Positions 1 through 64,000 of a stretch of 64,000 nucleotides of DNA are shown here, in pieces. Location: assembly GCF_000733935.1 (NCBI RefSeq), contig NZ_JPON01000001.1, forward strand, positions 3,093,501-3,157,500, in the 5' to 3' direction. The notes beneath the pieces are model-generated. The model saw nothing but the letters and a program-made list of their open reading frames with translations, was not told the origin of the DNA and did not search any database. The DNA comes from Methylomarinum vadi (GTDB lineage Bacteria > Pseudomonadota > Gammaproteobacteria > Methylococcales > Methylomonadaceae). Each line of letters opens with the position of its first letter. Position 1 is the stretch's first letter. The position numbers and the translations under genes were made by a program.

Positions 1-274
1 TAACGAACGGGTCGAGCAATATTGGTTGGCTGCCGTGCCCGTAGTGGTAATCGGTGCGCCCTTGGGCGCCTATTTCTGCACCAAGTTGAATAACAGAACC
101 ATTGCCGGTATTTTAATTGGGCTGATCGTGGTCGAATTGATCAGTTCGCTGTGTTTGATTCCATTAACTGATAAGATTGCTACTGTGAGTTCGGCGGTTT
201 TTATCGTCTTTTCGGTCATTTACTATCTAATGTCCAGGTCCGAACAGTACTGGCCGCCTGGAGGGGAGGAATAG
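1..274 (+). CDS. C-terminal end of a TSUP (TauE/SafE-like) membrane transporter, partial
   Basis: The reading frame is open to the left edge of the window (codons run from base 2), so only the C-terminal 90 or so residues are seen. They hold a glycine-rich transmembrane segment (VVVIGAPLGAYF) followed by two more hydrophobic segments and a short polar tail. The GAPLGA pattern close to the C-terminus is typical of TauE/SafE-type anion permeases, which export or import sulfite, sulfonates or other small organic anions at the inner membrane. The substrate cannot be read from this fragment. It ends two bases before the next ATG, so it is probably the first visible member of the following plus-strand operon. 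A second, complete TSUP protein lies near 51 kb. Confidence 0.6.
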   Translation, partial: NERVEQYWLAAVPVVVIGAPLGAYFCTKLNNRTIAGILIGLIVVELISSLCLIPLTDKIATVSSAVFIVFSVIYYLMSRSEQYWPPGGEE

Positions 275-276
275 TT

Positions 277-840
277 ATGCGCGTATTTACCCGAAGTTTT
301 TTGTTGTTACTGATAATGTTGTCTCTGGCTTCCTGCAAGAGAGCGTTAAAGCCAGAGGAAATACCGGCACATATCGTCATTGGCGATACCTATTACACCC
401 AGTTCGTGATTCGGTACGAAAAGGGCGTCCACCTGACCACCAATTTCCGCCGCGGTGCCGCCATTCCGGTCAATACGCCGGTAAAGTTGTTGGGCATTAC
501 CAGCAAGACCATCGAAGTCGAGGTGGATGACTCCAAACAAACATTATTGGTCAAGAATGTCGAGAAACATACCGGCGACGATGTTTTCGCGGCCTTTGAC
601 AAACTATTCGGGAAAAGAAAAATCAATCTGGCGAAATTTACTAGGCTGGAAAGGCAGCATATCAAGAGCGGTACGGTCGCCAAGGGCATGCGCAAGAATG
701 CCGTGGTGGTCGCGATCGGCTATCCGCCTGTTACCGAGACGATGAATTTGGACAGCGATCTCTGGGTTTACTGGAGCGGCCGCTTCAATAAATTCAATGT
801 CTATTTCAAAAATGGCAAGGTGAGTCGAATTGAGGATTGA
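277..840 (+). CDS. predicted lipoprotein of unknown function
   Basis: 187 residues with a type II signal peptide: basic MRVFTR start, hydrophobic core and lipobox LASC with Cys20 as the likely lipidated residue. The mature part is basic and ends in a segment (KGMRKNAVVVAIGYPP then W.YW and KNGKVSRIED) that resembles the BamE/SmpA fold, where a conserved 'first turn, W, final beta strand' pattern closes the domain. A GGAGGAA ribosome site sits at the right distance before the ATG. It lies just upstream of the COG4648-LolA-MMPL genes and may belong to the same envelope process. No specific function is recognised; the BamE-like fold is an inference from pattern only. Confidence 0.75.
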   Translation: MRVFTRSFLLLLIMLSLASCKRALKPEEIPAHIVIGDTYYTQFVIRYEKGVHLTTNFRRGAAIPVNTPVKLLGITSKTIEVEVDDSKQTLLVKNVEKHTGDDVFAAFDKLFGKRKINLAKFTRLERQHIKSGTVAKGMRKNAVVVAIGYPPVTETMNLDSDLWVYWSGRFNKFNVYFKNGKVSRIED

Positions 841-860
841 TGTGTTAAGCGGGACAGATC

Positions 861-1490
861 ATGTTAGCGGTAGTTAAAAGCGTTCTTGTCACTTGTTTGT
901 TTTTGGTCTATCCCTATCTGGTTTATCGGGGAATCGAAAGTGGCATGGCCTGGCTGGCACCGGCTGTTTTCTCCGGCATTTATTTGGTGCAGGCCTTAAA
1001 AGTGCGCAATGTCAAAACCAAGCTTTATAGAGCGACGGTCGCGATCGCTCTGTTACTCGGCGCCTATTATCTGCAAACGCTTACCGCCAAGGTTATGCCG
1101 GTTTTTATCCAACTGATGCTGATGTATTTCTTCGGCCGCACTTTGCTCAAGGACAAGGGGCCTTCCTTCATCGAAAGTTTCGTGCGCTTGGAGTTTCCCG
1201 AGTTTCCGCCCGGCGTCAGCGAATATTGCCGCCAGCTCACCATTTTGTGGACCGGTTTCTTCGCCTTCAATGCGGCGATGTGCATAGGGCTTGCGGTCTG
1301 GGGCACGGATTTCTGGTGGACTTTGTTCAATGGTGTGGTGATTTACTTACTGATTGGTTTGTTGATGATCGGAGAATATATTTATCGCCATTTCCGCTTT
1401 CCCGAGCTATGGATTCCCGATCCCGGCTCGACGATCAGAACGATGATCGTTAATGGCCGAAAAATCTGGCTCGATGTGCAGGGGCGCTGA
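861..1490 (+). CDS. COG4648-type inner-membrane protein
   Basis: 209 residues, mostly hydrophobic, with about six predicted membrane segments and a short cytoplasmic loop rich in aromatic and proline residues (FPEFPPGVSEYCR). It resembles the COG4648 family of membrane proteins found in aryl polyene and related fatty-acid-like polyketide clusters, where the role is not established. Its TGA stop abuts the ATG of the LolA-like gene, so the two are almost certainly cotranscribed. Family assignment rests on the general sequence pattern and on the neighbours (LolA-like carrier, MMPL exporter), which is the usual company of this family. Confidence 0.65.
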   Translation: MLAVVKSVLVTCLFLVYPYLVYRGIESGMAWLAPAVFSGIYLVQALKVRNVKTKLYRATVAIALLLGAYYLQTLTAKVMPVFIQLMLMYFFGRTLLKDKGPSFIESFVRLEFPEFPPGVSEYCRQLTILWTGFFAFNAAMCIGLAVWGTDFWWTLFNGVVIYLLIGLLMIGEYIYRHFRFPELWIPDPGSTIRTMIVNGRKIWLDVQGR

Positions 1491-2129
1491 ATGAAATTGA
1501 ACCGTTTTTCCATCTTAGCTTTATTATTTGCAACAATATTCGTAAACGGCGTTCGGGCCGATGATTCGTTATCGGCTTTGATGCAGAGAATGCGATCCGA
1601 ACAGGCGGTCAGAATCGCTTATCAGGAGACCCGCACGCTGGCGCTTATGGATCAGCCCTGGCGGGGCAGTGGATATATGTATTCGCTGCCGCCCGATACG
1701 ATGCTCAAAGAGCAGTTGCAGCCGGAACGGTTGTTGATGGCCATCGTCGGGGGCGACATGTATTATTACGATCCCGGTAACGATGTCCGGCATCAGGCGG
1801 CGCTGGACGAAGACAATCCGATGAGCTTGAATATCGCCGTGTTCAAGGCGCTAATGATGGCCGATCGTAAGTTGTTGGAAAGGATGTACGCGGTCGATTT
1901 TTCCGTGCAGCCGGAACAGTGGGTGTTGCGGCTGACCGCCAAGCATGAGCCCGATTCCGGTTTCGGCATAGAAATCTCGGGATTGCCGCAACAACAGCCC
2001 AAACGGATCGTGGTGGAACAGGCCGACGGCGACAGCAGCGTATTCGACTTGCGTAAGGACGCCGAAGGCGGCGAGGTGGCGGCCGATGCGGAACGGCTGT
2101 TACAGGAATTGCTCGATTCCGAACAATAA
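1491..2129 (+). CDS. LolA-like outer-membrane lipoprotein carrier
   Basis: 212 residues beginning with a cleavable signal peptide (MKLNRFSILALLFATIFVNG, likely cut near VRA-DD). The rest looks like the LolA/LolB beta-barrel fold: an early amphipathic stretch ending in YQETRTLALM, then SGYMYSLPPDTMLKEQ and a C-terminal region of short strands. This version is typical of copies encoded in aryl polyene-like clusters, thought to carry a lipid product through the periplasm rather than lipoproteins. The ATG directly follows the preceding stop codon. It is followed after 79 bases by the MMPL exporter, an arrangement seen in those clusters. Confidence 0.7.
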   Translation: MKLNRFSILALLFATIFVNGVRADDSLSALMQRMRSEQAVRIAYQETRTLALMDQPWRGSGYMYSLPPDTMLKEQLQPERLLMAIVGGDMYYYDPGNDVRHQAALDEDNPMSLNIAVFKALMMADRKLLERMYAVDFSVQPEQWVLRLTAKHEPDSGFGIEISGLPQQQPKRIVVEQADGDSSVFDLRKDAEGGEVAADAERLLQELLDSEQ

Positions 2130-2208
2130 CAATCAATGATCAATCAACCCCGCGGCGTAACGACTCAGCCGGTCGGAACGAGGCCGGCATGCGGCATCAT
2201 AATAAAAA

Positions 2209-4545
2209 ATGCGAACTTTAATCCCACGACTATTCAATTTGCCCGGACTGACTCGGCGGCATCTGTTGTTTTATTTGCTGCCGCCGCTATTGGCCGTCAT
2301 TGCCTATATGGCGACGACGGTCAAAACCGATATTTCCGCCTTCATTCTCGCCGGCGATAATGCCGAGGAAATTCTGTTGGCCAGCGAAATGCAGTCCGGG
2401 GTATTGTCGCGGCGTTATTTGTTGTCGGTCGGCGCCAAGCAGCCAGGAGGCGTGCCGCAACAATTCGTCCGGCAATTGCGTGCCCGGTTGCAAGGCATCG
2501 ACGGCGTGGCCGATGTCTGGTCGCCCAGCCAACAGCGCGACGTGGTGCAGGAATTGCTCAGCCTGTATAGCAAACATGCCGGCTCTCTTTATAGTCTCGA
2601 GCCCGAGAACGATTTAGCGAAGCTGTTCACCCCGCAAGGCCTGCAGGATCGGGCCGCATTGTTGAAGCAGGCGCTGTTGTCGCCGCAAGCGAGCATGGTC
2701 AAGACGATTGTCCGGCACGACCCTCTGTTATTGACGCTGGACGCCTTTAAGGAACAGGTCGGGACCTTGCAGCAGGCTGCCGACCCACAGGCGCAATATC
2801 AGAACCTGGTTCTGGAAACGACGATGTCGGGGCTGGAAGTGCCCGAGCAAAGCCGTATCCAGCAAGCGATCCAGGCAGAATTTGATGGGCTGGTACAAAA
2901 TGAGGGGCAGCGTTTTCAGTTGGAAATGACCGGGGTGCCGATCTTCGCGGTCGCGACGCAGAACTTGATCAAAGGCGATATAGAAAAGGTCAGTGCGTTG
3001 TCCTCGATCGCGTTAATTGTGTTGTTTTTTCTGATTTTCCGTTCTTTCAACGCGTTGTTCCAGGTTTTTAGCCTGTTGCTGATCGTGATATTGAGTGCGA
3101 TATTGGCCACACAAGCGACTTTTGGATATGTTCACGGCATGACCATCGCGTTAGGTTCGACCCTGGTCGGCATTTGTATCGATTACCCGATCCATGCCGT
3201 CGTCCACGCGCATACTGTGACTGCGGCGGAACGTTATGCCGTAGTCGCCCGGATCTGGCCCAGCATGGTGCTCGGCGGCTTGACCACCCTGATAGGTTAT
3301 GTTGCGTTGGGTTCCTCCGGCTATCCTGGGTTCCAACAGATCGCCGTTTACGCCGCCACCGGTATCCTGCTGGCGCTGTTGCTGACCCGCTTTGTTTTGC
3401 CCGGTTTGGTCAAGACTCGGGAACAGCGACAATTGAACATCCCTTGCGTTGGACCTTGGGCCCGCTTTTGCCGGCGGCATCGGTTGGGCCTTTCGCTATT
3501 GTTGTTGGCGGGCTTGGGAGTGGCGCTATGGGGCGTGCAGTCGTTGCGTTGGTTGGAAGACATGCAGCAACTGACCCCGGAACTGAATTATCTGAAGGAA
3601 AACGATAAACGCATTCGCGCCCGCATGGTCAGCGTCGAGCCGGGACGTTTCATCATGGTGACCGGCGCCGATAATGAAACCGCCTTGCGTAAAACCGAGC
3701 AGGTTTATCGAACGTTGCAAGAGCTCAAACGGCAGGGCGGTTTGAGCGAATATTTCGGTTTGTATCCATGGCTCCTGTCCGTCGGCCAGCAGCTGCAAAA
3801 CCGGCAATTGTTACAGCAATATTTGACCGAAGATAATTTGGCATTGTGGCGAGAAGCGCTGCGGCAACAGGGATTATCAGTGAAACTGCTGGGGCGCTTC
3901 GATTATCCGCAAACAGAGCCGTTAAAGCCGGAACAAGTTTTTGCGACACCAGCGAAACGTTTGTTGGACAGCCGCGTGATCGAGTCCGAAGGAAAAACGG
4001 TTGTCATGATCTGGATTGCCGATCACGATTACGACCTGGTCAAGGCGACCTTCGCCGGCTGGAGCGGCGTGCAGTATTTCAGCTATCGTGAGTTGCTAAA
4101 CGGCATGCTCCAGGACTATACCGAAAAGGCGGAAATGTTGTTGCTGGCGGGATTGGCGTTGATCGTGGCGTTACTGATCGTGCGTTACCGGAGCGTGTTC
4201 AAGGCCTTGCAAACGCTAATGCCGGCGGTCATGGCGGCATTTTTCATCTTCGGCATCTGGGGCTTGAGCGGCGCGTTGATCAGTTTCCTGCATTTGGTCG
4301 GTTTTCTGTTGGCCGTGGCGATTTGTGTCGATTACGGGATTTTCTATCAGGAAAACCGCGGCGGCGATATCGCGTTGACCTATCAAGCCATGGCGGCCTC
4401 GATGTTGACCAGCGTGCTGGCTTTTGGTTGTCTGATTACGGCGGATAGCACTTCGTTGCGAACCCTTTCGGGCGTGGTCGCCTTCGGCGTGTTGCTGGGC
4501 TTCTTATTATGTCCGATCATTATTCGCCACACCCCTGAAAAATAA
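2209..4545 (+). CDS. MMPL/RND-family lipid exporter (COG4258 type)
   Basis: 778 residues with the two-fold repeat of RND/MMPL proteins: one N-terminal membrane helix, a large periplasmic loop (about residues 50-255), five membrane helices, then helix, second loop and five helices. The helix motif GSTLVGICIDYPIH and its counterpart LAVAICVDYGIFY carry the conserved acidic residue expected for proton-coupled transport. Members linked to aryl polyene and xanthomonadin clusters export lipid-like pigments toward the outer membrane. Here it follows the COG4648 and LolA-like genes but no ketosynthase or acyl carrier genes are seen downstream. The stop codon overlaps the next ATG by one base (TAATG), indicating translational coupling. 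Confidence 0.85.
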   Translation: MRTLIPRLFNLPGLTRRHLLFYLLPPLLAVIAYMATTVKTDISAFILAGDNAEEILLASEMQSGVLSRRYLLSVGAKQPGGVPQQFVRQLRARLQGIDGVADVWSPSQQRDVVQELLSLYSKHAGSLYSLEPENDLAKLFTPQGLQDRAALLKQALLSPQASMVKTIVRHDPLLLTLDAFKEQVGTLQQAADPQAQYQNLVLETTMSGLEVPEQSRIQQAIQAEFDGLVQNEGQRFQLEMTGVPIFAVATQNLIKGDIEKVSALSSIALIVLFFLIFRSFNALFQVFSLLLIVILSAILATQATFGYVHGMTIALGSTLVGICIDYPIHAVVHAHTVTAAERYAVVARIWPSMVLGGLTTLIGYVALGSSGYPGFQQIAVYAATGILLALLLTRFVLPGLVKTREQRQLNIPCVGPWARFCRRHRLGLSLLLLAGLGVALWGVQSLRWLEDMQQLTPELNYLKENDKRIRARMVSVEPGRFIMVTGADNETALRKTEQVYRTLQELKRQGGLSEYFGLYPWLLSVGQQLQNRQLLQQYLTEDNLALWREALRQQGLSVKLLGRFDYPQTEPLKPEQVFATPAKRLLDSRVIESEGKTVVMIWIADHDYDLVKATFAGWSGVQYFSYRELLNGMLQDYTEKAEMLLLAGLALIVALLIVRYRSVFKALQTLMPAVMAAFFIFGIWGLSGALISFLHLVGFLLAVAICVDYGIFYQENRGGDIALTYQAMAASMLTSVLAFGCLITADSTSLRTLSGVVAFGVLLGFLLCPIIIRHTPEK

Positions 4546-5852
4546 TGCCGCTTTCAACAACGCCCATGGCCCATAAAGCCAATTCGGATTCAATTGCTAA
4601 GGTGGCGGTGATCGGCGGCGGGCCGGCCGGCTTGATGGCCGCGGAAGTATTGAGCCGTGCCGGCGTGCGGGTCGACCTGTATGAGGCGATGCCGTCGGTT
4701 GGGCGTAAATTCTTGATGGCGGGCAAGGGCGGCATGAATATTTCCCATTCCGAATCGTTCGAGCGTTTCGTCAACCGATATCGTGCCCGCCGGCAACATA
4801 TCGAACCGCTGCTAAAAGTGTTCGGCCCTGAGAAGTTGCGGGTATGGGTGCATGGCTTGGGAATCGATACCTTTGTCGGCACCTCCGGGCGGGTGTTTCC
4901 AACCGACATGAAGGCGGCGCCGTTGCTTAGAGTTTGGCTGCACCGTTTGCGCGAGTCCGGCGTGCGAATCCATGTCCGCCATCGATGGCTGGGTTGGCAC
5001 GAGGACGGTAAGCGGCTGCGCTTTGCCACGGCGAATGGCGAGACCGTCGTCTCCGCTTCGGTCGTGGTGATGGCTTTGGGAGGCGGGAGTTGGGCCAAAT
5101 TGGGCTCGAACGGGGCTTGGGTGCCGCAGCTGAGGCGGCAGGGCATCGCGGTTGAGGAACTTGAACCTTGCAACTGTGGTTTCGAGGCGGCCTGGAGCGA
5201 TCATTTTCGATCCACGCATGCCGGCCGGCCGCTGAAAAACGTGGCGATTGCCTTTACCGATTCGCGGGGGCGTTCTTTTCGCCAACGCGGAGAATTTATC
5301 CTCACCGTACACGGCGTGGAAGGGAGTCTGATTTATGCCTTGTCGGGGCCGCTACGCGATGAGATTGCGGTAACTGGCCATGCCGACATCGTCATCGATC
5401 TGGCGCCGGACCAGACTCTGTCGTCCCTGATTAACAAGTTGTCCCGGCCGCACGGCAAAAATTCGCTGTCCAATTTTTTACGTAAACGGGTCGGGCTTAA
5501 GGGCGTCAAAGCGGCTTTGTTCCGGGAATTGGCGGGTAAGGACTGCTTGGCAGCCCCTGATTCCTTGGCGATCTCGATCAAATCCTTGCCGATGCGCTTG
5601 ATTGCGACTAGGCCACTGGATGAGGCGATCAGCAGTGCCGGCGGCGTAGCGTTCAAGGAATTGAACGAGCATCTGATGTTGCGTTCGCTGCCGGGCGTGT
5701 TTTGCGTCGGCGAAATGCTCGATTGGGAGGCGCCTACCGGCGGTTATTTGTTGACCGCCTGCTTTGCCAGCGGCTTTGTGGCCGGGCGTGGGGCATTGCG
5801 CTGGCTCAAGAGCAGGGGCTGGACGTTGGAAAAGCGCGTGGATGGTGGATAA
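4545..5852 (+). CDS. NAD(P)/FAD-dependent oxidoreductase, TIGR03862/BaiN (HI0933)-like flavoprotein
   Basis: 435 residues. The Rossmann dinucleotide motif IGGGPAG follows a short polar leader, then the family-specific AGKGGMNISHSE stretch that binds FAD, and near the C-terminus a GVFCVGEMLDWEAPTGGY segment closes the flavin site. This pattern matches the PP_4765-type branch of the HI0933/YhiN/BaiN flavoproteins. The reactions of most members are unknown; BaiN from gut clostridia is reported to reduce bile-acid enones. Coupled translation to the MMPL exporter suggests, but does not prove, that it acts on the same lipid or pigment. Confidence 0.85.
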   Translation: MPLSTTPMAHKANSDSIAKVAVIGGGPAGLMAAEVLSRAGVRVDLYEAMPSVGRKFLMAGKGGMNISHSESFERFVNRYRARRQHIEPLLKVFGPEKLRVWVHGLGIDTFVGTSGRVFPTDMKAAPLLRVWLHRLRESGVRIHVRHRWLGWHEDGKRLRFATANGETVVSASVVVMALGGGSWAKLGSNGAWVPQLRRQGIAVEELEPCNCGFEAAWSDHFRSTHAGRPLKNVAIAFTDSRGRSFRQRGEFILTVHGVEGSLIYALSGPLRDEIAVTGHADIVIDLAPDQTLSSLINKLSRPHGKNSLSNFLRKRVGLKGVKAALFRELAGKDCLAAPDSLAISIKSLPMRLIATRPLDEAISSAGGVAFKELNEHLMLRSLPGVFCVGEMLDWEAPTGGYLLTACFASGFVAGRGALRWLKSRGWTLEKRVDGG

Positions 5853-5883
5853 AGATTAAAATATGTCCGGCGATCACTTTGAG

Positions 5884-5907
5884 GGTGGTCGACACTTCGC
5901 GACCACC
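5884..5907. terminator. stem-loop between convergent flavoprotein and smbP-like genes
   Basis: GGTGGTCG and CGACCACC form a perfect 8-base stem with an 8-base loop. It lies in the 112-base gap between convergent genes, where a shared terminator is expected. There is no clear uridine tract on either side, so the terminator call is tentative. Confidence 0.45.
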
Positions 5908-5964
5908 TAACGTCTGGCTTGCTGTTGAAGAGTTTATTTTAGTTTGTCTGGGTATAAACGCGGT

Positions 5965-6324
5965 TTATTTCGGTCTGATCGATTCGTAAAGCTTGAGCGC
6001 TTTGTTCATTTCTTCGGTCGCGCCTTGTTTGTCCCCTTGTTTCACTTTGATTTGCGCCTGAATGATGGTTGCGGTGGCCTTATTGATGATTTTAGGGTCG
6101 CCCGTAATTTTCTCGGATTCCGCGCGCGCCGCTTTCAAATGTTCGCTGGGCGGGACAAAATCGTTATGCATGATTTCGACCTTGGCCTTTTCCAGGTGCA
6201 TGATCGCTTCATTCGGACTATGAAACGAACCTTTAGCGGTATCTTTCGCATGAGCGGTAATACCTACCGAGCCTAAAGCGAACGCCAGTAAGAACATTAA
6301 CACCGTTTTTTTATTGATGGTCAT
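5965..6324 (-). CDS. SmbP-like small periplasmic metal-binding protein
   Basis: 119 residues: a cleavable signal peptide (MTINKKTVLMFLLAFALG, cut near AHA-KD) followed by a four-helix-bundle-like mature part rich in Lys, Glu and His. The repeats NEAIMHLEKAKVEIMHND and PPSEHLKAARAESE resemble SmbP of Nitrosomonas, a periplasmic protein that binds several metal ions; this copy has far fewer histidines, so its binding capacity may differ. The ATG at 6324 is preferred over an upstream ATG at 6345 because AAGGGGG sits 6 bases before it. A perfect hairpin about 40 bases upstream may regulate it. Function in metal binding is inferred from family resemblance. Confidence 0.65.
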   Translation of the reverse strand: MTINKKTVLMFLLAFALGSVGITAHAKDTAKGSFHSPNEAIMHLEKAKVEIMHNDFVPPSEHLKAARAESEKITGDPKIINKATATIIQAQIKVKQGDKQGATEEMNKALKLYESIRPK

Positions 6325-6362
6325 GATAAACCCCCTTGTTGTCATTATCGGGTGGTGAAGGA

Positions 6363-6386
6363 AAAGTGTTTGAAAACAAACACTTT
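6363..6386 (-). promoter_or_regulatory. perfect 10-bp inverted repeat upstream of the smbP-like gene
   Basis: AAAGTGTTTG and CAAACACTTT flank an AAAA loop. The element lies 38 bases before the chosen ATG on the minus strand, so it is either an operator for a dimeric regulator or a hairpin in the 5' untranslated RNA. No known regulator consensus is recognised. Confidence 0.5.
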
Positions 6387-6548
6387 GCAGAATAACGACG
6401 TGCTCGTTACGGTCTACGATGCGTTGCGGAAAAGGTTAGAAGTTTCAGCGAACCTAGCACGTTTCACCAGGCTTTGCAATAGCTAAATTAGGCAAGCAAG
6501 CTTGCTCGGGATTTAAACCGGTGCGGGATGTTGTTGGGCCCGGTTTGT

Positions 6549-6824
6549 CTAACGGGCGGCAGTGGGCTGTGGGCAGCCTTCCATTTGAAAAATGAAATAG
6601 CCTTGTTGCTTGATAGTGTCTATGACATAGGCCGGCGCTTGCTGGCTATGACAAAACCGGCATTCCTCGCTCGAGACCACGGCGTCTGTTTGGCCGACCG
6701 AAGCAAGCCATTGTTTGGCGTATTGAATCGCTTTTTCGCCGTCTTTTTCGGCCATGAATACATCAAAATGCATGATATGTTGGTCGCTTGCTTTAACATA
6801 AGTGTCATAAACATGGATTTCCAT
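6549..6824 (-). CDS. DUF2024 family protein
   Basis: 91 residues, soluble, no signal peptide. It begins EIHVYDTYVKA and contains MHFDVFM and a conserved ECRFCHSQQAP segment with two cysteines and a histidine, ending QQGYFIFQMEGCP. This is the pattern of the DUF2024 family, small proteins of unknown function found in several Proteobacteria and cyanobacteria. The Cys-x-x-Cys-His stretch looks like a haem site, but this cytoplasmic family is not known to bind haem, and zinc binding is as likely. Two adjacent ATG codons follow an AAAAGGAG site; the second has the better spacing and was chosen. Confidence 0.8.
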   Translation of the reverse strand: MEIHVYDTYVKASDQHIMHFDVFMAEKDGEKAIQYAKQWLASVGQTDAVVSSEECRFCHSQQAPAYVIDTIKQQGYFIFQMEGCPQPTAAR

Positions 6825-6844
6825 CATAGTCTCCTTTTATCTGC

Positions 6845-6872
6845 GCCATGGTTAATTAAGTGTATACCATGG
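6845..6872 (-). promoter_or_regulatory. inverted repeat upstream of the DUF2024 gene
   Basis: GCCATGGT and ACCATGGC are perfect 8-base arms separated by 12 A/T-rich bases. The element is 18 bases before the DUF2024 ribosome-binding site start, in the gap after the LuxR-type gene on the same strand. It could be an operator or overlap a promoter. Confidence 0.45.
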
Positions 6873-6932
6873 CAATTGTCGGTAAAACCTTTCCGTCATG
6901 AAATAAATTTAATTGAAAAGAAAGGGGAAGGG

Positions 6933-8003
6933 TTACAGCGAGGACAGGGCCATCAACTTTTTCATCAAGGCCGCCTGATTGTGTACACCCATTTTCTGCA
7001 TGGAACGTTTCAGGTGATTGCGCACCGTTTCCTGGGAGCGGCAGGTGCTGGCGGCAACGTCGGGAATGGATGGGTTTTGCATGAAATGCAGCGCGCAAAT
7101 GGCTTCGCATTTGGACAATGTATAAATTTCCATTAATCGCTCAATGGCCGAGTTGCTGTCCTTGTCATGCGTAAAGGCAAGAATAATTCCTTCTTTGTGG
7201 CATTCCCAATGATAGAGGTTTTCCAGGGAGTCGATCGGAATCAGGGTGATTTGGCAAGAAAGGCATTGATTGCGAAAGGAAACTTTATCCTGCTTAGCGG
7301 CGATCAAATGCAATAGGCGTTGTTCGGTGGCCGGATTGTTTACGGCGAATTTGTCGCCGCTGATATTGACGCAATCCATGGAATTGATAATGCGGCTATC
7401 GACGGGGTCGACAAAGAGAATGTTCAAATCACGGTCGACGATGAGATAGGCGTCGAAGCGCGAGCCTAGGTAATGGAATAGCTGACTGTTGATTTTATGG
7501 CGTTTTTCGGCATGAATGGAATCTTCCAACGTTGGCAATAAAGTTTGCAGCGTTTTGACGCCATGGCGTTGCTCTTGTTTGCTGAAACGCTTGTCCCGGT
7601 TAATCAGCAGGCTTAAGGCATGGCGGTGATTACAGGGAACCGAGATGCCGAAACGGTGGGTCAGATTCTCGTTAGCCAACGGGTTATTCATGATTTCTTC
7701 CCGATAATTGGGCCCGAGTGCCTGGTTACAATAAGCTTGCCGGGGATTTTTACTGATGAAATGATTGAAAACATCGAGCTTATTTAGACGGCTCTCGTAT
7801 TGTCGACGGTAGTCGTACGATAGATTGAAACTATAGAGAAAACGGGTGTTTTCCCGCTCCACTAAATCGGTCACCAACATGAATCCGGAGTGGCAGTCGA
7901 GAAGCCGGGTCAGCAAGGCAAGAAATTGTTGCCACAATATCGGATTGCCGGGCGCGTGAGCCAGAAGGGAATTCGGGGTGATCGGTTCGTAAACTTGGTC
8001 CAT
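6933..8003 (-). CDS. LuxR-family transcriptional regulator with N-terminal sensory region
   Basis: 356 residues. The last 65 or so form a LuxR/GerE helix-turn-helix: LSKCEAICALHFMQ, then IPDVAASTCRSQETVRNHLKRSMQKMGV, with the typical T/S-x-x-T-V-R-N-H-L recognition helix. The first 290 residues look like two sensory domains, a GAF-like one (residues about 15-150) and a PAS-like one (about 180-280, LGSRFDAYLIVDRDLNILFVD), but no autoinducer-binding consensus is seen. The ATG at 8003 with AAGGCGGG upstream is preferred to a TTG 33 bases earlier. The gene diverges from the cytochrome/GMC/patatin set, so it is a natural candidate for its regulator; the ligand is unknown. Confidence 0.8.
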   Translation of the reverse strand: MDQVYEPITPNSLLAHAPGNPILWQQFLALLTRLLDCHSGFMLVTDLVERENTRFLYSFNLSYDYRRQYESRLNKLDVFNHFISKNPRQAYCNQALGPNYREEIMNNPLANENLTHRFGISVPCNHRHALSLLINRDKRFSKQEQRHGVKTLQTLLPTLEDSIHAEKRHKINSQLFHYLGSRFDAYLIVDRDLNILFVDPVDSRIINSMDCVNISGDKFAVNNPATEQRLLHLIAAKQDKVSFRNQCLSCQITLIPIDSLENLYHWECHKEGIILAFTHDKDSNSAIERLMEIYTLSKCEAICALHFMQNPSIPDVAASTCRSQETVRNHLKRSMQKMGVHNQAALMKKLMALSSL

Positions 8004-8053
8004 TTTTCCCGCCTTTTTAATTATTATTGTTTGCAAGGGTTAGTCAGGAAAGG

Positions 8054-8065
8054 CCTACTAGTAGG
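8054..8065. promoter_or_regulatory. 12-bp perfect palindrome, candidate LuxR-family operator
   Basis: CCTACTAGTAGG is a perfect palindrome 50 bases before the luxR-type ATG. GerE/LuxR-class regulators often bind palindromes of this size, so self-regulation is a reasonable guess. Confidence 0.45.
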
Positions 8066-8126
8066 TATTTCCGGGAGTGCATGGATGCACGGTAAAAATC
8101 GAGTACTGTCAGTGACCGATTTTATA

Positions 8127-8156
8127 GGACCAGGGAAATCGTATTTTCCTTGGTCC
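8127..8156. promoter_or_regulatory. inverted repeat in the luxR/cytochrome intergenic region
   Basis: GGACCAGGGAAA and TTTCCTTGGTCC are 12-base arms with one mismatch around a 6-base centre. No uridine run follows, so an operator or a leader hairpin is more likely than a terminator. Confidence 0.4.
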
Positions 8157-8251
8157 GACGCTGGAAACCCTGAACGGATTTAGGCAGCGCTCTCCTAAAT
8201 AATAGCCACAATTCATTAGACATCAACAACAAGTCATCAGTTGCAAGTTGG

Positions 8252-8286
8252 GGTTGAGCTTATCGAGGTAAGATAACCTCCAACCA
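8252..8286. repeat. stem-loop in the luxR/cytochrome intergenic region
   Basis: GGTTGAGCTTATC pairs with GATAACCTCCAACC (one mismatch and one bulge) around a 7-base loop. Function is unknown. Confidence 0.35.
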
Positions 8287-8319
8287 CAATAACTAAGTTG
8301 AATAATCCTCATGCCGTAT

Positions 8320-8410
8320 TTTTGCAACCTTGTCCGTAAATCGGGGAAGGTGTTTCGGAGAACGCTGTTTTTAATAATGACCCATTTGGGTCAGGACAAG
8401 GTTCGCAAAA
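8320..8410. repeat. long inverted repeat with a nested 16-bp palindrome
   Basis: TTTTGCAACCTTGTCC at 8320-8335 is complementary to GGACAAGGTTCGCAAAA at 8394-8410 with a single one-base bulge. Directly against the right arm, at 8378-8393, TGACCCA and TGGGTCA form a second palindrome around TT. The two together could fold as a branched RNA, or mark a small mobile remnant such as a MITE. Confidence 0.45.
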
Positions 8411-8663
8411 TCCAGTAGCCTTAGGTTGAGTTTAGCGCTTTTGGCTCGAAGATAAAACATTGTTTTTATAAGGGGTATGTGATTTTTAGGCGTTCTATGC
8501 CGTTTTCACCGATAACTCTTCATCTCCGGCAAAAAATTGCGCTTATCCGGTAATAACCATTCGGCTCGGCTTGCGAAAAACTTCTTTGGCATCAACGTTA
8601 ATGAGTTTTGGCGTTAAGTTTATGAGCTCGACCATGCGATGCGCGAAATATGGGAGAGACAAC

Positions 8664-11222
8664 ATGATTCAGCCAATAAAAGGTCTACCCGTGATCGTTA
8701 CGGGAACATTGCTGTTACTGCTGGCGGGATTCAGCAGTAATAGCATGGCTTTGTTCGAACAAAACAAACCTTGTGATCAGCGCGGAGTCGGTAAGGTGTT
8801 GGATGAAGCGAAATGCGTCGGCAGAACGGTGCAGAGCTTTCCTGCCGCCGATGAGGATTATTATCGCGAGATGGATTACGGCATTACCAAAGATCCGCAA
8901 GCGGTGGCCAAGGCGCTAGAGCCTTATGTGCCGGGGATCTCCCCCGAAGATGCGGTCAAGGCGGCGGTGATCGGGCGTAACAACTGGATCGCCTGGAGCG
9001 CCGGCAACGATCGCTTGTGGAACAAACTTGGCTATGAAAGCCGTGGCAATCTGGATTTTCTGAAGACGTTGTCCAGCCACCCCAGTTTGAAATTCAATCG
9101 GCATAACCGGTGGCGTTACTTGGGGCTGGTGAATGAGCCTTGCTTCAAGCAAGCCTCCGGTCCGAACAAGGACAGGTACGGTTTATGGTTGGATGTGCGT
9201 AAGAAGAATTGTCCCAAGGACCCTTTCGAAAACGAGGAAAAATATCCCGGCGTCAAGATTGGCGCCCGAGGCAAGAATATTCCCGTAGGCTCCTTCTATG
9301 GATACGCCTCCGGCATCGTCGGTTTGAGGTTGTTTCCCAATCCCGACTTCGATGAAGAGGCGGAAAAACGCTGGGACCCCGAGCGCTTCTATACCGATCC
9401 CAGTTATTACAATGACAAGAATCTGGTCAGGCCCTACCGGGTCGGAATGTCCTGCGGCTTCTGCCATGTCGGGCCCAACCCGGCCAATCCGCCCAAAGAC
9501 CCGGAAAATCCGGAATGGGCCAACCTGAATTCCAATCCTGGGGCGCAATATTTCTGGATAGACCGCATTTTCACCTGGACCGCCGACCCGTCCGATTATC
9601 CTTATCAGCTGTTCCATACCTCGCGTCCCGGGGCGCTCGATACGTCGCTGGTTTCCTCAGACTATATCAATAACCCCCGGACTATGAATGCGGTTTACAA
9701 TCTCGGTGCCCGCCTGGCGATCGCGAAAAGATTCGGCGAGGAAAAGCTTTCCGGCGGCAGCCTCGATAACAAACAGCTGAATGAGTATGTCGGCGCAGAC
9801 AGTCCATTGAGCGACTATTATAAAGCGCCTGATACCGTCTGGACGCCACGCGTGCTCAAGGATGGGGCCGACTCGGTGGGCGCCCTGGGAGCCTTGAACC
9901 GGGTATTCATCAACATCGGCCTGTTCAGCGAAGAATGGCTGGAGCATTTCAATCCGTTGATCGGCGGTAAGAAAATTACGCCGATTCCGATCAAGACCGC
10001 GCGCAAAAACTCCATCTATTGGCAGGTCAACGAATCGCAGACGCCCAACCTGGCCTTGTTTTTTCTGGCCAGCGCCAAACCCGATTATCTGAAAAACGCG
10101 CCGGGCGGCGGAAAATATCTGAGCGAGGATGCGGAGACGTTGGCCAAGGGCAAGGATGTGTTTGCCGAGCGTTGCGCCCGCTGCCACTCCAGTAAACTGC
10201 CGGAAAAGGCCTTTTCCTTCTTCCCGGACGGTTGTGTCGGCAAGAATTATCTCAGTTGCTGGAATGGTTATTGGAGTTGGAGCAAAACGGAGGATTTCAA
10301 GAAGGCGATGAAACGGATCGTCAAGCAGGACGATTTTCTCGAGGATAATTTCCTCTCCACCGAATTGAGGATTCCGGTGACCTTGCTGGAAACCCAGGCG
10401 TGCAGTCCGCTGGCGACCAACGCGATCAGGGACAATATCTGGGATAACTTCTCTTCCGAGTCGTATAAAAACCTGCCGTCGGTCGGCAAATACACGGTGC
10501 ATCATCCGCTGACCGGCGAGCCCCGGGAATTCGACATGCCGGCGGGCGGCCTCGGTTATACCCGGCCAGCTTCGTTGGTCAGCTTGTGGTCCACCGCGCC
10601 GTTCCTGCTCAATAACTCGGTGGGCGATTTCAATCCCAGTCCATCGGTGGATGCGCGTATGCAATCCTTCAAGGATTCGATCACGAAAATGCTGTGGCCG
10701 GAGAAACGTAAGGGCAACGTCCAGTATCAAACCGCTTCCGGCAAAATGCTGCCCGGCTGGGTCGATCGCACCACTGCGACCAGCTATTTGCGAGTTCCGT
10801 CAGGTTATGTTCCCGAATTGCTGGAAAAGGTGGTCGATAAAATCAGTGGCGGCAGCCTGGTCGGCGAACGGGGTATAGAGCTGGGGCCGATTCCCAAAGG
10901 CACGCCGGTTAATTTGCTTAGCGGCATCGACCTGGACCGGCGCGACGGTATCATCGACCGAATCAAGCACAAGGCGCAATTGTTGACGTTGTTGCTGAAA
11001 ATCAAAAAAGACCTGAAATCCTTGCCCAAAGACGCCACCGACGAACAGGCGGCCGAAGCGTTTGCCGACCTAGTCGATCCGTTGGTCAAGGCCAGCAAAT
11101 GCCCCGATTACATCGTCAATCGCGGACATTATTTCGGCACCGATTATTTGAAGGACCAGGATGAGCCGGGACTCAGTGACGAAGAAAAAATGGCGTTGAT
11201 CGCTTTCCTGAAAACCATGTAA
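8664..11222 (+). CDS. large exported di-haem cytochrome c of unknown function
   Basis: 852 residues from the ATG at 8664, chosen because GGGAGAG precedes it and because it gives a clean signal peptide (hydrophobic stretch VIVTGTLLLLLAGF, cut near SMA-LF); an in-frame start at 8571 would bury the signal. Two haem c attachment sites are visible: CGFCH at residues 264-268 and CARCH at 504-508, 240 residues apart. The protein is far larger than usual di-haem peroxidases; two widely spaced haems in one long chain recall the MauG/di-haem peroxidase and RoxA-like rubber oxygenase groups, but no decisive motif was seen. It starts a plus-strand set with a GMC oxidoreductase and a patatin-like lipase. 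Periplasmic electron transfer or oxygenase activity are both possible. Confidence 0.75.
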   Translation: MIQPIKGLPVIVTGTLLLLLAGFSSNSMALFEQNKPCDQRGVGKVLDEAKCVGRTVQSFPAADEDYYREMDYGITKDPQAVAKALEPYVPGISPEDAVKAAVIGRNNWIAWSAGNDRLWNKLGYESRGNLDFLKTLSSHPSLKFNRHNRWRYLGLVNEPCFKQASGPNKDRYGLWLDVRKKNCPKDPFENEEKYPGVKIGARGKNIPVGSFYGYASGIVGLRLFPNPDFDEEAEKRWDPERFYTDPSYYNDKNLVRPYRVGMSCGFCHVGPNPANPPKDPENPEWANLNSNPGAQYFWIDRIFTWTADPSDYPYQLFHTSRPGALDTSLVSSDYINNPRTMNAVYNLGARLAIAKRFGEEKLSGGSLDNKQLNEYVGADSPLSDYYKAPDTVWTPRVLKDGADSVGALGALNRVFINIGLFSEEWLEHFNPLIGGKKITPIPIKTARKNSIYWQVNESQTPNLALFFLASAKPDYLKNAPGGGKYLSEDAETLAKGKDVFAERCARCHSSKLPEKAFSFFPDGCVGKNYLSCWNGYWSWSKTEDFKKAMKRIVKQDDFLEDNFLSTELRIPVTLLETQACSPLATNAIRDNIWDNFSSESYKNLPSVGKYTVHHPLTGEPREFDMPAGGLGYTRPASLVSLWSTAPFLLNNSVGDFNPSPSVDARMQSFKDSITKMLWPEKRKGNVQYQTASGKMLPGWVDRTTATSYLRVPSGYVPELLEKVVDKISGGSLVGERGIELGPIPKGTPVNLLSGIDLDRRDGIIDRIKHKAQLLTLLLKIKKDLKSLPKDATDEQAAEAFADLVDPLVKASKCPDYIVNRGHYFGTDYLKDQDEPGLSDEEKMALIAFLKTM

Positions 11223-11273
11223 GGCGATAAACCAAATCTAATAATCGATCGAGCCGGCCTAAGGAGAATGAAG

Positions 11274-13154
11274 ATGAGCGGATATAAGCAAGCAGATTTC
11301 GAATATATTGTGGTCGGATCGGGTGCCGGCGGTGGCACCGTCGCAGCCAGGCTGGCGGAACAAGGACACAAGGTTTTGGTGTTGGAGGCCGGGGGCGATC
11401 CTCATTTCATGGAAGGGGGCGATCCGCCTTATCCGAACGAAAACCGTTTGCCCGGTGACTACGATGTGCCGGTGTTTCATACCTTCGCGTCGGAAAACGA
11501 GGCGATGAAATGGGATTTCTTTGTGCGCCACTATGGCGATGAAGCATTACAGGCGAAAGACCCCAAATATACCAAGGAGGAAGGCGGCGTGCTTTATCCC
11601 CGTTCCGGTTGTTTGGGCGGTTGTACCGCGCATAACGCGATGATCACCGTGTATCCCCATAACGACGACTGGAATGAATTGGCCAGGATCACCGGCGACG
11701 CATCTTGGAAAGCCGATAACATGCGCAAGTATTTCGAACGCATGGAAAACTGCAAGCATCGTCCGCTGGATCGTCTTAAATCCTTGTTGGGATTCAATCC
11801 CAGCCGGCACGGCTGGCGGGGCTGGTTTCAAACCGAAAAAGCCATTCCCAAGGCGGCATTGCGCGACAAGCCCCTGCTGGAAGCCATCAAGGATTCGGTT
11901 AAACAGGAATTCGCCAAACTGCCCAAACCGTTGAAACGCATCGAATGGCAGTTGGAGGGGCTGGCCGATCCCAACGACTGGCGCCTGGTGCAGGAAAACG
12001 CGGTGGGCTTGCGTTATCCGCCGCTGGCGACCAAGAATCATGCCCGGCATGGTACGCGCGAGCGACTGTTGGTCACCTATCAGAAACATCCCGAGCAGAT
12101 CAAGATCGAATTGAACGCGCTGGTGACGCGAATAATCCTCGATGATGACAATCGCGCAGTCGGTGTTGAATACCAGAAAGGAGAAAAGTTATATCGAGCG
12201 CATGCTATTCCGAGCAATGAGCCTGGCGAACCCAAAACAGCTTATGCTTCCCGCGAAGTGATTTTGGCCGGCGGAGCCTACAACACGCCGCAATTGCTGA
12301 TGCTGTCGGGTATCGGCCCGCAAGAGGAACTGCAAAAACATAATATCGAGGTGAGACTGGATTTGCCCGGCGTCGGCAGCAATCTGCAGGACCGTTACGA
12401 GGTCGGCGTCGTCAATCGGATGAATTTCAAGAGTTGGGAAGTGCTGGACGGCGCCAAATACGCCAAGGGCGATCCTCAATACGAGGAATGGGAAAGCAAA
12501 CGCAGCGGCGTTTATACCACCAATGGCGCGGTTCTGGCGGTGATCAAGCGATCGCTGCCGGAACGACCGCTGCCCGATTTGTTTTGTTTCGCCTTGCTAG
12601 GCAAGTTCAAGGGTTATTTCCCCAACTATTCGACACTGATCAAGGAGCATCTCAATTATCTGACCTGGGCGGTGCTGAAGGCCCACACCAATAATCGCGC
12701 GGGGGTCGTCCGCTTAAAATCCAGCGACCCCAGAGACCGCCCCTATATCAATTTCCGCTATTTCGAGGAAGGCAGCGACGACAACGGCGAAGACCTCGAG
12801 TCGGTGGTCGAGGGCATCAAGTTCGTGCGCAGCCTGACCGCGCCGTTGAAGGCCGATGGCTTGATCGCCGAGGAGGAATTGCCCGGCGAGCAATTGCAAA
12901 GCGATGACGAGCTGCGTGATTTTGTCAAATACCATGCCTGGGGCCACCATGCCTCCTGTAGCTGTCCGATCGGCGCCGACGACGATCCGATGGCGGTGTT
13001 AGACGGCGATTTCCGGGTACGGGGGATAAAAGGGTTGCGGGTCGTCGATGCCTCGGTATTTCCCCGTATTCCCGGCTTCTTCATCGTATCCTCGATCTAC
13101 ATGATCGCCGAAAAAGCCGCCGATGTGATCAGCCGGGATGCTCACGGTTATTGA
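11274..13154 (+). CDS. GMC-family flavin oxidoreductase
   Basis: 626 residues. The FAD-binding motif GSGAGGG starts at residue 15, followed by VLVLEAGGDP; the second GMC signature region reads YPRSGCLGGCTAHNAM, and the C-terminal domain ends in LRVVDASVFPRIPG then YMIAEKAADVI. A His pair at about 558-559 (WGHHASCSCPIG) sits where the catalytic His is expected, but the usual downstream His/Asn is replaced within PGFFIVSS. No signal peptide or Tat motif is present, so it is predicted cytoplasmic, unlike the adjacent cytochrome. AAGGAG has proper spacing only to the ATG at 11274, not to the one at 11268. The substrate, probably an alcohol or lipid-like compound, is unknown. Confidence 0.85.
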   Translation: MSGYKQADFEYIVVGSGAGGGTVAARLAEQGHKVLVLEAGGDPHFMEGGDPPYPNENRLPGDYDVPVFHTFASENEAMKWDFFVRHYGDEALQAKDPKYTKEEGGVLYPRSGCLGGCTAHNAMITVYPHNDDWNELARITGDASWKADNMRKYFERMENCKHRPLDRLKSLLGFNPSRHGWRGWFQTEKAIPKAALRDKPLLEAIKDSVKQEFAKLPKPLKRIEWQLEGLADPNDWRLVQENAVGLRYPPLATKNHARHGTRERLLVTYQKHPEQIKIELNALVTRIILDDDNRAVGVEYQKGEKLYRAHAIPSNEPGEPKTAYASREVILAGGAYNTPQLLMLSGIGPQEELQKHNIEVRLDLPGVGSNLQDRYEVGVVNRMNFKSWEVLDGAKYAKGDPQYEEWESKRSGVYTTNGAVLAVIKRSLPERPLPDLFCFALLGKFKGYFPNYSTLIKEHLNYLTWAVLKAHTNNRAGVVRLKSSDPRDRPYINFRYFEEGSDDNGEDLESVVEGIKFVRSLTAPLKADGLIAEEELPGEQLQSDDELRDFVKYHAWGHHASCSCPIGADDDPMAVLDGDFRVRGIKGLRVVDASVFPRIPGFFIVSSIYMIAEKAADVISRDAHGY

Positions 13155-13192
13155 TCTCGAGCCCGCCGGACACGAAACTAATGGAGAACCGC

Positions 13193-15484
13193 ATGGATCA
13201 TTTGAGTCGTGACGAGAGGATAGACCCGGTTGCTCCGGGCAAGGCCGATGAGCCGAACAGGCGCCGTCTGTCCATCGAGCAAGCCAGTATAAAATTACTG
13301 GCCGCGGAAGCCAAATACATTAACGCCTGGCGGCACAAGAACGGACGCTCAGGCGAAGGAGATAAGCCGGAACATATCAATGGTCTGGCCTTGTCCGGCG
13401 GCGGTATTCGTTCGGCCACATTCGCCCTGGGGGTAATGCAGGCCTTAGCGCATCATAACCTGCTGAAGAAATTCGACTATCTATCCAGCGTTTCCGGCGG
13501 CGGTTATACCGGTTCGGCATTGAGTTGGTTTCTCAGCGCCAAAGCCAATGCGGAACGTTCCGACGGCGGCGAACCTTTCAACGCAGACAAAAGCAATTTT
13601 CCGTTCGGCAGCGATTCGCCCGATCCTCATGAAGCATTTGCCGATAACCCCAAGCAACGTGCCATTTTGAATTATTTGCGCGACCACGGGCATTACCTTA
13701 ATCCTGGGGCCGGAATCAATATTTTTGCCCTGCTTGGCGTGGTATTGCGCGGCACTTTGCTCAATTTGATAGTCTGGCTGCCGCTGGCGACCCTGCTGTT
13801 GGTTGCGGGGTTTTGGTTGCCGCAGCGGATCGCCTTGTTCAGGACCTTTGCCGATGATCCGTTGCTCGGAAAATTGCTCGGCGCCATTCCTAATGGCGCT
13901 TATCAATGGGACGAGGCGTTGTTGGGCTATGAATTTCTGTTGCGCCTGGTTATTTTGATTATCGGTTCCTTATTATTAGGTATCGTCATCTATTCGATAA
14001 TCACTTGGTTGCGCCGCAGCCAAATGTGCGGCAAAGTCGGAGGTTTTTGCTGGTACGGGGTACGGCGGATGGCGGAACAGGCGACCTCGGTAGCGTTGCC
14101 GTTCACCCTAGTGATCCTGATTATTGGTTTGCTGCCGGCGGTCACATCCTATGTCGTGGCGATTGGCCCTTTGGCGCTGATCATAGGGATCGCCATGCAT
14201 TTGCGTGATTTTTTTAGCCAGTTGTCCGCTGGCGAAAAGAAGCCTCTGGGGATTATCGTTCCAATCGCGGCAGCATTGGTGTTGTACGGTTTTTTCGCCC
14301 TGGCCTTTCAATTGGGATTTAGTCTGTGGCAAAGCACGCCATCCGTTTTTTCCGTCTGGATCGTCATTTTGCTGGCTGTCTCGGTGGTGACCGGTATATT
14401 CGCCAACTTGAATTATATTTCCGTCAACCGTTATTACCGCGATCGGTTGATGGAGAATTTCATGCCGGATATCGATAACGCGCTGGCCAATAAAACCGAC
14501 ATGGCGAAGGGAGCCGACGAGGCGTATTTGTGCTGTTTTAACGATCCGGGCAATCCTAACTCGCCTTATCATCTGATTAATGCCAATGTCGTATTGGCCG
14601 ACTCCAAAAATCCGACCTACAAGGTGCGCGGCGGAGACAATTTCTTACTGTCGCCGTTTTATTGCGGCAGTAACGCCACCGGTTGGTGTCCCACCCATCA
14701 CTATATGGAAGGTCGGATGACGTTGGCGACGGCCTTCGCGATTTCCGGCGCGGCGATCAACCCCAATGCCGCCGTTGGCGGGGAAGGCGTGACCCGCAAC
14801 AAGATCCTGTCGCTAGTCATGACGTTGTTGAATCTGCGCCTGGGTTATTGGGCGCACAATCCCTGTAAGCCGCCTTTCAACCATATCGCCAACCATTTCA
14901 ATCCCAGCGCCTTGTACGCATTGGGCAGCGCCTTCAACATCAAGGGCTTTACCGAAAACGAAGCATTTATCGAATTAAGCGACGGCGGCCATTTCGAGAA
15001 TATGGCCGTGTATGAGCTGGTTCGGCGGAAGGCCAGCCTGATTTTGGTCAGCGATGGTGGCCAGGATGTTGAATTCAGTTTTTCCGATTTTCAAACCACG
15101 ATCAGGCGTATCGAGACGGATTTCGGCGCCCGGGTTGATTTTCATGACGATGATTACGGGCCCGACAACGTTCTTCCTGTGCCTCCTCCTGGCGCCGAGT
15201 ATCCGTCCGGCGCCAAATTTTCGGAGCGAGGCTTTATGACCGGAACTATCCACTACGCGGATGGCAGCGAAGGGAGGCTGGTTTATTTGAAATCGACCAT
15301 GATCAGGCAAGCCAGTTTCAAGGTTAAAGGCTATAAGGCGCAGGAGCCGGATTTTCCGGACCAAAGCACCGCCGACCAGTTTTTCGACGATGTGCAGTTC
15401 GAGGCATACCGAGAACTGGGCTTTACAATTGCCGACAGCATGCTCAATGATCCGAAATTGAATTTTGCGGCGTTGTTGCATTAG
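13193..15484 (+). CDS. patatin-like phospholipase with internal membrane segments
   Basis: 763 residues. The patatin oxyanion motif SGGGIRS is at residue 68, the nucleophile elbow SVSGGGYTG has its Ser at 101, and the catalytic Asp is in SDGGHFEN at 597. Between the two halves of the active site lie about six hydrophobic segments (residues roughly 180-420), so the catalytic domain is split around a membrane-embedded region. Such enzymes hydrolyse acyl esters of phospholipids or other lipids. The ATG at 13193 is preferred over a TTG at 13151 that overlaps the GMC stop, since GGAG precedes it by 6 bases. Position suggests cotranscription with the cytochrome and GMC genes, possibly supplying or processing a lipid substrate. 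Confidence 0.85.
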   Translation: MDHLSRDERIDPVAPGKADEPNRRRLSIEQASIKLLAAEAKYINAWRHKNGRSGEGDKPEHINGLALSGGGIRSATFALGVMQALAHHNLLKKFDYLSSVSGGGYTGSALSWFLSAKANAERSDGGEPFNADKSNFPFGSDSPDPHEAFADNPKQRAILNYLRDHGHYLNPGAGINIFALLGVVLRGTLLNLIVWLPLATLLLVAGFWLPQRIALFRTFADDPLLGKLLGAIPNGAYQWDEALLGYEFLLRLVILIIGSLLLGIVIYSIITWLRRSQMCGKVGGFCWYGVRRMAEQATSVALPFTLVILIIGLLPAVTSYVVAIGPLALIIGIAMHLRDFFSQLSAGEKKPLGIIVPIAAALVLYGFFALAFQLGFSLWQSTPSVFSVWIVILLAVSVVTGIFANLNYISVNRYYRDRLMENFMPDIDNALANKTDMAKGADEAYLCCFNDPGNPNSPYHLINANVVLADSKNPTYKVRGGDNFLLSPFYCGSNATGWCPTHHYMEGRMTLATAFAISGAAINPNAAVGGEGVTRNKILSLVMTLLNLRLGYWAHNPCKPPFNHIANHFNPSALYALGSAFNIKGFTENEAFIELSDGGHFENMAVYELVRRKASLILVSDGGQDVEFSFSDFQTTIRRIETDFGARVDFHDDDYGPDNVLPVPPPGAEYPSGAKFSERGFMTGTIHYADGSEGRLVYLKSTMIRQASFKVKGYKAQEPDFPDQSTADQFFDDVQFEAYRELGFTIADSMLNDPKLNFAALLH

Positions 15485-15576
15485 TCATCGCTGCTGCACG
15501 ATGCGTTTGACGGGCATACTCTGCAGGCTATTCGGGGCCGATTTAACGTCAAATAGCGACGACTGCAGGTTGCGTA

Positions 15577-15607
15577 AAAAGCGAAAGCGGTCCTTCGTAT
15601 CGCTTTT
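15577..15607. terminator. bidirectional intrinsic terminator between patatin-like gene and tkt
   Basis: AAAAGCGA and TCGCTTTT form a stem whose arms supply A and U runs in both directions, in the 156-base gap between convergent genes. The loop is 15 bases, longer than ideal. Confidence 0.5.
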
Positions 15608-15640
15608 CGGTTTTACTTTCCAGTTTCGAGAATATCCCCG

Positions 15641-17635
15641 CTAAACGATCGATTTCACCGCTTTAACGATATTTTCGGCGGTGATGCCGAATACTTCGAA
15701 TAATTGCTGGGCGGGGGCGGATTCACCGAAGCGGTCGATGCCGACGACTTTCCCTTGCAGGCCGACATAATGCCCCCAGAATTTGCTGATGCCGGCTTCG
15801 ACCGCCACTCGCGCGGTGACATTGGAAGGCAGAATGCGTTCCTGGTAGGCCGCATCTTGCTCATCGAAGACCGTGGTGCTGGGCATCGAGACGACGCGAA
15901 CCGGAATGCGGCGGCGTCCCAACATGGCGGCGGCTTCCATTGCGACTGCGACTTCCGAACCGGTGGCGATGATGATGGCCTTCGCCGGCTTAGTGGGCTC
16001 TTTCAGGATATAGGCGCCGCGTTTGATGTCGGCGAGCTGTTGCTTGCTCCTTTTCTGATGCGGCAAGGGTTGTCTTGAAAAAATCAACGCCGTTGGGCCG
16101 TCATGCCGTGCTATCGCGGCTTGCCAGGCCGCTGTAGATTCCACCGCATCGCAGGGACGCCAAACCATCATATTCGGAACCATGCGCAAGGTAGCGGTTT
16201 GTTCGATCGGTTGATGAGTCGGGCCGTCTTCGCCCAGACCGATGGAATCGTGGGTGAAGACATGGATGACTCGGAGTTTCATCAGCGCCGACATGCGGAT
16301 GGCATTGCGGGCATATTCGGAAAACATCAGAAAGGTGGCGCCGTAAGGAATGAAACCGCCATAGGCCGCAATACCGTTCATGATTGCGGCCATGCCGAAT
16401 TCGCGCACGCCGTAGTAGATGTAATTGCCGGAATGATCGTCCAAATTTACATCTTTACAACCTTCCCACAGGGTCAGGTTGGAGCCGGCCAAGTCGGCAG
16501 AACCGCCAATTAGCTCGGGCAGTAGGGGGCCGAAGGCATTCAGGCAGTTTTGCGACGCCTTGCGGCTGGCGATGTTTTCGCCCTTGTCGTTGACAGTATG
16601 CAGATACTGCTCGGATTGTTCTGGCCATGCATCGGGCAGTCTGCCTTGTAACCTGCGTTCGAATTCATCGGCCAGTTCCGGATAGGCATTGCGGTAGGTC
16701 ATATAGCGTTGCTGCCATTCTTGTTCTGCCTGGGTGCCTTTTTCACGAGCATCCCAGGCTTGGCGGATATCCTCCGGAATTTCGAATGCCGGGTGCGGCC
16801 AGTCCAATACTTTTTTCGCCAGGGCGATTTCCTCATCCCCCAGCGGCGCGCCGTGACAGGCTTCGAGTCCTTGTTTATTCGGGGAGCCGTAGCCGATAGT
16901 GGTGCGGCAAATAATGAGGGAAGGTTTGTCTTCGACCGATTTTGCCTCGGCTATGGCGGCGCGGATGGCCTCCGGGTTGTGGCCGTCGACTCTGGCGATG
17001 ACATGCCAGTTGTAAGCGTCGAAACGCTTTACGGTATTGTCGGTGAACCAGCCCCTGATTTCGCCGTCGATGGAGATGCCGTTGGCATCGTAAAAGGCGA
17101 TCAGTTTGCCTAATCCCATGGTGCCGGCCAGGGAACACGCTTCGTGCGAGACGCCTTCCATCAAGCAACCGTCGCCTAGGAAAGCGTAAGTGTAATGACT
17201 GATGATGGTATGGTCGGGGCGATTGAATTGGGCGCCCAGCGTTCTTTCCGCCAAGGCCATGCCGACGGCATTACTGATGCCTTGGCCTAATGGCCCCGTG
17301 GTGGTTTCGACGCCTGGCGTGTAGCCATATTCGGGGTGGCCCGGCGTTTTTGAGTGAAGTTGCCTGAAGTTTTTCAGGTCGTCGATGCTGACATCATAGC
17401 CGCTCAAATGCAGCAGGGAGTAGAGCAGCATCGACCCGTGGCCATTGGAGAGCACGAAACGGTCGCGATTGGGCCAGGCTGGATTGCTCGGATTATGCCT
17501 GAAAAAATCGTTCCATAAAACTTCCGCGATATCGGCCATGCCCATAGGCGCTCCCGGATGGCCTGAATTGGCTTTTTGTACGGCATCCATGGTCAAAGCG
17601 CGAATCGCATTGGCAAGATCACGACGTGTAGGCAT
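15641..17635 (-). CDS. tkt: transketolase
   Basis: 664 residues. It carries the thiamine diphosphate region [16 protein letters not shown], the GDGCLMEG motif with its Mg-binding Asp and following Asn ([10 protein letters not shown]), and the pyrimidine-domain stretch [19 protein letters not shown]. The enzyme moves two-carbon units between sugar phosphates in the pentose phosphate pathway; in ribulose-monophosphate methylotrophs it also regenerates the formaldehyde acceptor. The start at 17635 with GGGAG upstream gives the usual family length and removes a 16-residue upstream extension. A GGTTATAATAACC palindrome 34 bases upstream contains a good -10 sequence for this strand. It lies downstream of gap and pyk but is separated from them by a strong terminator. 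Confidence 0.97.
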
Positions 17636-17668
17636 GATTATCTCCCTGGTGGTTTCAATCGATATGTC

Positions 17669-17701
17669 GGTTATTATAACCACAACCGTGTGGAAACACG
17701 G
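17669..17701 (-). promoter_or_regulatory. promoter/operator-like region of tkt
   Basis: A perfect 13-base palindrome (17669-17681) contains TATAAT on the minus strand. Just upstream, CCGTGT and ACACGG (17686-17701) form a hairpin with a four-base loop. No good -35 box is seen at 17 bases, so an activator may be needed. Confidence 0.4.
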
Positions 17702-17732
17702 AATGGAGTGTTTACCGATAGGAAACGGATAT

Positions 17733-17767
17733 AAAAAAACCCCGTAATCAGAAGTCTGAATACGGGG
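17733..17767 (-). terminator. intrinsic terminator after pyk
   Basis: On the minus strand CCCCGTA pairs with TACGGGG and is followed by a run of seven T. This is a textbook rho-independent terminator for the gap-pyk unit. Confidence 0.9.
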
Positions 17768-17812
17768 CTGGGTATCGACTATGTTGCTGTGTTGAGCAGC
17801 AACCAGGCAGGG

Positions 17813-19252
17813 TTAAGGCGTCAGGCCTTCGCCTACGGTAACTACTTTCAACGCATTGGTGCCGCCCGACTGGCCGGTCAGGTCGCCTTTGGTGATAATG
17901 AAACGATCGCCTTGTTTGGCTTGGCCGCGTTCCTTCAGTTTGTTGATGATATCGCGGTTCACTTCGGCGTGGTCGGCCGATTCAAATTCGAATGGAATCG
18001 GGAAAACGCCGCGGTATAGCGTAACCTTGCCCAGCGTCTCTTCATGACTGCTGAAGGCGAAGATCGGAATGCCCGAGCGAATACGAGACATCCACAGCGG
18101 AGTCGAACCGGACTCGGTTAGCGCGGCAATGCCGGCGATGCGAGTATGGTTGGCCAAGTACATGGTCGACATCGCGATGGCCTCGTCGACCCGTTCGAAC
18201 TCTTCCGAAACGCGGTGTGTCGAGGTTGTGACGCTGGGTTGTTTCTCCGTTTCCTGACAAATGCGAACCATGGCCTCGACGACTTTGACCGGATATTTTC
18301 CGGAAGCGGTTTCGGCCGATAGCATGATCGCATCGGTGCCGTCGACGATGGCATTGGCCACGTCGAAGACCTCAGCGCGAGTCGGAATCGGATTCTCGAT
18401 CATCGATTCCATCATTTGCGTAGCGGTGATGACGGCTCTTTTCAGTTCCCTGGATCGTTTGATCAGGTACTTTTGCGCTTCGGGCAATCTGGCATCGCCG
18501 ATTTCCACGCCGAGGTCGCCGCGAGCGACCATGATGGCGTCGGAAGCCAAAATGATCTCATCGATAACCTCCATCGCTTCGGCGCGTTCCACTTTGGCGA
18601 CGATGCCGGCATAACAGCCTTCCGCTTCCAAAAGGCGGCGAGCTTCGTGAAGATCTTCGCCACAACGAGGAAAGGAGACCGCGACATAATCGGCGTTAAT
18701 CTTGCCGATAGTCTTGATGTCTTCTTTGTCCTTGTCTGTCAATGCGGCGGCGGAAAGTCCGCCGCCCATTAGATTGATACCCTTGTTATTAGACAGGTCG
18801 CCACCGACTACGACGGTACAATCGACTCGTTTGCCATCGGTTTTAACTACATCCATGACCACGCGGCCGTCATCCAACAACAGGCGGCTGCCCGGTTTGA
18901 CTTCCTCGGCCAGAGGTTCATAGGTGATGCCGACTTGAGTGTTGTCACCATCGCTTTCGCCCAGATTGATATCCAATGCAAAAGGTTGGCCTTCTTCCAG
19001 CCAGACTTTGGTGTCCTTGAAGCGGGCGATACGGATTTTAGGGCCTTGCAGGTCGCACAGAATACCGACGCGGCGGCCGGTTTTCTGGCTAAGTTCACGG
19101 ACCATTTTGGCTCTGTTGATGTGATCCTGGGCGGAACCATGCGAAAAGTTCATGCGAACAACGTCCAGACCGGCTTTGAACAAACCTTCCAAAACGCCTG
19201 GTTTATCGGTCGCCGGCCCCAATGTGGCCAGGATTTTTGTTCTTCGTAGCAT
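17813..19252 (-). CDS. pyk: pyruvate kinase (PykA type)
   Basis: 479 residues. It begins RRTKILATLGPATD with the conserved early Lys/Arg, has MNFSHGS at the active site, the MVARGDLGVEIG signature of pyruvate kinases with the Mg/K-binding acidic residues, and TATQMMESMIENPIPTRAE. The enzyme transfers phosphate from phosphoenolpyruvate to ADP, the last step of glycolysis. The length and C-terminal domain are those of the PykA (type II) group. It lies 14 bases after gap on the same strand and ends in a strong terminator, so gap and pyk form an operon. Next to tkt this makes a compact central-carbon cluster. Confidence 0.96.
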   Translation of the reverse strand: MLRRTKILATLGPATDKPGVLEGLFKAGLDVVRMNFSHGSAQDHINRAKMVRELSQKTGRRVGILCDLQGPKIRIARFKDTKVWLEEGQPFALDINLGESDGDNTQVGITYEPLAEEVKPGSRLLLDDGRVVMDVVKTDGKRVDCTVVVGGDLSNNKGINLMGGGLSAAALTDKDKEDIKTIGKINADYVAVSFPRCGEDLHEARRLLEAEGCYAGIVAKVERAEAMEVIDEIILASDAIMVARGDLGVEIGDARLPEAQKYLIKRSRELKRAVITATQMMESMIENPIPTRAEVFDVANAIVDGTDAIMLSAETASGKYPVKVVEAMVRICQETEKQPSVTTSTHRVSEEFERVDEAIAMSTMYLANHTRIAGIAALTESGSTPLWMSRIRSGIPIFAFSSHEETLGKVTLYRGVFPIPFEFESADHAEVNRDIINKLKERGQAKQGDRFIITKGDLTGQSGGTNALKVVTVGEGLTP

Positions 19253-19266
19253 AGATTATTTAAGAT

Positions 19267-20280
19267 TTATTTTGCGTTAACTAATGCAACCGTGGTGTCC
19301 AGCATACGGTTGGAGAAGCCCCACTCATTGTCATACCAGGATAATACCTTGATGAAATTGCCGTTGATCACTTTAGTCAACGATTTGTCATAAGTGGAGG
19401 AAGCTGGGTTGTGGTTGAAATCGATGGAAACCAACGGTTTCGCATTGATATCCAAAATACCTTTCAGAGGGCCCTCGGAAGCAGCGGTCAAGATATCGTC
19501 GATTTCTTCCTTGCTGGTCGCGCGGCTGGCGGTGAAAGTTAGATCGACGACGGAAACGTTGATGGTGGGGACGCGGATCGCGAAACCATCCAGTTTGCCC
19601 GCCATCTCCGGCAATACTAAACCAACGGCAGCCGCTGCGCCGGTTTTGGTCGGAATCATCGATTGTGTGGCGGAACGGGCGCGACGCAGATCCTTATGGA
19701 ATACGTCGGTCAATACTTGGTCGTTGGTGTAGGAGTGAATGGTCGTCATCAGGCCTTGTTCGATACCGACGGTGTCGATCAATGGTTTGACCAAAGGCGC
19801 CAGACAGTTGGTGGTGCATGAAGCGTTGGAAATGACCGTGTCGGATGCTTTCAATGTTTCATGGTTAACGCCGTAAACGATGGTTGCGTCGACATCGTTA
19901 CCGCCAGGCGCGGAAATGATCACTTTTTTCGCGCCCGCTTCGAGGTGGGCGGAAGCCTTGGCTTTACTGGCGAAAAAACCGGTACACTCATGTACAACTT
20001 CGACGCCCAGTTCGGCCCAAGGCAGTTTTGCCGGATCTCTTTCCGCCAAAACTTTGATTTTGTCGCCGTTGATAACCAGATAGTCTCCTTCGACACTGAC
20101 TTCACCCGGGAATTTGCCGTGCGCGGAATCATATTGAGTCAAGTGGGCATTGGTTTCCGCATCGCCGAGGTCATTAATTGCAACGATTTGGATTTCATCG
20201 GTGCGGCCTGATTCGTACAATGCACGTACTACGTTACGTCCGATACGGCCATAGCCGTTGATTGCAACTTTAATTGCCAT
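19267..20280 (-). CDS. gap: glyceraldehyde-3-phosphate dehydrogenase, type I
   Basis: 337 residues. N-terminal NAD motif [14 protein letters not shown], catalytic Cys in [13 protein letters not shown], phosphate-binding region HSYTNDQ, and C-terminal [12 protein letters not shown] are all present. It oxidises glyceraldehyde 3-phosphate to 1,3-bisphosphoglycerate in the cytoplasm. Phosphoglycerate kinase, its usual partner, is not adjacent; pyruvate kinase follows directly. Two inverted repeats in the upstream region (GTGCC-GAAA-GGCAC and ACTATAGC..GCTATAGT) may influence its expression or mRNA leader. Confidence 0.97.
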
Positions 20281-20321
20281 AAAATGTTCTCCGGAGTGAA
20301 AGTGAAATGCTTAAAAGAAAT

Positions 20322-20374
20322 GTGCCGAAAGGCACTCTAAAAATCGCTTTACTATAGCAAAGTTACGCTATAGT
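20322..20374. promoter_or_regulatory. hairpin and inverted repeat between gap and the dctP-like gene
   Basis: GTGCC and GGCAC at 20322-20335 close a GAAA loop, a very stable RNA hairpin in the gap leader. ACTATAGC (20351-20358) and GCTATAGT (20367-20374) are perfect 8-base arms with an 8-base spacer, a typical operator layout between these divergent genes. Confidence 0.45.
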
Positions 20375-20483
20375 CGTCTATAAGGACAGCGTGTTAAACG
20401 CTAGTGAACAGTTGCGATTATAAGACAAACTGATAGCATGGAAAAACATAATGAACAGTTTTGGAATGGTACTGAGAGGATAT

Positions 20484-21563
20484 ATGAAACGGCGTGATTT
20501 TTTATCGAAAGTTGGTTCCGGGTCGTTGATGGCGGGTGCGGCATTGACCATACCCAAAGCGGCCGAGGCAGCTGAATTCAAGTGGAAGATGGTGACGGCC
20601 TGGCCAAAAAACTTTCCTGGGTTGGGGACGAATGCCAATTTGTTGGCCAAAATGATTACCGAGATGAGTGGCGGCCGTATCAAAGTGAAGGTTTACGGCG
20701 CCAGGGAGCTGGTCCCGGCTTTCGAGGTGTTCGATGCCGTATCCAAGGGAACGGCCGAGATGGGGCATGCCGGAGCCTATTATTGGAAAGGGAAATCCGA
20801 AGCCACGCAGTTCTTTTCCGCCGTACCGTTCGGTCTGACTGCGCAGGAAATGAACGCCTGGTTGTATTACGGCGGCGGTATGGAGTTGTGGCGCGAATTA
20901 TATAAGCCGTTCGGTATTATTCCGGCCGCAACCGGGAACTCAGGGGTGCAAATGGCTGGCTGGTTCAATCGCGAAATCAAAACGGTCGATGACTTGAAAG
21001 GACTGAAAATGCGTATTCCCGGTCTGGGCGGCGAAGTCTTGCGCAGGGCCGGCGGGACCACGGTAAACATGCCGGGCGGTGAGTTGTTCACCTCGTTACA
21101 GTCCGGCGCGCTCGATGCCACCGAATGGGTCGGACCCTACAATGATTTGGCCTTTGGTTTTTATAAGGTTGCCAAGTATTATTATTATCCGGGCTGGCAC
21201 GAGCCGGGTTCGACGATGGAAGCCTTGATCAATGAAAAAGCCTTCAATGCGTTGCCCAAGGATTTGCAGCAAATCGTGTTGGTGGCTTGCAAGGCGGCCA
21301 ATATGGACATGATTTCCGAATATACCGCGCGTAACAACCAAGCGCTGGATACCTTGATCAATAAGCATAAAGTCAAGGTGCTGCCGCTACCGGATGAGGT
21401 GTTGAAGGCCTTACGCCAGATATCGGAAGAGGTCGTTCGTGAGCTGGCGGACAAAGATCCGCAGGCGAAAAAAATCTATGATTCGGTGATGCAATTTCGT
21501 AAACAAGTGGCGCAATGGGGGGATGTGTCGGAACAGGCGTTTCTGAAAGCCAGAGCTTTATAA
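20484..21563 (+). CDS. TRAP transporter substrate-binding protein, DctP family
   Basis: 359 residues. A Tat signal (KRRDFLSK followed by a weakly hydrophobic stretch, cut near AEA-AE) heads a DctP-like periplasmic binding protein with the conserved LKGLKMRIPGLGGEVLRRAG region, which contains the Arg that usually binds a carboxylate. The family member resembles those for alpha-keto or aromatic acids. No DctQ or DctM membrane subunits are nearby, so it is an orphan in this window. The ATG at 20484 with GAGAGGA before it is preferred over one 33 bases earlier, because it places the twin-arginine at the N-terminus. The ligand is unknown. Confidence 0.88.
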   Translation: MKRRDFLSKVGSGSLMAGAALTIPKAAEAAEFKWKMVTAWPKNFPGLGTNANLLAKMITEMSGGRIKVKVYGARELVPAFEVFDAVSKGTAEMGHAGAYYWKGKSEATQFFSAVPFGLTAQEMNAWLYYGGGMELWRELYKPFGIIPAATGNSGVQMAGWFNREIKTVDDLKGLKMRIPGLGGEVLRRAGGTTVNMPGGELFTSLQSGALDATEWVGPYNDLAFGFYKVAKYYYYPGWHEPGSTMEALINEKAFNALPKDLQQIVLVACKAANMDMISEYTARNNQALDTLINKHKVKVLPLPDEVLKALRQISEEVVRELADKDPQAKKIYDSVMQFRKQVAQWGDVSEQAFLKARAL

Positions 21564-21599
21564 TGGTTGGTTCAAGGAGGTATTCCTCCTGAATCCATT
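21562..21599 (+). terminator. stem-loop after the dctP-like gene
   Basis: AGGAGG and CCTCCT flank TATT, with outer AATGG/CCATT pairing, starting right at the stop codon. There is no uridine run, so termination is likely but not certain. Confidence 0.5.
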
Positions 21600-21616
21600 G
21601 GTTCCTAAGTGGGGAG

Positions 21617-21976
21617 CTATATTTGCACGGTGTGATTAGCCAGCTTGATACATTCGAACATCAACTTGTCGACGCAGTGCTCGGAATGGTTGCCGGCGAA
21701 TTGTAGGCCGCATTCGTATTGTTCTCTGATGTGCTTGATCAGGCCGTGAATGGAGATCGGAATGCCGGATTGCGGCATCGTGATCTCAATCTTGATTTCG
21801 CCATGGTCTATGTCCACGTGCAACGGTTTATTGAGACGAATTTTGATCCCGTTGTAGCTCATATCGACGACTTCGCCTTCCAGCACGATTTCCTTTTCGG
21901 CCGGAGGGTCGATTTTGATGCTGGCAAGTAGACCTTGCGGCTGAAATCTCGGGTATTTGCGTTTTTCTGGCTCCAT
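21617..21976 (-). CDS. PilZ domain protein
   Basis: 119 residues forming a single PilZ domain. The c-di-GMP binding signature is visible as KRKYPRF near residue 5 (RxxxR-type, here K-R-K-Y-P-R) and DMSYNGIKI near residue 38 (D/N-x-S-x-x-G). This suggests a cytoplasmic c-di-GMP effector for motility, pili or exopolysaccharide. It stands alone between convergent dctP and downstream-transcribed cyaA, with about 190 bases on its upstream side. No partner domain is fused. Confidence 0.88.
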   Translation of the reverse strand: MEPEKRKYPRFQPQGLLASIKIDPPAEKEIVLEGEVVDMSYNGIKIRLNKPLHVDIDHGEIKIEITMPQSGIPISIHGLIKHIREQYECGLQFAGNHSEHCVDKLMFECIKLANHTVQI

Positions 21977-22138
21977 GGAGGCTCCCTTGATTCGACGGCA
22001 CGAATGAGTATAGGCGGGAATACTGCCGCCGGTAAAGTTAAATTGTCGCGCGAGTTCGGTTTTATCGGGTTACAAGGTGGCGTTGAACGAACGTTATGTC
22101 GGGCTCGGCGGAAAGGAGAGTGGAGGGGCTTTCAATGG

Positions 22139-22154
22139 CCAGCAGATTTGCTGG
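22139..22154 (-). terminator. stem-loop after cyaA
   Basis: CCAGCA and TGCTGG form a perfect stem with a GATT loop, 16 bases past the cyaA stop codon. No uridine run is present, so it may only protect the 3' end. Confidence 0.4.
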
Positions 22155-22169
22155 AGTCGGTATGATGAT

Positions 22170-25082
22170 TCAGTTTTTGCCGCTGGCGGCGATACGGTTT
22201 TCGATTTTTTGTTTATATTGCAAGTAATGAATGCTGTGGGCTTGGACAAGCTCTTCGACGCCAAGCAACTCGGCGGAGACATCAATTTCATTGATATGGT
22301 AAGGATAAGTCTCGTGGCCGTGCCTGAACCGCAAAATATGTTCCTTGGTTGAGTAGAAAACGTCATCCGCAGAGGCCGACGAATATTTTCGTTCGTTGCA
22401 GGCAATCGTCGGTGGACTGTCCGGTTCCGCAGTAGGCGAAGTCGTAATGCGGATGTTCAGCGCCATGAAAGACTCTTGTGGTTTGATTTTGACGGCATGG
22501 CAGGATGGAACGCCGGCAGAGTTTTTTTGAATTTCATAAATACGAATTTTTGTTGCGTGCGCTATTTTGGTCTGGTCGATCAGGGTTTGTAAAAAGACAA
22601 GATAATCAACCAAAACCTGCTCCGGTTTGCTGTCGCTATGCTGTCGGGTAAACAACGCCGCTTTCTCGTCGATGATATAGATAGCGACATATTTTTCCGT
22701 GGCATGAAAAAAGATCTGTATCGTGTTGGCGGCTATATGGGCATAAAGAAACGGGATGAACGTATTGCTCAGTACATGCTGGTCGAAAAAAATGGGGGAG
22801 AATTGTTGCTGCGTAGCGGATAGCTCTCTTAACAATAAATCATTGGTGGCCAGTTTGCGATACGTTAAGTGTTGGGCATTATGAGTGAAGAGGTAATAGC
22901 CGCTTTTAGCCGGTACGATATAGCGCCAGTTTGAATTCTGGTTCCCGAAGAATTTAATTAATTGGTTAAATAGCACCTTAATGCGTAACACAATGCTTTT
23001 CGCGCGCAGCGGAGTGTAGCAGATCACATCCAGGCTATCGCTGGTGACGGGGGGGGTGCTTTGATTGAATACTTCCGTCAAACAGTGGAAAAAACCCTCG
23101 ATATCGTGGAATCTCGCAAGACTGACTTCGCCCCAACTGGATAGAGAAATCCGCTCAATGCGCTGCACAAAACACGCCCGGTTCTCGCCGTAACTTAAAG
23201 GGTCCGAGCGTTCGCTCATAATGATCTGACCTTCTTCCCGGGCTTCGGGCAATGCCTCGCCGAGATTGAGAAACAGCAGCGAAGCCAGAAACTGGTTCGC
23301 ATGATGGTAGGCTTCCAGCATTTCACCATCCGATTTTTTGTGGGAGGAAAAAAAACGCAGCAATTGGTCCAAAATCAACTGCGTTTCGGTCGGGCCGATG
23401 TTCAGGTTGATTGAATGGAGGTGAATTTTAACTCTGTTTTGGTACAAACCATTTAAGGCAATCCAACACAATAGTTCCAGCAGACTTTCCGCTTCCTTGA
23501 CCGGCTTGGCGTTTTCTTTTTTGGGGTTTCCGACATAGCCGCAATACAAATGCCAAAGCGGTTCGGCATGTTCTTGATCGATTTCGATGAGGGATAATTC
23601 GTCCTCTTTTTTTTGGACGTTGCCTCGGGTCGTGATGATCTCGATCTTTCCCGGTTTGTGTTCTAAATAGGCATGCAGTTTTCGGCCGATCAATCTGAGA
23701 TCCTGATTGTCGCGGTAATCTTCTTCGACATGTTGGCCGGCAAAGCGTACGATCATACGCAGGCATTGTTTCAATTGGTCGCGAATGACGGCATGTTCCT
23801 CGGTGGCTTTATGGATATCCCAGTAGCGATGCCTGCTGAAATTGGGCAGCAGATCTTCTGGCCAACGCCATTGTCGGGCGATTTCCTGCAAGTAATTCTC
23901 TCGAAGCGATCGTGCCTGTGGGTCCAGTGACCTGGGTGAATCGCCCATGATTTTTAAATAAAAACATTGCCGCGACAGCGCCAGCCTTCTTTGCGAGGCG
24001 ACCAGGTGCAGATATTCCTCGACTTTTTCATAGATCAATAAATACGGGTCCAGCCTGTCTATATCGAACTCCCCTTGGTAAATGGTCTTTTTCAGGCTGC
24101 GGCTGACCCATTGCGGTTGCGGATATTCGCTGGCATAGCATTCCATCAAAAAAAGCTTCAACAGCGATTTGTAAGGGGAGCTAAGCGATTTGTAGATATG
24201 CCAAAGGGTCGCGCTGATAAACTCCTCTGCCGGCACCGCTTCCAGTCCGCCGAAATCGATGACATCGAGTTTCGAGATGAAACGGTTGGACAATAAATGG
24301 TCGACGTAGCCGCTGTAGTTGTCTTCTTGGTGGGGGGGGACGATCCACCAGGCAGGCGCCTTGCCGGCCAGATAAATGGCGGTGCGATAGAACTCTTCGA
24401 GCAATAAATAGTGTTGGGTTTGGCCGCTGCTTTCGGTTGAAATCGGCGTGTTCTCGCCTCGCCGAAATTGTTCGCTGTTCATCAAAAAGAAATGGACTTC
24501 GAGATTCAGCGACTGCGCCCATTTTTCCAAGGCGTGGGCTTTTTGTTGCAGTTCGTTGATCTCGGTGCTGGATAAGTGATCGGTATGGCATAGCCAAATA
24601 TCCATATCGCTGGTTTTTGAGAAGGCGATGCTGCCGACGCTACCCATTAGGAAAATAGCCTCGATCGCATAATTTCTGAGGGCCTTGCGGGTGTAACGGT
24701 AACTCTTCGAAAATTGCTTGGCAGCGAGAATGGTTGTTTTGTTGGGGCTGTAGTCGGGAATGCCGCAAGGAGTGTCGGTGGAAATGAAACCGGGTAGCAG
24801 GGGGTGGTTTCGATGAAACAATAACGGCAGAAGATTTAAAAAGATCTGTTGCCGGGGTTGCAGAAAATTTTGCACGCTCTGCAAGCGGTATTGATTCAGA
24901 TGTTTGAAGCGTTGAGTAATGGCATGAAGATCCTTGCTACTGATTTCCTCGCCAGGCGCGCCGAGGTTGATGGGAGGGTAATGTTTTTTCAAGGTCGTTG
25001 CGGCAAGTCGATGTTTTATATTCAAGTATAGAAAATCATAGCGGCAGGTGAAAAGATAGCTGAACAAAACATTCGTTGCCAT
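22170..25082 (-). CDS. cyaA: class I adenylate cyclase
   Basis: 970 residues, the size of enterobacterial and Pseudomonas CyaA. The nucleotidyltransferase active site is visible as MGSVGSIAFSKTSDMDIWLCH near residue 145-165 (GS...D.D pattern), flanked by conserved regions such as LLKLFLMECYASEYP. It converts ATP to cAMP in the cytoplasm. The ATG at 25082 overlaps the end of the upstream phosphatase gene by 47 bases and lacks a clear ribosome site; a TTG at 25025 is an alternative start. cAMP receptors are likely elsewhere in the genome; a tandem cNMP-binding protein occurs at the right end of this window. Confidence 0.93.
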   Translation of the reverse strand: MATNVLFSYLFTCRYDFLYLNIKHRLAATTLKKHYPPINLGAPGEEISSKDLHAITQRFKHLNQYRLQSVQNFLQPRQQIFLNLLPLLFHRNHPLLPGFISTDTPCGIPDYSPNKTTILAAKQFSKSYRYTRKALRNYAIEAIFLMGSVGSIAFSKTSDMDIWLCHTDHLSSTEINELQQKAHALEKWAQSLNLEVHFFLMNSEQFRRGENTPISTESSGQTQHYLLLEEFYRTAIYLAGKAPAWWIVPPHQEDNYSGYVDHLLSNRFISKLDVIDFGGLEAVPAEEFISATLWHIYKSLSSPYKSLLKLFLMECYASEYPQPQWVSRSLKKTIYQGEFDIDRLDPYLLIYEKVEEYLHLVASQRRLALSRQCFYLKIMGDSPRSLDPQARSLRENYLQEIARQWRWPEDLLPNFSRHRYWDIHKATEEHAVIRDQLKQCLRMIVRFAGQHVEEDYRDNQDLRLIGRKLHAYLEHKPGKIEIITTRGNVQKKEDELSLIEIDQEHAEPLWHLYCGYVGNPKKENAKPVKEAESLLELLCWIALNGLYQNRVKIHLHSINLNIGPTETQLILDQLLRFFSSHKKSDGEMLEAYHHANQFLASLLFLNLGEALPEAREEGQIIMSERSDPLSYGENRACFVQRIERISLSSWGEVSLARFHDIEGFFHCLTEVFNQSTPPVTSDSLDVICYTPLRAKSIVLRIKVLFNQLIKFFGNQNSNWRYIVPAKSGYYLFTHNAQHLTYRKLATNDLLLRELSATQQQFSPIFFDQHVLSNTFIPFLYAHIAANTIQIFFHATEKYVAIYIIDEKAALFTRQHSDSKPEQVLVDYLVFLQTLIDQTKIAHATKIRIYEIQKNSAGVPSCHAVKIKPQESFMALNIRITTSPTAEPDSPPTIACNERKYSSASADDVFYSTKEHILRFRHGHETYPYHINEIDVSAELLGVEELVQAHSIHYLQYKQKIENRIAASGKN

Positions 25083-25632
25083 CGTGATAACATTTGAAGC
25101 GGCTCAAGCTGGCATGGCCGATTTCGATTTGCAGGCTACTGCGAAAGGGGATATCGAGAAGGTGCATGAATAAACTGCGTATCACGCCGGCATGGGTGAT
25201 GAGCAACACATGTCTACCGGTATTGTGTTCCAGCAAATGCTGCCAGCCGCATGCGACGCGGTGGCTGAAATCGGCATAATTCTCAGCATTGGGCGGAGGA
25301 TGGTTAATAGGGTCTTCATAGTAGCGCTGCAATGCCGAGGGATCATGGGAAATGATTTGTTCCGCGGTTTTGCCTTCCCAGTCGCCAAAACCGATTTCCC
25401 GCCATGCTTGGTCCACCCTTAAGGGGGTGTTTTTTTGCCGGCTCAGCGCTACGGCAAAGGAATTGCAGCGGCCGAGCGGGGAACTGACGATGCAGTCGCC
25501 CTGCCAGTCCGAGGTTTGTCGTTCCATCTGCTGCCAACCCTTGGGCGTCAGAGGGTCGTCGGTGCGGCCCCGGTAACGGGGGCCGCCTTGGACTTCGCCG
25601 TGGCGGAGCAAATCGACAGTGGTTGTTTTCAA
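25036..25632 (-). CDS. histidine phosphatase family protein
   Basis: 198 residues of the phosphoglycerate mutase-like fold. The catalytic phospho-histidine is in LLRHGEV at the N-terminus, EIGFGDWEGK carries the conserved Glu region, and THAGVIRSL holds the second His. The overall pattern is closest to alpha-ribazole phosphatase (CobC-like) enzymes of cobalamin synthesis, but no cobalamin genes are nearby, so the substrate is left open. It begins 4 bases after the argH stop and its end overlaps the annotated start of cyaA, so argH, this gene and cyaA look like one transcription unit. Confidence 0.82.
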   Translation of the reverse strand: MKTTTVDLLRHGEVQGGPRYRGRTDDPLTPKGWQQMERQTSDWQGDCIVSSPLGRCNSFAVALSRQKNTPLRVDQAWREIGFGDWEGKTAEQIISHDPSALQRYYEDPINHPPPNAENYADFSHRVACGWQHLLEHNTGRHVLLITHAGVIRSLFMHLLDIPFRSSLQIEIGHASLSRFKCYHDGNECFVQLSFHLPL

Positions 25633-25636
25633 GCGC

Positions 25637-27022
25637 TTACAATTGCTCCCTGGCCGCCTCGACCGCTGCTCGGACTCTGTTCGGGGCGGTGCCGCCGATG
25701 TGGTCGCGGGCTGCTACCGAGCCTTCCAGTTTCAGTATGTCAAAAACATCCTCGTCAATACGGTCGGAAAATTGCCGCAGTTCCGGCAGGGAGATGTCGG
25801 CCAAATCGCGGCCGCTGTCGATGCCGAGTCGTACTGCCTGGCCAACAACTTCATGCGCATCGCGGAACGGCATGCCTTTGCGAACCAGGTAGTCGGCCAA
25901 ATCTGTGGCGGTGGCAAAGCCTTGTTTGGCGGCGCGGTACATATTGTCTTTTTTCGCGCGGATGTGCGGCATCATATCGGCGAAGGCGCGCAGGCAGTTG
26001 ACCAGCGTATCGGCGGTGTCGAACAGTGGTTCCTTATCTTCCTGGTTGTCCTTGTTATAGGCCAACGGCTGGCTTTTCATCAACATCAATAACGACACCA
26101 GATGGCCGGTCACGCGGCCGGATTTGCCGCGCACCAGTTCCGGAACGTCCGGGTTTTTTTTCTGCGGCATGATCGAGGAGCCGGTACAAAAGGCATCGGG
26201 CATGTCGATGAAATCGAATTGGGCGCTGGACCACAGGATCAGTTCTTCCGAAAAACGGGATAAATGCATCATGATCAGGCTGGCCGCAGCGGCGAATTCG
26301 ATCGCAAAATCGCGATCGCTGACCGAATCGAGAGAATTGTTGGACGGCCTGCTGAAGCCCAGCAATTCGGCCGTCAGCCGGCGGTCTATGGGATAGGTGG
26401 TGCCGGCCAGGGCCGCGGCGCCCAGCGGCATGACGTTAATGCGCTTTAGGCAGTCTTGCAGGCGCTCGCGGTCGCGGGCCAGCATCTCGAACCAAGCCAT
26501 TAGATGGTGGCCGAACGTGACCGGCTGGGCGACCTGCAGATGAGTGAAGCCGGGCATGATGGTGTCGGCTTCGCGTGCCGCCAAATTGAGGAGGGCGTGT
26601 TGCAGCCGACTCAATTGCGCCAGGATAGTGTCGATCTCGTTGCGTAGATACAAACGGATGTCGGTCGCAACCTGGTCGTTGCGTGAGCGGCCGGTATGCA
26701 TCTTCTTGCCGGCGATGCCGATGAGCTCGGTCAGGCGCGCCTCGATGTTCATGTGTACATCTTCCTGTTTGATCGACCATTTGAATTCGCCGTCGGCGAT
26801 TTCCTTGCTGATTTGTGCCAGCCCGTTTTGGATATCTTGCAGTTCTTGAGCCGTTAGGATACCGATCTTGCATAGCATTTCGGCATGCGCCAACGATCCC
26901 TGGATATCCTGCTGCGCCATACGCTGGTCAAAATCGACGGACGCGGTGAAGACTTCGACAAAAGCGTCGGTGGCCTCGGCAAAGCGGGCGCTGGAAAGCT
27001 TTTCGGTATTAACTGTACTCAT
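25637..27022 (-). CDS. argH: argininosuccinate lyase
   Basis: 461 residues from the ATG at 27022; a TTG two codons earlier is possible but gives no advantage. The fumarase/aspartase-superfamily signature [12 protein letters not shown] is present with the catalytic Ser, and TGRSRNDQ and [11 protein letters not shown] mark the active site. It cleaves argininosuccinate to arginine and fumarate, the last step of arginine synthesis. argB lies elsewhere in this window near 40 kb. A small membrane-protein ORF lies 80 bases upstream on the same strand. Confidence 0.96.
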
Positions 27023-27102
27023 GTGCAATCATTAATTTAACAAAATGGAAATGCAAAATTATACCGGGAATCTGCCGGTTTGTTCGGGCCCAAGTTAGCC
27101 AT

Positions 27103-27237
27103 TCAATAAATATCGTCGATCATATTTTTAAACCAGCGGGGACGGAACAGGACCACATAGAGCGCGATCATTGCCGTTAGCGGGACGGGGCCGATATCGA
27201 TTAGCATCAGCACGAGAAAGATGATGCCATATTTCAT
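27103..27237 (-). CDS. small predicted membrane protein
   Basis: An open frame of 44 residues reads MKYGIIFLVLMLIDIGPV and continues with a second hydrophobic part, then the basic C-terminus FRPRWFKNMIDDIY. It would be a one- or two-helix membrane protein with a cytoplasmic tail. The frame stays open upstream to a TTG at 27273, which would give 56 residues. No ribosome site is obvious for either start. Nothing else explains this stretch, and its codon use and the ordered hydrophobic/basic layout make it more likely real than chance. Function unknown. Confidence 0.5.
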   Translation of the reverse strand: MKYGIIFLVLMLIDIGPVPLTAMIALYVVLFRPRWFKNMIDDIY

Positions 27238-27273
27238 TCTGGAATAGAACTTTAGCAAAGTGTCGCCATCCAA

Positions 27274-27980
27274 TTGAGAAAATTAACCGTGTTTAATCTA
27301 AAGGAGCAGGATTGAATCCGCTGCCGTATTCATTATGCCAACAATCATATTTTGACATGAAATCGAATGATTGGTTGCCCGTTCATTTTTTCTGGTTATT
27401 TTCTGCCGTTCAACCGGCCCCGGATTGTTCGACGTGTCTGGGTTAAGTTATTATCAATTCTTCGGATTTGCGCCGGGCTTTGATGGCGAACGAGTTATTT
27501 CAGCAGGCGACTGAGCTGGAGTGATCTTTGCCATTCGCCGGGTGGCAGGAGCTTTCCCAAACAATAGTTTTGGCCGCGATGCGGTCGGGGCAGATAGCGC
27601 ATAAGCGGCTTTTTGAGAGGTCCCTCCAAGGGAGGGCTGTGCTCATGGCTGAAACTTCATCCCGATCTGCTTCTGGCATGCCGGTTCTATGTGCCGCTAA
27701 AACACGGCGGCGGGGATAATACCGCCAACTTGCTTAACTTAGCCTTGTCATTGAAATTTGTAAGATACTAATAAATAAAAATAAATTTATGGTATTGCAA
27801 GCAAGAAAAGGAGTATGCATTCTTAATGCATATAAATCAATGGCTTGAAGGTTTATGGTGCTACATTGACAACGCTGGGTTAATTTTATTCTGCTATTAT
27901 GAGAAGACTAGGATAGACAAGGTGGAACCGGTGTCGGGCTATTGAGTCTTACTACAAAATTTAAATGGAGTTCGACGGTC
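27274..27980. other. long intergenic region before the DUF4136 lipoprotein gene
   Basis: About 700 bases with no convincing gene. A GC-rich half (to about 27720) contains a CCCTCC-AA-GGGAGG hairpin near 27622; an AT-rich half follows, with a perfect repeat at 27814-27832 and a TTGACA at 27866 that may be a -35 box for the next gene. The 63-codon frame at 27528-27719 was judged spurious. Confidence 0.4.
27814..27832. promoter_or_regulatory. perfect inverted repeat upstream of the DUF4136 gene
   Basis: TATGCATT and AATGCATA flank CTT, 150 bases before the gene start and close to a TTGACA sequence. This looks like an operator. Confidence 0.4.
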
Positions 27981-28571
27981 ATGAGAAGATTACTTTTGTT
28001 GCCTGTGCTACTGATGCTGACTTCATGCGCCACTGTCAATGTTGATGTTGATTACGACGATGCGGCCGATTTTACCCATTTGTATCAGTATGCTTGGTTG
28101 GAGGACAAACCGCCGGTTTCCGGCAATAAGCTGCTCGATAGCAATACCTTGATGCATGACCGTATTCATGCCGGTATCGATCAGTGGTTTAAGGAACATG
28201 GTTATTTGAAAGGCGATCCGAAGGAAGCCGATTTTCTGGTTCTCTACCGGATGGTCGTGGAGAACAAAACCAGAGTCACCGTGCTGAATCCTTATTACGA
28301 TTATCCGTACAGTTGGCGCTTCGGTTACCGGCGCGGATTTTATTCTTCGTTCGCCTGGAGTTATTATCCTGAGCAGCGCGTTTACGAGTATCAGCGCGGT
28401 ACCTTGGTGATAGATATTGTCGACCCGCACAGCAAAAAGTTGATGTGGCGAGGTATGTCCTATGAGGATATCAGTCCGTATACGACACAGAAGAAAAAAC
28501 AGCGCTATGTCGATCGGGCCATTAAATCGATCTTGTCGCGTTTCCCGCCATTACAAAATGGCGACAAATAA
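27981..28571 (+). CDS. DUF4136-type lipoprotein
   Basis: 196 residues. A lipoprotein signal (MRRLLLLPVLLMLTSC) with lipobox LTSC gives lipidated Cys16. The mature part has the DUF4136 features: an early YAWLEDKPP, a central aromatic-rich, Tyr/Arg-rich section (YYDYPYSWRFGYRRGFY) and the GTLVIDIVDPHSKKLMWRG strand, ending in a helix with ILSRFPP. The family is made of outer-membrane-associated lipoproteins of unknown role. The ATG at 27981 with GGAG upstream is preferred to a TTG 39 bases earlier. Confidence 0.85.
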   Translation: MRRLLLLPVLLMLTSCATVNVDVDYDDAADFTHLYQYAWLEDKPPVSGNKLLDSNTLMHDRIHAGIDQWFKEHGYLKGDPKEADFLVLYRMVVENKTRVTVLNPYYDYPYSWRFGYRRGFYSSFAWSYYPEQRVYEYQRGTLVIDIVDPHSKKLMWRGMSYEDISPYTTQKKKQRYVDRAIKSILSRFPPLQNGDK

Positions 28572-29091
28572 GGTCCAAGAGCGAATCATGGCATTCGAAT
28601 TCAGTCATTTGCAAGGAAAATGTTGTGCTACCAAGCGAACTTCGTATCTCGGAAGCGTCGGATCCATCCCCAGACAGAATGGGAATTGTCTCCAGGATCA
28701 CTCTTTTCGTTTCAAAATGTGAACTGCTTCGCTCAAGGGAGAAGCGGGTGTCATTTTTCTGTCATATTTGCTTGCTATTCTGCGCTCTGTTTATTATTCG
28801 GAGTCTTTCCGGTAACACGTCCTTGATATACTCTTCATAGATCAAAAATCGGTACCGGATCCCTGGCAGAGGACGGCGTAAATACGTTCATGAAGGCTTC
28901 ACCCGGCATCCGTGCTGTCAAGACCTCCGCCAAACACTCCGCTGCTTTCTTGGACACCGCCGAAATTGGAAATGCGATAAGTATTCCGGCCGTTATAAAC
29001 TCGGCTGACGATATTCATACATGCCTTGAAAAGGATAGCTCTCCGTGTTCGCTCTGCGACTCCTCATCAGTTCTCGACATCTGCAAATAGC
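28572..29091. other. intergenic region before the chemoreceptor gene
   Basis: 520 bases with no credible gene. A 66-codon frame at 28890-29090 has no recognisable features and no ribosome site. I saw no clear flagellar-type (sigma-28) promoter before the chemoreceptor. Confidence 0.35.
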
Positions 29092-31068
29092 ATGAAAATA
29101 ACGCATATCTCTCGTTTGGTAACGCTCGGTCTTGCCCTAGTGATCGTCTTTTTTATCGCCGCCGTCAGTTGGTCTTTAAGCCATCTCAGCGAAGCCTTCC
29201 GCATGGTGGAAAAATATGGGCAACTGAAAACCCAAGTGACAAGAAATGTCCAGATTCCGATCAATGCTTACCTCGATTCCGGCGATGCGACTTTATTGAG
29301 TGAGGTCGAGGCCAATATTCAGGAACTGGCCGCGAAGGCAAGCCGGGAGGATGCCTTATCGCCCAGGGCGCGCAAGGTCTTCGGGGAGCTGTTGCAAGCG
29401 ATCCGGCAGACCGTGGTCGTCGACTTGCGCGCGGCCGGGAAAATGGCCGATCCGCAGGTTTTATTGATCAATAATGAAAACCAGTTAGCGGATGAAATTG
29501 CCATATTGCAAAGTTATGTTGGGCGATCGAGCAATGTAGATGCGGCAAGCAGGAGGATGTATTTTGAGACGTTGGGGGAGATGCAGTTTGCGCTGCAACG
29601 CCTGGCAACAACACGGCAAAGCTATTTCAGTAGTCAGAGCGATGCCGCTTTAAAGACGGTTGAAATCTATCTGCAGGAGCTGGAGGAGAAGTCGGTCCAG
29701 TTGGCTGATTATCCGTCTCTTGGCGTCTACAAACAACAGGATCAAGGCGATGAAATGGCCGATTTGTTGGGATGGAATGGGGCGAGTGAGGATCGGCAAG
29801 AAGATGCCGGTATGGAGCATAAAGCCGAACTGGCGTCATTGATCGCTCGGTATCCCAAGGAATTGCACAATGCGCGGAAATTCATCGAGCGCAAGATTGC
29901 CGGCCGCACGGCTACGGACGAAAAAATGTCGGATCTGCAGCATCGGCTTGAACAATTGGGGCAATCGATCACGATGGATTATCAGGCCACAGAAAGCAGT
30001 TTATACGTCATGGTTGTCGTTTGTTTATCGCTGATCGTTGGAATCGGAGTGGCGATGCTGTTGCTGCTGCGACATATTGCGATGATTATCAATCACACCA
30101 GTACGTATCTGCATAAACTTGCCACAGGCGATTTGAGCTCATCGTTTGTCGTGTGCGGCAAGATCACCGAAGTCGCTCAGCTTAACCATGCGGTGGCGCA
30201 ATTAAAAAGCTATTTCGAGCGCTTGATCGGCAATATCGATCAGGAGACCGCCACTTTGAACCGATGCCGCCAGGCCGTCATCGAGGGCGGCCGGCAAATG
30301 GAGCGGATCGTGGCTGGACAGCAGGAGCTGAGTGTCGCTGCAGCGGAGCAAATGAATCAGTTGTTGCTTTCGTTTCAGGATGTCGCCCGCAATGCGGGCG
30401 AGACACATGGTGCGACGACTCAGGCACAGGAAGGTATCGAAGGCGGGCTCGAACACATGCGCGGCACGCGGACGCAAGTAAACGAGCTGGCGATGGTGAC
30501 AGAGGAAACCGCGGCATCCCTGCGGCAGTTGCAGCATGATGTCGAAGCCATTGAGGGCGTCTTGGGCGTGATTCAGGGATTCACCGAACAGACCAATTTA
30601 CTGGCCTTGAATGCCGCGATCGAAGCGGCTCGCGCCGGAGAGCATGGGCGAGGCTTTGCCGTGGTCGCCGATGAGGTGCGTAAGCTAGCTTCGCACACTG
30701 CTGCGTCGGCCGGCGAGATACAGTATTTGCTGGAAAAGCTCAATAGCGCGACCCGTCAGACGGCCGGGTATATGCAAAAACAACAGCGGGCGGCGACTCT
30801 CGGCGTGCAAGCGGTCGAGGCGGTCAGCCAGGTTTTTGCCGCCATCCACGCCGCGATAAACGACATCCACGAGAAAAATGCTTTGATCGCAGCGGCGGCG
30901 GAACAGCAGTCGGCGGTGGCCGAGGAGGTTGCTCAGGGTATTCGTCATAGCGCTGACGCGGCCGGCGATTCCTTGGTTGAGGCGCAGAAAAACAAAGTCA
31001 GCGCCAGTGAGTTGACTAAAGTCGGCGACAATTTACAGGCTTTGGTCAGCCAGTTCATGATCCATTAG
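29092..31068 (+). CDS. methyl-accepting chemotaxis protein
   Basis: 658 residues. One membrane helix near residues 9-29 and a second near 303-325 enclose a periplasmic sensing domain of about 270 residues, all helical, which resembles the long helical (HBM-like) ligand domains. A HAMP-like stretch follows, then the signalling hairpin with [20 protein letters not shown], the site that contacts CheA and CheW. There is no C-terminal CheR-binding pentapeptide. The ATG at 29092 gives the membrane helix at the very N-terminus; the frame extends upstream but would add a polar leader. No other che genes are in this window. Confidence 0.93.
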
Positions 31069-31121
31069 GCGAGTAGCCAGTTCGCTGATGGAAACGGGCG
31101 TGAGGCTGGCTCAGTGAGAAA

Positions 31122-31143
31122 GGGCCGTATCGGTCAACGGCCC
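31122..31143. terminator. stem-loop between chemoreceptor and ispB
   Basis: GGGCCGT and ACGGCCC form a perfect 7-base stem between convergent genes. The downstream tract is only weakly T-rich, so the terminator is probable rather than certain. Confidence 0.6.
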
Positions 31144-31167
31144 CTGTTTCGGCTCTGGTTTGGGGTG

Positions 31168-32172
31168 TTAGTGGTCCCGTTGTACCGAAAAGCGGGCTAG
31201 TGACTCTAGCGCCTCTTTATATTGAGTCTCGGGTAGGCGCGTTAGGGCGTTGATGGCTTTTTGCGCGGCTTCGTCGGCGCAGTGCTCGGTGTATTCGATG
31301 GCGTTGGTCGCCTTGACGATTTCATAGACCTCGGCGAAAGCTTCGCGTGAGCCCTGCTTGATTGCGTTGACGACCACGTCGGCCTGTTGCTGGCTGCCGT
31401 GTTGGATGGCATGGATCAGTGGCAGCGTCGGCTTTCCTTCGGCCAGATCGTCGCCCAGATTTTTGCCCAAGTCTTCACTATTGGCCTTGTAATCCAGCGC
31501 ATCGTCGATCAATTGGAAAGCGACGCCCAATTCCTGGCCGTAGGTTGCTAATGCCTCCTCGGTTTCTGTGTCGGCGCCGGAGAGAACCGCGGCGAGGCGG
31601 GTCGCGGCGCTAAACAAGATGGCGGTTTTGCGGGCGATGACTTCCAGATACTTTTCTTCGGTGGTTTCAGGGTTGTTGCAATTCAGCAATTGCAAGACCT
31701 CGCCCTCGGCGATGGCGGTCGTGGTCTTGGATAAAATCTCCATGACCCGCATGTTGTTGGTGCCGACCATCATCTCGAAGGCGCTGGAATAAAGATAATC
31801 GCCGACCAGCACACTAGCGGCGTTGCCCCAGACGGCGTTGGCGGAATCCTTGCCGCGCCTCAGTTCCGATTCGTCGACGACATCGTCGTGCAGCAAAGTC
31901 GCGGTATGGATGAATTCGATCACGGCCGCCATGACCAGGTGGTTATGGGTGACTTCCCCCAACGCCTTGGCGGCGAGCAACAGCAACATCGGACGCAGCC
32001 TTTTGCCGCCGCTGCCGATGATGTAATGGCTCATTTGGTTAATGAGGACGACATCGGAGCTCAGTTCGTCGATAATCAGCTGGTCAACCGCTTTTGCCTC
32101 GGCTACCGTCAGGTTTTTGATTGAATTAAAGTCAATGGGTGCCGAAGCGTTGAGTGAATCTTCTACTGCCAT
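31168..32172 (-). CDS. ispB: octaprenyl/polyprenyl diphosphate synthase
   Basis: 334 residues of a trans-prenyltransferase. The first aspartate-rich motif is LLHDDVVDES and the second LIDDALDYK, with GGKRLRP near the N-terminus. It builds the long isoprenoid tail of ubiquinone from farnesyl and isopentenyl diphosphate. The gene is divergent from rplU-rpmA, the order found in many gammaproteobacteria. Exact chain length of the product cannot be read from sequence alone. Confidence 0.93.
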   Translation of the reverse strand: MAVEDSLNASAPIDFNSIKNLTVAEAKAVDQLIIDELSSDVVLINQMSHYIIGSGGKRLRPMLLLLAAKALGEVTHNHLVMAAVIEFIHTATLLHDDVVDESELRRGKDSANAVWGNAASVLVGDYLYSSAFEMMVGTNNMRVMEILSKTTTAIAEGEVLQLLNCNNPETTEEKYLEVIARKTAILFSAATRLAAVLSGADTETEEALATYGQELGVAFQLIDDALDYKANSEDLGKNLGDDLAEGKPTLPLIHAIQHGSQQQADVVVNAIKQGSREAFAEVYEIVKATNAIEYTEHCADEAAQKAINALTRLPETQYKEALESLARFSVQRDH

Positions 32173-32305
32173 TATTTTTTAAGGTTAAGGATTCCTATTT
32201 AGGAATATTAAAATAACCAGCCATGCTAGTTAAAAATAGGGGCTGGTGTCAATAACTTTGATGTGCTATTTTATAGGCACCTAAAATTGTCGAATAAATT
32301 TTTGA

Positions 32306-32334
32306 TTGACGACGATTTTTTTTATAAATATAAT
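32306..32334 (+). promoter_or_regulatory. sigma-70 promoter of rplU-rpmA
   Basis: TTGACG and a perfect TATAAT are separated by exactly 17 bases, 48 bases before the rplU ATG. This is a strong housekeeping promoter. Confidence 0.85.
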
Positions 32335-32381
32335 TGTCTGTTCACTTTTAACAGATTAAATGCTTGATGGAGCTTGCGCTG

Positions 32382-32693
32382 ATGTATGCGGTAATTCAAA
32401 CAGGTGGTAAACAGTACCGAGTCGAAGAAGGTGCGACCTTAAAAATAGAAAAGCTTGAACTGGGAACGGGTGACAGCGTTGAGTTTGATAAAGTGCTGAT
32501 GGTGCAATCAGACGATGCTGTTAAAATCGGTCAGCCTTATGTCGAAGGCGGCAAGGTGACTGCCGAGGTCGTTTCCCAAGGCAGGCATAAAAAAGTTAAG
32601 ATCATTAAATTCAGAAGACGTAAGCACCACATGAAACAAATGGGTCATCGTCAATACTACACAGAAGTCAAAATTACTGGTATTTCTGCATAA
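32382..32693 (+). CDS. rplU: 50S ribosomal protein L21
   Basis: 103 residues, the normal L21 length when the ATG at 32382 is used. It reads [14 protein letters not shown] and has the basic [16 protein letters not shown] tail typical of L21, which binds 23S rRNA. Two earlier in-frame starts (TTG 32364, ATG 32367) would add residues absent from the family. A GGAG lies 9 bases upstream. rpmA follows after 17 bases, forming the standard L21-L27 pair. Confidence 0.97.
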
Positions 32694-32710
32694 CATAAAG
32701 GGGTTCAAAA

Positions 32711-32968
32711 ATGGCTCATAAGAAGGCGGGTGGTAGTACCCGAAACGGACGTGATTCCAATGCCCAGCGTTTGGGCGTTAAACGCTTTGGCGGCCAGGAG
32801 GTAAAAGCCGGCAATATTTTGGTTCGTCAACGCGGTACTAAATTCCATGCTGGCGACAACGTCGGAATAGGCAAGGATCATACCTTGTTTGCCACTGCGG
32901 ACGGTAAAGTGGTTTTTGAAGTGAAAGGTCCCAAAAACCGCAAGTACATCAGTATTGCGGCCGCATAA
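32711..32968 (+). CDS. rpmA: 50S ribosomal protein L27
   Basis: 85 residues beginning [16 protein letters not shown], the L27 N-terminus that reaches toward the peptidyl transferase centre, followed by [26 protein letters not shown] precedes the ATG. It ends before an intrinsic terminator that separates it from obgE. Confidence 0.98.
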
Positions 32969-33010
32969 GAACTGCTTATGCTGTGACTGCAGCGCAAACG
33001 GAATCTGACA

Positions 33011-35205
<2,195 letters not shown>

Positions 35206-35225
35206 AAAGACTTGTGCGCGGACAC

Positions 35226-35264
35226 AAAAAAGCCGGTTGCGTCGAGGGCGAACCGGCTTTTTGT
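35226..35264. terminator. bidirectional terminator between proB and rpsT
   Basis: AAAAAGCCGGTT and AACCGGCTTTTT form a perfect 12-base pairing with A/T runs on both sides, so it serves both convergent genes. Confidence 0.92.
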
Positions 35265-35279
35265 TTGTTCTGCTTGGGC

Positions 35280-35543
35280 TTAGGCCATGGTGCGAACTTT
35301 CGCGTTAAGCCGGCTCTTGTTGCGGGCCGCCTTGTTTTTGTGGATAAGGCCTTTGTTAACAGCTGAATCGATAACGGGTACAGCTGTTTTTAAAGCGGCT
35401 TGAGCCTGCTCTTTGTCGCCGGCGTTGACAGCGGCGATAACTTTTTTGATGAAAGTGCGTAAATTGCTGCGTTGTCCCGCGTTGAGAACACGGCTTTTCT
35501 CAGCCTGGCGCGCTCTTTTTCTAGCTTGTGGTGAATTAGCCAT
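35280..35543 (-). CDS. rpsT: 30S ribosomal protein S20
   Basis: 87 residues, very basic, beginning MANSPQARKRARQAEKSR and ending in NKAARNKSRLNAKVRTMA, as expected for S20, which binds 16S rRNA. It is monocistronic here with its own promoter and a shared terminator, and it diverges from murJ, the usual neighbour in gammaproteobacteria. Confidence 0.97.
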   Translation of the reverse strand: MANSPQARKRARQAEKSRVLNAGQRSNLRTFIKKVIAAVNAGDKEQAQAALKTAVPVIDSAVNKGLIHKNKAARNKSRLNAKVRTMA

Positions 35544-35580
35544 GGTGTATCAATTCTGATTAGTGTTACAAGAACCGTGC

Positions 35581-35609
35581 ATTATCTTTTTAAATGGTAT
35601 GATTGTCAA
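35581..35609 (-). promoter_or_regulatory. sigma-70 promoter of rpsT
   Basis: On the minus strand TTGACA is followed after 17 bases by GATAAT, 38 bases before the rpsT ATG. Both boxes are near consensus. Confidence 0.85.
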
Positions 35610-35638
35610 ATTTTTTAGCTTTATTCAGGGAGTAAGCG

Positions 35639-37171
35639 TTGAGTAGGCAATTGTTCAAATCCACCGCTATTGTCAGTAGCATGACCATGATTTCGCGGAT
35701 ATTGGGATTCATTCGGGACATGTTGTTTGCCCGTATCTTTGGAGTAGACTCCGGCACCGATGCTTTTTTTGTCGCCTTTAAGATTCCCAACTTCTTACGC
35801 CGTCTGTTTGCCGAAGGGGCCTTTGCGCAATCCTTCGTGCCGGTCTTGTCCGATTACAAGGAGCAGGGCGGGCGCGAGGCCTTGAAGGCGTTTATCGATC
35901 GTACCGGCGGTACGCTGGCCCTAGTTCTTATGCTAGTGACCATCCTCGGCGTGGTCGGCGCGCCGGTGCTGATTACGATTTTTGCTCCCGGTTTTTTATG
36001 GGAGGGAGAGCAATACGATTTGGCCGTACAGATGCTGCGCATTACTTTTCCCTATCTGTTTTTTATTTCCTCGGTGGCCTTTGCCGGCGGCATTCTGAAC
36101 TCGCATGACAAGTTCGCGGTGCCGGCGTTCACGCCGGTATTTCTCAACCTGTGCATGATCGCTGCGGCAATCTGGTTGTCGCCGCTGATGCCCGATCCGG
36201 TTGTGGCGCTGGCCTGGGGCGTGTTCGCCGCCGGCGTGGTGCAATTGCTGTTTCAATTTCCGGCCTTGCTGCGGTTGGGGTTGGTGCCTAGACTGCGGTT
36301 CGGGTTTTACGATGCCGGCGTCAAACGGATCATGAAATTGATGCTGCCGGCTATATTCGGCGTTTCCATCACCCAAATCAACTTATTGCTGGATACTCTG
36401 ATCGCTTCGTTTCTGGCGACCGGTAGCGTATCCTGGCTGTATTATTCGGATCGCCTGGTGGAATTCCCGCTGGGCGTGTTCGGCATTGCCCTGGCTACCG
36501 TGATTCTGCCAAGTTTGTCGAAAAACCATGCCGCCGACCAGCAGGAAGAATTCTCCCGGTCGCTGGACTGGGGTTTGAGGCTGGTGTTGTTGATCGGAAT
36601 GCCGGCAGCGCTGGGCTTGTTTTTATTGGCCGAACCGATGCTGTCGACGTTGTTCCAATATCATGAATTCGGCCGCGACGATGTGCAGATGGCTGGGCTC
36701 AGCCTGCGAGCCTATGCCATCGGCTTACTGGGATTTATCCTGGTCAAGGTGTTGGTGCCGGGTTTTACTTCGCGCAAGGATACCAAGACGCCGGTGCGTT
36801 ACGGCATCTATGCGATGATCGCCAATATGGCGATGAATGTCGCCTTGGTTTTTCCGTTGGCCCATGCCGGGTTGGCCTTAGCGACTTCGCTGGGTGCGTT
36901 TTTTAACGCTTCGCTGTTATTGTCTCGGTTACTCAAAGAAAAAGTTTACCGGCCGGGCAGGCGCTGGCGGATCTTTATCTTGCGCATCATACTGGCCAAT
37001 GAAATCATGGCCGTATTCCTGTATCGCTTGGTCGATGCCGAGCTCTGGTTCGGCTGGGGGGCGGAGCAACGCGTCATGAATTTGGCTGCCTGGATCGGGT
37101 TGGGCGCGCTGGTCTATGCGTTGGCTTTGCTGCTGTCCGGTTTCCGCTTCAGGCATTTGTCGGCAAGATAA
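35639..37171 (+). CDS. murJ: lipid II flippase MurJ
   Basis: 510 residues and about 14 predicted membrane helices. The N-terminus holds the MVF-family signatures SRILGFIRDMLFARIFG and FVAFKIPNFLRRLFAEGAF, with the Arg residues needed for transport. It flips the peptidoglycan precursor lipid II across the inner membrane. The start codon is TTG at 35639, supported by AGGGAG 6 bases upstream and by the absence of any suitable ATG. It diverges from rpsT. Confidence 0.95.
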   Translation: MSRQLFKSTAIVSSMTMISRILGFIRDMLFARIFGVDSGTDAFFVAFKIPNFLRRLFAEGAFAQSFVPVLSDYKEQGGREALKAFIDRTGGTLALVLMLVTILGVVGAPVLITIFAPGFLWEGEQYDLAVQMLRITFPYLFFISSVAFAGGILNSHDKFAVPAFTPVFLNLCMIAAAIWLSPLMPDPVVALAWGVFAAGVVQLLFQFPALLRLGLVPRLRFGFYDAGVKRIMKLMLPAIFGVSITQINLLLDTLIASFLATGSVSWLYYSDRLVEFPLGVFGIALATVILPSLSKNHAADQQEEFSRSLDWGLRLVLLIGMPAALGLFLLAEPMLSTLFQYHEFGRDDVQMAGLSLRAYAIGLLGFILVKVLVPGFTSRKDTKTPVRYGIYAMIANMAMNVALVFPLAHAGLALATSLGAFFNASLLLSRLLKEKVYRPGRRWRIFILRIILANEIMAVFLYRLVDAELWFGWGAEQRVMNLAAWIGLGALVYALALLLSGFRFRHLSAR

Positions 37172-37265
37172 AGGGCGTTGGGATTCCGGCACAAGATTAC
37201 AGTGAATTTTAGTTAAGGTAGAATAGTCCTTAATTTTGTGAACGTGAATTAATTCTTGGCAGGAT

Positions 37266-38093
37266 ATGAAAACAAAAGCAATTGGATTTATCGGCGGCGG
37301 TAACATGGCCGCCAGTTTGATAAAGGGGTTGATCGATAGCGGGCATTCGCCAAAGCAAATCTGGGTGTCGGATATTAATTCCGATACGTTGCAAGCGCTG
37401 GCCGCTAAATTGAAGGTTAATGTGACCCGTGATAACGCTACCGTGGTCAATGAAGCGGATGTCGTCGTACTCGCGGTCAAGCCTCAGGTGTTGCGCGAGG
37501 TTGCGGCCGGCGTCGCGGCGTTGGCGCAACAAAATAAGGTGTTGGTGGTGTCGATCGCGGCCGGCATCAGCCAGCTCAGTTTGTCGCAGTGGCTGGGCGA
37601 GCAGGTGGCCATCGTGCGCTGCATGCCGAATACACCGGCACTGGTGTTGACGGGAGCGACCGCGTTGCATGCCAACGAAAAAGTCAGCGATGAACAGAAA
37701 GATTTGGCGGAAAATATCTTGCGCGCCGTCGGGTTGACCTTGTGGGTCGATAACGAATGCGAATTGGATGCGGTGACGGCCGTATCGGGGAGCGGCCCGG
37801 CGTATTACTTCTTGCTCATGGAGGCGATGGAAAAGGCGGCGCAGGAATTGGGGCTTAGCGAACACATGGCCCGCTTGTTGGTCCAGCAAACGGCGTTGGG
37901 GGCGGCTAAAATCGCGTTGGAATCATCCGAATCGCCGGCACAACTGCGGGCCCGGGTTACCTCGCCGGGAGGAACGACGCAACAGGCCATCGAAATGTTT
38001 CAACAAGGCGAATTCGTATCATTGGTTTCCAAAGCGATGCATGCGGCCAGAGACAGAGCGGTCGAGATGTCTAAAGAATTAGGGGAGAAATAA
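37266..38093 (+). CDS. proC: pyrroline-5-carboxylate reductase
   Basis: 275 residues. The NAD(P) motif FIGGGNMAASLIKGL is at the N-terminus, VRCMPNTPA in the middle, and the family signature AVSGSGPAYYF with TSPGGTTQQAIEMF near the end. It reduces pyrroline-5-carboxylate to proline. Its stop codon overlaps the ATG of yggT by one base, so the pair is cotranslated. proB is about 2 kb upstream but separated by rpsT and murJ. Confidence 0.97.
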   Translation: MKTKAIGFIGGGNMAASLIKGLIDSGHSPKQIWVSDINSDTLQALAAKLKVNVTRDNATVVNEADVVVLAVKPQVLREVAAGVAALAQQNKVLVVSIAAGISQLSLSQWLGEQVAIVRCMPNTPALVLTGATALHANEKVSDEQKDLAENILRAVGLTLWVDNECELDAVTAVSGSGPAYYFLLMEAMEKAAQELGLSEHMARLLVQQTALGAAKIALESSESPAQLRARVTSPGGTTQQAIEMFQQGEFVSLVSKAMHAARDRAVEMSKELGEK

Positions 38094-38668
38094 TGGGAAC
38101 TTCATATATGACCGATCCATTCATTTTTTTGATCGATACCCTGTTTTCCCTTTACATTTTAGCGGTGGTTTTGCGTTTTTTATTGCAATGGACCAATGCG
38201 GATTTTTACAATCCGGTTTCTCAGTTCCTGGTCAAAGTGACGCATCCGCCATTGAAGATCATGCGGCGCTATATTCCTTCGGTCGGCCGGATTGATAGTT
38301 CTTCCCTGGTTTTGGCAATCTTGTTGCAGATGACCGCAGATTTTTCCATCCTGGCTATCAAGGGGTTGATGGTCAGTTTTCCGGCATTGATGATCTTGTC
38401 GCTGACGCAGCTGATATCCTTGTTTCTCAATGTTTTCATCTTCGCTATTTTTGCCCGCGCGATACTGAGTTGGTTCGATCCTGGACACTACAATGTGGCG
38501 TCATCGATACTTTATAGCTTGACCGAGCCGGTGCTGAATATTTGCCGGAAAGTCGTGCCTGACCTGGGCGGGATCGATTTGTCGCCGCTGGTGGGCTTGG
38601 TATTGCTGCAATTGGCGAAGATGATTATTTTGCCGCCGTTGCAGCAATTGGCCAGTTTGATCGGTTAA
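38093..38668 (+). CDS. yggT: YggT family membrane protein
   Basis: 191 residues with two YggT repeats, each two membrane helices around a short amphipathic segment: FYNPVSQFLVKVTHPPLKIMRR in the first and NVASSILYSLTEPVLNICRK in the second. The family is linked to osmotic tolerance and envelope or division processes, with no enzymatic role known. The conserved link to proC is present. Confidence 0.92.
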   Translation: MGTSYMTDPFIFLIDTLFSLYILAVVLRFLLQWTNADFYNPVSQFLVKVTHPPLKIMRRYIPSVGRIDSSSLVLAILLQMTADFSILAIKGLMVSFPALMILSLTQLISLFLNVFIFAIFARAILSWFDPGHYNVASSILYSLTEPVLNICRKVVPDLGGIDLSPLVGLVLLQLAKMIILPPLQQLASLIG

Positions 38669-38719
38669 TGTCGCCTTGCTCGCAAACGCGGTCTATTTAT
38701 TGGCTATACTAATCGATGA

Positions 38720-38747
38720 TATCAGGCCGGTTGTTATCGGTCTGATA
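38720..38747. repeat. stem-loop between yggT and the DUF4124 gene
   Basis: ATCAGGCCG and CGGTCTGAT form an imperfect stem around a short loop in the 158-base gap. No uridine run follows; it could be a weak terminator or a leader structure. Confidence 0.35.
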
Positions 38748-38826
38748 GCCAGGCAAATGCCTATTGTTAGCGGAATAAATGCCGAACACACATTGTAGGG
38801 CTCAGTTTCCTCAAATTGATTGTTAA

Positions 38827-40716
<1,890 letters not shown>

Positions 40717-40869
40717 TTAGTTAAAAACGGCTCGAAAAGAATTGAAGAAGCATTGTAAAGTAGGGTGGCCAGATTTTGAAGTCTCTGCCAGAGGCGCACG
40801 CGGTTACCCAACAATCGAGGCCCAAGCATGCTTATATGGACTTCCGCTGTTTTTGATCAGGAACAATAA

Positions 40870-40890
40870 CGAATGGCGTAGCGCCAATCG
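40870..40890 (-). terminator. hairpin between algC and argB
   Basis: CGAATGGCG and CGCCAATCG pair around TAG with one A-A mismatch, 33 bases past the algC stop. On the minus strand a modest T-rich stretch follows, so it is a weak terminator candidate. Confidence 0.4.
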
Positions 40891-40922
40891 TCTTCTCTTT
40901 ATCGCTTGATTAGTGCTCGACC

Positions 40923-43430
40923 TTAGAAAGGCAGGGATAGGTCCGGTTTGAGACTCAGCAGCAATTGTTTAAATTGTTCCTGGATGCGTTTCAAGGCCTG
41001 TTGGTCGTCGGCTTCGAAGCGCGCTACCAGGGACGGCGTCGTGTTGGAGGCTCTGATCAACCCCCATCCGTCCTCGAACTCGACCCGAATGCCGTCGATA
41101 TTCAGGACATTGGCGTTGGGAAATTTGGCCGTACTGGAGAGTTGTTCGACGAAGCGAATGTTCTCCCCTTCCGGCATGGCGATCGTTATTTCTGGCGTGT
41201 TCACGCTGTCGGGCAGGGAGGCAAAGACTTCGCTGCTGGAGCGGGTATCGGCGGACAGGATTTCGATCACTCGCGCGGCGGCGTAAAGCCCGTCGTCAAA
41301 GCCGAACCAGCGGTCATTGAAAAAAATGTGGCCGCTCATCTCGCCGGCCAGCGACGCCCCGGTTTCCTTTAATTTGGCTTTGATCAGAGAATGCCCGGTT
41401 TTCCACATCAATGGCCGGCCGCCGTATTTTATGATTTGATCGCCGAGATGACGGGAGCATTTGACATCGAAAATGACTTCCGTCGCCGGTTTGCTGGCCA
41501 AGACATCCTTGGCGAAGAGCATCATTTGCCGATCCGGCCAGATGATCTTGCCGCTGGAGTCGACCACGCCCAAGCGGTCGCCGTCGCCGTCGAGAGCGAT
41601 GCCGACATCGGCTTCGTGTCGTTTTACCGCCGTGATTAAATCCTGAAGATTTTCCGGTTTGCTGGGATCGGGGTGATGATTCGGGAAGCTGCCGTCGATT
41701 TCGCAAAATAATTCAATTAACTCGCAGCCGAGCGTTTTCAGCAGGATCGGCGCCAGTTCAGCAGCGGCGCCGTTGCCGCAATCCAATACCACCTTCATTG
41801 GCCGGACAATATGTATGTCCTCGGAAATGATGCCGATGTATTCGTTGGTAAACAGGGTGTTTTGTTCTATCGAGCCGCTGGCGCCAGTGGCGAAATCATT
41901 GTTCTCGATTCGCTGTTTTAAGGCTTGGATTTTTTTGCCGGCCAGCGTTTCGCCTTTCAGCATCATCTTAATGCCATTGTATTCGGCGGGATTGTGACTC
42001 CCGGTTATCATCGCCCCGCTGCGCCCGTCGCTATGATGAGCAACGAAATACAGCACCGGGGTCGGTATCAAGCCGATGTCAAGCACATCGAGACCCGTGG
42101 CGATAATGCCTTGCATCAACGAGGTAGCCAGTGCCTGGCTCGATTTGCGTCCGTCGCGTCCGACCACGATCGTTTTGACACCTTGTTGCTTGGCTTCGCT
42201 GGCCAGAGCCTGGCCAATCTTGAAGACTATCTCAGGCGTCAGGCTTTTATCGACCACGCCACGAATATCGTAAGCCCGGAAGATGTTTTCCGTATTCGGT
42301 TGGCTTTTCAAAACGCTGGGCATGGCCGTGGCGGGAGCTGGGGCGGGTTTCTTTTGCAGTTTGCTTGCGGGCGCTTCTTCTACCTTGATTTTCACCGGCT
42401 TACTCTCGCTGGTGTCAATGCCCGGCGTATCCAAGAAGCTGGTGTCCAGGCCTTCGTCGAAAAAATCATCCTCGAATTCCTTTTTCGTCTCGGGGGCTTC
42501 GTTATCCTGTTGATCGAGCACGCGTTTATACTGTACCAAGGTCGAGATGATCGATTTCATCTCATGCAATTGCACCGGATAGTTTCCGGCCATTTTGCCG
42601 CTGACCAAATCTTTAGTGACTTTGAAAATGCTAGCCTGATCCTGGCGTAAATAATCGGACAGTTTTCGGTAGCCGATAAAAAAAGCCAGGCAGGCGGACA
42701 ATCCGCATAAGGCAATAGTTGCAAGGATCAGGGTCAATTCCGAAACGCCGGCCTGTTGTTCCGGCCAGTACAGGATAATCCAGGATGAATGCGGAATACG
42801 TAACTCCTGAGCTTGGGCCGTTTTGACTTGGGGGTCGCCGGCGCTACTGAGAATGGTGCGCTGTTGTTTAAGTTCGAACATGCCTTCGCTGATGCCGGCG
42901 CCGTTAACCGTGGCATTGATGAAATCGTATTTCATGCTGGCCAATAAAACTCCTATGGCTTTACCATCCTTGCTGACGAGGCTGGTAATGGCGAGGTGGC
43001 GATGTTCTCCTTCGCCCTGAACGGTCGGCGCTTGTTTGCCCTTGAGTGTGGCCTGAACCATTTCCAGGTCGGCGTATCCCATGTGCGGCGTCGAGGATTG
43101 ATCGAGTTCGCTGACATGGGGGGGCAATAAGCGCAGGTTCAGCGTATCGGGTAACAATGTGGCCAATCTCTTGGAAAGCAATCGCAGTTCGTTGCGATTG
43201 TCCTGTTCGAACGCCTCGATCACTTCCGGCATTTGCGCCAGTTTGTCGACGCTGTCCTGTAATGTATTTAAGCGACTGGAAATGGCCAAGGAGATACCGC
43301 TGGCTAAGGCTGAAGTCGTTTTTTGTTTAGCCTGGCGGATATCCGGCAAGGAAAACCAATAGGCGCTAAAACCGGCGAGAACAATCAAAAATACCGCGAG
43401 CACAGATAAGATCGTGAAAATGCGGGACAT
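40923..43430 (-). CDS. algC: phosphomannomutase/phosphoglucomutase with N-terminal membrane sensor-like region
   Basis: 835 residues. The C-terminal 460 are a complete phosphohexomutase: catalytic Ser in ITGSHNPAEYNG, metal site DGDGDRLG, sugar-binding GEMSGH and phosphate-binding RASNTTP. Before it lie two membrane helices (residues about 7-27 and 232-252) enclosing a 200-residue extracytoplasmic domain, then a Pro/Lys-rich linker. Long AlgC proteins of this type occur in Pseudomonas relatives; the role of the outer domain is not established. The enzyme supplies mannose-1-P and glucose-1-P for exopolysaccharide and LPS. dut lies just upstream on the same strand. Confidence 0.93.
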   Translation of the reverse strand: MSRIFTILSVLAVFLIVLAGFSAYWFSLPDIRQAKQKTTSALASGISLAISSRLNTLQDSVDKLAQMPEVIEAFEQDNRNELRLLSKRLATLLPDTLNLRLLPPHVSELDQSSTPHMGYADLEMVQATLKGKQAPTVQGEGEHRHLAITSLVSKDGKAIGVLLASMKYDFINATVNGAGISEGMFELKQQRTILSSAGDPQVKTAQAQELRIPHSSWIILYWPEQQAGVSELTLILATIALCGLSACLAFFIGYRKLSDYLRQDQASIFKVTKDLVSGKMAGNYPVQLHEMKSIISTLVQYKRVLDQQDNEAPETKKEFEDDFFDEGLDTSFLDTPGIDTSESKPVKIKVEEAPASKLQKKPAPAPATAMPSVLKSQPNTENIFRAYDIRGVVDKSLTPEIVFKIGQALASEAKQQGVKTIVVGRDGRKSSQALATSLMQGIIATGLDVLDIGLIPTPVLYFVAHHSDGRSGAMITGSHNPAEYNGIKMMLKGETLAGKKIQALKQRIENNDFATGASGSIEQNTLFTNEYIGIISEDIHIVRPMKVVLDCGNGAAAELAPILLKTLGCELIELFCEIDGSFPNHHPDPSKPENLQDLITAVKRHEADVGIALDGDGDRLGVVDSSGKIIWPDRQMMLFAKDVLASKPATEVIFDVKCSRHLGDQIIKYGGRPLMWKTGHSLIKAKLKETGASLAGEMSGHIFFNDRWFGFDDGLYAAARVIEILSADTRSSSEVFASLPDSVNTPEITIAMPEGENIRFVEQLSSTAKFPNANVLNIDGIRVEFEDGWGLIRASNTTPSLVARFEADDQQALKRIQEQFKQLLLSLKPDLSLPF

Positions 43431-43459
43431 CTTGGGATATCTCCTTGCTATAAGATAAG

Positions 43460-43915
43460 TTAATGGCGGCCGGTATGGCCAAATCCGCCAATGCCGCGGT
43501 GGCTTTCATCGAATTCGCTGACGCAATCGAATTGCACTTGCGTCACCGGCACGAAGACCATTTGCGCGATGCGTTCGCCTATGGCGATGGTAAATGCAGT
43601 GTTGCCCCGGTTCCAACAGGAGACAAAAACCTGGCCCTGGTAATCCGAATCGATCAGGCCGACCAGGTTGCCCAAGACGATGCCATGTTTATGGCCCAAT
43701 CCCGAGCGGGGGAGCAATATCGCGGCCAGGCTAGGGTCGTCGATATGTATGGCGAGTCCGGTTGGAATCAGATACGTTTCGCCGGGTTCCAGCGTGACGG
43801 CATGGTCTAGGCAGGCTCTCAAATCGAGTCCTGCCGAACCGGAGGTGGCATAGTTGGGAAGGGGGATTTCATTGCCCAGTCGTTTATCCAGAATTTTAAG
43901 CTGTATTTTTTTCAT
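43460..43915 (-). CDS. dut: dUTP diphosphatase
   Basis: 151 residues, trimeric dUTPase type. Motifs [27 protein letters not shown] and the C-terminal [12 protein letters not shown] tail that closes over the substrate are all present. It hydrolyses dUTP to dUMP and keeps uracil out of DNA. Its ATG lies 20 bases inside the end of coaBC, the standard coupling in gammaproteobacteria. Confidence 0.97.
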
Positions 43916-45092
43916 TTAACCTTGCGGCAATTAAGCGTATGAGTTGTTCTGCCAAATGTCGTTTATCGGTCATGGCCAAGTCTTTTTGGCCATGGCGCCA
44001 GAAAACCTTCAGTGCGTTCAGATCGCTATCGAATCCGCCCTGTTTTCCACCGACCCAATTGGCGGCAATCATGTCCAAATTTTTGCTCAGCATCTTGTTC
44101 TTTGCATAATTTTCCAGGTCGTCGGTTTCAGCGGCGAAGCCGACCACGAAGGGCTTGTGCTCAAGCGCCGCGACACTGGCCACGATATCGGGATTGCGCT
44201 GTAGTTTGATGACGCTTTCTTCACCCTGTTTTTTGATTTTTTGTGCTCGCACATCCGCCGGCCGGTAATCGGCGACCGCCGCCGCGCCGATGTAAATATC
44301 GAAATCCTGGGCGCGGGGAACAATCGCGTCATACATTTGTTCGGCGCTTTCCACATTGACGATTTCGATGTCGCCGGGAGGTTGTAGATTTACCGGGCCA
44401 CTAATCAGGGTTACTAGTGCGCCTGCTTTTTTGGCGGCATTAGCTATAGCATAGCCCATTTTGCCGGAACTGCGATTACTGATATAACGCACCGGATCCA
44501 ATGCTTCACGGGTCGGACCGGCACTGATCAGTACTTTTTTGTTGAGTAATGGCTTGTCGCTGGTCGACTCGGTTAGCGCCGCGCAGATTGTTTCCGCTTC
44601 GGCCATTCTGCCCAAGCCGGTTTCGCCGCATGCTTGGTCTCCCGCTTCCGGGCCGATTAGATGGACGCCGTGGCTTTGTAAACGGGCGATGTTTTCCCGG
44701 GTAACAGCTTTGCGCCACATCGCCTGGTTCATCGCCGGTGCCAGATAGATCGGGCATTCAGCCGCGAGAGACAGTGTCGAGAGCAAGTCGTCCGCCAGAC
44801 CGCAGCTCAATTTGGCGATCATATTGGCCGTGGCGGGGGCGATAACGACGGCATCGGCCCAACGAGCGAGATTGATATGTCCCATGGCGTTTTCTTCGTC
44901 GGCGTCCAGCAATCGACTATGGACAGGGTTGCCGCTCAAGGCTTGAAAGGTCAACGGAGTGACGAATTGTTTGGCCGATTCGGTCATTACCACGCGAACT
45001 TCAATACCTCGTTTTTTCAATAGGCGCACCAGTTCGGCGGATTTGTAGGCAGCAATGCCGCCACAGACTCCTAGCAAAATTCGCTTGTTGAT
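43896..45092 (-). CDS. coaBC: bifunctional phosphopantothenoylcysteine decarboxylase/phosphopantothenate-cysteine ligase
   Basis: About 398 residues. The CoaC half has [13 protein letters not shown], the His-containing [10 protein letters not shown] and the PAMNQAMW loop; the CoaB half has [14 protein letters not shown]. Together they make 4'-phosphopantetheine in coenzyme A synthesis. The only conventional start, TTG at 45077, would remove the first beta strand (NKRILLGV) and lies 23 bases from the nearest ribosome site. AAAGGA is 8 bases before an in-frame ATC at 45092, so I place the start there; AUC initiation is rare but known. Frame is open to a TAA at about 45113. Confidence 0.9.
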
Positions 45093-45182
45093 AGGGTTAT
45101 TCCTTTCGACAGTTTAAATAGCTGTTTATTATGGCAAACGGGGGACGATTCTTCTATGCTTAATTTGAAGACGAGGGAAGCC

Positions 45183-45273
45183 GGCGCCGGGCCCGGCGCC
45201 AAAAGACGTCGTGAAGAAATCGAGAAAACGGGAGGAACCGATAAACCGTCGGCCGACTACAGGAGTTAGTCGG
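45183..45273. promoter_or_regulatory. two palindromes between divergent coaBC and radC
   Basis: At 45183-45200 an 18-base GC-rich sequence is a perfect palindrome (GGCGCCGGG/CCCGGCGCC). At 45253-45273 CCGACTA and TAGTCGG flank a 7-base spacer. Both lie in the 222-base divergent gap. They could be operators or transcript hairpins in the radC leader. Confidence 0.4.
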
Positions 45274-45314
45274 TTGGCGCGAGCTCGGGGATACGGTTGA
45301 TAGAGGGTTATGCT

Positions 45315-45989
45315 ATGGGAATAAAGGACTGGCCGGCGGAAGACCGGCCGCGGGAGAAACTGTTGCACAAAGGGGCGGGGGCGCTGACCGATGCGGAATT
45401 GTTGGCCATTTTTTTGCGCACCGGCACGCAAGGCAAATCGGCGGTCGACCTTGCCAGGGAATTATTGAACGATTTTGGTTCCCTGAAAGCGTTGTTGGAG
45501 GCTGATCAAGCGCGTTTTTGTTTGGCAAACGGGTTGGGCACGGCCAAATATGCCCAGTTACAAGCGGTTTTGGAAATGGCCAGGCGCCATTTCGAGGAGA
45601 TTCTGCAACGAGGCGATGCATTGACCAGCCCCGATATTACCCGGGCCTATTTAAGCGCGCAATTGCGCGGCTACAGTTACGAGGTGTTTGCCTGCTTGTT
45701 CCTGGATAATCAACATCGGGTATTGCAGTTTGAAGAGTTGTTTCGGGGGACGATAGACGGGGCCAGCGTCTATCCCCGGGAAGTCGCCAAAAAAGCCTTG
45801 TCCCATAATGCCGCGGCGGTAATTTTCGCGCACAATCATCCTTCCGGAATCAACGAACCCAGTCAGGCGGATAGGCAGATTACCGATAAGCTCAAGCAGG
45901 CGCTGGCCTTGTTCGATATTCGGGTGCTCGATCATTTTATCGTTGGTGACGGCGTCCCCTATTCCTTCGCCGAGCATGGCTTGGTGTAA
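45315..45989 (+). CDS. radC: RadC family JAB/MPN metalloprotease-like protein
   Basis: 224 residues. An N-terminal helix-hairpin-helix-like region ([19 protein letters not shown]) is followed by the JAMM motif of Rad[17 protein letters not shown], with the metal-binding His residues and Asp. The biochemical role is not settled; early claims of a DNA-repair function are disputed. The ATG at 45315 has AGAGGG at 7 bases and is preferred over a TTG at 45297. It is divergent from coaBC, the usual arrangement. Confidence 0.93.
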
Positions 45990-46015
45990 ATCACCGTGAA
46001 GTAGTAGGTTGTCGC

Positions 46016-46912
46016 TTAGTCTTGCGTCAGGCGGATCTCCGCTTCCCGGTATTTGGCGGCGCATTGCTCGGTGACTTCCGCTGGCAAGGAAGGGCCGGGA
46101 GCGGTCTTGTCCCAGTCCAGTGTTTCCAGGTAATCACGCAAGTATTGTTTGTCGAAGCTTGGTGGACTGATGCCAACCTGGTATTGATCGGCCGGCCAGA
46201 AACGGGAGGAATCCGGCGTCAAAACTTCATCGATCAGGTACAGTGTTCCGTCCTTATCCAGGCCGAATTCAAATTTGGTATCGGCGATGATGATGCCGCG
46301 TTCCCTCGCGTAAGTCGCGGCTTCCGAATATATTTTGAGGCTCGCCTCGCGGACTTTTTCCGCCACGGCTTGTCCGAGCAGCGGGATCGTGTCGGCGAAC
46401 GAAATGTTGATGTCGTGATCGCCGACCTCGGCCTTGGTGGAAGGGGTGTAGATCGGTTCCGGCAGTTGGGAGGCTTGTTGCAGGCCGGCGGGTAATTTAA
46501 TGCCGCCGACCTCTCCGGTTTTTTGGTAATCCTTCCAACCAGAACCAATCAGATAACCGCGTACAATCGCTTCCACCGGCAACGGTTGCAGTCGTTTAAC
46601 GATAATCGCCCGACAGGCCACATGGGCCCGTTCCTCGGCGTCGGGTATGACTTGCTGCAACGTCAAATCGGTGGCGAGATGGTTCGGCATGATGTGCCGC
46701 ATTTTGTTGAACCAAAAATTGGAGACACTGGTCAGCACGCGTCCTTTTCCCGGGATCGGGTCCGGCAGAATGACATCGAACGCCGACATTCGATCGGTCG
46801 TGACAATCAGCAGATGTTGGGCATCGATCTCGTAAATATCACGGACTTTTCCGCGGGCCAGCAGTTTTAAATTCGAGATTGAAGATTCGTAAAGTGCGGC
46901 GGGAACATTCAT
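46016..46912 (-). CDS. purC: phosphoribosylaminoimidazole-succinocarboxamide synthase
   Basis: 298 residues starting [11 protein letters not shown]; a longer frame from 46954 adds 14 residues not seen in the family. The family motifs [33 protein letters not shown] and [11 protein letters not shown] are present. It joins aspartate to CAIR in purine synthesis. The larger size (near 300) is the gamma/beta-proteobacterial and yeast-like type rather than the 237-residue E. coli type. It is convergent with radC, 26 bases away. Confidence 0.95.
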
Positions 46913-46977
46913 AATAAGGGGTAATAAATAACAATTAAGACGCCATTTTATCATTTAACGCTAGGATTGATAGTCAT

Positions 46978-47787
46978 ATGAGTTGGTTGGGAAAGGTTGT
47001 GGGCGGCGCCTTCGGCTTTTTGCTGGGAGGGCCGTTGGGCGCGATACTCGGTGCTTCGGTTGGACACCAGTTCGATACCGGCATGGAAGGGATGCAAGGT
47101 GACGTACGTCTCGGCCGAGGGGACCAGCATCGAGTGCAAATGGCTTTTTTTACCGCCACTTTTGCGGTGATGGGGCACTTGGCCAAGGCGGATGGAAGAG
47201 TTACCGAGGCGGAAATCAATTTGGCCAAACGCGTTATGGATGAAATGAGGTTGTCCGGCGAAATGCGCAATACCGCCATTAATCTGTTCCGCCAGGGCAA
47301 GCAGCCCGGATTTCCTTTGTATGACGTACTCGACCAGTTCCGCCGGGAATGCCACCGGCGCACGCAATTGATACGCATGTTCATGGAAATACAAATCCAG
47401 GCGGCCTACGCCGACGGCGGGCTGGATCGGGCGGAGGAAGCCCTGCTGCTGAAGATTTGTGCGCACCTGCATGTATCCCGCTTCGAATACGAAACCATGA
47501 AGATGCAGTTCCAGGCCCAGCAACGCTTTTATCGTTATGGCGGGCAGTATCGGGAATCGAGGCAAGCGCAAACGAGCGCGCTGGACGATGCCTACACGGT
47601 ATTGGGCGTGAAATCGACCGCCAGCGATGCCGAAGTCAAAAAGGCCTATCGCCGGTTGATGGGGCAACACCATCCCGACAAACTGGTCGCCAAAGGCTTG
47701 CCGGAGGAAATGATGGTATTAGCCAAGGAAAAAACCCAGCAGATCCGCAAGGCTTATGAAGCGATCAAGGCGGCGCGGGGGACTTGA
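46978..47787 (+). CDS. djlA: DjlA-type membrane co-chaperone
   Basis: 269 residues. An N-terminal glycine-rich membrane helix (GGAFGFLLGGPLGAILGASVG) is followed by a TerB-like helical domain (residues about 55-185) and a C-terminal J domain (residues 202-267) with the HPDK tetrad in MGQHHPDKLVAKG. DjlA anchors DnaK activity at the inner membrane. The J domain placed at the C-terminus is diagnostic of DjlA. The gene faces the pilU end, 35 bases away. Confidence 0.94.
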   Translation: MSWLGKVVGGAFGFLLGGPLGAILGASVGHQFDTGMEGMQGDVRLGRGDQHRVQMAFFTATFAVMGHLAKADGRVTEAEINLAKRVMDEMRLSGEMRNTAINLFRQGKQPGFPLYDVLDQFRRECHRRTQLIRMFMEIQIQAAYADGGLDRAEEALLLKICAHLHVSRFEYETMKMQFQAQQRFYRYGGQYRESRQAQTSALDDAYTVLGVKSTASDAEVKKAYRRLMGQHHPDKLVAKGLPEEMMVLAKEKTQQIRKAYEAIKAARGT

Positions 47788-47821
47788 TGCAGAGTTTTAC
47801 GGCGCTATGGGTTAGCGCAAC

Positions 47822-48961
47822 TCAATAAATACTGCCGCCGGGCTCTTCTTCTGTTTCGGCTAGCGTCATGCCGTCCTCGCCGTCGAGCGTGCCGGCATTT
47901 TCCGCGCCCAGTTTGATCATCAGGCGTACCTCGTTTCTGGAATCGGCGGCGTTGAGCGCGTCTTCGTAACTGATCTTGCCGGCGGTGTAGAGATCGTACA
48001 GCGCCTGGTCGAAGGTTTGCATGCCGTGCTCGCGCGAATTTTTCATCAATTCTTTCAATTTATGGACTTCGCCCTTGCGAATCAGGTCGGCCATCAATGG
48101 CGTATTCAGCATGATTTCGACGGCCGGGTAACGGCCCTTGCCGTCGGCCCGTTTGATCAATTGCTGGGCGACGATACCGCGCAGGTTAAGCGACAGATCC
48201 ATGAACAACTGGCTGTGCATTTCTTCGGGGAAGAAGTGCAGAATCCGGTCGATGGCTTGGTTGGCGTTGTTGGCGTGCAGGGTGCATAGGCACAAGTGAC
48301 CGGTCTCGGCGAAGGTGATCGCGTGTTGCATGGTTTCGCGGGTACGCACTTCGCCGATCAGGATGACGTCCGGTGCTTGCCGCAGCGTGTTCTTCAAAGC
48401 CACTTCGTAAGACTCGGTGTCCAGCCCGACTTCCCGTTGCGTGACGATGCAGCCCAGATGAGGATGGGTGAATTCGATCGGGTCCTCGATGGTGATGATA
48501 TGGCCGCTGGTACTTTCGTTGCGATGCCGGATCAAGGCGGCCAACGAGGTCGATTTACCGGTGCCGGTGGCGCCGACAAAAATCACCAAGCCCCGCTTGT
48601 ACATGATCAAGTCTTTCAGGACCGGCGGAAGGTGAAGGCTGTCGGCTTCCGGTACTTCGGATTCGATGCGGCGCAACACCATTCCGGCCGCATCGCGTTG
48701 CGTGAAGGCGCTGACCCGGAAACGGCCGAGTTTGTCGACGCTCAGGGCAAATTGGCATTCCTTGGTGTTCTCGAATTCGTCGCGTTGGCGTTGTTCCATG
48801 ATGCTCAACACGACCTTGCGGGACTGTTCGGGCGTCAATGGCGTTTTCGACACTTCGGCGACTTTGCCGTCGACTTTCATCGCGGGCGGTTTGCCGGCCG
48901 TGATGAACAGGTCGGATGCCTTTTTTTGCACCATCAATGCCAGCAGCGCGGTAAAATCCAT
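47822..48961 (-). CDS. pilU: PilU, type IV pilus retraction ATPase
   Basis: 379 residues of the PilT/PilU family. Walker A is VGATGTGKST, the Asp box TIEDPIEFTHPHLGC, Walker B DVILIGEVRTRETM, and the His box HLCLCTLHANNA. The extended acidic C-terminus (after KLGAEN) and position after pilT mark it as PilU, which assists PilT in pilus retraction. It begins 18 bases after pilT ends, so the two are one operon. Confidence 0.95.
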   Translation of the reverse strand: MDFTALLALMVQKKASDLFITAGKPPAMKVDGKVAEVSKTPLTPEQSRKVVLSIMEQRQRDEFENTKECQFALSVDKLGRFRVSAFTQRDAAGMVLRRIESEVPEADSLHLPPVLKDLIMYKRGLVIFVGATGTGKSTSLAALIRHRNESTSGHIITIEDPIEFTHPHLGCIVTQREVGLDTESYEVALKNTLRQAPDVILIGEVRTRETMQHAITFAETGHLCLCTLHANNANQAIDRILHFFPEEMHSQLFMDLSLNLRGIVAQQLIKRADGKGRYPAVEIMLNTPLMADLIRKGEVHKLKELMKNSREHGMQTFDQALYDLYTAGKISYEDALNAADSRNEVRLMIKLGAENAGTLDGEDGMTLAETEEEPGGSIY

Positions 48962-48979
48962 CGTATTCTCCAGGTTGCG

Positions 48980-50017
48980 TTAGCGGAACATGTCTTTGTT
49001 GACGGCTTTGACCATGGCCGTTTTCGACATGATCATGCCTTTATCGACCAGTTCCTTGAGGTTTTGATCCAGGGTCTGCATGCCTTCCTTGCGGCCCGTT
49101 TGGATGGCGGAATACATCTGTGCAACTTTGGCTTCGCGGATCAGGTTGCGAATCGCCGGGGTGCCCACCATGATCTCGTGGGCCGCGATTCGACCGCCGC
49201 CCACTTTTTTCAACAGCGTTTGCGAGATGACCGCTTGTAACGATTCCGACAGCATGGCGCGGATCATGTCTTTTTCCGCGGCCGGAAAGACGTCGATGAC
49301 CCGGTCGATCGTTTTGGCGGCCGAGGTGGTATGCAGCGTACCGAATACCAAGTGGCCGGTTTCCGCGGCGGTCAGTGCCAGCCGGATAGTCTCCAAGTCG
49401 CGCATTTCGCCGACCAAAATGATGTCGGGGTCTTCCCGCAAGGCGGAACGAAGCGCCTCGTTGAATCCTAAGGTGTCTCTATGCACCTCGCGTTGGTTGA
49501 TCAGGCATTTTTGGCTCTCGTGCACGAATTCGATCGGATCTTCGACCGTCAGAATATGGGCGTACTCGGAGGTGTTGATATGGTTGATCATGGCGGCCAA
49601 GGTCGTCGATTTCCCGGAACCGGTCGGGCCGGTGACCAGGATTAATCCTCTTGGCTTTTTGCAGACCTCGGCAAAAAATTTTGGTGCATTCAAATCTTCC
49701 AGCGTCAATACCTTCGACGGAATGGTCCGGAATACCGCCGCCGCACCGCGATCTTGGTTAAAGGCGTTGACCCGGAAACGGGCGACATTGGGTAGGGCGA
49801 AGGAAAAGTCGGTCTCCAAAAACTCCTCGAAATCGCGGCGTTGCTTGTCGTTCATGATGTCGTAAATCAACGCATGCACTTCCTTATGTTCCAGCGCCGG
49901 GATATTGATTCGGCGAATGTCGCCGTCCACCCGGATCATAGGCGGCAGACCGGCTGAAAGGTGGAGGTCGGATGCGTTATTTTTTACTGAAAAGGCCAAT
50001 AGTTCAGCAATGTCCAT
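48980..50017 (-). CDS. pilT: PilT, type IV pilus retraction ATPase
   Basis: 345 residues. Walker A TGPTGSGKSTT, Asp box TVEDPIEFVHESQKC, Walker B DIILVGEMRDLETI and the AIRNLIREAKVAQM motif specific to PilT are visible. It forms the hexameric motor that depolymerises the pilus for twitching motility. It diverges from yggS across 221 bases, the classical arrangement in Pseudomonas and relatives. Confidence 0.97.
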   Translation of the reverse strand: MDIAELLAFSVKNNASDLHLSAGLPPMIRVDGDIRRINIPALEHKEVHALIYDIMNDKQRRDFEEFLETDFSFALPNVARFRVNAFNQDRGAAAVFRTIPSKVLTLEDLNAPKFFAEVCKKPRGLILVTGPTGSGKSTTLAAMINHINTSEYAHILTVEDPIEFVHESQKCLINQREVHRDTLGFNEALRSALREDPDIILVGEMRDLETIRLALTAAETGHLVFGTLHTTSAAKTIDRVIDVFPAAEKDMIRAMLSESLQAVISQTLLKKVGGGRIAAHEIMVGTPAIRNLIREAKVAQMYSAIQTGRKEGMQTLDQNLKELVDKGMIMSKTAMVKAVNKDMFR

Positions 50018-50238
50018 AAAAGTCCCCGCGCTTAGGCATAGTGTTCATCTGTCGTGTTTTGCCGCCTGCTTCGAGCGGCGTTGGTATTTTGTATTCGGTG
50101 TCGGTATAGATCGAAAGGCGTCAAGCTGGATGAAGCCGCTCGTTATCAAGGGCTATCAAACTATAAACATAGTTCAGATGTTTCAATTTTTGAAGCGCTA
50201 TTGTTTAATAACGGAACTTGTTCACAACCGAAATCTTC

Positions 50239-50919
50239 ATGGCAACGATACAGCAAAATATTGACAACATCCGTTCGCAAATCAGACATGCCGAACTGGC
50301 TGCCGGCAGGGAACGAGGCAGCGTTCGCTTATTGGCCGTCAGTAAAACCAAACCGGCGCAAGATATCGCCGCAGCCTATCAGGCCGGCCAACGGCATTTC
50401 GGGGAAAGCTATTTACAGGAAGCGCTGAGCAAACAGCGAGAGTTGGCCGGTTTCGATATCACCTGGCATTTTATAGGTCCGATTCAATCCAACAAGACCC
50501 GGCCGATTGCCGGCCATTTCGCTTGGGTGCATAGCGTCGACAGACTCAAAATTGCCAAGCGCCTGAGCGAGCAACGGCCGGCACATTTGCCGCCGCTCAA
50601 TATTTGCTTACAGGTCAATATCAGTGGCGAAGCAAGTAAATCCGGCATTACGTTGGCCGAGTTACCGCAGTTGCTGGCGGAGGTCAAAGCATTACCGAAC
50701 CTGCGTCTGCGCGGCGTCATGGCCATTCCCGAACCGGAAACCGATTACCAGCGTCAATGCCATCCGTATCGGATGCTGTATCAGACCGTCAAACAGCTCG
50801 GCATGTCCGGTCTGGATACCTTCTCCTTCGGCATGAGCGGAGACCTTAAGGCGGCTATTGCGGAAGGTTCGACCATAGTGAGGATAGGCACTGGGATATT
50901 TGGAGTCAGAATATATTGA
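50239..50919 (+). CDS. yggS: YggS family pyridoxal phosphate homeostasis protein
   Basis: 226 residues from the ATG at 50239; an earlier frame start would add seven residues without a ribosome site. The PLP lysine is in LLAVSKTKPA, followed by FGESYLQEA, WHFIGPIQSNKT and SFGMSGDLKAAIAEGSTIVRIGTGIFG, which bind the cofactor phosphate. It is a single-domain alanine racemase-like fold with no enzymatic activity, buffering PLP levels. Its 3' end overlaps the tauE-like gene by 14 bases, on opposite strands. Confidence 0.95.
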   Translation: MATIQQNIDNIRSQIRHAELAAGRERGSVRLLAVSKTKPAQDIAAAYQAGQRHFGESYLQEALSKQRELAGFDITWHFIGPIQSNKTRPIAGHFAWVHSVDRLKIAKRLSEQRPAHLPPLNICLQVNISGEASKSGITLAELPQLLAEVKALPNLRLRGVMAIPEPETDYQRQCHPYRMLYQTVKQLGMSGLDTFSFGMSGDLKAAIAEGSTIVRIGTGIFGVRIY

Positions 50920-51727
50920 CGACGGCCGTTAGGCTGATTAGGGTGGACAGCAACTTGATGCCCATAAGCAATAGTAACGCGGCAATCAATGGCCTGAGGA
51001 TTCGGTCGGGCAGTTTCTTGCCCAACAGACTGCCCAGATAAATAGCGGGCAAACCGCCGGCCAGTAGCCCGAATAACAGGGCGAAGTCGATCGAACCGAA
51101 ATGCAAATGACCGAGACCGGCTATGGCCGTTAACGGAACGGCGTGGGCCAGATCGGTGCCGACAATACTGATCGGGCGTTTGTATGGATAGAGCAAGAAA
51201 AGAATGGCCGAACCGATTGCGCCGGCGCCGACCGAGGACAGTGTCACGACGACGCCGAGCAGGCAACCGGCGAGTACGGTGATCGCCGGGCGGTTGTCGC
51301 GGACCAATCTGACCAACAGACTGCCGTTATGTTTGCTGTGAACATAGCTTAACAAACGGTTCTTGATGACGATGATTAGCGCGGTCAATATCAGCATGAT
51401 TCCTAAAGTGCCGATGATCAGATGATCGTAATTGATGTTTGACGCACGCAAGCGCTCCAGCAAAGATATGGTCAATATCGAGCAGGGCACGCTGCCGCTT
51501 CCGAGCAGCAAGACGATTTTCCAGTCGACAGTACCCTGTTTGTGATGAAAAAACACGCCGCTGCACTTGGTGATGGCCGCATAAAACAGGTCCGTACCCA
51601 CCGCGATCGCAGGAGTGAAACCGAATCCCATGACTAGGATGGGGGTCATCAAGGAACCGCCGCCGACGCCGGTCAAGCCTATTATCAAACCCACTAAGGA
51701 GCCGGCCGCTATGTGTATTAATTCCAT
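50906..51727 (-). CDS. TauE/SafE (TSUP) family anion transporter
   Basis: 273 residues and about eight membrane helices. The N-terminal GLIIGLTGVGGGSLMTPIL motif and the second-half counterpart LSSVGAGAIGSAILFLLYP are the duplicated TSUP signatures. Such transporters move sulfite, sulfonates or thiosulfate-like anions. It is divergent from a CysB-like regulator, whose family controls sulfur assimilation, so a sulfur anion is the likely substrate. The first gene of this window is another TSUP member. Confidence 0.88.
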   Translation of the reverse strand: MELIHIAAGSLVGLIIGLTGVGGGSLMTPILVMGFGFTPAIAVGTDLFYAAITKCSGVFFHHKQGTVDWKIVLLLGSGSVPCSILTISLLERLRASNINYDHLIIGTLGIMLILTALIIVIKNRLLSYVHSKHNGSLLVRLVRDNRPAITVLAGCLLGVVVTLSSVGAGAIGSAILFLLYPYKRPISIVGTDLAHAVPLTAIAGLGHLHFGSIDFALLFGLLAGGLPAIYLGSLLGKKLPDRILRPLIAALLLLMGIKLLSTLISLTAVVNIF

Positions 51728-51826
51728 TGGTGCTTTAAATCTAAATTGAAATGAGCGGCAACTATAATGTAGATGATATATATTTAATAGTGATAAAAAA
51801 TTATATAGTTATTCTAAAAACAGATA
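51728..51826. promoter_or_regulatory. AT-rich divergent promoter region, tauE-like and cysB-like genes
   Basis: This 99-base gap is very AT-rich (for example TATATTTAATAG and AAAAAATTATATAG). CysB binds long, AT-rich, weakly conserved sites, so control of both genes from here is plausible. Confidence 0.45.
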
Positions 51827-52831
51827 ATGAAGCTGCAACAATTACGCTATTTGTGCGAGATCGAACGGCAGAACATGAATATATCCAAAGCTGCGGCCGC
51901 TTTGTTTACTTCGCAATCCGGGGTCAGCAAGCAGATTCAACTTCTGGAACAGGAATTGAATGTTCAGTTGTTCCGGCGTAAGGGCAAGCATTTGCTGGCT
52001 TTCAGTGAGGCTGGGGAAAAAGTTTTGTACTATGCCAAGGAGGCTTTGCAAAAAGTCGAGAATATTCGGCTGCTGGCGGATGAATTAAACCGTTCCCAGC
52101 AATCCCTGACCTTGGCGACCACCCATACTCAAGCGCGTTATGTGTTGCCGAAGGTTGTCGAGCAATTTTTACGCGTTTATCCCGCTATCGATCTGCATCT
52201 TCATCAGGGCACCCCCAGCCAAATCGCCGACATGCTGGAGCGGGGCGAGGTCGATATCGCGATTGCCACGGAGGCATTGGCCGATCGCGAGGCATTACTA
52301 TCCATGCCTTGTTACCAATGGAGCCGCAGTATCATTACCCGGCAGGGGCATCCCTTGACGCAACTGTCCTCGGTCGCGCTGGCCGACGTGGCGCGCTATC
52401 CGATCATTACCTATGTCCAGGGGTTCACCGGCCGCGAGCAATTGGACGAAACCTTCCGCCGAGAACGGCTACAGCCGGACTTCGTGCTGACGGCGGTCGA
52501 TGCCGACGTGATCAAAACCTACGTTCGTCTGGGCCTGGGTATCGGCATCATCGCCGACATGGCTTTTCATCCGGACCAGGACCGGGATCTACAGGCGCTC
52601 AATGCCAAGAATCTGTTCGGTGTCAGTACCAGCCGGATCGCGATCAAGCGGGACAAATACATCAAGGATTATGTTTTTCGTTTCATCGAAATGTTCGCTC
52701 CGCATTTGTCCGCAGATGTCGTCAAACAAGCCCTGCTTTGTTCGAACAACGCGGAAGCTGAAAAACTGTTCGCCGATTTTGTCGTGCCGATCTACCGGCC
52801 ACCGAAACCGAGTGAACATGAACTTCAATAA
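51827..52831 (+). CDS. cysB: CysB-like LysR-family regulator
   Basis: 334 residues. The N-terminal winged helix-turn-helix (MKLQQLRYLCEIERQNMNISKAAAALFTSQ, cut short here) continues into QSGVSKQIQLLEQEL, which matches CysB closely. The effector domain has LATTHTQARYVLPKVVEQF, the CysB signature for the N-acetylserine/sulfate site, and the length (about 330) and C-terminal extension fit CysB/Cbl rather than shorter LysR proteins. It would activate sulfate-assimilation genes when N-acetylserine accumulates. It diverges from a TSUP transporter. Confidence 0.92.
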   Translation: MKLQQLRYLCEIERQNMNISKAAAALFTSQSGVSKQIQLLEQELNVQLFRRKGKHLLAFSEAGEKVLYYAKEALQKVENIRLLADELNRSQQSLTLATTHTQARYVLPKVVEQFLRVYPAIDLHLHQGTPSQIADMLERGEVDIAIATEALADREALLSMPCYQWSRSIITRQGHPLTQLSSVALADVARYPIITYVQGFTGREQLDETFRRERLQPDFVLTAVDADVIKTYVRLGLGIGIIADMAFHPDQDRDLQALNAKNLFGVSTSRIAIKRDKYIKDYVFRFIEMFAPHLSADVVKQALLCSNNAEAEKLFADFVVPIYRPPKPSEHELQ

Positions 52832-52948
52832 TTCCGTTTGATGAGGTGGATAATCAAGAATGAGTGTCCGGCTTATGTTTCGCTAAGCTTATTCCCCATT
52901 ATTTTTACGCATAGGAATTTGCAATTGCCATCAAAATTGGATGAGGCA

Positions 52949-52977
52949 ATGCCGGATCGGCTGAACTGGCCCGGCAT
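52949..52977 (+). terminator. stem-loop after cysB
   Basis: ATGCCGG and CCGGCAT are perfect 7-base arms around 15 bases, about 120 bases past the cysB stop. No uridine run follows, so the assignment is weak. Confidence 0.35.
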
Positions 52978-53107
52978 CTGCAATCCGTCGGTAGGGTTCT
53001 CCGGGATTGTATGAGGAGAGGATGGCTAGAGCTAGAATCCGCTCTGATAAAATGGTACAGTTTCGCTCTTATGTTAAGTCATCTGTCAGACTATCGACGC
53101 TAAATCC

Positions 53108-53548
53108 ATGAAAAAAAAGAATTCTACGATTAATTATTTTATTGCGCTCGCGACCATGTTTTTTTTGGCCGCTTCCCTATCGGGGTGTTCCGACGACAAA
53201 CCCAAGACTGTCGCCAAAAAGGCCGTGCATAATCCCTTCGATCATTCCCACGATGCCGATGTGACCGATTTGGAAAAGCATAAGTTCGAACATGATTTTG
53301 CCGAGCAATGCGTGCAACGGGAGATCAAGAATTCGGTCAATAAGGCCGAGGACAAGCTACGTTACGCTAAGCCATGCATGTGCATCGCGAAATATATGAT
53401 GAAAGATCTGACCGCGGTGGAAGCGGAGAAATTTCTGAAAGAACATAAGGACACCCAATCGCTGCGCATCCGTTTCGAAAACGCCGCTTACCATTGCTTG
53501 CAGCAGACTAATCAAGCAAAAACCCCGCAATTGTTCGGCAAGCGTTAA
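53108..53548 (+). CDS. predicted lipoprotein with conserved cysteines
   Basis: 146 residues. Lipoprotein signal with lipobox LSGC, then a His/Asp-rich linker (FDHSHDADVTD) and a compact helical domain with four cysteines: AEQCVQRE, KPCMCIAKYMM and YHCLQQ. The cysteines could form two disulfides in the periplasm, and the linker could bind metal. I do not recognise the family. It stands alone between cysB and hemL with its own upstream region, preceded by 276 bases without a gene. Confidence 0.7.
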   Translation: MKKKNSTINYFIALATMFFLAASLSGCSDDKPKTVAKKAVHNPFDHSHDADVTDLEKHKFEHDFAEQCVQREIKNSVNKAEDKLRYAKPCMCIAKYMMKDLTAVEAEKFLKEHKDTQSLRIRFENAAYHCLQQTNQAKTPQLFGKR

Positions 53549-53609
53549 TCAAATTAGTCTTCGCATTGTCCATTAGCCGCTGCTAACGGTTGGTGGGCAA
53601 TACTCGAGG

Positions 53610-53642
53610 GATGGCTGGAAACAGGTATTTCTACCGGCCATC
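53610..53642 (+). promoter_or_regulatory. stem-loop in the hemL leader
   Basis: GATGGCTGG and CCGGCCATC pair with one mismatch; an alternative inner hairpin GGTA-TTTC-TACC overlaps. It ends 48 bases before the hemL ATG. It could be a terminator of the preceding gene or a leader element. Confidence 0.35.
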
Positions 53643-53689
53643 ACTTATCAGTTCACATCTGTCATCAACCAATCAACAGCAACATCATC

Positions 53690-54970
53690 ATGACTCAGTC
53701 AGCCGAATTATTTTCTCAGGCGAAACAAGTAATTCCGGGCGGTGTTAATTCGCCAGTCCGTTCCTTTAGCGGCGTCGGCGGAACGCCGGTCTATTTCGAC
53801 CACGCTTCCGGGGCTTATGTATTCGATAGCGAAAATAAACGCTATATCGATTATGTCGGGTCCTGGGGACCGATGATTCTTGGCCATGCCCATCCCGAAG
53901 TGATTGCCGCAGTCAAGGAAACGGCGGAAAAAGGCCTCAGTTTCGGCGCGCCGACCGAAATCGAGACCCGCATGGCCGCCAAGGTTTGTGAACTGGTGCC
54001 GTCGGTCGATCTGGTGCGGATGGTCAGTTCCGGCACCGAGGCCACCATGAGTGCGTTGCGTCTTGCCCGCGGCTATACCGGGCGCGACAAGATCGTCAAA
54101 TTCGAGGGCTGTTATCACGGCCATTCCGATTCGCTGCTGGTGAAGGCCGGGTCCGGCGCCTTAACCTTGGGTGTGCCCAGCTCGCCCGGCGTGCCGGCGG
54201 CGCTAGCGGCGGACACGATTACCTTGACCTATAACGATAGCGACGCGGTTAGGGAAGCCTTTGCTGCGAGCGGTGAGCAGATCGCCTGCATCATCGTCGA
54301 GCCGGTGGCCGGCAATATGAATTGTATCCCCCCGGAACCGGGATTTTTGGAGACCTTGCGGGACGTTTGCGACCAATACGGCAGCGTGTTGATTTTCGAT
54401 GAAGTGATGACCGGTTTTCGCGTTGGCTTGCACGGTGCCCAAGGTTACTATGGAGTCATGCCCGATTTGACCACGTTGGGCAAGGTGATCGGCGGCGGCA
54501 TGCCGGTCGGCGCGTTCGGCGGCCGGCACGAGATCATGCAGCATCTGGCGCCGCTCGGGCCGGTCTATCAGGCGGGCACGTTGTCCGGTAATCCGGTGGC
54601 GATGGCGGCCGGTCTGAAAACATTGGAGTTGATTTCGGTTCCGGGGTTTTATGACGAATTGAGTCGCAAAACCGAAAAATTGGCCGCCGGCATGCGGCAA
54701 CAGGCGGCAACGGCCGGCATCGCGTTGAGTTGCAACCAGGTCGGCGGCATGTTCGGCTTGTTTTTTACCGGCGAGGAAAGAGTCAGTCGTTTCGCCCAAG
54801 TGATGCAATGCGACCAGAAATTATTCAAGCGTTTTTTTCATGCCATGCTGGATGAAGGCGTTTATCTGGCGCCGTCCGCGTTCGAAGCCGGCTTCGTTTC
54901 TGCCGCGCATAGCGATGAGGACTTGGAGGAAACGCTGCAGGCCGCCGGCAAGGTGTTTAAATCGCTTTAA
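53690..54970 (+). CDS. hemL: glutamate-1-semialdehyde 2,1-aminomutase
   Basis: 426 residues, class III aminotransferase fold. The PLP lysine is K265 in [17 protein letters not shown]; the [27 protein letters not shown] and [11 protein letters not shown] stretches are the family's substrate region. It makes 5-aminolevulinate in the C5 route to haem, relevant to the two c-type cytochromes of this window. Its stop overlaps the rmuC ATG by one base. Confidence 0.97.
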
Positions 54971-56331
54971 TGGTCGGGATGCAACAACTGTGGCCGCTAT
55001 TGGCGGCCGCACTGGTCGGTTTTCTGCTCGGTTGGGCGTTGATCGGCATAAAGTATCGCAAACAGGGTCAACACCTCACCGAACTGGAAGAGATATTAAT
55101 CCAGAAAAAAGAGGAACAGCAGCAGTTTGCCGTCAAACTGGCCGTCGCCGAAGAAAAGCTCGAGCATTTTTCGGCCCAAAATGATGAATCCCGCCAATTA
55201 CAGCAACAATTGATCCAGGCTAACACAGCCAATGCGGAACTGCGGACCCAGTTGCGGGAGCAGCAACAACACAACGACGAAAAAATACAATTGCTGCACA
55301 ATGCCGAAGCCCAGTTGAAGATCCAGTTTGAAAATCTGGCCAACCGTATTTTCGAGGAGCGCGGCAAGCAATTCAGCGAGCAGAATAAGACCAGCATAGA
55401 ACACCTGGTTATGCCGCTGAAACAACAGTTGGGCGATTTCAAGTCCCGTTTGGAGGCGGTCTACGACAACGAGAGCAAAGACCGAATCTCTCTTCGCGAG
55501 GAAATCGCCTCGTTGCGGCGCGATACCGCGAAAATGAATCAGGAAGCGCTGAACCTGACCCGGGCGCTGAAAGGCGACAAGAAGGCGCAGGGCAACTGGG
55601 GCGAAATGATACTGGAAAAGGTACTGGAGCAGTCCGGGTTACGTAAGGGCATCGAATACGAAACCCAGGGCGCGTTCCGCGATGCCGACAATAAATTATT
55701 CAAACCCGACGTCATTGTCCGCCTGCCGGAAGACAAAGATGTCATAATCGATTCCAAGGTGTCGTTGCTGGCCTATGAGCGTTACTGTTCGGCGGAGGAG
55801 GAGCGGGAAAGAAGACAGGCCCTGAAAGAACACAGCGACGCCGTCAGAAACCATATCAGGACCTTGAGCGATAAGGATTATTCGTCGCTACAGGGCCTCC
55901 GCTCATTGGATTTCGTATTATTGTTCATGCCGATCGAAGCGGCGTTCATGGCGGCTTTTCAGGCTGACGAAAAGCTGTTTTCGGAGGCCTTCGAGCATAA
56001 GATCGTCGTCGTAACGCCGACGACGTTGCTGGCGACGTTACGAACGATACAAAACATTTGGCGCTACGAACAGCAGAATGAAAACGCCAAGGCCATCGCC
56101 GACAAGGCCGGCTCTCTCTACGATAAAATTCGCGGTTTCGTCGAAGACCTGGAGCGGCTCGGTAACCAGCTAGCCACGGTCAACAAGACCTATGACGCGG
56201 TGATGAATAAACTGACTACGGGCCAGGGCAATCTGGTGCGCCAGGCCGACAGTTTTGTGGAATTGGGCGTAAAGGTTAAGAAAAAACTGCCGAAATCGGT
56301 GACGGAAAGGGCTGGCTTGGGGGACGATTAA
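54970..56331 (+). CDS. rmuC: RmuC family protein
   Basis: 453 residues. One N-terminal membrane helix (LWPLLAAALVGFLLGWALIG), a long coiled coil (residues about 35-200), then the RmuC core with GNWGEMILEKVLEQSGL, DVIIDSKVSL and LLFMPIEAAFMAAF, a nuclease-like fold. RmuC limits inversions at short repeats in E. coli, by an unknown mechanism. It is translationally coupled to hemL. Confidence 0.93.
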   Translation: MVGMQQLWPLLAAALVGFLLGWALIGIKYRKQGQHLTELEEILIQKKEEQQQFAVKLAVAEEKLEHFSAQNDESRQLQQQLIQANTANAELRTQLREQQQHNDEKIQLLHNAEAQLKIQFENLANRIFEERGKQFSEQNKTSIEHLVMPLKQQLGDFKSRLEAVYDNESKDRISLREEIASLRRDTAKMNQEALNLTRALKGDKKAQGNWGEMILEKVLEQSGLRKGIEYETQGAFRDADNKLFKPDVIVRLPEDKDVIIDSKVSLLAYERYCSAEEERERRQALKEHSDAVRNHIRTLSDKDYSSLQGLRSLDFVLLFMPIEAAFMAAFQADEKLFSEAFEHKIVVVTPTTLLATLRTIQNIWRYEQQNENAKAIADKAGSLYDKIRGFVEDLERLGNQLATVNKTYDAVMNKLTTGQGNLVRQADSFVELGVKVKKKLPKSVTERAGLGDD

Positions 56332-56374
56332 GCGCGCTAGGATTTCGCTGCGCTCTACCCATCCCCTAACCATG

Positions 56375-56680
56375 CTACTCGCTATTGCTGTGCGCCAGGA
56401 CAAAGGCGGTGAGCTTTTTGAAATCTTCGGCCTTGATATTGGGGAAAGAAGGCATCATTAAGGAGCCCGATTTGACTTTGTGAATGACATAGGTGGGATT
56501 GGCGTTTTTCGGGTCTATATGAAAAATTGCACCTTTGTCGTCCGCTTTATGACACTCGGCGCAGGCGGACTGATAAATTTCTTCGCCGCTGGCCTGGGGT
56601 TCCGGCGTATAATCGCGCGAACAGGCATTGAGTAGGGTTAGGGAGAGGGCGGATGCGGTTATTATTGTTATTCGATTCAT
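56375..56680 (-). CDS. small c-type cytochrome lipoprotein (cytochrome c5-like)
   Basis: 101 residues. Signal with lipobox LNAC gives a lipid anchor, then a single haem c site CAECH and a distal methionine candidate in LMMPSFPN. The compact fold resembles cytochrome c5/c-555-type electron carriers. AGGAG precedes the ATG at 56680; a longer frame from 56758 would hide the lipoprotein signal. It starts 9 bases after pyrC' ends on the same strand, so it may be its last operon member, though a functional link is not obvious. Confidence 0.82.
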   Translation of the reverse strand: MNRITIITASALSLTLLNACSRDYTPEPQASGEEIYQSACAECHKADDKGAIFHIDPKNANPTYVIHKVKSGSLMMPSFPNIKAEDFKKLTAFVLAHSNSE

Positions 56681-56688
56681 CGAGGCTC

Positions 56689-57966
56689 CTATTGCTGATA
56701 AATGGTTCGACCGGCCTGCAGGGTATGAGTGACTTTTCCTTGCAGGCTCTTGTTCCAAAAAGGCGTGTTTTTCCCGGCGCTTTGCCAGCTGTCATGACCG
56801 ACGAGCCAGGATTGCTCCGGTGCGAAAATACAGATGTCGGCTCCCAGGCCCGGCGTTAGCGCACCTTTGTCCAAGCCCAAAATTTTGGCGGGCTTTTCCG
56901 TCAGGGCCGCGATTGACTGGGTCAGGCTGATGGGATGTTCGCGGCTGAGTCGCAAGGTCAACGGCAACAAGGTTTCCAGGGCGGCGATACCGGCCTGGGT
57001 TTCCGGGAAGGCACCCAGTTTCGCATCCAAATCGTGGGGCTGATGATCCGAGCAAATGGCGTCGATCGTGCCGTTGACCAAGCCGTTGCGCAGGAATTGT
57101 TTATCGCTGTCGCTGCGGAAGGGCGGGTCGACGTGGTAGGCGCTGTCGAACGGGATCATGTCGTCTTCGGTCAGATGCAGCTGATGAATGGCGACATCGG
57201 CGGTGACATTGAGGCCGTATTTTTTCGCCTGTTGCAGCTTGATGACAGAGCCCTTGCAACTGATGCGGCTGAAATGCACGCGGCAGCCGGTCAATTGCGC
57301 CAGTTCCAAGCATTGCGCCACGGCCACCGTTTCGGCGGCGGCCGGAATGCCGGGTAGGCCGTAACGGCTAGCGAAAGCGCCATCGTGGGCGCAGCCGTCG
57401 GCGCTCAGGGACGGTTCGTTGGGACGATAAATCAATAACAGGCCATGACTGTCGGCATACTCCATCGCCCGCCGCAAAATCTGCAACTTGGTCAGCGGCA
57501 AGTCGGCGTTGCCGACGGCGATACAACCAGCCTGTTTTAATGCGAACATCGAACTGATCTCATTACCCGCCAGTCGTTGAGTCAGCGCGCCGATGGGGAG
57601 GATTTGTTCGTAACCGGCTTTTTCCGATTTGTCCTTGATGTATTCGACCACGGCAGGCGTATCGATGACCGGATTGGTGTCGGGTGGCAGACACAGAGTC
57701 GTCACGCCGGCCGCCGCGGCGGCGCGGGTTTCCGATTGTATATTGCCCTTGCGGGTGTGTCCCGGTTCGCGCAGACGGGCACTTAGGTCGATGAAGCCGG
57801 GGCAGACGATTTGCTGTTCGGCTTCGATGATGCGATCAGGGGTAAAAGCTTCCAGCTCGTCGCCGACAGCAATGATGTTACCGTCGGCAACACTGACCGA
57901 CCCCTGGCGATCCAGATTATTGGCAGGGTCGATGATTCTGCCGCCGCGGATTAAAAGTTTGCTCAT
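56689..57966 (-). CDS. dihydroorotase-like protein, predicted inactive (PyrC'/PyrX)
   Basis: 425 residues, amidohydrolase fold. It keeps the outline of type I dihydroorotase (GFIDL..RLREPG; later [10 protein letters not shown] with the catalytic-site Asp) but the metal-binding His-x-His is replaced: the family's D-x-H-x-H-LREPG reads [10 protein letters not shown]. The later metal His near VHFSRIS is also an Arg. Non-catalytic PyrC' proteins with these losses are known in Pseudomonas, where they are needed for assembly of aspartate transcarbamoylase. The ATG at 57966 overlaps the pyrB stop, supporting complex formation with PyrB. A real dihydroorotase should be elsewhere. Confidence 0.9.
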
Positions 57967-58943
57967 TGGTTGACTCCACTGCTTTGCATGGCCATCGACA
58001 TTATGGCCATGCGCACGGCGATGCCATTGCTGACTTGTTGCAGGATAACCGACTGCGGTCCGTCGGCGACACTGGATTCGATTTCCACGCCCCGATTGAT
58101 CGGGCCGGGATGCATGACGATAGCGTCCGGCTTGGCCAATTTGACTTTGTGTGCGCTCAAGCCGAAACATTTGAAATATTCGCTTTCGCTCGGCAGCAGC
58201 GCTGAATTCATGCGTTCTTTCTGCAGCCTCAGCATGATGATGACATCAATATCGTCTAGGCCTTGTTCCATGTTGTGGTAAGCCTTGACGCCGAGTCGTT
58301 CGACCTGGGCTGGTAGCAGGGTTTTGGGCGCAATGACCCTGACTTCCTTGGCGCCGAGAATATTGAGCGCTTGAATTTGCGAACGGGCCACACGGGAATG
58401 CAATATGTCACCGATGATCGCGACTTTCAGATTATCGAAATCGTGTTTGTGTTGACGGATGGTAAACATGTCCAGCATGGCCTGGGTGGGATGGGCGTGG
58501 CGTCCGTCGCCGGCATTGATTACGCTGATATGCTGCGCGCAGTTTTCGGCAATGAAATGGGCCGCGCCGCTGATGGCGTGCCGGACTACGAACATATCGA
58601 CATGCATCGCTTCCAGATTGCGGATCGTATCCAGGAGGCTTTCCCCTTTGGACGTCGCGGATGTGGCGATGTTGATGTTCAACACATCGGCGGAAAGTCG
58701 GGTGGCGGCCAGTTCGAACGTGGTGCGGGTGCGGGTGCTGTTTTCGAAAAACAAGTTGGTAATGGTCTTGCCGCGCAGTAAAGGAACCTTTTTGACCTGT
58801 TGTTCCGACATGCCGGCAAACGAGGCGGCGGTGTCGAGGATTTCGGTCAGCATTTCCCGACTAAAGCCTTCGATCGACAGGAAATGCTTTAATTTTCCTT
58901 CCTCGTTCAATTGCAGATTGGCGCTCATGGTATTAGGCTGCAT
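57963..58943 (-). CDS. pyrB: aspartate carbamoyltransferase catalytic chain
   Basis: About 326 residues. Carbamoyl phosphate-binding [29 protein letters not shown] and the C-terminal [13 protein letters not shown] are present. It joins carbamoyl phosphate and aspartate in pyrimidine synthesis. No regulatory chain (PyrI) is adjacent; PyrC' follows instead, the Pseudomonas-type enzyme. The start is uncertain: ATG 58943 or 58928, or a TTG at 58964, all overlapping or touching pyrR. Confidence 0.94.
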
Positions 58944-59451
58944 GCTCGATGGTTTTGATGTCAATGCTCAAGGGTTCCGGCCCGGTCAGTTTGATGCGTT
59001 GACCCGGTTGCAGGGTGACCTGGCGGCCGCAGCAGTCGGGGCGCAAGGGGATTTGGCGACCGTCCCGTTCGATCAATACCGCCAATAACACTTGGTTAGG
59101 GCGGCCGTAATCGAAAATTTCATTTAGCGCGGCCCGCACGGTGCGGCCGGTATAGAATACGTCATCGACCAGAATGATGTCGCGTCCCTCGACGTGGGAA
59201 GGCAATTGGCTGGTCTTGATTTTGGGGTTCATGCCGATTTGGGAAAAATCGTCGCGATAAAAGGAAATGTCCAAGACCCCTAAGGGTTCCGCTAAGTTAA
59301 GGCGCTGGTGCAGTCGTTCGGCGATCCATACACCGCCGCTGTGGATGCCAATCATCAGCGGATTGTGTAATTGCCGGGACGCGATGGCTTGGCGAAGTTC
59401 CGTTTCCAGGGTGTCCAGTAAGGCGGGAATATCTTGTGTCGTGATTGTCAT
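58933..59451 (-). CDS. pyrR: PyrR, pyrimidine regulatory protein/uracil phosphoribosyltransferase
   Basis: 172 residues of the type I phosphoribosyltransferase fold with the PRPP motif [18 protein letters not shown] and the family motif [12 protein letters not shown]. In Bacillus PyrR controls pyr attenuation; in Pseudomonas relatives it affects pyr gene expression. No attenuator hairpin is evident before pyrB here, as the genes overlap. Overlaps ruvX by 4 bases and pyrB by 11 bases or fewer. Confidence 0.93.
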
Positions 59452-59903
59452 GTGGTTGAGTGTGTATTAAGCCAGCTTTGCAGGATCAACTGGGCCGCCA
59501 GCTGGTCCTGGACTGCCCATAGTTTAGCAGCTCTGACCCCCAGTTCATCGAATAGCATTTGTTTGGCCTCGAAGGTCGACAAGGCTTCGTCAACCTGAAA
59601 GACGGGCAGACGGAAGCGGCCTTCCAGCTGGCGGCAGAATTTTTGCATTCGCGGCGTGATGATGTTGTCCGAGCCGTCGGCTTGTCGGGATATGCCGACC
59701 ACGAGCCCGGCCGGGCGCCATTCCTCGATCAGTTTGGCGATGCTGTCCCAGTCTATTTTTTGCTGGGGCGAGCGTAGGGTCTGCAGCGGACTGGCTGTGC
59801 TGGTGGTAGTTTGGCCGATAGCGACGCCGATCTTTTTGTTGCCGAAGTCGAAGCCCAGGTATGTATCGCTGTTATGTTTGAGTAATGGGTCTGGCTTAGG
59901 CAT
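59448..59903 (-). CDS. ruvX: RuvX/YqgF, putative pre-16S rRNA nuclease
   Basis: 151 residues, RNase H-like fold. The first catalytic Asp is in YLGFDFGNKKIGVAIG and a later Glu/Asp in VDEALSTFEAK. It finishes 16S rRNA 5'-end processing. It overlaps yqgE by 8 bases at its start and pyrR by 4 at its end; yqgE-ruvX-pyrR is a widespread order. Confidence 0.94.
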   Translation of the reverse strand: MPKPDPLLKHNSDTYLGFDFGNKKIGVAIGQTTTSTASPLQTLRSPQQKIDWDSIAKLIEEWRPAGLVVGISRQADGSDNIITPRMQKFCRQLEGRFRLPVFQVDEALSTFEAKQMLFDELGVRAAKLWAVQDQLAAQLILQSWLNTHSTT

Positions 59904-60459
59904 GTCCCGCCGGAGTGGTCAGTTTATTGATATCAATGCCCATTTGACTGGCCGCGGCGTTCCAACGCTGACTGATCGGCATGTCGTAAAGAATATTTTC
60001 CCAGCAAGGGGTATTCAACCAGGCGTTGTCGACAATTTCCCGTTCCAATTGACCGCTGCCCCAGCCGGCATAGCCCAAAGCGATCAGAAAATGTTCCGGA
60101 CCTTCATCGGCAGCGATCGCTTCGAGAATGTCGCGTGAACTGGTCAGGCATGTCGTCGCGGAAATCGCCAATGTGGAATCCCACGTTTTGCCGCAGGGGC
60201 TATGGATAACGAAACCTCTTTCTTGTTGTACCGGGCCGCCGGCAAACACCGGTGTATTTTTAATATGGTCGTAAGGCGTTTGTATCTTCATTTGCTCGAA
60301 AATATCGCCCAGTTTCAGCCCGGCGGAACGGTTGATCACGATGCCCAGCGCTCCTTCGGCATTGTGCTGGCATAAGTAGGTGACCGTGTGCGTAAAATTG
60401 GGGTCAGCCAGGTTTGGCATCGCGATCAGAAATTGATTATTCAAATAGGTAGCAGTCAT
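59896..60459 (-). CDS. yqgE: YqgE/AlgH family protein
   Basis: 187 residues, DUF179/AlgH fold. Typical motifs are NQFLIAMPNLADPNFTHTVTYLC, GALGIVINRSA, VFAGGPVQQERGFVIHS and LGYAGWGSGQLEREI. In Pseudomonas AlgH was linked to alginate regulation, but no biochemical activity is settled. It is the second gene after tonB in this operon. Confidence 0.95.
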   Translation of the reverse strand: MTATYLNNQFLIAMPNLADPNFTHTVTYLCQHNAEGALGIVINRSAGLKLGDIFEQMKIQTPYDHIKNTPVFAGGPVQQERGFVIHSPCGKTWDSTLAISATTCLTSSRDILEAIAADEGPEHFLIALGYAGWGSGQLEREIVDNAWLNTPCWENILYDMPISQRWNAAASQMGIDINKLTTPAGHA

Positions 60460-60464
60460 TTTAT

Positions 60465-61334
60465 TTATCGGGTTGTCAAACCGGATTCATCGGTAAATTT
60501 CCACACTCGGGTAATCACCAACACATCCAATTCTTCTAACAATTCGACGGGTAATTCCGCAAAGGGTGCGCTCATGCGAACGATGCGTTTGGCGGCATCG
60601 TCCAAGGCCTGGTTGCCTGAAGATTTGGTAATGCGCATGCTGTATATGCTGCCGTCCGCCTTGATGCCTACATCCATCGTCAAGGTCCCGGAAAATCCTT
60701 TCTTGCGTGCCACTTCAGGATAGTTTAGGTTGCCGGTGCGTTCAACTTTATTTTCCCAATCCTTAATGTATTGAGCGGCGACATATTTATGGGTGCTGAC
60801 CGCATTGACAAATTTGATCCGGCTGAGTTCAGAACTGGGCCGACTTTGCCTGATTTGTTCGCCTAATTGCGCAATTTGTTGCTGCAAGGATTCCGGCGTT
60901 AATTGCGGTTTGCTTTGTTGAGCTTGGCTCAGTGTGTCGGGCTTGCTGGCGCTTGCGATCTTTTCCGGCGCTTGCTCCGTCGTCACCTTTTTTTGCTTGG
61001 CTTGCGGTTTGCTCGCCTTTTTTGGTGGTGCTGGCTGCCGTTGTTGGCCGCTGCCTTGACTGGGCAATTTTTGTTTCGGCGGCTCCGGTTTTTTATTTAC
61101 CTTGCCGGCGCCGATTTGATTGTCCTGAGCAAGATAATGGGCTTTTTTCGGCGCCTTTTTGGCAGATGAGCTCGATAACGTTATTTCGATCGATTTGCGC
61201 ACTTTTTCAGGGCGAGGGATGCTGAAGTTAAGGTTCATCAGGAGAACGACATGCACTATCGCGGCAATGAATAAGGCTGTGAGCAAGGAATCACTATGCG
61301 AAATGGGTGTCGGGTTATTTGGAAAAGATGACAT
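60465..61334 (-). CDS. TonB-family energy transducer
   Basis: 289 residues from the ATG at 61334. A single membrane helix (residues about 16-37) is followed by a Pro/Lys/Gln-rich periplasmic spacer (residues about 70-150) and a C-terminal TonB domain with NYPEVARKKGFSGTLTMDV and KSSGNQALDDAAKRIVRM. It transmits proton-motive force to outer-membrane receptors or a related process. No ExbB/ExbD or TonB-dependent receptor is near; it begins one base after the gshB stop, so its translation is coupled to gshB. Confidence 0.92.
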   Translation of the reverse strand: MSSFPNNPTPISHSDSLLTALFIAAIVHVVLLMNLNFSIPRPEKVRKSIEITLSSSSAKKAPKKAHYLAQDNQIGAGKVNKKPEPPKQKLPSQGSGQQRQPAPPKKASKPQAKQKKVTTEQAPEKIASASKPDTLSQAQQSKPQLTPESLQQQIAQLGEQIRQSRPSSELSRIKFVNAVSTHKYVAAQYIKDWENKVERTGNLNYPEVARKKGFSGTLTMDVGIKADGSIYSMRITKSSGNQALDDAAKRIVRMSAPFAELPVELLEELDVLVITRVWKFTDESGLTTR

Positions 61335-61335
61335 G

Positions 61336-62283
61336 TTAGCGCAGTTTGGTTTCGATATGGTCCAGCAAGCGGGCGCTGATATTGAGACCGAATTGGTTGT
61401 CCAGTTCCTGGACGCAGGTCGGGCTGGTGACATTGATTTCGGTGAGGTAATCGCCGATGACATCTAGGCCGACGAACAGGAGGCCTTTTTGCTTCAAGGT
61501 AGGCCCGACTTGGCGGGCGATCCACCAGTCCCGCTCTGTGAGTTCCCGGCCTTCAGCTCTACCCCCCGCGGCCAGATTGCCGCGAGTTTCCCCGCTGGCT
61601 GGAATGCGGGCCAGCGCGTAAGGGATAGGTTCGCCGTCCACCAACAAAATGCGTTTGTCGCCGTCTTTGATTTCGGGGAGATAGCGTTGCGCCATGATAA
61701 AACGCGAGGTATGCTGGGTCATCGTTTCCAATATGACGCTCAGGTTGGGATCGTTCTCGCGGACATGAAAAATCGAAGCGCCGCCCATGCCGTCCAAGGG
61801 TTTTAGAATGATTTCGCCGTGTTGGCGTAAAAAATCACGAATACGCCGCGGTTCCCTGGCTACCAGGGTCGGGGCGCAGCATTGGGGGAACCAGGCGGTA
61901 AACAGTTTTTCGTTGGCGTCCCTGAGCGATTGCGGTTTGTTGATAACCAGCGTGCCGGCGCGTTCCGCCTGTTCCAAGAGATAAGTGGCGTAGATATATT
62001 CCTGGTCGAAAGGAGGGTCCTTGCGCATCAAGATGACATCCAGCTCGGACAAGGCCATGTCTTGCTCGGCGGTAAATTCATGCCACCGGGCTGGGTTGCG
62101 CTGGACGCTAAGCGTGCGGGTTTTGGCATGGGCTTGGCCGTTGCTTAGGAAAAGATCGTTCATCTCCATATAATGCAATTCCCAGTTTCTGGCCTGGGCT
62201 TCCAACAGCATCGCAAAGCTGGTGTCTTTTTTAATATTGATACGGTCGATGGGGTCCATGACCATGCCTAACTTAATGCTCAT
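61336..62283 (-). CDS. gshB: glutathione synthetase
   Basis: 315 residues, ATP-grasp fold. N-terminal KLGMVMDPIDRI, the ATP loop LKPLDGMGGASIF and the C-terminal GLDVIGDYLTEINVTSPTCVQ identify prokaryotic GshB. It adds glycine to gamma-glutamylcysteine. gshA is not in the window. It leads the gshB-tonB-yqgE-ruvX-pyrR-pyrB-pyrC' block. Confidence 0.97.
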   Translation of the reverse strand: MSIKLGMVMDPIDRINIKKDTSFAMLLEAQARNWELHYMEMNDLFLSNGQAHAKTRTLSVQRNPARWHEFTAEQDMALSELDVILMRKDPPFDQEYIYATYLLEQAERAGTLVINKPQSLRDANEKLFTAWFPQCCAPTLVAREPRRIRDFLRQHGEIILKPLDGMGGASIFHVRENDPNLSVILETMTQHTSRFIMAQRYLPEIKDGDKRILLVDGEPIPYALARIPASGETRGNLAAGGRAEGRELTERDWWIARQVGPTLKQKGLLFVGLDVIGDYLTEINVTSPTCVQELDNQFGLNISARLLDHIETKLR

Positions 62284-62353
62284 CGGTGAACCTGCGGTAT
62301 TTTGAGTTGATGTGGGAAAAGCAATTTTACCAAATTTAATTTAGGCCCGGTTG

Positions 62354-62382
62354 TTTACCTAAAAAAGATTTTTTGGTATAAA
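62354..62382 (+). promoter_or_regulatory. promoter of rpmB-rpmG
   Basis: TTTACC and TATAAA are separated by 17 bases, 43 bases before the rpmB ATG. The -35 is weak but the -10 is good. Confidence 0.6.
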
Positions 62383-62425
62383 GAACGGCTAACTTTTGAA
62401 CAAAGGCACGCATTAGAGGTAATTC

Positions 62426-62662
62426 ATGTCCAGAGTATGTCAAGTAACGGGTAAGCGTCCCGTTACCGGAAATAACGTATCACACGCACAAAATAAAACC
62501 AAAAGACGCTTCAGTCCTAACCTGCATCAACATAGATTTTGGGTTGAAAGCGAAAATCGTTGGGTCCGTTTGAGAGTGTCCGCAAAAGGTATGCGTATCA
62601 TCGATAAAAGAGGTATCGATAACGTTTTAGCGGATATCCGTAAACGCGGCGAGAATGTTTAA
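62426..62662 (+). CDS. rpmB: 50S ribosomal protein L28
   Basis: 78 residues beginning [28 protein letters not shown] (shortened in the family to the same pattern), with the C-terminal [21 protein letters not shown]28 is a late-assembling protein of the large subunit. AGAGGTAA precedes the ATG. The rpmG ribosome site overlaps its stop codon. Confidence 0.97.
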
Positions 62663-62673
62663 GGAGATTATCA

Positions 62674-62829
62674 ATGCGCGATAAAATCAAATTGGTTTCT
62701 AGCGAAGGAACCGGTCATTTCTATACCACAACCAAGAATAAAAGAACCATGCCTGAAAAAATGGAGATCAAGAAATACGATCCCGTGGTTCGCAAGCATG
62801 TGATTTATAAAGAAGCAAAGATTAAATGA
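62674..62829 (+). CDS. rpmG: 50S ribosomal protein L33
   Basis: 51 residues: [20 protein letters not shown] then [20 protein letters not shown] and [10 protein letters not shown]. This is the L33 sequence type without zinc-binding cysteines. AAGGAG lies 7 bases upstream, overlapping the rpmB stop. It follows rpmB by 11 bases, the conserved pair. Confidence 0.95.
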
Positions 62830-62839
62830 TGCTTATTTT

Positions 62840-62866
62840 AAGCGCCTTTGTGCGACAAAGGCGCTT
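62840..62866. terminator. strong stem-loop after rpmG
   Basis: AAGCGCCTTTGT and ACAAAGGCGCTT form a perfect 12-base stem with a GCG loop between convergent genes. No uridine run is seen on either strand, so it may act as a 3'-stabilising hairpin or a non-canonical terminator. Confidence 0.65.
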
Positions 62867-62883
62867 ACTATGGTTTACTGCTG

Positions 62884-64000
62884 CTAGCCGTTATGGTTCC
62901 TGATTGAATCGATCAGGGCTTTCATTTTTTCTGTTTGCTTGAACAGCAGTTTGTATTTCCTCGTTATTTCTTCTTTCTCTTCCGCTAGAGTCCGGCATTT
63001 TTCTTCCAACTGAGCAATGGTTTGCTTCAGTTGCTCGATATCGGGTTCGATATGCTCGGAAGGTTCTTCCCGGTAGGCATCTCCGACAGTCTGTACAGAA
63101 GCGCTTTCCTCATCCTGTTCGGCTTCGTCGATCGTAAATGTCGCTTCGCTGGTCTTGGCTTGCGCCGGAACTTTTGCCATGCCGCCTCGAAGAACAAAGG
63201 CCTCGATCTTATTTCTTAATAGCAGGAATGCCGCCGCGTTGCTGGTATCGCCGTTTTCGCAAATGACGATGATCGGCTGTTTCTTGGCCAACGTTTTAAA
63301 ATGCATGCGCAATGAAAAAAACGGAACGTTGACGCTGCGCTCTAAATGGCTCTTCTTGTATTCGTCCGGAGGTCTGACGTCGAGCAGGACCGCATTGGTG
63401 TATGTCTCCGTCTCAAGGTCTTTGTAATCGATATATTTTAGGGTTGGGTTTTTGATTAGATTGACAAAGTTTTCCTTGTTCAGGCGCAACAGGGTGACGT
63501 CGGTTTGCGCGCGCACGGTGACGTTTCTCGGTTCTCCGGACAGTATGGAGTCTTCGCCGAATGTGTCTTGGCTTTTCAACTGAGCCAGCTTGATTTCCTT
63601 TGCCGTCGGCGTGGGTTTGCGGGTGATCAAGCATTGGCCGCTTTTAATCAAATAATAATAATCGCCCGGATCTCCCTGCTGGATAATGGTTTCACCTCGC
63701 TCGTAAGAGACTTCTTCGAGTCCCATGATGATGCGTTGCAGGTTGGCAGGAGGCAGCGCCCTGAAAATCGGAGATCTCAGCAGCGTCGTCATCCAGTCTT
63801 CGTTGTCGTCTTCGGGCTCTTCACCAACCATAGAGTTTACTTCTTCTTGATAGGGAGCGTTTTGCACGTTTTTTATCATAGCAGCATTCAGGCGTAAAAA
63901 ACGGATATTTGTATCGGCAACGGCATCTATTTTTCTCGGAATCTGGTGGGCCAATGCAAATTTGGCGGTTTCGCTTCCAGACTTGATCGTTTCCACCAAA
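62884..64000 (-). CDS. cNMP-binding and rhodanese domain protein, partial
   Basis: The frame continues past the right edge, so the N-terminus is missing. The visible part begins with the end of what looks like one cyclic-nucleotide-binding domain (ATNIRFLRLNAAM), then a full one (YERGETIIQQGDPGDYYYLI, FGEDSILSGEPRNVTVRA, LLRLNKENF), a rhodanese domain (LLDVRPPDEYKKSHLERSVNVP with active-site Cys in VICENGDTSN), a short charged region and a C-terminal coiled coil. It is a candidate effector of cAMP or c-di-GMP made by enzymes such as CyaA, linked to a sulfurtransferase-type domain. It is convergent with rpmBG. Confidence 0.82.
   Translation of the reverse strand, partial: LVETIKSGSETAKFALAHQIPRKIDAVADTNIRFLRLNAAMIKNVQNAPYQEEVNSMVGEEPEDDNEDWMTTLLRSPIFRALPPANLQRIIMGLEEVSYERGETIIQQGDPGDYYYLIKSGQCLITRKPTPTAKEIKLAQLKSQDTFGEDSILSGEPRNVTVRAQTDVTLLRLNKENFVNLIKNPTLKYIDYKDLETETYTNAVLLDVRPPDEYKKSHLERSVNVPFFSLRMHFKTLAKKQPIIVICENGDTSNAAAFLLLRNKIEAFVLRGGMAKVPAQAKTSEATFTIDEAEQDEESASVQTVGDAYREEPSEHIEPDIEQLKQTIAQLEEKCRTLAEEKEEITRKYKLLFKQTEKMKALIDSIRNHNG

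Follow-up and report, generated by a model that had tools for sequence, protein, structure and literature searches.

A large di-haem cytochrome c of Methylomarinum vadi belongs to a separate RoxA-related clade that lacks the MauG-motif histidine and is partnered by a GMC oxidoreductase

The 852-aa cytochrome c encoded in the window (the whole stretch of 64,000 nucleotides of Methylomarinum vadi DNA that was analysed) is supported, by bridging sequence profiles and by its predicted fold, as a member of the RoxA/di-haem-peroxidase superfamily that stands in a separate clade. The first-pass annotation, which had noted a loose likeness to RoxA and had suggested a new branch with its own substrate, is borne out in the kinship seen through these profiles and this fold and in the separateness of the clade; a substrate of its own is plausible for the subfamily. 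We tentatively propose that the subfamily oxygenates an unsaturated, membrane-derived lipid, a chemistry that we infer from the features described below.

The gene extends from an ATG at 8664 to a stop ending at 11222 and has, by eye, a ribosome-site-like GGGAGAG 5' of the ATG; a start at an alternative in-frame TTG (8571) would lengthen the cytochrome by 31 aa. Its main features are as follows.

8664..11222, + strand: di-haem cytochrome c, 852 aa (ORF); RoxA/di-haem-peroxidase superfamily, new subfamily
8664..8750, + strand: N-terminal hydrophobic export signal, residues 1-29 (hydropathy and predicted helix; cleavage site by eye)
9453..9467, + strand: haem-1 site CGFCH, residues 264-268; H268 is RoxA H195 by alignment
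10173..10187, + strand: haem-2 site CARCH, residues 504-508; H508 is RoxA H394 by alignment

As annotated, this is a large two-haem protein: CGFCH and CARCH start 240 residues apart, and 344 of the 852 residues lie beyond the second site. The two sites are not a chance occurrence; two CxxCH were found in 0/20,000 shuffles of the cytochrome's own composition. The hydrophobic N-terminal stretch, with a predicted helix at about residues 8-23, is compatible with Sec export. The earlier claim of unusual size is mostly right in that the cytochrome exceeds RoxA, whose gene in strain 35Y measures 2037 bp (PMC6311187 Table 1) and therefore encodes about 678 aa; it is not the only Rox-type protein of such length, however, since the NCBIfam RoxC model has 812 positions. 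A frameshifted or fused gene was set aside, the architecture being common to 73 other full-length rows of the alignment. The extra length is distributed along the whole chain and is no single added domain. An added C-terminal domain was likewise set aside: the chain end aligns with the RoxA-like C-terminus, and the last 344 residues represent no new domain because the chain ends in the ligand-His and ALI-x-LKT motif of RoxA.

No curated Pfam or NCBIfam model among those scanned covers the cytochrome. At E 0.01, it matched neither PF03150 (CCP_MauG) nor the NCBIfam RoxA, RoxB and RoxC models (cut-offs 900-1000 bits; RoxC is NF051462), and the nearest curated model, NF040606 'di-heme-cytochrome C peroxidase', gave 32.4 bits against a cut-off of 150. 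A profile of the orthologues aligned with RoxA-like proteins over 34 columns at the C-terminal ligand-His block (hhalign 98%), and a profile of eight relatives that bear the MauG-motif His aligned with the RoxA-like profile over 74 columns around haem 2 (99%). The eight-relative profile also found RoxA (4b2n) with E 0.0012, the best stretch being the MauG-motif block; RoxA came tenth in that list, after small c-type cytochrome chains. A PDB search with the single cytochrome sequence gave three matches, none of them RoxA, and there was no RoxA among the best 60 of 73 matches of the orthologue profile. Nearly all of those 60 were small c-type cytochromes matched over their CxxCH stretch.

The AF2 model of the cytochrome is confident (pLDDT 88.2, pTM 0.89). 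VIA-align, in which top Z values of 7-8 are often reached even when a model has no clear match, paired it with hydrazine synthase gamma (Z 9.1, 244 aligned, 4.6 A), MauG (Z 8.5, 266 aligned, 4.0 A), RoxA (Z 8.4, 370 aligned, 4.4 A, 17% identity) and BthA (Z 6.6, 279 aligned, 4.5 A); the first 10 rows were all di-haem proteins, and the best unrelated row had Z 4.1. For a model from the sister group, 24 di-haem rows led the list with Z 11.0 to 7.4, the next being 4.6; bacterial cytochrome c peroxidases were among these matches, and RoxA was absent from the list. Foldseek against the PDB and against BFVD gave no convincing match, which may be because of the large insertions.

Conservation was counted over 81 rows with two CxxCH, starting by residue 110 and reaching query residue 845: 74 subfamily rows, the cytochrome included, and seven sister-group rows representing six distinct genes (L084 and L086 are one gene). 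Alignment A1 held 71 rows. The residues C264, C267, H268, C504, C507 and H508 were invariant in both sets (74/74 and 7/7). The positions that bear on catalysis are listed below.

9858..9860, + strand: K399, aligned with the inter-haem Trp (RoxA W302), invariant in 74/74; alignment weak to moderate
9924..9926, + strand: F421, aligned with RoxA distal F317, 72/74; alignment moderately sure
9945..9947, + strand: H428, by alignment the sole non-haem-ligand His invariant in 74/74
10608..10610, + strand: L649, by alignment in place of the MauG-motif His (RoxA H517)
11127..11129, + strand: H822, predicted sixth ligand of haem 2 (RoxA H641 by alignment)

Where the MauG motif has PY(F/L)H-NGSVP, the cytochrome reads PFLL-NNSVG, and L, Q or V replaces the His in 74/74 rows. 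The same holds for the subfamily fragments kept outside the 74-row count (L018, L019 first ORF, L071, L073, L075 and L076). The sister group has the His. A quick-search tree, built from 26 of the 74 rows of the subfamily and three sequences added from other genomes and showing a long L085 branch, suggests that the His was lost once. The subfamily occurs in Pseudomonadota, Acidobacteriota and Nitrospirota. The MauG-type axial Tyr that had been proposed as a check near the haems is not present; instead, the distal ligand of haem 2 is predicted to be His822, like RoxA H641, and H822 aligns to the RoxA-like N-x-GH block (98%) and is invariant in 74/74. A candidate equivalent of the RoxA distal Phe is F421, aligned at F317 with moderate confidence. 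The F317 and W302 positions were mapped by way of intermediate RoxA-like sequences and a regional alignment that is weak (74%), because no alignment displays RoxA residues 301-317. An earlier matching of Y452/W453 to RoxA F301/W302 was dropped because bridging sequences set that helix just before haem 2. A W-(A/S)-T-A-P-(F/Y) block is common to the cytochrome and RoxA. Position 420 is L or T in 74/74 subfamily rows, against E or Q in 6/7 rows (5/6 genes) of the sister group. Counted by eye, Glu occupies this column in 9/12 RoxA-like rows, against Leu in the cytochrome. The RoxA pocket is described, in a passage of PMC6797691, as being without acid-base residues. The inter-haem Trp, W302 in RoxA, is Val in RoxB.

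The genes next to the cytochrome are as follows.

6933..8036, - strand: LuxR-type (GerE) regulator, divergent (domain match)
11268..13154, + strand: GMC oxidoreductase, 628 aa (no signal peptide seen)
13151..15484, + strand: patatin-like phospholipase with several membrane helices (hydropathy)

The patatin gene start overlaps the GMC stop by 4 bases, as in an operon, and the regulator is probably outside the system because no relative (E 1e-8) was found in the other loci compared. The GMC protein keeps the catalytic H561 and has Phe605/Val607 at the expected second GMC His/Asn. No export signal was seen in the GMC N-termini read by eye; the GMC is therefore probably cytoplasmic, and direct electron transfer across the membrane is unlikely. 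Gluconate dehydrogenase is a periplasmic dehydrogenase pair of a GMC protein and a cytochrome; a pair of this kind was set aside here, the GMC being without an export signal. Within the window, there is no RoxA-like Pfam or NF040606 match besides the cytochrome itself, and one full NF040606 member (597 bits) is found elsewhere in the same genome.

Among 151 genomes of the host's order, the cytochrome occurred in 18, all of which (18/18) carried the GMC gene, and only one other genome had the GMC without the cytochrome. The GMC is thus a near-obligate partner, although the Fisher p takes no account of phylogeny. In a wider set that kept 80 of 83 relatives, the GMC was present in 70/80 loci and lay immediately 3' of the cytochrome in at least 47, with adjacent genes in L018 and L076 outside that count. 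A patatin of the window's type was found in only 22/80 loci, and the patatins across loci have at least two architectures. A collinear OYE-rox508-tm143-rox491 block, in which OYE denotes an old-yellow-enzyme, was shared by three plasmids of rhizobia and two loci of Methylococcales, 4/5 of which also hold a patatin; rox508 and rox491 are two compact RoxA-like cytochromes, both of which keep the MauG motif. A well-matched OYE was found in 6/98 loci and rox508 in 10/98. The first-pass annotation had not anticipated that the MauG-motif His is lost, that the cytochrome has a GMC partner or that some loci form a larger syntenic cluster.

The GMC linkage and the frequent lipid-cutting enzymes suggest that these bacteria use the cytochrome to oxidise lipids. 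In the proposed scheme, the cytochrome would be exported to the periplasm, where haem 1 (His268) would be the active site, open and binding O2 within a hydrophobic pocket that includes Phe421, and haem 2 (His508/His822), bis-His ligated, would serve as an electron relay. The patatin, in loci having one, would free an acyl chain; the cytochrome would oxygenate an unsaturated fatty acyl chain or isoprenoid derived from the membrane; the GMC, probably cytoplasmic, would oxidise the resulting hydroxy product; and OYE, where present, might reduce a conjugated carbonyl. The two compact cytochromes, where present, could by analogy carry out companion oxygenations, as do the paired oleate diol synthase enzymes and RoxA/RoxB. 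We infer O2 rather than H2O2, the lipid substrate, the order of steps and which pocket residues face the haem. Against the oxygenase reading, a protein that has lost the MauG-motif His and apparently the inter-haem Trp might have a changed catalytic activity or none, the GMC is not obviously in the cytochrome's compartment, and OYE and the compact cytochromes occur in a minority of loci, a patatin of the window's type in 22/80.

These same losses bear on a second explanation, which we consider somewhat unlikely, namely that the cytochrome is a degenerate electron-relay or scaffold partner for the compact cytochromes and/or for GMC-derived electrons and performs no oxygenation of its own. Such a role would fit the disappearance of the MauG-motif His from the whole clade, and of the sister group's Glu/Gln at 420, Lys at the aligned position of the inter-haem Trp, the near-perfect co-occurrence with the GMC and the pairing, in the syntenic clusters, with two motif-keeping compact cytochromes. 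However, no compact di-haem partner was found in the window, a GMC without an export signal (by eye) makes direct cross-membrane transfer unlikely, and the pocket residues show strong conservation, not drift. It is unlikely that the cytochrome is an H2O2-using peroxidase or a MauG-like enzyme acting on a protein or small molecule; the fold matches to MauG and BthA (for the sister model, also to bacterial cytochrome c peroxidases) and the weak NCBIfam 'di-heme-cytochrome C peroxidase' match (32 bits against 150) point that way, but both the acid at 420 and the motif His are absent, the predicted haem-2 ligand is His rather than Met or Tyr, and PF03150 is unmatched at E 0.01. A rubber oxygenase (RoxA, RoxB or RoxC) is very improbable, since superfamily kinship, two c-haems, a predicted bis-His haem 2 and Phe at the aligned F317 position are set against the lack of any NCBIfam RoxA/RoxB/RoxC match at E 0.01, a changed MauG motif and a tie to a GMC, of which the sampled rubber oxygenase literature makes no mention.

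Taking the oxygenase reading further, it is possible, if doubtful, that these loci represent a widespread and undescribed bacterial oxylipin-like lipid-oxidation pathway, with di-haem cytochromes instead of lipoxygenases, whose largest component lacks the MauG-motif His and has converged on the acid-free O2 pocket of RoxA. A patatin would release the acyl chain for oxygenation in the periplasm by as many as three RoxA-type di-haem proteins, and GMC and OYE would then process the oxygenated product. Among the open-licence matches listed, no description of the subfamily or of a GMC/patatin/di-haem cluster was found, which does not prove absence. RoxA, MauG and oleate diol synthase perform unusual O2 or peroxide chemistry on very different substrates within one superfamily, and here a large, strongly conserved subfamily lies outside the scanned Pfam and NCBIfam models; it has a GMC partner, joined in some lineages by further enzymes in a collinear cluster. 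Its natural single-origin loss offers a handle on what the MauG-motif His is for, and the cluster on possible routes to oxygenated lipids in bacteria that lack lipoxygenase.

In comparison with known systems, the cytochrome shares with RoxA/RoxB (Steroidobacter cummioxidans 35Y; PDB 4b2n) two c-haems, export, a predicted ligand His within an N-x-GH block near the C-terminus and a final ALI-x-LKT-like motif; by a moderately sure alignment, it may also have Phe at the distal position. It differs in its greater length (852 against about 678 aa), to which each of the three intervals contributes, in having, by alignment, L/Q/V for the MauG-motif His and Lys for the inter-haem Trp, and in its operon with GMC and patatin. 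The same C-terminal motifs are found in RoxA-like NF040606 proteins of about 600-660 aa. MauG, BthA and hydrazine synthase gamma have the same di-haem core fold as the predicted model, as do bacterial cytochrome c peroxidases for the sister model, but their chains are about 310-420 aa and the cytochrome does not match PF03150. The haem-2 ligand of bacterial cytochrome c peroxidases is Met, in contrast to the predicted His822. It is Tyr in MauG, again unlike the cytochrome, as stated in a passage of PMC6405878. RoxC-type proteins (NF051462, 812 positions) are also large and have two catalytic haems, but the cytochrome does not match their model at E 0.01; they are described, in part of PMC10837239, as missing residues such as F317 or W302, and two that were tested did not cleave rubber. 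SACCP (MCA2590) of Methylococcus capsulatus, a surface-associated protein listed as MauG family in an excerpt of PMC4831470, is likewise, by description, a methanotroph di-haem protein. Finally, PA2077/PA2078 of P. aeruginosa (10S-DOX / 7,10-diol synthase, 'FadCcp') are described in a portion of PMC4496055 as di-haem proteins that belong to the RoxA group, are exported and act as a set; beside that description, their haem spacings of 245 and 235 resemble the 240 of the cytochrome, whereas their chains are shorter (634 and 624 against 852 aa) and their motif PYFHNGSVP (Table 1) is intact where the cytochrome has L649. Together with RoxA/B, they give the superfamily, according to the same portion of PMC4496055, a precedent for oxygenating unsaturated lipids or isoprenoids.

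The probably exported two-haem cytochrome P0001 is followed by two genes in the window:

8664-11222, + strand: P0001, di-haem cytochrome of 852 residues (open reading frame)
11268-13154: GMC oxidoreductase, 45 bases downstream of P0001 (Pfam)
13151-15484: patatin-like protein, with a 4-base overlap with the GMC stop (Pfam)

A ribosome-site-like sequence lies upstream of the P0001 ATG. Read directly, the sequence bears out the first-pass annotation of two CxxCH sites 240 residues apart with more than 340 after the second: the sites are CGFCH (264-268) and CARCH (504-508), with 344 residues beyond, and 0 of 20,000 shuffles of the protein gave two such motifs. The chain is also, as had been claimed, larger than that of RoxA (662 residues, haem ligands H195 and H394; numbering from PMC6311187), with extra length ahead of haem 1, in the inter-haem stretch (240 vs 199) and beyond haem 2 (344 vs 268).

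P0001 is a member of a new subfamily within the known RoxA/di-haem-peroxidase superfamily, and no description of this subfamily was found among the literature matches listed. The Pfam scan returned generic cytochrome c matches only, and the NCBIfam scan NF040606 only, at 32.4 bits vs a cut-off of 150. RoxA was absent among the matches listed from direct PDB-sequence searches with P0001 or its orthologue profile. Two kinds of relative bridge the gap, namely a sister group of shorter proteins (open frames of 720-819 aa, 36-43% identity) and compact proteins of 537-570 aa. A profile of eight bridging relatives matched RoxA (4b2n) at E 0.0012, tenth in the list and best over the MauG-motif block. 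It also matched, at 99% across 74 columns surrounding haem 2, a profile built from 19 RoxA-like proteins, which in turn matched RoxA at 4.9e-27. The orthologue profile itself met the RoxA-like proteins in a C-terminal block (34 columns, 98%).

The AlphaFold2 model of P0001 (pLDDT 88.2, pTM 0.89) gave nothing convincing with Foldseek alone. VIA-align, which re-aligned Foldseek's own list of 114 chains, placed di-haem proteins in all of the first 10 rows, with the best unrelated row at Z 4.1.

Selected VIA-align rows for the P0001 model
Hydrazine synthase gamma: Z 9.1, 244 aligned, 4.6 A
MauG: Z 8.5, 266 aligned, 4.0 A
RoxA: Z 8.4, 370 aligned, 4.4 A
BthA: Z 6.6, 279 aligned, 4.5 A

VIA-align itself cautions that top Z values of 7-8 often occur without true kin; we nevertheless accept di-haem kinship because the top rows are uniformly di-haem and a Z gap lies beneath them. 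For the sister-group model (pLDDT 81.0), 24 di-haem rows lead, from Z 11.0 (234 aligned, 4.0 A) to 7.4, followed by 4.6; RoxA is missing from that list. The predicted fold of P0001 ranks RoxA and MauG, two of the proposed comparators, among its closest rows, and together with the bridging profiles it supports the suggestion of a new branch loosely recalling RoxA, one that none of the Pfam or NCBIfam models scanned covers.

By motif, the proximal haem ligands are H268 and H508. The final block of P0001 (NRGH822YF...ALI-x-LKT) aligns with that of RoxA (NGGH641DF...ALIEYIKTL), and therefore haem 2 should be bis-His (H508/H822). The MauG motif reads PYFH517NGSVP in RoxA, whereas it reads PFLL649NNSVG in P0001. 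Across the 74 full-length subfamily rows, position 649 is L in 51, Q in 16 and V in 7; it is H in 7/7 sister rows (six genes), and the motif His is also present in the relative at L085 and three compact proteins. In a tree of 39 rows, a single change, at the root of a clade of 29 rows (SH-aLRT 100), accounts for its loss. Because P0001 has lost the motif His and, by alignment, the inter-haem Trp, there is room for a role as an electron relay, the most serious rival to oxygenase chemistry. Subfamily-specific features include a Cys pair at 160/183 (73/74 rows each) and a Cys-bearing insert (Cys at 524 and 532 in 67/74 and 64/74), absent from the sister rows.

In the mixed alignment, RoxA-like QWNGS...RNxGEA lands on L398-K399-D400-G401...N417-I418-G419-L420-F421. 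With RoxA W302 taken as the W of QW, which agrees with the F301Q given for PA2077 in PMC4496055, A316/F317 fall on L420/F421 provided RoxA has no gap there. We are moderately sure of this mapping; a regional profile alignment reached 74% only, and RoxA letters 301-317 are in no alignment printed. Position 421 is F in 72 of the 74 rows (Y 1, A 1) and is a candidate equivalent of the RoxA distal Phe that had been sought. Position 420 is L in 66 and T in 8; in sister rows it is E in 4, Q in 2 (one gene twice) and G in 1, and by eye E in 9/12 RoxA-like rows of the mixed alignment, where this Glu would correspond to the peroxidase distal Glu. PMC6797691 describes RoxA as devoid of acid-base residues and places both F301 and F317 near the bound O2. 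Among the other histidines of P0001, those that are not haem ligands, H428 alone is invariant (74/74).

The genome-contig scan gave 83 P0001 relatives, of which 80 loci were retained (50-78% identity, best segment), spanning Methylococcales, other gamma- and alphaproteobacteria, Acidobacteriota, Nitrospirota and others by record title and tree. Matches occurred in 21 of 72,556 plasmid records; the rhizobial copies are ~45% identical among the matches listed (15/21) and, where annotated, are called 'cytochrome c' or 'hypothetical protein'. Within the window's own family (E 0.001), 12 of 121 genomes match, 11 strongly with the window's genome counted in (one, G442, a fragment) and the twelfth, G428, distantly only. 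The gene was found in 18 of 151 genomes of the order (E 1e-100), and an even phylum draw gave 5/398, including one distant relative (G078) and one sister type (G042). The gene is therefore accessory but widespread.

A GMC relative is present in 70 of the 80 loci, directly downstream in at least 47; of the 10 loci without it, 6 are short of flank and 4 have the flank present. In the same 151-genome draw, as the handles indicate, GMC occurs (E 1e-100) in 19 genomes that include all 18 with the cytochrome (Fisher p 2e-22, without kinship correction), also where the two genes are on separate contigs (G545, G572, G590). The sister-group gene at L154 is likewise paired with GMC. The catalytic His H561 is retained in 68/68 ungapped rows, as is Phe605; position 607, at the choline oxidase Asn region, is mostly Val or Ala. 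We take choline oxidase H466/N510 to be the reference sites for H561 and the 605-607 region. In the GMC family (window 11268-13154) this His is doubled (H560-H561), and a Phe is invariant close to where the second catalytic His/Asn is usually found. No signal peptide was seen by eye in GMC N-termini across loci.

The window-type patatin occurs in 22/80 loci and matches lipoprotein-type patatins significantly only around the nucleophile. Plasmid pRL11 of Rhizobium johnstonii 3841 and two Sinorhizobium plasmids share one gene order: an OYE-type (old-yellow-enzyme) oxidoreductase, a 508-aa di-haem cytochrome, a 143-aa membrane protein, a 491-aa di-haem cytochrome, the P0001 homologue and GMC; a patatin after GMC is annotated in pRL11, found by similarity in pSF45436e and absent in strain B11. 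Both compact pRL11 cytochromes match PF21419 (RoxA-like_Cyt-c) with PYLHNGSVP intact. The OYE-508-143-491 block recurs in two Methylococcales loci, preceded there by GMC, the P0001 homologue and a lipoprotein-type patatin, in that order. Among 98 loci, with limited flanks and some near-duplicates, the 508-aa cytochrome occurs in 10, the 491-aa cytochrome in 9, the 143-aa protein in 4, OYE in 9 (3 only ~30% identical), a DyP-like pair in 15 and DUF4331 in 13. The DyP-like pair comprises conserved genes of ~450 and ~515 aa near the cytochrome, of which the second matches DyP-type peroxidases below threshold (loci including L022, L028, L030, L033, L036 and L040); a TPR protein lies near the cytochrome in 11/98 loci, and DUF4331/TPR loci include L010, L014, L015, L050, L054 and L072.

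Elsewhere in the window, 1491-4545 encodes a LolA_3 protein and, after it, an MMPL-type exporter, a possible cluster for exporting lipid or pigment, and a class I adenylate cyclase lies at 22173-25082. Outside it, the same genome encodes a second RoxA-superfamily protein of 660 aa (L117/L155, G000:C1:2938370-2940136), a full NF040606 member with the MauG motif intact, adjoined by a nine-CxxCH ORF (L155:10585-12543). The same genome also has a 638-aa open frame (L118; 601 aa in the fetched stretch), the second half of which matches MbnH/MauG-like families after ~260 extra N-terminal residues.

Overall, on the basis of the predicted acid-free RoxA-type pocket, the predicted bis-His haem 2, the phospholipase and the two flavoenzymes, we propose that P0001 may oxygenate an unsaturated lipid, with GMC and OYE suited to hydroxyl/carbonyl and enone chemistry. 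By analogy, this activity would resemble that of PA2077/PA2078, the lipid-oxygenation precedent (PMC4496055).
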